DNA of 23,041 nucleotides. It comes from a virus. Of this stretch, positions 1 to 23,041 are shown one piece after another. Each line of letters begins with the position of its first letter. Within the stretch, counting starts at the first letter, position 1. The notes below the pieces were generated by a model. The model was not told the origin of the DNA. It saw nothing but the letters and a program-made list of their open reading frames with translations, and did not search any database. A program made the position numbers and the translations under genes. The stretch lies in IMG/VR virus record IMGVR_UViG_3300030060_007442, positions 1-23,041 of that record; one strand, 5' to 3'.

Positions 1-1092
1 TTGCATCTCTGTTCCAAGTCTAGCTGTAGCTATTTCTTGAGGGGTTTTCTTTCTAAGTTTCTCCATATCTTCGGCTGATTTTGGTGCTTCGCCTCTTAAA
101 AACCGACGCGTCTCTTCAGGGCTTAATTTCAATTGATTTGCTATAGCTTTTAGGTTGTATTTGCCTAAACTATCAAGCCTTCCGCCCACTCGATCTGTTA
201 AAGTCTTTTGGATAAATTCAGCGCGTTGGCCTTCTTCCATTTGAAGCAAGTCAATACTATTAAAGAGGGACTCCCCTAGAATCTGGTTCAACTTTCCGGC
301 CATGGTTGCGGACCCTTGAAAAGTGTCCATTTGGTCACCAAATGTTGTGGTAAGCTTACTAAACTCAACACCCGTTGTTCTAGACATTTTTTGTAGCTTA
401 ATAAAGTTGTCCATTATACCTTTAGCTGAATATGCGAAGTTCTTTTGTGCGAATTGAAAGTTTTTTGTTAACTCTTTTGGAGCAATAGAGAACTCTCTAC
501 CTGCCTTGATCAATACGGCTGTAAGATCATTTATCTCTCCAGAGGTTTGGTTAAAAGACATTGTTGCCGAGTCGACGATTTTGGCGAAATCATCGACGTT
601 ATAACCAGCTGCCTCCAGTGCTATTGAATTATCTATAAGATTTTGTCTTACTGAGTCTGTGACAAACCCAAAGGCCTGAAAGTTTTCCCTTAAAGCATCT
701 ACTGATCTTCTGGCTGCTTTAAAGTTACCCGTTAGCTTAAGGCTTCTATCATTTGCAAGTTCAATGTTCTTTGAAAAGTCGAACATTTTGTCAGAGTATC
801 CAGACTTGACAAATTCTTCATTTTCAATTCTTAGTCTTCTTATAGACTGAGAGAAGGCATCCGTAACAGTCAATACATCTTCAGTGTTTTTTACAGCATC
901 GATTAAACTTTTAGTAAAATTCCTGGTTACATCTCCGACACTCTTGAAAGCTGATTCTGTTGAGGCTGAACCAGAAGCTTTTTCACCTAATTTGATGCCG
1001 GACTTCTTAAGTTCTGACACAAAGTCTTTCTTCTGACTTCTGGTCATCTTCTTAATAGCTGCTATTATATCACCTGGGTCTATCTCGGCCAA
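1..1092 (-). CDS. Tail tape measure protein, N-terminal part (runs off the window)
   Basis: I translated this frame by hand: 364 codons stay open to the window edge, so the C-terminus is missing. The product begins (M)AEIDPGDIIAAIKKMTRSQ and is helical, rich in Lys, Glu, Ser and Ala, with segments such as NFQAFGFVTDSVRQNLIDNS and AGKLNQILGESLFNSIDLLQ that resemble tape-measure N-terminal regions. In this role it would set tail length inside the tube and be released during DNA ejection. The start is taken as TTG at 1092: an in-frame TAA lies immediately before it, and GAGAGGT sits 7 bases upstream. The first ATG, at codon 16, has no good ribosome-binding site. Position directly after tube and chaperone genes is the usual one for a tape measure. 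No catalytic domain was seen in the visible part. Confidence 0.75.
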   Translation of the reverse strand, partial: MAEIDPGDIIAAIKKMTRSQKKDFVSELKKSGIKLGEKASGSASTESAFKSVGDVTRNFTKSLIDAVKNTEDVLTVTDAFSQSIRRLRIENEEFVKSGYSDKMFDFSKNIELANDRSLKLTGNFKAARRSVDALRENFQAFGFVTDSVRQNLIDNSIALEAAGYNVDDFAKIVDSATMSFNQTSGEINDLTAVLIKAGREFSIAPKELTKNFQFAQKNFAYSAKGIMDNFIKLQKMSRTTGVEFSKLTTTFGDQMDTFQGSATMAGKLNQILGESLFNSIDLLQMEEGQRAEFIQKTLTDRVGGRLDSLGKYNLKAIANQLKLSPEETRRFLRGEAPKSAEDMEKLRKKTPQEIATARLGTEMQ

Positions 1093-1119
1093 TTATACTA
1101 CCTCTCTAATAAAAATATA

Positions 1120-1137
1120 GGTATACAATATAAATAG
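1120..1137 (-). promoter_or_regulatory. Recurring CTATTTAT element upstream of tape measure
   Basis: The minus strand carries CTATTTATATTGTATACC here, about 28 bases before the TTG start codon. Almost the same string without one AT (CTATTTATTGTATACC) lies upstream of the gene starting at 14832. A phage-specific promoter is the simplest reading. An RNA processing site, or a TATAAATAG element read on the plus strand (antisense), cannot be excluded. Confidence 0.38.
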
Positions 1138-1150
1138 AGAGATCTTACTT

Positions 1151-1315
1151 TTATTGCTGTTTGGATTTTTCTTCTAGATGCTTTGATACTCTCTCAACGA
1201 ACCATTTTCTTAGACCATTAGGCAAACTATAAGACTCCGTAAAGGTCCAGTGCCCATAATTCATTAAAATGAAAATTTCTTCATAAGTTGATTTCTCAAC
1301 ATATTCTTTACTAAG
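1151..1315 (-). CDS. Probable +1 (or -2) frameshift extension of the tail chaperone
   Basis: This 54-codon frame overlaps the end of the upstream chaperone gene and ends with TAA at 1151. It reads LSKEYVEKSTYEEIFILMNY and continues with GHWTFTESYSLPNGLRKWF, a protein-like composition with aromatic and amphipathic residues. I find no ATG, GTG or TTG in this frame between the upstream in-frame stop and the ATG at 1264. That ATG lies inside the protein-like stretch and has no Shine-Dalgarno. The arrangement (chaperone, overlapping extension, tape measure) matches the G/GT layout of lambda and many other tailed phages, where a ribosomal frameshift makes a longer minor chaperone. Expression by frameshift is inferred. 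The alternative is an independent 37-residue protein from the ATG at 1264. Confidence 0.6.
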   Translation of the reverse strand, partial: LSKEYVEKSTYEEIFILMNYGHWTFTESYSLPNGLRKWFVERVSKHLEEKSKQQ

Positions 1316-2195
1316 ACCAAAACCAGCCCAATGAAAAGGGCACCTCCTTTTCTTGAGTGGTATCGCATTTTGGGCATGTAGTTTCGTGAGTTGTACTAAT
1401 ATTTGGAAGATTTCGATTATGTATTGACCGAATTAATCGTGCATCGGCTGCTGGTAATATCTCTGTAAGCTTGTTTATGGATGTTCTATCTGTTATACCT
1501 TGGGCCGAAACGATAACCATTCTTAAAAACTCTATTGTTTCGTTAAATGGCAAGTTTAACTTTTGTCTTTGTACTCGTGATGCGTCGAGGTTGTCTATCT
1601 CGTTTGTACCAGCAAGTCGAATTTCCATCTCTAGCTCAGTTGTGGGCAAGGTAAAGGAAAATGTTCCTGTTTCTTCTGAGTATTCCCACTCATCTGTCGT
1701 CTTAGGATTGAAAGAGTTCTCTGATGTTTTTTCAAGCATTTCTGACATCAACACCGGCATTTCGTATTCGTGGCCACAGCTTTCACAAGATGTGCTAAAT
1801 AGCACTTCATCTCCGTACCCTGACTTTCTAGCTGACATTAGAACTGCCACCTTATCACAATACATCATATCAGATGCTTGGATCCCAGGAGTTATCATAA
1901 TTGAATCTATCAATTTATCAAACACTATACCCTCTCTTATAAAGCTATCGTTTATCATGATATCTTCTTGGGCAGCGGTCACAGCCTTAACTTCAACTTC
2001 TGTCAAGCCGCAAAGAGGGCTGGATTCCTCATACAGATTACCACCACTTGGCAATTTAATAATCTCTGTCGGCACAACAAAAGATAACCCAAAAGGGTTA
2101 TCATTTTGCTCTACAATTTGTGGGGGTGGTGTTGGCGCTTCTTGTTTTTTGGTAGGCTGTTGTGGGGCTTGTATTCTATTTCTATTGCGAGACAT
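1311..2195 (-). CDS. gp26-like baseplate / tail assembly chaperone with zinc ribbon (T4_baseplate family)
   Basis: The 294-residue protein has a basic, Pro/Gln-rich N-terminus (about 1-30). A core follows with the motif IIKLPSGGNLYEESSPL and then EVKAVTAAQEDIM, the pattern of the T4 gp26-type baseplate family that pairs with the tape measure in many myoviruses. Two CxxC pairs (C137/C140 and C274/C277) look like a split zinc ribbon. The likely role is binding the tape measure and guiding hub or tail-tube assembly, by family and context. AAGAGG lies 4 bases before the ATG. The gene is 21 bases after the tube gene. Its end carries an internal AAGGAGG and two TTTT runs just before the TAG, which matters for the proposed frameshift. 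Confidence 0.72.
   Translation of the reverse strand: MSRNRNRIQAPQQPTKKQEAPTPPPQIVEQNDNPFGLSFVVPTEIIKLPSGGNLYEESSPLCGLTEVEVKAVTAAQEDIMINDSFIREGIVFDKLIDSIMITPGIQASDMMYCDKVAVLMSARKSGYGDEVLFSTSCESCGHEYEMPVLMSEMLEKTSENSFNPKTTDEWEYSEETGTFSFTLPTTELEMEIRLAGTNEIDNLDASRVQRQKLNLPFNETIEFLRMVIVSAQGITDRTSINKLTEILPAADARLIRSIHNRNLPNISTTHETTCPKCDTTQEKEVPFSLGWFWS
1319..1349 (-). promoter_or_regulatory. Candidate frameshift signal: internal SD plus slippery runs
   Basis: Within the chaperone coding sequence, AAGGAGG (1349 to 1343) is followed by CCC TTT T (1340 to 1334) and a second TTT T (1322 to 1319), with the TAG stop at 1313-1311. A tRNA on TTT can re-pair perfectly one base forward in either TTTT run. 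An internal Shine-Dalgarno just upstream of the shift site is the layout of the prfB +1 frameshift. Which run would slip cannot be decided from sequence alone, and a -2 shift would give the same downstream frame. Confidence 0.4.
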
Positions 2196-2216
2196 GTTTC
2201 CTCTTTTGGTTAGTTA

Positions 2217-2801
2217 TTAATTAGGCGGATTGAAGGTGCCTGTTTTATTGAATGTCCATAGACCTGCTCCACCCTGTTCAAGCTTGCCCGGGGCCAACCC
2301 TTCAATTGTGGCATAGTCGTATTTTATGCCAACGGTTATGTTTAGCAAATCGTCTGCACTATAGTCTAGTGTATCAAACTCTACTGATGTTATTAAGGGA
2401 TTCTTTATTACCCAAGTCTCAATAAAGTTAACACCATCGGCATCAAGTTGAGATAGCTTTATCTCTGTTCCCAGTGCGTCAACCATACCTTGCTTAGATA
2501 TAGTGGCTGCTCTTTCTTCGGCATAATTGCTTGGAATAACATAACCAGAGTTTTCTAATATTTTATAGAGACTTTTAGTTGAGTCTGGCTGAACTGGATC
2601 AACCAGTGTAATCTGAATATCCTGCCATTGGACGCGGCCTGGATAATTAAACTCATAATTCAAGAATTGATGAGGGGTGGTGGTTACAGTGTAGGCTGGC
2701 TTCTTTACACTTTTTATAACAAACTGTGGCACACCTGTCCAATAAAGAAGCCATCTAAACTTTCTTTTTGGCTCGACTGTTTTTTCACTCCAAAATGCCA
2801 T
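2217..2801 (-). CDS. gp19: Tail tube protein (T4 gp19-like)
   Basis: This 194-residue protein would form the stacked hexameric rings of the inner tail tube. It starts MAFWSEKTVEPKRKFRWLLY and has the tube-family pattern of alternating beta strands (for example QWQDIQITLVDP and DLLNITVGIKYDYATI) with a helical stretch in between. The length is somewhat over T4 gp19 (163 residues). AGGAG precedes the ATG by about 10 bases. It follows the sheath gene directly, the same order as T4 18-19, which strongly supports the call. The C-terminus is Gly/Asn rich and probably flexible. No terminator is seen after it, so co-transcription with the chaperone gene downstream is likely. Confidence 0.88.
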   Translation of the reverse strand: MAFWSEKTVEPKRKFRWLLYWTGVPQFVIKSVKKPAYTVTTTPHQFLNYEFNYPGRVQWQDIQITLVDPVQPDSTKSLYKILENSGYVIPSNYAEERAATISKQGMVDALGTEIKLSQLDADGVNFIETWVIKNPLITSVEFDTLDYSADDLLNITVGIKYDYATIEGLAPGKLEQGGAGLWTFNKTGTFNPPN

Positions 2802-2854
2802 ATTTTTAAGTCTCCTATTAGTATATATTATTCTCTACAAAAAATCAACTATTA

Positions 2855-5800
2855 TTAATCGTCAAAGCTTGCTCCAGTTCTTGTTATGACAAAATCCACA
2901 GCAATAAATTCAATTGCTCTTGCTGGCTTTAGGAATATCTTAGCATACATGATATTTCTATCAACCAGATCAGGTGTTGTTGTGGTCTTATCCAAAACAA
3001 CCTTAAAGTCTGTCAAGCCTAGTCTTGTCTTAACGCTTTCCAAGAATGGGACAACTTGTCCTGTGAATCTGTTCCAGGTTGCTGGAACATTCTGATCGAA
3101 CAGAAGTCCGTTGGCAATTCTTGAAATCTCTTTCTTAACGAATATCAAAAGGCGTCGGACATTAATTCTATCAAGTGCAGATGGGGTCATCTGTAATGTC
3201 TTTTGTCCGAAAACAACCAACCCTTCTGATACAAACGAAGCGATTGGGTTGATATTTGCTTCATAGAGTCTATCGCGCTGAGAAGAAAGAAGTTGCTCAG
3301 AAACCTGTAGCACAGGTAATCCAGCATTTCCCTCGTTTAGGCCGCCGCGGTTGAAACCAGCAGGTGCGAACCAAACTTCATCTCTTTCCTCTGTATATCC
3401 CATAACACCAAGTGCTATAATAGAAGGCGGAGCCCAGATATCGCGGCCATTAATGGTGTCCCTGACCTTTAACCATGGGTAGTAAGCGGCACCATAACTT
3501 GAGTTTATCTGTCTAGAGATAAGATTTTTAGCTGCTGCCTCTGGTGTGGTGCCGATTCTCTGTTTAAATGTGGCACACTTCTTTTCTGATGGCGGATAGT
3601 AGACATCTGGAAGATCGATAATCGCCATGCTGTCTGCTCTTGCTTCGCACGTTTGAACTAGTTTTGTAGCCAACGCTGAGTTGCTAATACCAGGCATAAC
3701 AGCCAAGTTCATCTCTAGAGTTTCTGGATCCTTTAAAAGATCTATAGCTCTGTCAATTGTAGCATAAGCGTAGCTGTTTCTGGTAGTCTTTCCGGAAACT
3801 GTTCTTGTCGACATGTTGAAGGGGTCAGCCTCTGTTATGTTTACTCCATCGAACCCGCCAACGAGTGGCATAGAGAAAGAGTTAACCAGATCCAGCAGTG
3901 CTGCTGGTGTTCCGTCAGACAGAGCTGTGTAAGCATCAGGAGTTGTTGCGGTGGCTGTGCCTCCTGAGAACCCTGATACGGAAGCATTACTGTCATCGTT
4001 CAAAGTACCACCGATTGCTATATTACCAGCTTTACCTTTCACTGCTTGGGTCAAGGTTACTATGCCGCCGTTGACTGATACTGTGATCGCTCCATTGTGT
4101 CCCGAGGCATGCTCAATGGCGTTTTTGAGCCCCACCGCGGTATTGTTTACGCCCGTATCTCGGACATACTGCCTGTTTGCGGCATCATTTCCGCCGGCGG
4201 CCAGGTAAGTTTTCGTTGTGCTTGTTCCATCCGCGGCAACAGAGGTTATTATCAGGGTACGGGAGTCGGTAACTGTACCAGTGAATGTGACTGTAGCTGT
4301 GGCAGCATTGGCGCCGACATGCGAGGCCTCAATAAAATCAACAGAGGTAGGACTATAGCCATTCAAGTCAGCTGGTGGTGTTCCTGCGCCGGTGACCACA
4401 ATCTCATCAAGAGAGAACACATAAGAACACTCTGTATTTGAGCCGGTTAAACCAGAGATTTGCCTTGAAAGAACACTACCCTCCATCGAAAACCTTCTAA
4501 GGTAATCTTTCATACCCTTATTAACATCTACATGGTTTATGTTATTTGTTCCGGCAGTTCTGTTGTATGGTGTGCTACCAAAAACATATCGAGCCTGTAG
4601 GTCTATACCAAGGGACCCGGTTGTAACATGTGGAGCACGAGGCCATTGTAGCCTTATTGCATTTGCCCCTGAGATAGCAATTTGTGTGGTATCCGATACC
4701 CACTTACCGTCTGCCATGGCAGCGTATGCATTAGCAGTACCACCGGTGGTGGCATCGGCCGCAAGATCCTCAGGTATTATAGGGCCGAAGAATCCAAAAG
4801 GGACTGACTTTGGATCAGTTGGTCCGTTGTCTTCTATGTTTGGGCCCATTTCAACCCTTATATATGAAGAGTTGTTAGGGTAGCTTCCATAGACCTTGTT
4901 TCTTTTTTGTGCTCCATCCCACTCAAAGTATTGAGTACCAATTTTTCTTGCTATAAAGTTGTCTGAGTTTGGATTTAAATTCAAGTTTTCAAAGCTATCT
5001 ACTACAAAAATCCTTCCTCCTCTTTTTTGTTTGACGACTACATCAAACCTACCATAAGGAGAAGGGTTGCCAGTGTCGGCAATTTTTATGTTCTCTATGC
5101 AGACATGAAGGTCCAAACCTTGCTCGCCTTCTTGTACGGCACAAAACCTGAACAATCTTTGTAAAGTCTTTGTGCTAAATGAAGCTCTGTCGCCTGTATG
5201 CTGAGGGAAGACCCAACCTGATTTCGCTTCTGAGAGTTGGTGATTACCAGATTTAAAATCTGCCATATTATCCCCAAGTCTTGCGACAAAAACTTGCATC
5301 GTTCCAGTTGTGTGAAGTCTCTTTACGCTTTCGTATGTTTCCTCAAAAGTTTCACCTAACCAGTATTTATCGCTTAGTGTTCCTGACACTATATATGATA
5401 TGTCAGTGTTTGTCGCTACAGGATTGGTGTTAAGTTGATCTCTTATATAATTTCCGCCCTCTCTAAATGAAACGCTCTTCTTTACTGTGGAGCTTCCGGA
5501 TTGAAGTGCTATTGTGAATCGGTCGTTTTCTATATCCACAGAGACAACTTTGGAGGTGCTTGTATCGCCTAGGGCATAATTATCGATAATAGTATTAGAC
5601 CCACTATGGCCGGTGCCTTCGACACCAACTTTCATATCTGTGGTCGTTCCGTATATTATACCACACAACGAGGCGGTGACATTTAATTTTGCGTCATCAA
5701 TTCCATCAATACCTGGAGCCGCAAAGATGCCAAAAGCAGTTGAGGCGGTCCAGCCAGCTTCACCAGTATCACTTGCATCATCGCCTTGGACACCTAGAAG

Positions 5801-6112
5801 GCGAACAACCGTTACTGGTGAATTTATGTCTGCTTTTAAGTATGCCTGTGCCGCATAAGGGGCATATGCTGTTGCCAGCAAGCCGTTTCCATCTCTCCAA
5901 GGGTCCTCACCTTCGCTGCCTGGCATTGGTTCACCGAATATTTCGACAAACTCCTGGAAGGAATTAACCTTTACAGGCTTCATTGCTGGTCCTCGACGTG
6001 TACGACCTATAATTGCTGGTCCAACGCCTCCTGGGACTTTTGGTAGTTGACTATTATCAATCTCGCTCAAAAAGACACCAGGCGAGACAAACTTAAATTT
6101 CTTTGCAGACAT
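2855..6112 (-). CDS. gp18: Tail sheath protein, enlarged (T4 gp18-like)
   Basis: The contractile sheath subunit is recognised by its N-terminus (FVSPGVFLSEIDNS, then GGVGPAIIGRTRRGPAM and SFQEFVEIFGEP) and by the C-terminal sheath core (about 840-1085), with YYPWLKVRDTINGRDIWAPP, WFAPAGFNRG and RRLLIFVKKEISRIANGLLF. It has 1085 residues against 659 in T4 gp18. Part of the excess is a Thr/Ala/Gly-rich block at about residues 594-730, annotated separately. The N-terminal insertion domains also seem long. AAGGAG lies 10 bases before the ATG. A terminator and a CTATTTAC element sit between the upstream fibre gene and this start, so it probably begins its own transcript running on into the tube gene. 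The protease-resistant core of the family is at the ends, so the inserts are expected on the outer sheath surface (inference). Confidence 0.93.
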   Translation of the reverse strand: MSAKKFKFVSPGVFLSEIDNSQLPKVPGGVGPAIIGRTRRGPAMKPVKVNSFQEFVEIFGEPMPGSEGEDPWRDGNGLLATAYAPYAAQAYLKADINSPVTVVRLLGVQGDDASDTGEAGWTASTAFGIFAAPGIDGIDDAKLNVTASLCGIIYGTTTDMKVGVEGTGHSGSNTIIDNYALGDTSTSKVVSVDIENDRFTIALQSGSSTVKKSVSFREGGNYIRDQLNTNPVATNTDISYIVSGTLSDKYWLGETFEETYESVKRLHTTGTMQVFVARLGDNMADFKSGNHQLSEAKSGWVFPQHTGDRASFSTKTLQRLFRFCAVQEGEQGLDLHVCIENIKIADTGNPSPYGRFDVVVKQKRGGRIFVVDSFENLNLNPNSDNFIARKIGTQYFEWDGAQKRNKVYGSYPNNSSYIRVEMGPNIEDNGPTDPKSVPFGFFGPIIPEDLAADATTGGTANAYAAMADGKWVSDTTQIAISGANAIRLQWPRAPHVTTGSLGIDLQARYVFGSTPYNRTAGTNNINHVDVNKGMKDYLRRFSMEGSVLSRQISGLTGSNTECSYVFSLDEIVVTGAGTPPADLNGYSPTSVDFIEASHVGANAATATVTFTGTVTDSRTLIITSVAADGTSTTKTYLAAGGNDAANRQYVRDTGVNNTAVGLKNAIEHASGHNGAITVSVNGGIVTLTQAVKGKAGNIAIGGTLNDDSNASVSGFSGGTATATTPDAYTALSDGTPAALLDLVNSFSMPLVGGFDGVNITEADPFNMSTRTVSGKTTRNSYAYATIDRAIDLLKDPETLEMNLAVMPGISNSALATKLVQTCEARADSMAIIDLPDVYYPPSEKKCATFKQRIGTTPEAAAKNLISRQINSSYGAAYYPWLKVRDTINGRDIWAPPSIIALGVMGYTEERDEVWFAPAGFNRGGLNEGNAGLPVLQVSEQLLSSQRDRLYEANINPIASFVSEGLVVFGQKTLQMTPSALDRINVRRLLIFVKKEISRIANGLLFDQNVPATWNRFTGQVVPFLESVKTRLGLTDFKVVLDKTTTTPDLVDRNIMYAKIFLKPARAIEFIAVDFVITRTGASFDD
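3930..4340 (-). other. Inserted Thr/Gly/Ala-rich beta module inside the sheath gene
   Basis: Codons for about residues 591-727 encode a repetitive beta-rich block (TVTDSRTLIITSVAADGTST, then AITVSVNGGIVTLTQAVKGK, GNIAIGG and SGFSGG). It lies between recognisable sheath regions, and by eye it is richer in G and C than its flanks. A similar pattern (helical stretch, then ITATRSGSTVNLTN, GNVNITT and SGMSNAGG) occurs near residues 327-387 of the fibre-like protein. The block is probably a mobile structural or decoration domain. Confidence 0.5.
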
Positions 6113-6165
6113 GCTAATAAATCTCCTTAAAATCAGGCTTTATCGAAAAGTAAAATATTACTTTA

Positions 6166-6173
6166 GTAAATAG
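6166..6173 (-). promoter_or_regulatory. Recurring CTATTTAC element upstream of tail sheath gene
   Basis: CTATTTAC on the minus strand lies 53 bases before the sheath ATG and about 40 bases after the terminator that closes the fibre gene. It matches the octamer found in four other intergenic regions of the window, here with C in the last position as at 11012. It is a plausible late promoter element for the sheath-tube transcript. Confidence 0.35.
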
Positions 6174-6194
6174 TTTTAGGATTTTTCAAAAGAA

Positions 6195-6233
6195 TAAAAG
6201 AAAATAAGAAGGCCCCGGGCGGATGCCCGGGGC
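6195..6233 (-). terminator. Intrinsic terminator after the fibre-like gene
   Basis: A perfect 9-bp GC stem, GCCCCGGGC / GCCCGGGGC (6233-6225 with 6220-6212), has a 4-base loop. On the minus strand a broken T tract follows (CTTCTTATTTTCTTTT). It sits 26 bases after the stop codon of the 1320-residue gene and would separate it from the sheath transcript. Confidence 0.85.
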
Positions 6234-6258
6234 AACAAAAGGTGGGATACTTAAAAGA

Positions 6259-9200
6259 TTATTGCTCGATGTACTTGGCTACAACTTCGTCAGTAGAGTC
6301 AATTGTATTGGCATTAACAAGTGTTACAGTTCTACCACTTATAGAGTAGTCACCCGCACCATCATTGATGGTATCCGCGGAGGAAGACTGAACCTGATAA
6401 ATACCGTTAATGTACAAGCTAACTGCCTGAATACTTGATGGCACCTTCGACAAAGAGAAGACTTTACCAGTATTAGCAGAAGTTGACACGAAGTGATCTT
6501 CAACGTGGATGATTTCAAGTTTCTTGGAGGTGGCATTAATGGAAAGGCCATTTCCGCAAGATCCAGAAACCAAATCCTGATAAGACTCTTTCTTGACAAT
6601 GCCATCATCTGAGTCTTGAACCAACACAAAGTGGGTTGCGTCATTAGCAGCCATTGCCAAAGCAGCAACACTATCTAGTGTCACAGCGGCATCGAAAGTT
6701 GATGCCCCTTCAACATTAAGCGTTCCTTCGAGTTCTGTGGCGCCACCAACACTAAGAGTGGTGGAAGCAGAAACCGCTGTCGCAGTCACAGAGCTATTAA
6801 AGGTAGCCGCACCAGCTGCGGACATATCAAGAGTAAGAGCGGTAATCTCGGAGCTGTTGTCAACACCCTTGAAAACCATGTCTTTATCATTGACCGCAGA
6901 TTTTACAACAAAATCACTACTGGAATTGGTAAAACGACCAATTTCAGTGCCACCATCTTTAATAATAACGTCAGCACCGTCAGCATCAAGAACAATGTCG
7001 GCAACAGAATCTAGCAAAATATCACCAGAATTTGTTGACTGTAGCGTCACACCAGTATGGCCATCGACGACAGCTGTACCAGCGATTGAATCCACTGTCA
7101 AGTCGCCTGCTGCAGTCGAAACTGTCATCGCGTCTTGAGCTAGGATATCGCCTTCAAGATGTAAGTCCTGCCAAGCAGCAGTTGTGGTACCTAGATCGTG
7201 AGTATCATCGCTGGCCGGGATAAGATCACCAGTAACTTTGACATCTCCACTGGAAACAAGCAACAAGTCGGTGCCATCACCAGAAATGTATTCTCCGGCA
7301 TCACCGAAAGCCAATCTATGATTAGTTGTAGCTAACAAGGTATTATTGGCATTTGAGTGAGTCAAAGTGAAAGGTTGAGCATTACCAACCTTAAAAATTG
7401 CCCCGTTAGACAATAAGTCAAGGTCATCACCAATAACAGCACTCTTAGCAACACTTAAGCCACCATCAGTTTGAAGGGAGCCGTCAGTTGTTGTTGTTGC
7501 TTCGGTTGTATCATCAGTCTTGAGAACGCCTGAGAAAGTACCAGTGCTACCTGCTACGGTCGTGGCAGTTAGGGCTGCGATGCGCAGCGGAGCATATGCG
7601 TCGATGGCAACGTTACCAGCTGTTGAACCAGATTCAACAGTTGCTATAAAAGCAAACTGATCGGTGCTTTCATCAAAGATCATTGCGCGGTTTTCTTGTT
7701 CGCGAATAAAGACGAGGCCCAAATCAAGCGCTGCGCTAGCAGTGTTGTTTCGGCCCAAAACAATCAATGGATCCTCTACAAGAAGATTTGTTGTGTCAAC
7801 CGTAGTTGTCGTTCCGTTAATTGTAAGGTTGCCAGCAACAGTAATATTACTATCAAAAGTTGCTGCCCCTTCAACATTGAGTGTTCCTTCGAGTTCTGTT
7901 GCTCCACCGACGTTAAGAGTGCTAGAGGCAGAAACTGCTGTCGCAGTCACAGAACTATTGAAAGTTGCGGCGCCTGCTGCGGACATATCAAGTGTAAGAG
8001 CTGTGATTTCAGAGCTGTTATCAACACCCTTGAAAACCATGTCTTTATCATTGACCGCGGACTTTACAACAAAGTCGCTACTAGCATTGCTGAATCGGCC
8101 GATTTCGGTGCCGCCATCTTTAATAATAACGTCAGCGCCATCTGCGTCAAGAACAATGTCAGCAACAGAATCTAGCAAAATATCACCAGAGTTTGTTGAC
8201 TTAAGTGTTACACCAGTATGACCATCAACGATAGCCGTGCCGGCAATTGAGTCCACTGTCAAGTCGCCTGCGGCAGTCGAAACTGTCATTGCGTCTTGAG
8301 CCAGGATGTCACCTTCAAGGTGTAGGTCCTGCCAAGCAGCAGTTGTGGTACCTAGATCATAGGAGTCGTCCGCGGAAGGAATAAGGTCACCAGTAACCTT
8401 AACATCACCGCTGGAAACAACCAACAAGTCAGTGCCGTCACCGGAAACATATTCTCCAGCATCACCGAAAGCCAATCTATGGCCAGAAGAGGCCATGACA
8501 GTGTTATTGGCGTTTGAATGTGTCAATGTGAAAGGCTGGTCAGAACCAATCTTAAAGATTGCTGAGTTGGACAAAAGGTCCAAGTCATCACCAATAACAG
8601 CGCTCTTCGCGACACTCAAGCCGCCGTCTGTTTGAAGAGATCCGTCTGTAGTGCTTGTTGCTTCTGTTGCATCGTCAGTAGTAATACGTCCTGACGCCAC
8701 CAAAGCTCCGAGACTGAGTGATCCGGCGCCTGATCTATCAAAAGTAAGGCTAGCATCACCTGCAAGTGAGCCACTTGAATTAAACTGAATTTGTGTATTG
8801 GAGCCGCCGGCGATAGCGCCGATAAGCTCTTTAACTGTAACTTTCTTGACTACACCTGTTCCCACTGTTGCTATTGCCAAAAGGTCAAGAGCATTTGGGC
8901 TTGCGTTTCTAGAATCCAAGGATCCGGAAATATCAAGCTTTAGTGATGTTTTAACAGAGTCTTTTTCCACACGGGCGATACCGCCCGATGCTGAAAGTGG
9001 TAATTGGAATGCTGAAAGTTGATTTCTTCTTGCCACGTCTGATTCCTCCGAGCCGCCACCGCCGCCGCCGGCATTACTCATGCCAGAAACGGAGAAGAGC
9101 GAGCCTTCGTTTGTTGTTGTTATATTTACGTTTCCACTATCACCATCTGTATCATTAGTTAAATTAACTGTACTTCCTGAACGAGTTGCAGTAATACCAA

Positions 9201-10221
9201 GGTATGACCCATTTATCATCTCCTTGATAGCTTCTGCTATATTTGCTGTGCTAAGTGACGCGTCAGAGCCTGAACCTGCAATAGTGCCTTGGCGAAACCA
9301 AATCTTACTATTCAGGTTTGTGCCCCAGAACTGGTCATTAGTTGGGCTTAACGAATGTCTATTAATTGTATAAACATTTGTAGTTGCGTATTCGCTATAG
9401 CCCCAACTCATACACTTTTGCTTAGCCGAAGTGCTAAAGTCCGTATTTGGGTCTTTAAACTCCATGTAGCAAGCATTGCCTGCAAAACCAGCAGTGTCGT
9501 ACTCCAAGACAAGACCATGAATTTCAGACGCTGTATAGGTATTATTGGCGACGTTAGCGAGATTCGTCAAAGTCCCATTGGCTAAAACGCCTCTCGTAGT
9601 AATATCTATCAAGCTATTGTCTGCTGCATGCTTTAACGCTGCGCCGAAGACGGTGTGCGCACGGAAGCCACTTGAGCCTGTCGTGACAATTCGTATAAAA
9701 TATTCAGCTGCTGAGTCTTTCTTGTAAAGCCAAAACCTAGGGCTTCCAGATGAGCTATACTTTGCTAACAAAGTGTAGCCCGAGTTGCTTAGCGAAGTCG
9801 CGTCTGCATTACCACCGCCAATTTTGATTTCACTACCACCTGCATCCCTAAGGACAAAGTGAGGACGAGTTCCAATTGCTGTTATAGCACTTGAATTAAC
9901 TGCATCAACACCATTCCATGCGTCATCAAAAGTGGATTCATCTGTAATCCAAAAGGATAAGAGTGCCTTTTTTGCTCCGTCTGCTTCATCAAACGTTGGA
10001 ACGACAAGGCGAGTTTTTTGCGAATCTTCAAAAGGCAAATCACTCGCGCCACTATAGCCATCTGCATCACCACCACCGGTGAGCTTAAGGCCGCGGGCAT
10101 CGTTATCTATTACAAAAGTTAAACTATTAGTTCCGTCACCTAACACAAACCGAGGGTATGTTGCTGAGTCAAAATTTGACCCACCCTGTGAAATGACTAC
10201 TGTACCTGTAGCTGCAGCCAT
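6259..10221 (-). CDS. Very large fibre-like virion protein with internal duplication
   Basis: The 1320-residue product is low in Cys, rich in Ala, Ser, Thr, Asp and Gly, and has the short alternating-strand repeats typical of phage fibres. Order: an N-terminal region (1-390) with beta-rich segments, a poly-Gly hinge near 387-393, a linker with NTQIQFNSSGSLAGDASLTF, repeat copy 1 (about 513-788), a unique spacer (789-899, with TTTTVDTTNLLVEDPLIVLG), repeat copy 2 (about 900-1175), and a C-terminal module (about 1246-1320, LYINGIYQVQ to DEVVAKYIEQ). AGGAGG stands 7 bases before the ATG. The location between neck and sheath genes suggests a tail or neck fibre, or whisker. No receptor-binding or chaperone domain could be identified, so the role is an inference. 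Confidence 0.7.
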   Translation of the reverse strand: MAAATGTVVISQGGSNFDSATYPRFVLGDGTNSLTFVIDNDARGLKLTGGGDADGYSGASDLPFEDSQKTRLVVPTFDEADGAKKALLSFWITDESTFDDAWNGVDAVNSSAITAIGTRPHFVLRDAGGSEIKIGGGNADATSLSNSGYTLLAKYSSSGSPRFWLYKKDSAAEYFIRIVTTGSSGFRAHTVFGAALKHAADNSLIDITTRGVLANGTLTNLANVANNTYTASEIHGLVLEYDTAGFAGNACYMEFKDPNTDFSTSAKQKCMSWGYSEYATTNVYTINRHSLSPTNDQFWGTNLNSKIWFRQGTIAGSGSDASLSTANIAEAIKEMINGSYLGITATRSGSTVNLTNDTDGDSGNVNITTTNEGSLFSVSGMSNAGGGGGGSEESDVARRNQLSAFQLPLSASGGIARVEKDSVKTSLKLDISGSLDSRNASPNALDLLAIATVGTGVVKKVTVKELIGAIAGGSNTQIQFNSSGSLAGDASLTFDRSGAGSLSLGALVASGRITTDDATEATSTTDGSLQTDGGLSVAKSAVIGDDLDLLSNSAIFKIGSDQPFTLTHSNANNTVMASSGHRLAFGDAGEYVSGDGTDLLVVSSGDVKVTGDLIPSADDSYDLGTTTAAWQDLHLEGDILAQDAMTVSTAAGDLTVDSIAGTAIVDGHTGVTLKSTNSGDILLDSVADIVLDADGADVIIKDGGTEIGRFSNASSDFVVKSAVNDKDMVFKGVDNSSEITALTLDMSAAGAATFNSSVTATAVSASSTLNVGGATELEGTLNVEGAATFDSNITVAGNLTINGTTTTVDTTNLLVEDPLIVLGRNNTASAALDLGLVFIREQENRAMIFDESTDQFAFIATVESGSTAGNVAIDAYAPLRIAALTATTVAGSTGTFSGVLKTDDTTEATTTTDGSLQTDGGLSVAKSAVIGDDLDLLSNGAIFKVGNAQPFTLTHSNANNTLLATTNHRLAFGDAGEYISGDGTDLLLVSSGDVKVTGDLIPASDDTHDLGTTTAAWQDLHLEGDILAQDAMTVSTAAGDLTVDSIAGTAVVDGHTGVTLQSTNSGDILLDSVADIVLDADGADVIIKDGGTEIGRFTNSSSDFVVKSAVNDKDMVFKGVDNSSEITALTLDMSAAGAATFNSSVTATAVSASTTLSVGGATELEGTLNVEGASTFDAAVTLDSVAALAMAANDATHFVLVQDSDDGIVKKESYQDLVSGSCGNGLSINATSKKLEIIHVEDHFVSTSANTGKVFSLSKVPSSIQAVSLYINGIYQVQSSSADTINDGAGDYSISGRTVTLVNANTIDSTDEVVAKYIEQ
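6695..7525 (-). repeat. Intragenic repeat copy 2 of the fibre-like gene
   Basis: This copy is offset by exactly 1161 bases (387 codons) from copy 1 and spans about 277 codons, from TDDTTEATTTTDG to NVEGASTFD. Long stretches are identical in protein to copy 1, for example SSDFVVKSAVNDKDMVFKGV, while many third positions differ. Confidence 0.9.
7856..8686 (-). repeat. Intragenic repeat copy 1 of the fibre-like gene
   Basis: This is the N-terminal copy of the duplicated block, from TDDATEATSTTDG to NVEGAATFD. It is separated from copy 2 by a unique spacer of about 110 codons. Amino-acid differences cluster in a few places (NSAIFKIGSDQ against NGAIFKVGNAQ; VMASSGH against LLATTNH). Confidence 0.9.
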
Positions 10222-10300
10222 AATTATTCCTCCTGTTTAAGTGTTTCCATCAACTCTTAAAAAACTGGATTTGAATAAATTTAAATTTTAAAAAATAGGA

Positions 10301-10726
10301 TTAATCTCTCTTAAAAGAAACTTTATCTTCTGGGCTGGACGGTAACTGAACGGAATAACCTTCGTCTGGTACACCGTACTCTAAACGAAGATCATTTAAT
10401 TTTTGTAGCATCGCTGTTCTGTTTTTCACCATTTCAGATTCAGCTACTTGTTTAACTTTTTCAAACTGTAGCAGCTTTTCTGCTAAACTAATTTTTAGTA
10501 ACCTTTCTTTAGCTAAAAAAGAGGTAACTTCATCAGTCTCTTCCGCTGTACACTCTAAATAGTCTGGGATTTGTTCAATCTCTTCTTCTACTTCTTCCTC
10601 TTCTTGTTCGTTCAACAGGGAGGCAACTTGTTGTTGGATTGCTTCTTCTTCTATTTCGGTAGTTTCACCATCATTGCTATCTTCGATAGTAGCCACAAGG
10701 TTTTTTAGTTTTTCTAGAATACCCAT
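10301..10726 (-). CDS. Small acidic coiled-coil protein of unknown function
   Basis: I place the start at the ATG at 10726 (MGILEKLKNLV, 141 residues). AAGGAG lies 9 bases before it, and this start leaves a 13-base gap to the preceding gene. A longer reading from 10783 would overlap that gene by 44 bases without a ribosome-binding site. The protein has an acidic middle (EEEEVEEEIEQ), a helical coiled-coil stretch (LLQFEKVKQVAESEMVKNR), and a short beta-like tail (YSVQLPSSPEDKVSFKRD). The tail and the LLQFEKVK segment resemble the gene at 11045-11434, so the two may be paralogues. No family is recognised. It sits just before the fibre gene, so an assembly or virion role is possible. Confidence 0.72.
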   Translation of the reverse strand: MGILEKLKNLVATIEDSNDGETTEIEEEAIQQQVASLLNEQEEEEVEEEIEQIPDYLECTAEETDEVTSFLAKERLLKISLAEKLLQFEKVKQVAESEMVKNRTAMLQKLNDLRLEYGVPDEGYSVQLPSSPEDKVSFKRD

Positions 10727-10739
10727 CAAAATTTTCTCC

Positions 10740-10979
10740 TTATGAAAAAAGTATTTTTTTAAGATTTCTAACATTGTTATCAAATTTACAAAAATCTGAT
10801 TCTAAAAATTCAAGAGACTTAATCTTGCATTGGTCGTCTGGATCTGAAAACTCAAAAAAGAACTTTCCTGTATCCAGTCTTTTACAGGAAAGTAATTTAA
10901 AGCCTTGAAGCTGAAGATATGCAGCAATGCCAATGTCGCTAGTTTTAAATGTAGATGTATTTTTTGTATCCTCTGTCAC
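10740..10979 (-). CDS. DUF5659-like small protein
   Basis: This is a 79-residue protein with the pattern TFKTSDIGIAAYLQLQGFKL, then a two-strand segment (TGKFFFEFSDPDDQ), and a C-terminal VRNLKKILFS. I recognise this as the DUF5659 pattern (TFKTSDxxxAAYLxxxGFxL ... RNLKxLL). This is a small domain common in phage structural clusters, with no established function. The recognition is from memory. It lies between two small acidic genes that resemble each other and is preceded by a CTATTTAC element. TGGAG precedes the ATG. Confidence 0.72.
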   Translation of the reverse strand: MTEDTKNTSTFKTSDIGIAAYLQLQGFKLLSCKRLDTGKFFFEFSDPDDQCKIKSLEFLESDFCKFDNNVRNLKKILFS

Positions 10980-11011
10980 TTCTATTCTCCATCTGTATTT
11001 AGATCAGTAAA

Positions 11012-11019
11012 GTAAATAG
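11012..11019 (-). promoter_or_regulatory. Recurring CTATTTAC element upstream of the DUF5659 gene
   Basis: CTATTTAC on the minus strand lies 33 bases before the ATG at 10979, inside a 65-base gap. It overlaps a weak hairpin (GTAAA / TTTAC). It matches the octamer seen before the sheath, tape-measure and other genes. Confidence 0.3.
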
Positions 11020-11044
11020 AAGTTTTACCTAGATACATTCCAAG

Positions 11045-11434
11045 TTAATTGTCTTTTCTAACAAAAAAAGCCTTTTCGCCCTCGGCGGTTGGAAGCTTTA
11101 ACTCGTAAGTTAGGTTTTCATCAATGTTTTTTGTTTTTTGTATCTCTTGAGCCATCATGTACATATCGTTGTGGCCATAGGTTATCTGGTTCATAATACT
11201 AACCTTTTCTTTTTCATACTGAAGACACATGTTAGCAAAATATGCCTCCATCTCCTCTAGTCTCTTCTTGAACATAAAGAGGCCTTGAACTTCTTCCCAC
11301 TCTACATCGATTATCTCACCCCTGTTCGGGCCAGTATCTTCAGTCTGGGTCTCAACCTCTTGTTGAACTTCGTTTTCTTGCTCTTCTACAAGCTTGATGT
11401 TCTTTGTCTTTGTGTTTGTGTTCTTTCTAGGCAT
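11045..11434 (-). CDS. Small charged coiled-coil protein of unknown function
   Basis: The 129-residue protein has a basic N-terminus (MPRKNTNTKTKN), a Glu/Gln-rich linker (about 15-35), a helical segment (FKKRLEEMEAYFANMCLQYE) and a beta-like C-terminus (LTYELKLPTAEGEKAFFVRK). The C-terminal pattern Y-x-(V/L)-x-LP...K...F and the (L/C)LQ(F/Y)EK segment recur in the gene at 10301-10726. No family is recognised. It follows the sheath-terminator gene by 18 bases, so it is probably on the same transcript. Confidence 0.75.
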   Translation of the reverse strand: MPRKNTNTKTKNIKLVEEQENEVQQEVETQTEDTGPNRGEIIDVEWEEVQGLFMFKKRLEEMEAYFANMCLQYEKEKVSIMNQITYGHNDMYMMAQEIQKTKNIDENLTYELKLPTAEGEKAFFVRKDN

Positions 11435-11452
11435 TACTTACTCCTTTATTGA

Positions 11453-12694
11453 TTAGCCTTTTATGTATGTTATCACAACTTCATCATTACTTTCAACAAA
11501 ACTGTCACCATCGTCGTCAGTATTGAAAACTATTTTATTTGTGCCTGAAACTACGTAATCTTTATCTGCTCCGGAGGCCTGTATAAGGCCGTTCAAGAAT
11601 ACAGACTCCGTATTCGCCTTCATGTTGAAAGTAGTAGTGAAAGTTCTTTCATCTCCAGGGAGGGCATCGGAATCCTCTTTCAAGGTCTCCCTAACAACTA
11701 AGTTCTCCTGCAGAACCTCTGCGAAATTGTCCTTAGTCACAACGGATCCGCCCACAGATGTTCCGCCTCCTGAACCAGCTGTGCTAAAAAAACTAGCAGC
11801 TGGGATATTGTTTATTCTTACTGGGTCCATTAGCAGGCGATCCAAAACCTCTGGCGGTACGCCTTCTAATCCATAATATGCTCCATATTCGTGATCAGGA
11901 ATTTCATTAAGTGATATTCTCTCTCTCGGTATCTTAACCTCAACCGCATTCTCTCGAATTGCATAGTGAGGCTTCTCTCTATTCTTGCCCTCGCCAACGA
12001 TATATCCTATAACCTTTAAGTTTATCTTGGTTTCAAACTTTCTCTCATCTGAAGAAAAGTCGGATAAGTTATCACTGCTGCCATAACTCTCTTGAATGAA
12101 GCCTTCGTACCTATGATCCTTTTCAACTAGCCTAACAAAGTTTACAGTTCCAGGATTTGTTGCGAAAGGTGTCATAAGATCGTTCATTTGCTGCTGATAC
12201 TCTGTTCTAAGGGTTATTTCATACATAACCTCAACATTCACCGGCATTGGTACACTAACGGTCTTATACACGATTTTTGGATTTTGTGATGGAAAGTTCT
12301 TTTGACCATAAAGTTTTAGTGCATCAGCATTAGCAAACTCCATAGTTTTTTGCTGATATAGCACCCTGCTAACACTCAGGGAGCCACCCTCGGAATCAGA
12401 GCTTTCGGGTACATTCCCCTGGAAAACACCTGGACTTACTCTAGACTTTGTAAAACCTGATCTTTTTATTGATATGATCGGCAACACCAAAAGACCTTGG
12501 CTATCTCTTATATCTTTGTTTTTCTTCACTTGGTACGCTCTTTCTGCGGTACCCCAAATAACTGGCACTGGCTTGAAACCTTTGTTTGTCTTTGTGGCAA
12601 GATTAAGGCCTTTGACAAAATTTAAAACCGATTGATCTATAGTTTCAATGGTTGAAACTTCAAAATGTATCTTCGCATCAGTTGTCTCTGACAT
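11453..12694 (-). CDS. gp15: gp15-like tail sheath terminator, with C-terminal fibre-type module
   Basis: This 413-residue protein has a segment (about 135-235; VSVPMPVNVEVMYEITLRTE followed by YQQQMNDLMTPF) that resembles the T4 gp15 tail-completion / sheath-stabiliser family, which caps the tail and joins it to the neck. An N-terminal part gives VPVIWGTAERAYQVKKNKD. The last 67 residues (FTTTFNMKA, VFLNGLIQASGADKDY, DEVVITYIKG) form a separate beta module that resembles the C-terminus of the fibre-like protein. T4 gp15 has 272 residues, so this protein is clearly extended. It overlaps the gp14-like gene by 17 bases, as expected for co-translated neck genes. The family assignment comes from pattern and synteny, not a search. 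Confidence 0.68.
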   Translation of the reverse strand: MSETTDAKIHFEVSTIETIDQSVLNFVKGLNLATKTNKGFKPVPVIWGTAERAYQVKKNKDIRDSQGLLVLPIISIKRSGFTKSRVSPGVFQGNVPESSDSEGGSLSVSRVLYQQKTMEFANADALKLYGQKNFPSQNPKIVYKTVSVPMPVNVEVMYEITLRTEYQQQMNDLMTPFATNPGTVNFVRLVEKDHRYEGFIQESYGSSDNLSDFSSDERKFETKINLKVIGYIVGEGKNREKPHYAIRENAVEVKIPRERISLNEIPDHEYGAYYGLEGVPPEVLDRLLMDPVRINNIPAASFFSTAGSGGGTSVGGSVVTKDNFAEVLQENLVVRETLKEDSDALPGDERTFTTTFNMKANTESVFLNGLIQASGADKDYVVSGTNKIVFNTDDDGDSFVESNDEVVITYIKG

Positions 12695-13175
12695 TGAATA
12701 ATCCCTCTCTTGCTCTTACACACGAAGCTGCTATTTCAAACCTCGATTCCGTTTGACCAAATAGCCATTTTGGCTCTTCTAGGGTCAATATTTCGTACAT
12801 GTGCTCACCATGCTGTATAAAGTCCCCTTCTCTCACAAATAGATCTTGATCTTCTGTTAATCTTCGCTTGTGAAAAGCAACAGATATCTTTTCTACCCTG
12901 TCAACACCCAAAGGAGTTGTTGAAGTAGATTGAGACTCATATTTTACCATCGCGTAAACTCGGATAGGATTTAGAAAGTTTTTGTCGACGGCTTCACCAT
13001 AAAGATCGTGAAACTTTGTGTGCTCCAAACTTATTGGATAGTAAACAATAGTTTGCCCTACAACTCTTTCAATAACTTCATCGTTTATCTGCTTGACAAA
13101 GTCTTTTTCTTTCTGGCCTGTAAAGAGAGGAGGCGGAGGACTTGCCGGTTGTGACCATTTATTATCATCAGACAT
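12678..13175 (-). CDS. Neck / head-completion protein (gp14-like)
   Basis: The 165-residue protein has a Pro-rich N-terminus followed by a beta-rich core. Segments include VVGQTIVYYPISLEHTKFHD, NPIRVYAMVKYES and GDFIQHGEHMYEILTLEEPK, with a C-terminal RFEIAASCVRARE. This pattern (oxidisable loop, then 'EIL...W..G....F...C') fits neck proteins that close the filled head. Position between gp13-like and gp15-like genes is the T4 order 13-14-15. It begins 7 bases after the upstream gene's stop and overlaps the downstream one. T4 gp14 is longer (256 residues), so the name is tentative. A generic head-tail connector is the alternative. Confidence 0.58.
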   Translation of the reverse strand: MSDDNKWSQPASPPPPLFTGQKEKDFVKQINDEVIERVVGQTIVYYPISLEHTKFHDLYGEAVDKNFLNPIRVYAMVKYESQSTSTTPLGVDRVEKISVAFHKRRLTEDQDLFVREGDFIQHGEHMYEILTLEEPKWLFGQTESRFEIAASCVRAREGLFNVRDN

Positions 13176-13181
13176 TAGCTA

Positions 13182-14441
13182 TTACCCCACAAAGATATAG
13201 TTTGGAACCTTTTCTAGAACCTTTCCTGTGTTTTCTAGCATACCAGAGTCTTGTTCTGCTAGTTTTTGATATGTCAGTTCTGCGAGAGTTGTCTTTAGCT
13301 CTTCTCTTAATTTTTCTTGCTCATCTTTACCCTCAGTGATGAGAGCTGTTCCGTTGAGTGTGATATTGTCTCCCGGGATAGGTACGCTTCCAAATTTTGA
13401 TCTAACCTGCCCTAACATTTCCTTACACAGAGACAATGCAAACCTTCTAATCCATTGTTTACCAATAGAGTTTATATTCTCGTATGGCAAGTTCCCTATT
13501 GGTAGGGTATTCATGTTGTTGACACCGTCTGTAGAGACATCGTCGTTATCCCAAACATCGGTTGGTATTGAAAACTCAATAAGCATTGTTGTTGGGCCGC
13601 CTGTATAAGGTATTGGATAAAGCCTAAGTTTGTTGTCTTTTAGTTCATAGGAAAAATGAGACATTCTAGTATATATCGCATCTTCAAAAGCCATAGCTTG
13701 AGCCTTATTATGCCAAGCTGGAATAAGCTGAAACGTTGAATCATCTGAGAATTGACCATAATTGTTAAGGTTGCCCACAACGTTCAAGCCGCCATAATAG
13801 CCAAAAAATCTCCACATTGCGTGTGGAGTCTTGTAGTACACTTTTTTAATTAAAATTTTCTTGCTTCCAACAGATCCCGAAAAAGCTTCGCTTGTTGATA
13901 CTATTTTTTGTAGATCATAATCTTGTACTCCATGTGTGATGCCAAAACTAGCTGAAAACTGTACTGAGCCCTGAAGGCCGACCTCTGCTCCGATACCATC
14001 AGCAATCCTCCGTGTCATACTGTAATCAAATTTAGGATACTTTAGGGCAACATGGGTGCCACCCAGAGAAGAACTTAGGTCGCCCGTTTGTATATTACCT
14101 TTCGAATCAAAACTGCCAGTTGTGTTACCGAGAGCATCAGAAAGGACATTTGTTGCTTGGTGGACGTTTATAAGATACGAATATTCAAGAACTGCCTCTT
14201 CATAAGCAGCGTAAACATTGCCCTCTGTTAGTTCAATATCTAATATGTCACCGCCAAGTTTCTTGTAAACATACGAAACCTGGTCAACAGCACCAGAAAC
14301 AAACTCACTCGAATAAAGAGGGGCTGTTTCGTCTGAATAGATCTTATAGGGGACCGCACTGTTGACATCACCTGCTGTTCCAGTGATAGGTAATATAACA
14401 GCCGATAATGTGCTCGATGGAGTCAGAGTAGGTAAAGACAT
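13182..14441 (-). CDS. gp13: Neck protein (gp13-like head completion)
   Basis: The 419-residue protein contains INSIGKQWIRRFALSLCKEM followed by LGQVRSKFGSVPIPGDNITL and LITEGKDEQEKLREEL. This matches the gp13 signature of T4-like phages (a Trp-containing helix, 'LG.(I/V)RSKF...P.PG..I.LNG'). It would sit under the portal in the neck that seals packaged DNA and accepts the tail. It is longer than T4 gp13 (309 residues). The extra length includes a Gly/Ser-rich region (about 100-190). Its Shine-Dalgarno GAGGG lies inside a strong predicted hairpin, noted separately. Confidence 0.72.
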   Translation of the reverse strand: MSLPTLTPSSTLSAVILPITGTAGDVNSAVPYKIYSDETAPLYSSEFVSGAVDQVSYVYKKLGGDILDIELTEGNVYAAYEEAVLEYSYLINVHQATNVLSDALGNTTGSFDSKGNIQTGDLSSSLGGTHVALKYPKFDYSMTRRIADGIGAEVGLQGSVQFSASFGITHGVQDYDLQKIVSTSEAFSGSVGSKKILIKKVYYKTPHAMWRFFGYYGGLNVVGNLNNYGQFSDDSTFQLIPAWHNKAQAMAFEDAIYTRMSHFSYELKDNKLRLYPIPYTGGPTTMLIEFSIPTDVWDNDDVSTDGVNNMNTLPIGNLPYENINSIGKQWIRRFALSLCKEMLGQVRSKFGSVPIPGDNITLNGTALITEGKDEQEKLREELKTTLAELTYQKLAEQDSGMLENTGKVLEKVPNYIFVG

Positions 14442-14442
14442 T

Positions 14443-14495
14443 AAGTGTCCCTCGCTAAATATAGTTTATCACTATAACTAGTATTTGAGGGCACT
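14443..14495 (-). promoter_or_regulatory. Compound hairpin that can hide the gp13 ribosome-binding site
   Basis: In the minus-strand RNA, AGTGCCCTC (14495-14487) can pair with GAGGGACACT (14453-14444), with one bulged A. Inside, TATAGT and ACTATA (14476-14471 and 14465-14460) form a perfect 6-bp stem around GATAA. The 3' arm contains the GAGGG ribosome-binding site, 7 bases before the ATG at 14441. The 5' arm overlaps the stop codon of the upstream gene, so ribosomes ending there could open the outer stem. No T tract follows, so it is not a classic terminator. Confidence 0.5.
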
Positions 14496-14832
14496 AAATG
14501 TCGGAAGTCTCTGCTTTTGCCTTTGTGGTTCTACGCTTACGTGTTGTGGTTGTAGTTTTCTTGGTGGTTGGCTTCTTTGTTGTGGTCTTTTTAGTTGTCG
14601 ATTTTAAAGCATTTGGCTTCTTAATAACCGGTACTTCGACAACTGGCTCTTCAACAATTGTCTCTGGTTCTGTTATCTGGACAACTGCCTCTACAAGCTC
14701 TTCTACAACTGGTGCTTCTTCGATTGCTGGTTCTGGCGTTGTGATGCCCTTTCTTGCGTTCATTGCTGCTCTCTTTGCAGCATACTTGGTTGCATACTTG
14801 GCCATTGTTAGTCTCTTTCTACGTTTTCCCAT
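14494..14832 (-). CDS. Histone-H1-like Lys/Thr-rich basic protein
   Basis: The 112-residue protein has a very basic N-terminus (MGKRRKRLTMAKYATKYAAK), an acidic Glu/Val/Pro middle (about 32-72), and a C-terminus of repeated KTTTK / KPTTK units with RKRR. This composition resembles histone-H1 C-terminal tails and bacterial Lys-rich nucleoid proteins. No fold can be read. AAGGAG 6 bases before the first ATG supports that start over the in-frame ATG at codon 10. It stands alone between a terminator and the neck gene hairpin, with its own CTATTTAT element. A role in compacting DNA or in head filling is inference. Alternatively it could be an internal head or connector protein. Confidence 0.75.
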   Translation of the reverse strand: MGKRRKRLTMAKYATKYAAKRAAMNARKGITTPEPAIEEAPVVEELVEAVVQITEPETIVEEPVVEVPVIKKPNALKSTTKKTTTKKPTTKKTTTTTRKRRTTKAKAETSDI

Positions 14833-14851
14833 TGTAATCTCCTTTGTGTTG

Positions 14852-14867
14852 GGTATACAATAAATAG
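14852..14867 (-). promoter_or_regulatory. Recurring CTATTTAT element upstream of the H1-like gene
   Basis: CTATTTATTGTATACC on the minus strand lies 19 bases before the ATG at 14832 and directly after the terminator at 14868-14907. The 16-base string is nearly the same as the one upstream of the tape measure (1120-1137). Placement between a terminator and a ribosome-binding site favours a promoter reading. Confidence 0.42.
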
Positions 14868-14907
14868 TTTACAAAATAGAAAACCCCAAGCCGTAAGACT
14901 TGGGGTT
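14868..14907 (-). terminator. Intrinsic terminator after the acidic capsid-associated gene
   Basis: A 9-bp stem AACCCCAAG / CTTGGGGTT (14907-14899 with 14890-14882) has an 8-base loop. On the minus strand TTCTATTTTGT follows. It lies 27 bases after the stop codon at 14934. Confidence 0.83.
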
Positions 14908-14933
14908 GAATCTATAGCAAGGCGAATTAGTTA

Positions 14934-15407
14934 CTATTGCTTGGTGACACCACCGACAATAGCACTTCGGACATGGACTAACCAGCGGTCGCCAGTACAG
15001 ATAACCTCAACTTCATCCCCGGCTTTGGCGGCGGTCTCTTCAAAAGTAACACTTGCGCCGTCAGCGTGGCCGGCGCCGTCTGCGTCGGCGTCACCCGGAA
15101 GATGCACTATCATGTCGTCGGTATCGCCTGCAGCGTTTTGAATGACGATGTCATTGTCGTCGTCGCCGTCGTTAACGATGTCAGCAGCCAATACAAATTT
15201 ACACCACCAACCCTTTCCAGCGTCTGCTTCTGACGGGAGCGTAATTACCGAGCCGTTGTTCGCGTCATTACCAGCAGGAGTGCAGATAAATATTGTTCCA
15301 CACTTTGCCTTATCTATTGTTATTGCTGCTGCAGCAGCAGTTGCACCGAAGCAATCAAGTGCTTCTATTTTCTTTCTATCCGCACTATATCTTCCTAGTT
15401 TTGCCAT
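14934..15407 (-). CDS. Acidic structural protein next to the capsid gene (possible head decoration)
   Basis: The 157-residue protein starts MAKLGRYSADRKKIEAL, a start I have seen on small marine-phage virion proteins. It continues with beta-rich segments (CGTIFICTPAG, WWCKFVLAADIV, EVEVICTGDRWLVHV). The middle has very acidic loops (NDGDDDND, DADADGAGHADG). Position just downstream of gp23, between two terminators, with AAAGGAG before the ATG, suggests a separately and strongly expressed virion protein such as a decoration or vertex subunit. The function is inferred from context only. Confidence 0.7.
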   Translation of the reverse strand: MAKLGRYSADRKKIEALDCFGATAAAAAITIDKAKCGTIFICTPAGNDANNGSVITLPSEADAGKGWWCKFVLAADIVNDGDDDNDIVIQNAAGDTDDMIVHLPGDADADGAGHADGASVTFEETAAKAGDEVEVICTGDRWLVHVRSAIVGGVTKQ

Positions 15408-15434
15408 TTTATAAAATCTCCTTTAGTCTTATTA

Positions 15435-15449
15435 AAGGCAAATCGCCTT
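15435..15449 (-). promoter_or_regulatory. 5'-leader hairpin of the acidic structural gene
   Basis: AAGGC-GATTT-GCCTT forms a perfect 5-bp stem in the leader, followed by TAATAAG and then the AAAGGAG ribosome-binding site. It is weak by itself. It may stabilise the transcript or be a coincidence. Confidence 0.25.
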
Positions 15450-15461
15450 ACCTTTCATATT

Positions 15462-15469
15462 ATAAATAG
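15462..15469 (-). promoter_or_regulatory. Recurring CTATTTAT element after the gp23 terminator
   Basis: CTATTTATAATATG on the minus strand begins at 15469, just beyond the T tract of the gp23 terminator and 54 bases before the next ATG. It is the third exact CTATTTAT in an intergenic region. As printed on the plus strand the site reads TATAAATAG, identical to the T4 late promoter core but pointing away from the gene. Confidence 0.38.
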
Positions 15470-15473
15470 TGTA

Positions 15474-15512
15474 ACAAAAAAAGAAACGCCCTATCAAGTT
15501 AATGATAGGGCG
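15474..15512 (-). terminator. Intrinsic terminator after the major capsid gene
   Basis: A perfect 10-bp stem CGCCCTATCA / TGATAGGGCG (15512-15503 with 15496-15487) has a 6-base loop. The minus strand continues TTTCTTTTTTTG. It is 33 bases past the gp23 stop codon and would end the head-gene transcript. Confidence 0.92.
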
Positions 15513-15544
15513 AAGTCTTTTAGTTATCGGATGCTTATCCTATA

Positions 15545-17347
15545 TTAGGAAGCACCGGCCTCACCGAGGAGACCACGAACGATAACAAGTCCGTACATGT
15601 CAGGACGTACCATCTTCTTAGCGTAACGGGTCATGACACCCTTACGTGGCACGAAGTCTTCCGTACCAAAGATGGTTGGTGTGACCTGCAATGGTACATA
15701 AGGAGCGTACACGAAACCACTTTCGAGGAACGAGCTGCCCTTACGGCCAACGAGGAGTACGTTACGCAAGAAGTAAGGATCGACATAAACGTCAAACTTC
15801 TTGCTCAAGCTACCGGCCTTAACAGCACCGATGGTGCCACGGTCCTGGTCAGCAGTCACGCTTGCGCGGAAACCACTTGTGAACTCAAGAATGTTAGCAA
15901 CTTCTGGGGAACAAACAACAAAGTTTGCGCCACCGCGAAGTGTCTTTCTGTGGATCTGAGCGCTAACGTCATTGATAGTTTCGATGAGTGTCTCATACCA
16001 CTCGCTAACAGTACCAGTGAAGTCAGGAGAAGCGCTAGTAGCGCCAAGCTCATTACCGCTGCTATCAACGAACAAGCCAGGAGCACGCGACCAGTAACGA
16101 GTACCAGCAGTGGCGCCCTCAACAAGTTCACCAAGAAGCTCACGGTCAATTTCAAGAGCAATCTGCTCAGAAAGAATACCAGTCAACTCGACCTCAGCGT
16201 CCAAGTTGTGATAAGCATTGAGGTCTTGTCCCAATTCTGGGGTCCACTTTGCTTTCAACTTCTTGGTCTGCGCAGTAACAGCAATACTGTCGACCTTGAT
16301 GTCGATTTCAGGAATTGACTGATATCCACCATCGTCGGTGGCGCCTATCTTGTCAGTACCATCGGTTTTACCGGCAGGAGTTGGCTCTTCAAGTGCCCAT
16401 GGGGCGGCACCCGCTACAGAACCGAGACCGGTCCCTTGACCGAAAGTATCCTTTAAGGGAACACTGAGTGCCGATGGTGCGTCTGCAGCTGCGGCGTTTG
16501 TATCGTCATCGTTGACGATAACCATAACCAACTTGTTTTTGACAACTCTTGTCAATCTTCTGACGATAACTGCTCCGTTCGTAGTAGTTCCTTCAAAAGC
16601 GGACAATTTGCCAAAATCAACTGAGGTTTGGGAGCCGACAACGCCATTAACTTTAAAATCTGCAGATGTAATGTCGTTAGTAGACTGGTATACACCGACC
16701 TTGGTGGCTGCTGGCATTGCAAGAATATCAGCATCAAAACGAATAGCCTTCTTTTGTGCTTCAGTCAATGCACTAACAGCAACATTTGTCACTGCAGTTC
16801 CACCAAGCTCAGTAAGAACGTCACCAGTAATCGCGATCATGGTTGGATCACCTGTCGAACCGGTAGGACTAGAACCACCGTGGCCAAGGTTGTAGTGTCC
16901 ACTAGGGCCGGAGCCGTCGCTTGGGGACAAGTCAACACCACCAGTGATTTGGCTAGCAAGCTTGTTGCCACCATAAACTGATTCGTCTTGTGCGGCGCCT
17001 AAGCGGGCGCTGTTGTGCGAAAAGTCAAGGAAAAAGATCAGACCACTTGGCAAGCTCATTGGCTGAACCGAAACGAGGTCGTTAGCAATCAATCCACCGA
17101 ATACACGACGAACGATTGGGAAAGCAACTGCTGCGAAGCCTTCGACGTCGCCAGCAGCCATTGCGGAAGCCTCACGAAGAAGCTCCTTAGCCTGGTTTTC
17201 AAGCAAGACGGCCATTCCTTGCTTCTGTTGTCCTTCGTTCAAACCTTCGAGAAGACCGGTCTGCTCCCACTTGTTAAGTAGAGCTTCGCCTTCCTTCTGG
17301 ACGTTACGAGTGACAACACCTTCAGTTAGTTTTTGTAATACAGACAT
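15545..17347 (-). CDS. gp23: Major capsid protein (T4 gp23-like)
   Basis: This 600-residue protein carries the gp23 signature VRRVFGGLIANDLVSVQPMS followed by LPSGLIFFLDF, and later KAKWTPELGQDLNAYHNLD, ALEIDRELLGELV and GANFVVCSPEVANILE. The N-terminal 60-70 residues (LLENQAKELLREASAMAAGD) look like the propeptide that the prohead protease removes in T4-like phages. LRE59|A60 and DVE69|G70 fit the (hydrophobic)-x-Glu cleavage rule. An extended Gly/Thr/Ala-rich stretch lies at about 125-250. GGAGG precedes the ATG by 9 bases. It is preceded by the scaffold gene (25-base gap) and followed by a strong terminator, as expected for the most abundant late protein. Confidence 0.95.
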   Translation of the reverse strand: MSVLQKLTEGVVTRNVQKEGEALLNKWEQTGLLEGLNEGQQKQGMAVLLENQAKELLREASAMAAGDVEGFAAVAFPIVRRVFGGLIANDLVSVQPMSLPSGLIFFLDFSHNSARLGAAQDESVYGGNKLASQITGGVDLSPSDGSGPSGHYNLGHGGSSPTGSTGDPTMIAITGDVLTELGGTAVTNVAVSALTEAQKKAIRFDADILAMPAATKVGVYQSTNDITSADFKVNGVVGSQTSVDFGKLSAFEGTTTNGAVIVRRLTRVVKNKLVMVIVNDDDTNAAAADAPSALSVPLKDTFGQGTGLGSVAGAAPWALEEPTPAGKTDGTDKIGATDDGGYQSIPEIDIKVDSIAVTAQTKKLKAKWTPELGQDLNAYHNLDAEVELTGILSEQIALEIDRELLGELVEGATAGTRYWSRAPGLFVDSSGNELGATSASPDFTGTVSEWYETLIETINDVSAQIHRKTLRGGANFVVCSPEVANILEFTSGFRASVTADQDRGTIGAVKAGSLSKKFDVYVDPYFLRNVLLVGRKGSSFLESGFVYAPYVPLQVTPTIFGTEDFVPRKGVMTRYAKKMVRPDMYGLVIVRGLLGEAGAS

Positions 17348-17372
17348 TGTATTATACCTCCAAAAATGTTAT

Positions 17373-18581
17373 TTATTTCTTTATACCTGCCAGTCTTTGC
17401 AATCTATCGAATGCTGGGTTGGCAGCTGTTTGTTTTTGCTCATTACGAGCGGCGACAAGTAGCGTTGACCTTCTAGATACCGCTTCACTTAGACTGCTCA
17501 TCTTCTTCTCTGCAGGTGAAGAGGTGATTGTCTCTTGGAGTGTATCGAAAACGATCTTTGCTTCTTGAACAGTTTCGGCTTTTGAAATGGCTTCAACAAT
17601 TTTTTCTTTTTGTCGCTCATTCAGGGAGGCATTCTCTAAAGCCCGGTTAATATACAACAACTTCGCGTTAGAAACATTTGAGGTTTCCAACTTTTGTTGC
17701 AAAGTTTCTAGTGTTGTAGTAAATTTATCATTCTGCGTCTTCAATTTTTGAGCCGCGGATGTTAAAGTCTTGTTTTCTTTTTGTAAAGCTGCTACTGTTT
17801 TGCGTAGCTCTTCATTTTCTTCTTTTACCTCGCTGTCTTGCTCTCTAGCAAGCAGCATGGCTTCGTATTCTTTCATAATAGACTCAGGTGTTCCTGCCCA
17901 ACCACTCTTTTGTGGTTCGAAATCAACGCGAACAGCCTCAAGAATCTCATCAATGTCGATATCTTCGTCGATATCCATGTCACCAAGCACTTCAGCGACC
18001 ATATCTGGTGTAATGTCCACTCCTAGGTCTGCTTCAGGATCAGAAACATCGGCTACATCATCAAGATCGGAGTCAAAGCCTGTTGCTTCTTCGTCTGATA
18101 GGTCTATTCCGATTTCATCGTCGGCAATTTCATCGCCTGTAGCAAACGGACCTTCCTCTTCTTCCTCTTCTGGAAGTTCTGCCCTTAAAGAGTCAAGCTT
18201 AATGTTTATGATTTCGTCATCTGGGTCGCCTAAATCTGGATCAAAAGCGTCTGGGATGTCTCCGATTGTGCTATCTGCGAATTCTTGAGCTGCTGCGTCA
18301 TCCGTTTCATCATCAACGTCAGATACAGGGTCCTCATCAGGTGTATCAAGGCCAAACATGTCGTCGCCAGCAAGAGCTTCTTCTTCGCCCATTTCTGCGG
18401 CCATAGGATCTTCTTGACCTAGGGCTGCTAAGGCGTCATCCTCTTCGGCCTCAAGCAAACTGTTCATTGCTTGTCTAACTTCTTCGGAATACTTTTCTAT
18501 TACAAGGTTTTCAGCATTCTTTAGTGCTGCTTCTTTTAGAGCGGCAGCGTCGACGATTGCTCTTTCCAGTAGGCTTGACAT
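17373..18581 (-). CDS. gp22: Prohead core scaffolding protein (T4 gp22-like)
   Basis: The 402-residue protein is strongly acidic. Residues 1-45 are helical (LLERAIVDAAALKEAALKNA). About 45-215 is a long Asp/Glu-rich region (DEDPVSDVDDETDD and similar). About 225-320 is a coiled coil (EENEELRKTVAALQKENKTL). The C-terminus ends FDRLQRLAGIKK, close to the 'RLQ.LAG' ending of gp22-type scaffolds. It would form the transient core around which gp23 assembles and be degraded by the protease. T4 gp22 has 269 residues, so this one is larger because of the acidic region. It lies immediately before gp23, as in T4. AGGAG precedes the ATG. Confidence 0.82.
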   Translation of the reverse strand: MSSLLERAIVDAAALKEAALKNAENLVIEKYSEEVRQAMNSLLEAEEDDALAALGQEDPMAAEMGEEEALAGDDMFGLDTPDEDPVSDVDDETDDAAAQEFADSTIGDIPDAFDPDLGDPDDEIINIKLDSLRAELPEEEEEEGPFATGDEIADDEIGIDLSDEEATGFDSDLDDVADVSDPEADLGVDITPDMVAEVLGDMDIDEDIDIDEILEAVRVDFEPQKSGWAGTPESIMKEYEAMLLAREQDSEVKEENEELRKTVAALQKENKTLTSAAQKLKTQNDKFTTTLETLQQKLETSNVSNAKLLYINRALENASLNERQKEKIVEAISKAETVQEAKIVFDTLQETITSSPAEKKMSSLSEAVSRRSTLLVAARNEQKQTAANPAFDRLQRLAGIKK

Positions 18582-18685
18582 ATTATAAAACTCCTAAATT
18601 ATGATATAAGTGTAAACACACGAATAGTTTCTCTAAATAATTAGTTGTGATAATATTCAAACGGAGGGAAAATTTTTTGAGGCTT

Positions 18686-19120
18686 CTAGAAGGTAGAGCA
18701 GGCGGCATAAAGCGTAAACGTTGTAGCTGCGCCATTCGCAACAAAAGCAACCCTATCAGCACCAGCAATATCAAGTATATAATTTGTTCTTGCGGTAGGT
18801 GCTGTAATCTGAACTACATTTAAAGCATCGGTCGCTGTACCATCAAGATCTGATGGCATTGTAAGTTTAGACCAGGCTTGAAATGCGTGGTGCCAAACAT
18901 ACACCGTAAGGTGGTTATCGGTATTATTGCCAAGAATACTCAAATGAAGATATCTTTGGTTTTCTGTTGCATATCCGTGAGCAACAGTTGTCGGTGCCGA
19001 TGAATTGGTCGAATGAAGAGTAACCACGGCTGTGCTGCTAGCTCCGTTTAAATTCTTCGGGCGCCGAGTACGACCCCAGCTGCTGTATGTGTGAAAACCT
19101 GAACTTGTACTTACTGCCAT
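18686..19120 (-). CDS. Small beta-rich protein, probably virion-associated
   Basis: The 144-residue protein starts MAVSTSSGFHTYSSWGRTRR and has beta segments (QRYLHLSILGNN, HLTVYVWHHAFQAWSKL, TNYILDIAGADRVAFVANG) ending TLYAACSTF. The composition (Ala, Thr, Ser, Asn) is that of a secreted or virion protein. I do not recognise a named family. It begins 6 bases after the bS21 stop, and its ribosome-binding site AAGAGGT overlaps that stop codon, so the two are probably translationally coupled. The 104-base gap after it is AT-rich, with no clear terminator. It contains CTTCTAGAAG near the stop and a GTGT/ACAC mini-hairpin. A head decoration or minor capsid role is possible. Confidence 0.68.
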   Translation of the reverse strand: MAVSTSSGFHTYSSWGRTRRPKNLNGASSTAVVTLHSTNSSAPTTVAHGYATENQRYLHLSILGNNTDNHLTVYVWHHAFQAWSKLTMPSDLDGTATDALNVVQITAPTARTNYILDIAGADRVAFVANGAATTFTLYAACSTF

Positions 19121-19126
19121 AGTATT

Positions 19127-19372
19127 CTACCTCTTTTTATATTCGTCAGCATACTTTGCTTTTTCTTTTTCTGCTGCTCTTTTAATTAGTCTCTTCTTTT
19201 CCAATTTCTTCATTCTTCTTTTGACTGAAGGCTTGGTATAGTATCTGCGTTCTCTTACTTCTTCAAGAATACCGCACTTCTTTACCTTTCTGGTAAACTT
19301 TTTGACCAGCTTTTCAAACTGTTGCTGATCCCTAATATAGATCTCTGCGTGTACTGGTGTTTTACGTCCCAT
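19127..19372 (-). CDS. rpsU: Phage-encoded ribosomal protein bS21
   Basis: The 81-residue protein has the bS21 pattern: a first strand (AEIYIRDQQQFEKLVKKF), then TRKVKKCGILEEVRERRYYT, KPSVKRRMKK, and a long basic helix (KRLIKRAAEKEKAKYADEYK). Cellular bS21 is typically about 60-70 residues; this one has a short N-terminal addition. In bacteria bS21 sits near the 3' end of 16S rRNA and helps in initiation at Shine-Dalgarno sites. A phage copy could enter host ribosomes and favour phage mRNA. That is established as a hypothesis for marine phage homologues but not shown here. AAGGA stands 6 bases before the ATG, and the gene is embedded among head genes 10 bases after the upstream stop. Confidence 0.93.
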   Translation of the reverse strand: MGRKTPVHAEIYIRDQQQFEKLVKKFTRKVKKCGILEEVRERRYYTKPSVKRRMKKLEKKRLIKRAAEKEKAKYADEYKKR

Positions 19373-19382
19373 TATAAATCCT

Positions 19383-19805
19383 TTACTTTAATGCGTTCCA
19401 TTTTTGACCTGCCAAACTAAACAAACCGCTGATATCTACGCCTGAATCGGTTGGATCCCTACCAGCAAGGGGGCCTTGAGGCGACGTAGTGCCTTTTGGG
19501 TTTCCAGCGGAGGACAAAGGCTGGGTTCCTTCAAAAACATTTGCCATTCTTTCTCCGCCGATAGCATCAAGCATCTTTCTTTTAGTCTCAAGAAGCTTCT
19601 TGCGATGCTCTTCTTCTCTTTCTTCGTTGAGTTTTTGTTTTACCTGAGGGCTTGGCTGCTGTGGTGCTTGTTGCTCAAGCATTATGTTCTGTGCTTTGGT
19701 CAAACCAAACGCCACTTCTGCTATTATCTCTGAGAGAACACCCTCTTCGAAGAGTGCCTCTTTAACACACTCTTTAATCATTGCTTTTAATTCTGAACGT
19801 TTCAT
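19383..19805 (-). CDS. Small helical protein in the prohead cluster, function unknown
   Basis: The 140-residue protein begins MKRSELKAMIKECVKEALFE, an amphipathic helix start that recurs in phage head-cluster proteins. A charged coiled-coil stretch follows (about 55-80; KLNEEREEEHRKKLLETKRK), and the tail is Gly/Pro/Ser-rich, with SGLFSLAGQKW. The ATG follows the protease stop directly (TAGATG). Only a weak ribosome-binding site is seen (GAGA), so coupling to protease translation is likely. Its position next to the protease fits a small prohead core component like T4 gp67/gp68, but there is no sequence proof. Confidence 0.72.
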   Translation of the reverse strand: MKRSELKAMIKECVKEALFEEGVLSEIIAEVAFGLTKAQNIMLEQQAPQQPSPQVKQKLNEEREEEHRKKLLETKRKMLDAIGGERMANVFEGTQPLSSAGNPKGTTSPQGPLAGRDPTDSGVDISGLFSLAGQKWNALK

Positions 19806-20408
19806 CTAATTCTCAAACTTATGTAATATATCGTTTAATGCTCTGTTTATCTTATAACCCTTGGTATAAACATTTGGTCGTTCTCTTGCTTCAGTCATCA
19901 TGAAAGCTCCAGGTGTTGAAGGATCTGAAACCATATCGAAGCAAATCAACTGAAAGTCGTCCTCAACAAGAGTGATGCCGTTACTTTCCTTTACAGAGCC
20001 CATGCCACGAGAAGAGATACCCAATTGAACACCTGATTCAACTAGCGAGCGAAGTATCTTACCTGATGGTGTTTCAAGAACTCTAATCTTGCCCATGCAC
20101 TTTTTACCTTCCATCCAAATCTTTGTTACCATATGTGAAGCATTGTTAAGATTGATAACTGAACTATCTGGGTGGTCGAGTTCTCCGAGGGCCCTGCGCT
20201 CTTTTACGAGTTGTGCGTAGTTCTTTACTTCTCTCTCCAAGATAGCTTGGGGATACATACGACCATTACCGTTCTTGGTTTCTGCCATTTGCATCAAGCC
20301 TGACAGCATAAGCCCGCCTTCAGCAACAAACCTCTTCTCATCTTCAGTGAGCAGGTCCTGACATACACCACCTTCGCATAGTTGAAAATATTCTCTTATT
20401 AACTTCAT
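19806..20408 (-). CDS. gp21: Prohead core protease (T4 gp21-like)
   Basis: The 200-residue serine protease matures the prohead by cutting scaffold and capsid propeptides. Signatures seen are NGNGRMYPQAILEREV (about 46-61), GELDHPDSSVINLNNASH (75-92, with candidate catalytic His79), GISSRGMGSV (130-139, nucleophile Ser132 or Ser133) and SDPSTPGAF (161-169). These fit the herpesvirus/T4 gp21 assembly-protease family. Length is close to T4 gp21 (212 residues). AAGAGGT precedes the ATG by 6 bases. It lies in the expected position between portal and scaffold/capsid genes. Confidence 0.93.
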   Translation of the reverse strand: MKLIREYFQLCEGGVCQDLLTEDEKRFVAEGGLMLSGLMQMAETKNGNGRMYPQAILEREVKNYAQLVKERRALGELDHPDSSVINLNNASHMVTKIWMEGKKCMGKIRVLETPSGKILRSLVESGVQLGISSRGMGSVKESNGITLVEDDFQLICFDMVSDPSTPGAFMMTEARERPNVYTKGYKINRALNDILHKFEN

Positions 20409-20420
20409 CTTTAACCTCTT

Positions 20421-20435
20421 GCGGGGATTACCCGC
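20421..20435 (-). promoter_or_regulatory. GC-rich hairpin just before the protease ribosome-binding site
   Basis: GCGGG-TAATC-CCCGC on the minus strand is a perfect 5-bp GC stem ending 4 bases before the AAGAGGT ribosome-binding site of the protease gene. No T tract follows. It may tune protease translation or mark an RNA end, or it may be a coincidence. Confidence 0.3.
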
Positions 20436-20440
20436 GCCAT

Positions 20441-20506
20441 CTACGAGCCCTTACAACAGTTTGCAACAGGGCGAATCATCCATCTTATAGTTGCGAAAGA
20501 CTGCAT
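20441..20506 (-). CDS. Possible 21-residue micro-ORF
   Basis: The ATG at 20506 starts only 2 bases after the stop of the membrane-protein gene, with AAGGAG 5 bases upstream of it. The ORF ends with TAG at 20441. The product begins MQSFATIRWM and ends CCKGS. It is short, with one Arg-Trp stretch and a Cys pair. The excellent ribosome-binding site and tight operon spacing support translation. The tiny length and lack of a known family do not. It could be a leader peptide for the protease gene. A 9-codon ORF starts directly after its stop but looks like chance. Confidence 0.42.
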   Translation of the reverse strand: MQSFATIRWMIRPVANCCKGS

Positions 20507-20508
20507 GT

Positions 20509-20811
20509 TTACTCCTTATTAAAGCTTAGCTTTATGCCGTTATCATCAAAAGTCATTGCCAACACATAACTTACAAAAGAACCCAGGCAACCTAGAAACA
20601 ATCCAGTTACCGGAGAATAGTCAAAAGTAAATAGTTCTGTGAAATCGTTTGCTGCCCACAAAAATAGCCCTGACCAAAAGCCTGTACACATGGGACAAGA
20701 TAGAAGCTCGCCCATCCAGCCCTCTGTAGGGCGGATTTTATCAAAGATTTTACCGTATACTAGGATTTGGGTGAGTCCGGCGCAAACAAGAGAAAAATAT
20801 ACTAGCTGCAT
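20509..20811 (-). CDS. Small membrane protein, DUF1360-like
   Basis: This 100-residue protein has a hydrophobic N-terminal segment (about 1-20, QLVYFSLVCAGLTQILVYG), a loop with GELLSCPMCTGFWSG (34-48) leading into a second hydrophobic stretch, and a third (about 68-88, GLFLGCLGSFVSYVLAM). The Cys-Pro-x-Cys-Thr-Gly-Phe-Trp motif is what I remember of the DUF1360 family of small phage and Bacillus membrane proteins. Function is unknown. It overlaps the upstream gene by 10 bases, so it belongs to the head operon. A host-membrane role (for example prohead assembly at the membrane, as T4 proheads do) is only an inference. A holin is less likely because of the CxxC motif. Confidence 0.72.
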   Translation of the reverse strand: MQLVYFSLVCAGLTQILVYGKIFDKIRPTEGWMGELLSCPMCTGFWSGLFLWAANDFTELFTFDYSPVTGLFLGCLGSFVSYVLAMTFDDNGIKLSFNKE

Positions 20812-21356
20812 TCTTCCTCTTTTCTTTTGTGTTCGCGGACGAGAGAATAGTTGTACTGAAATCCATACGGCGCGATGCCCGGGTTCATAGAGCCCTTTCT
20901 ATCTGATTGTGGAACATCGCCTAGCTCTGTAGAATCCTCTGGTCCAGGATTCAGAAGGCTATCAAGTCGTTCGTCTTCAATATCGCTGGAGTTTCTGAAG
21001 AATGGTTTCTCATTGCTTATGTACTCGCTTATGGAAAACAAGGCTGCTTGGAGTTGGTCGACCCCTGGAATCTTTGACTCCAGCACCATAGCTTCCAGTG
21101 AGCCATAGACGTTACCACCTCTTATTGAGGACCTATCAATGATGCCTCGCTTAACTAGATAATTGAGCATTCGGTCTTGAGCATCATAAGCTTTATCACT
21201 CATCTGCTCTTTTGGAAAAACTGTGCATTTATTGTTTTCAGTCGACAAAACAATATCAATGTCTTCATGATCAAAAATCATAATGTTACCGTTAAGCGTT
21301 CTTCTAGCTTTTAGTTTAATTCTAGGGTGCTTTTCTATGTCAACTGATATGGTCAT
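20802..21356 (-). CDS. Conserved-looking head-cluster protein of unknown function
   Basis: The 184-residue protein has an N-terminal beta-rich part (HPRIKLKARRTLNGNIMIFD, DIDIVLSTENNKCTVFPKE) and a middle with YLVKRGIIDRSSIRGGNVYG. A helical stretch follows (VDQLQAALFSISEYISNEKP), and the tail is acidic and Pro-rich. I have the impression of a family found beside portal genes in marine T4-like phages, without assigned function. It overlaps both neighbours (17 and 10 bases). No catalytic motif is seen. Possible roles are portal-associated or core protein. Confidence 0.75.
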   Translation of the reverse strand: MTISVDIEKHPRIKLKARRTLNGNIMIFDHEDIDIVLSTENNKCTVFPKEQMSDKAYDAQDRMLNYLVKRGIIDRSSIRGGNVYGSLEAMVLESKIPGVDQLQAALFSISEYISNEKPFFRNSSDIEDERLDSLLNPGPEDSTELGDVPQSDRKGSMNPGIAPYGFQYNYSLVREHKRKEEECS

Positions 21357-22176
21357 CTTTTTGTATCTCTTCTACTAAGTCTTGTGTTTTTAATACCAAC
21401 TCAATTAGATTAGTATCTATTTCTTTTTCTTTGTAAGATTCCAATATTGAGTATACTTTATCTATCTTTTCTTTTAAAGAACTATCTTCACTAACATCTG
21501 GATCTTGCTTACATTTTACTAACTCTTGCTTAAGTGAGCCGATCTCTTCATTTAAGAAGTATTTCATTTCTAAGCCATTATCAGAAAAAGACGATATATA
21601 TTTTGTGAGTAGCTCTTTTTGGTTTTCATTCAATTTGTCCGAATACTCTTCGTTAAACTTGTTAACAAAAGTTCCATATATAATATTATCCATAGGTTGC
21701 TGCTTCTCTTCTGTAAAGTTGACTGATGCCGACATTTGGTCTATGATGTTTTCTTCTAAAAGAACCCTGTCCTTTACAGGTAAGGCTTCTTGAAAAATAG
21801 AATATACTGTTGCTATGTTCTTATAGTTTGGAACAAAGTTCTTAAATAAGTTTTTTGATAAAGTTTTATTTATTTTGTTTATCAATGCGGACTGCTCTTT
21901 GAAAATTGTACCCCTGTTAAGGCCAGAATACTTCTGCTTTGCCTCAACAACGATCTTTTCTGCTAGTCTCTTTTCAATGTCCTTGGTCTCGTATATGCTT
22001 CTATACACATCTAGTTCCTTACTAAGCTCGGTACCGTTGGCAAAATGCTCTTTCATAATTGAAACTATCTTATTTTGCTTGTGTTTATTGTTTTTAACAA
22101 CTGATTTGGTGAGTTCTCTAATGAGGGCCTCGTAAACAAAGGCCGTGTTTCGCTTCTTATTGTGCTTCAGTCTCAT
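21340..22176 (-). CDS. Helical Lys/Glu-rich protein next to portal, function unknown
   Basis: The 278-residue protein is almost wholly helical in appearance. It starts MRLKHNKKRNTAFVYEALIR and includes EKRLAEKIVVEAKQKYSGLN, ALINKINKTLSKNLFKNF and DNIIYGTFVNKFNEEY. A coiled-coil stretch follows near 215-270 (SLKQELVKCKQDP to DLVEEIQKDD). The 'KKRNT...YE.L.R' start and 'SALI..IN...' segment recall an unnamed protein found next to portal genes in marine phages. It overlaps the portal by 20 bases, so the two are probably co-translated. A scaffold-like or prohead-core role (as T4 gp68) is possible but unproven. Confidence 0.78.
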   Translation of the reverse strand: MRLKHNKKRNTAFVYEALIRELTKSVVKNNKHKQNKIVSIMKEHFANGTELSKELDVYRSIYETKDIEKRLAEKIVVEAKQKYSGLNRGTIFKEQSALINKINKTLSKNLFKNFVPNYKNIATVYSIFQEALPVKDRVLLEENIIDQMSASVNFTEEKQQPMDNIIYGTFVNKFNEEYSDKLNENQKELLTKYISSFSDNGLEMKYFLNEEIGSLKQELVKCKQDPDVSEDSSLKEKIDKVYSILESYKEKEIDTNLIELVLKTQDLVEEIQKDDHIS

Positions 22177-23041
22177 TCTTTTCTTTCCTCTTTTCTAAAT
22201 CTATGTTCTCAAACAAAACTTTTAACTCTTCTTGGCTTTTCAACAGTCTTTCTTCTTCCTCCTTAGAGTAAGTAGTTAGTTTGCTCTCGTAAACGCCCGT
22301 GCCTTTTACTAGTTGCGAAAGCTCAGAAGCTCCCGGCAAAGTCTTTCTGTATGTGCCGAACTCAGGACTCGCAGCACGATTCATGTTTTTCTTCCTGGGT
22401 CCGTTAGACTTTCGCCTATCTCCGCCGGCAGTATTCATTCTTGGTTCGTACCATCCATGCGATTTAGCAGTTGTGGTCTTAGTTTTGCCACCCTCTCTCT
22501 TCGTCTGCTTTCCCTTATCATCTCTCTTTGCTGGTGGTGCTGCTAATAAGTCTCCCTCTTCTGGTCCGGTGGGCGTGTCTCCTGCTGGGGCTTCTCCGCC
22601 TGGTGCTTCTCCACCCAAAGCATCTTCAGGGCCAGCTGGGGCCCCAAGTTCTGGTTCCGGTCCAGCGATACCTGCTCCGCCGGGTTCGCCCACATCGCCA
22701 CCAAGCTCACCGCCCGGGGCTGTGGCTGCGGCTTGTTCTGCTTCTGCTGCTGTTTCAAGCGCTGCTTCAAATCGGCGATCATAGAACATCTCTCTACGAC
22801 AACGAACAAACTCATCATCAGACATGCCAAACAATTTCTTTGCTAGCCATTGCTTTGAAAAGAAGCCCTCAGTGGCTGATGAAGCAATGTCGAACTTTGT
22901 CTTCCAGTGTTCTAGCTCTTGCATCTCGGCAATTTTTGAAGGATTATTTAGTTCTACTTTAAAGCTGACAAGATCTTCGTCTCTATAACCAAGCGTATAA
23001 AGATGGATAATTCCAACCTTTTCTAGTTCTGTTATAATGGA
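22157..23041 (-). CDS. gp20: Portal protein, C-terminal 294 residues (T4 gp20-like; 5' end outside window)
   Basis: The open frame runs off the window edge. By hand translation the visible part begins SIITELEKVGIIHLYTLGYR and continues DEDLVSFKVELNN, EHWKTKFDIASSATEGFFSK, QWLAKKLFGMSDDEF. This is the portal pattern seen at the end of the gp20 core, the 12-fold ring through which DNA enters the head. The core ends near visible residue 80. A Gly/Pro/Ala/Glu-rich stretch follows (about 85-150), then a basic Lys/Arg/Gly segment and a charged helix at the end (SKEEEERLLKSQEELKVLFE). The C-terminal extension of about 200 residues beyond the core is unusual against T4 gp20. The upstream part of the gene cannot be seen. 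Confidence 0.88.
   Translation of the reverse strand, partial: SIITELEKVGIIHLYTLGYRDEDLVSFKVELNNPSKIAEMQELEHWKTKFDIASSATEGFFSKQWLAKKLFGMSDDEFVRCRREMFYDRRFEAALETAAEAEQAAATAPGGELGGDVGEPGGAGIAGPEPELGAPAGPEDALGGEAPGGEAPAGDTPTGPEEGDLLAAPPAKRDDKGKQTKREGGKTKTTTAKSHGWYEPRMNTAGGDRRKSNGPRKKNMNRAASPEFGTYRKTLPGASELSQLVKGTGVYESKLTTYSKEEEERLLKSQEELKVLFENIDLEKRKEKNETEAQ

Follow-up and report, generated by a model that had tools for sequence, protein, structure and literature searches.

A probable programmed +1 frameshift, with an upstream Shine-Dalgarno sequence and hairpin, at the end of a gp26-like phage chaperone gene

Introduction

Frameshifting in the genes of tail-assembly chaperones is classic. For T4-like phages, TAC-N/TAC-NC chaperones were reportedly described by Vladimirov, Gautam and Davidson in 2022 (Virology 566:9-15), a study that may already mention some +1 cases. 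The locus analysed here belongs to the same family (PF12322) as T4 gp26 and gp51, with a second half related to the gp51 C-terminal domain and the same place before the tape measure. However, T4 has two genes, and KVP40, Bellamy and jumbo-phage relatives shift by -1 at T TTT TTC/T, whereas the signal found here is a +1 signal with an upstream Shine-Dalgarno (SD) sequence and a hairpin. A further parallel is lambda gpG/gpGT, where one gene, situated between those for the tail tube and the tape measure, gives a short and a long form, but the lambda shift is -1.

TAC-N genes of T4-like phages are reported to carry poly-T -1 signals (PMC12846349). Forward (+1) cases make up 350 of the 2718 positive sites in the SEA-PHAGES (actinophage) chaperone training data of PRFect (PMC10885494). 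Outside the chaperones, the nearest likeness is to prfB (release factor 2), in which a pyrimidine-rich P-site codon also slips +1 downstream of an internal SD; unlike in prfB, the SD at the present locus lies ~20 nt and not 3 nt away, a hairpin stands between, the A-site codon is UGG and not UGA, and the shift would serve two isoforms instead of autoregulation. UUU_CGU within UCC_UUU_CGU is the experimentally shown +1 site of influenza A PA-X (PMC3498833), which resembles our case in the UUU slip in the P site and the slow A-site codon, and whose hexamer is shared by our UUU_CGU relatives; it differs in working on the eukaryotic ribosome and in having no 5′ SD. Finally, +1 shifting on the 70S ribosome in vitro is stimulated by a hairpin that abuts the E site and mimics an SD duplex (PMC6321510), in designed constructs, whereas the element described here is natural and conserved and has both hairpin and SD.

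In the open-access literature we found no report of a +1 group of gp26 genes or of an SD-hairpin signal. Frameshifted chaperones are thus known, T4-like phages included, and the widespread +1 form with an upstream SD plus hairpin is a new variant. Here we analyse a 23,041-nt stretch of viral DNA, hereafter the window, in which one gene probably gives two chaperones through a programmed +1 shift at UUU 1322-1320, a reading to which we assign a probability of about 0.78.

Results

Sheath, tube, gp26-like gene and tape measure follow each other in this order in the window, and the place between tail tube and tape measure is that of a tail-assembly chaperone. The locus comprises the following genes and frames.

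2217..2801, minus strand: tail tube protein (phrog_4542, 3e-22)
1311..2195, minus strand: gp26-like short tail-assembly chaperone (TAC-N), 0 frame, 294 aa, named from PF12322, phrog_150 and gene position
1308..1313, minus strand: 0-frame stops TAG TAA, end of the short form, read from the sequence; exact position not conserved in relatives
1151..1318, minus strand: TAC-C extension, +1 frame, GLSKEYVEKSTYEEIFILMNYGHWTFTESYSLPNGLRKWFVERVSKHLEEKSKQQ, open in all core relatives, conserved as protein and matched by hhalign
1..1092, minus strand: tape-measure-like protein, running off the window, named from its position; PF20155 match weak and below cut-off

The 0-frame ORF starts with the ATG at 2195, ends in ...KEVPFSLGWFWS and is closed by TAG at 1313-1311, followed by TAA. 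Its protein matches PF12322 T4_baseplate (4.8e-07, above the curated cut-off) and phrog_150 baseplate hub (1.8e-08); a sequence-based search found no relative with a solved structure. At the end of this gene the -1 frame is closed and the +1 frame remains open as far as TAA 1153-1151, reading ...GFGLSKEYVEKSTYEEIFILMNYGHWTFTESYSLPNGLRKWFVERVSKHLEEKSKQQ. Re-reading both frames confirmed what a preliminary description of this DNA had noticed, namely a protein-like frame that continues one base over, past the TAG of the chaperone, to 1151. Its remark that this frame has no start codon before 1264 was equally accurate: upstream of the slip site the +1 frame has 38 open codons, back to a stop at 1433, none of its codons between 1433 and 1264 is ATG, GTG or TTG, and the first ATG, at 1264, already falls within the conserved domain. 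Because 29% of the coding-strand positions in the window are also followed by 55 open codons, an open frame alone is weak evidence and the case rests on conservation. Elsewhere in the window, a fibre-like ORF of 1320 aa (6259-10221, minus strand) contains a long internal repeat, with SAVIGDDLDLLSNxAIFKxG... blocks occurring twice.

Core relatives, 60-65% identical, were collected from IMG/VR by protein and DNA-pattern searches, and all of them have AARGAGGTGCCCTTTTCNTTGGGCTGGTTTTGG and, in the +1 frame, a homologous extension free of stops. Across eight core genes the last 11 codons include 9 degenerate ones with an invariant amino acid, and 8 of these are also invariant as codons, compared with 6 of 94 elsewhere (p=1e-7); when only relatives from the protein search are counted, the figures are 8/9 and 14/117 (p=2e-6). 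The sole free codon of this frozen element is a serine TCN in the hairpin loop. The TAC-C extension has no such frozen codon (0/21 in the core genes), which indicates that it evolves as protein.

The preliminary description had proposed an alignment of the junction with related phages. Two protein-profile scans of IMG/VR yielded 80 and 38 loci, 107 of them with readable downstream DNA, and in 106 of these 107 a pair of slip codons, usually Phe-Phe, is followed immediately by the extension in the +1 frame. The same arrangement is shared by 12 distinct loci from bacterial genomes (GTDB) and by the named phages Mel-JY01, immuto, LR756508, GXN1, SP-15, LIS04 and RM378. The proposal of a programmed +1 shift from the chaperone into the small frame thus gains support from conservation in more than 100 loci. 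The single exception is L102, the only readable A1/A2 locus with a -1 extension (around position 2241, TTC TTC TGG CCT TCC CGA); either an error in sequencing or a changed direction of shifting may account for it. A bridging relative, L151, combines an extension like that of the window's core with the common TTT TTT TGG slip and has no upstream SD. A 2.8-Mb bacterial contig (L170, CP070664.1), the chromosome of a candidate division WOR-3 MAG, also carries a gp26-like gene whose +1 extension closely resembles that of the window; this gene may belong to a prophage or a tail-like particle, or may reflect mis-binning.

The following elements lie around the junction, in the order 5′-AAGGAGGTG - GCCC/GGGC hairpin - UGG - UUU_UGG-3′.

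1341..1349, minus strand: internal SD AAGGAGGTG, codons AAG GAG GTG, codon-invariant in relatives and predicted to form an anti-SD duplex
1326..1341, minus strand: hairpin GCCC (1341-1338) / GGGC (1329-1326), loop UUUUCAUU (1337-1330), from folding and invariant arms
1323..1360, minus strand: longer alternative hairpin, 15 bp, with the SD partly in the stem (-15.9 kcal/mol)
1334..1337, minus strand: alternative slip site TTTT, in the hairpin loop and 5 nt from the SD, seen in the sequence and judged less likely
1319..1322, minus strand: proposed slip site, P-site UUU 1322-1320 with re-pairing on UUU 1321-1319; TTT in 94/98 homologous loci

At the proposed site the 0-frame A-site codon is UGG (1319-1317), a sense codon, the 0-frame stop comes two codons past the slip codon, and reading would resume at GGU (1318-1316). 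Among 98 loci with less than 85% nucleotide identity, 94 have TTT as the last codon ahead of the frame change, against a background of 76% TTT among Phe codons, and the next base is T in 72 and C in 19 (91/98), so that tRNA-Phe can move by one base and pair perfectly again. In the 0 frame, the A-site codons of these loci are mostly UGG (50), UAC (21) and CGU (13); good re-pairing in the P site and a conserved class of A-site codon, the general marks of a +1 site, are therefore both present. In the relative immuto the slip is CUU_U, the same as in prfB. The 0-frame stop is TAG, TAA or TGA at 2-15 codons after the slip codons among the relatives; the same three codons occur in the core, with positions 0-1 codon apart, and this variation shows that the stop codon is not the slip site. 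A -1 heptamer of the X_XXY_YYZ type was not found at GGC_UGG_UUU_UGG in the window. When the window is translated with TGGT decoded as W, the two frames become joined, but the same rule applies once more within the extension. A few A2 relatives (among them L140, L144, L146 and L148) read TTA/CTA-TTT/TTC-AAT-CCC-AGT near the slip; having UUU_A or UUC_A, where re-pairing of tRNA-Phe would be poor, they must slip differently, and CCC_A may be the slip codon of this subclade.

The AAGGAGG at 1349-1343 and the two TTTT runs at 1337-1334 and 1322-1319 are where the preliminary description had placed them. The duplex of the window's SD with the anti-SD is calculated at -12.9 kcal/mol, compared with a median of -6.9 at the phage's own listed starts, which are consistent with SD-using translation; it is stronger than at any of these starts, and 0 of 500 random windows matched it. 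The GCCC/GGGC hairpin (-7.8 kcal/mol, 99% of the ensemble of a short segment) is separated from the slip codon by 3 nt; in the core genes both arms are invariant, whereas all four letters occur at the N of the loop's TCN. The distal part of the 15-bp alternative is not conserved in core relatives. The earlier idea of an SD stimulator as in prfB holds in part: an SD is present and selected, but GGAGG is 20 nt from the likely slip codon, with the hairpin between them, instead of the ~3 nt of the prfB type.

Selection on both parts was measured against synonymously recoded sequences, with the protein and the codon usage of every gene left unchanged, in a main set of 98 loci (<85% nucleotide identity) and a strict set of 30 representatives (<50% protein identity). 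In the main set, excess pairing with the anti-SD is seen in 12-nt windows that end 18-24 nt upstream of the slip-codon pair (Stouffer -10.9 to -15.4), excess folding in the 30 nt immediately before this pair (-9.5, reaching background by ~24 nt), and both signals are near zero away from these peaks. The strict set keeps the folding signal (-4.2) and a weaker and broader SD signal (down to -3.1), and a held-out GTDB set gives -4.8 for folding and -6.3 for the SD, with controls at 0.3 and 0.5. Each of the two parts reaches p<0.1 in about 40% of loci only, and L151, L022 and L023, for example, are without SD, hairpin or both, though +1 members. The same test on eleven -1-type loci gave no comparable SD peak at these places and an adjacent folding excess about half as large (mean z -0.5). 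There is mild extra folding downstream of the slip too, weaker than upstream; a pseudoknot was sought as folding energy only.

The stem also shows covariation, modest and from related sequences: in the commonest register 63.6% of cells pair, compared with 35-48% when the register is slid, double changes number 34 against 24.1 ± 4.0 after shuffling (7/500), and one stem pair is GC, AU and CG within a nine-sequence subgroup. Because the stem register differs between lineages, covariation over all loci in a single register is diluted. The arrangement is clear in L016, GAGGAGGUGAUG-CGCAUCC-CGUU-GGAUGCG-AAC-UUU_C, and further clear examples are L084, L110, L111 and L137.

Could the shift occur upstream of the proposed site? 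Slippage on CCC_U or on the first UUU_U (1337-1334) would be prfB-like and give a product with ...KEVPFHWAGFGLSK...; the SD AAGGAGGUG would then stand 3-5 nt before, close to the prfB spacing, CCC is a +1 slip codon in Listeria phages (PMC5009743), and the first TTT is codon-invariant in the core. We nevertheless consider this unlikely, since in more than 100 relatives the frame has to change at the position equivalent to the second site, with no TTTT at the first in most of them, and since the transframe peptide VPFSLGWF/GLSKEY aligns gap-free to IPVGVNFF/GLSNEY and others. In addition, the free base of the element is synonymous in the 0 frame, but would specify H, L, P or R in +1. The two sites are expected to leave different junction peptides, EVPFSLGWFGLSK for the proposed site and EVPFHWAGFGLSK for the upstream one.

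Three further readings would produce the extension without a +1 slip of the ribosome. That the small frame is an independent gene, with its own start or by termination-reinitiation, accords with the records of KVP40 and cyanophage Bellamy, where the corresponding piece is annotated as a gene of its own; yet those pieces lie in -1 directly behind T TTT TTC and look like frameshifts too, the window offers no start codon between 1433 and 1264, and the codon-frozen element would be left unexplained, so that we find this reading very unlikely. A -2 shift, which the preliminary description had left as an alternative, leads to the same frame with one extra residue in the product; such shifts presenting as +1 are known at GUU_UUU (PMC10885494), and the T7 runs of many relatives would allow them. 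In the window and the core, however, GG_UUU_UGG puts GGU two bases back, where tRNA-Phe cannot pair, and L015 (TTT CTT T) and L017 (TTC TTT C) fit +1 better, which makes -2 extremely unlikely and incompatible with the window's own sequence. Slippage of RNA polymerase on the T run, giving mixed mRNAs, could be imagined from the TTTTTTT of many relatives; we hold it to be barely conceivable, because the core has only TTTT and L017 TTT-C, when longer runs are usually needed, and because selection on SD and hairpin would have no explanation. Separately, ribosomes might bypass the stretch between UUU 1337-1335 and UUU 1321-1319, an idea that we dropped because the relatives lend it no support.

T4 gp26 and gp51 both match the PF12322/phrog_150 families, gp51 having an extra C-terminal stretch. 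In hhalign, a profile built from the +1 extensions matches one that combines the -1 extensions with the C-terminus of gp51 (95.7%, E 1e-8). The window's extension as a single sequence had no match in PHROG, and a shallow profile of four gp26 sequences gave no convincing hhalign match to single T4 gp26 or gp51, whereas the family HMMs matched. In the -1-type gp26 genes (LR756511, Atu_ph07, XacN1, Phosso, RAS14, Vibrio 2.275.O, PA5oct, 121Q, RaK2, KVP40 and cyanophage Bellamy) T TTT TTC or T TTT TTT precedes an extension in the -1 frame. In KVP40 and Bellamy this extension is annotated separately as 'baseplate hub assembly catalyst', i.e. gp51, and like the T4 gp51 C-terminus it matches phrog_634. 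Both 'gp51' ORFs (L033:3322-3489 and L034:3199-3369) are in the -1 frame directly behind the T TTT TTC at the gp26 end and are, judging from this position, probably frameshift extensions and not separate genes.

Discussion

In the mechanism that we propose for the window, most ribosomes would stay in the 0 frame and stop at TAG/TAA, producing TAC-N (294 aa). A minority would pause while UUU (1322-1320) occupies the P site and the slow UGG the A site; the peptidyl-tRNA-Phe might then advance by one base to pair with the overlapping UUU, and GGU would be the next codon read, yielding the long form TAC-NC, ...KEVPFSLGWF-GLSKEYVEK.... By analogy with lambda gpG/gpGT, TAC-N should coat the tape measure and TAC-C should recruit the tail tube.

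How would an SD at such a distance contribute? The upstream SD AAGGAGGUG and the GCCC/GGGC hairpin together would form a 5′ stimulator. Measured from the P site the SD is ~20 nt away, which is not a distance at which an SD is known to promote +1 shifting, so its role depends on looping or on earlier action. We put forward the hypothesis that the hairpin re-forms behind the decoding site and loops out 16 nt, which would allow SD/anti-SD pairing near the E site and pull the mRNA forward; some +1 members have only one of the two parts or neither. Given that an E-site hairpin promotes +1 shifting in vitro and resembles an SD duplex in its effect (PMC6321510), the hairpin might be enough by itself. 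It is conceivable, though we regard it as somewhat doubtful, that these elements represent a new class of bacterial +1 signal, widespread in gp26-type phages, in which a hairpin spacer folds behind the ribosome, brings the SD to a prfB-like distance and both pull the mRNA forward by one base.

The preliminary description had expected a +1 event to be less common in a gp26 context. Instead, +1 is the rule around this phage, and KVP40-like, cyanophage and jumbo-phage gp26 genes use -1. In view of the profile match among the +1 extensions, the -1 extensions and the gp51 C-terminus, T4 genes 26 and 51 look like a two-gene version of the same short/long pair. One chaperone family would thus have three solutions, gene duplication (T4 26/51), a -1 shift and a +1 shift, and provides a natural comparison for the evolution of frameshift direction at nearly the same Phe-Phe codons. 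In the records that we inspected, the second half of the chaperone is unannotated or annotated as a separate gene. With ~100 natural variants of the upstream SD plus hairpin, it becomes possible to test directly whether 5′ structure can drive bacterial +1 shifting.

Flavobacterium phages and Flavobacteriales bins are the source of several +1 members (L015 and the Flavobacteriales loci L160, L162, L164, L167 and L169). Flavobacterium and Flavobacteriales hosts rarely initiate translation by SD pairing. The SD part might work differently in these members or be dispensable.
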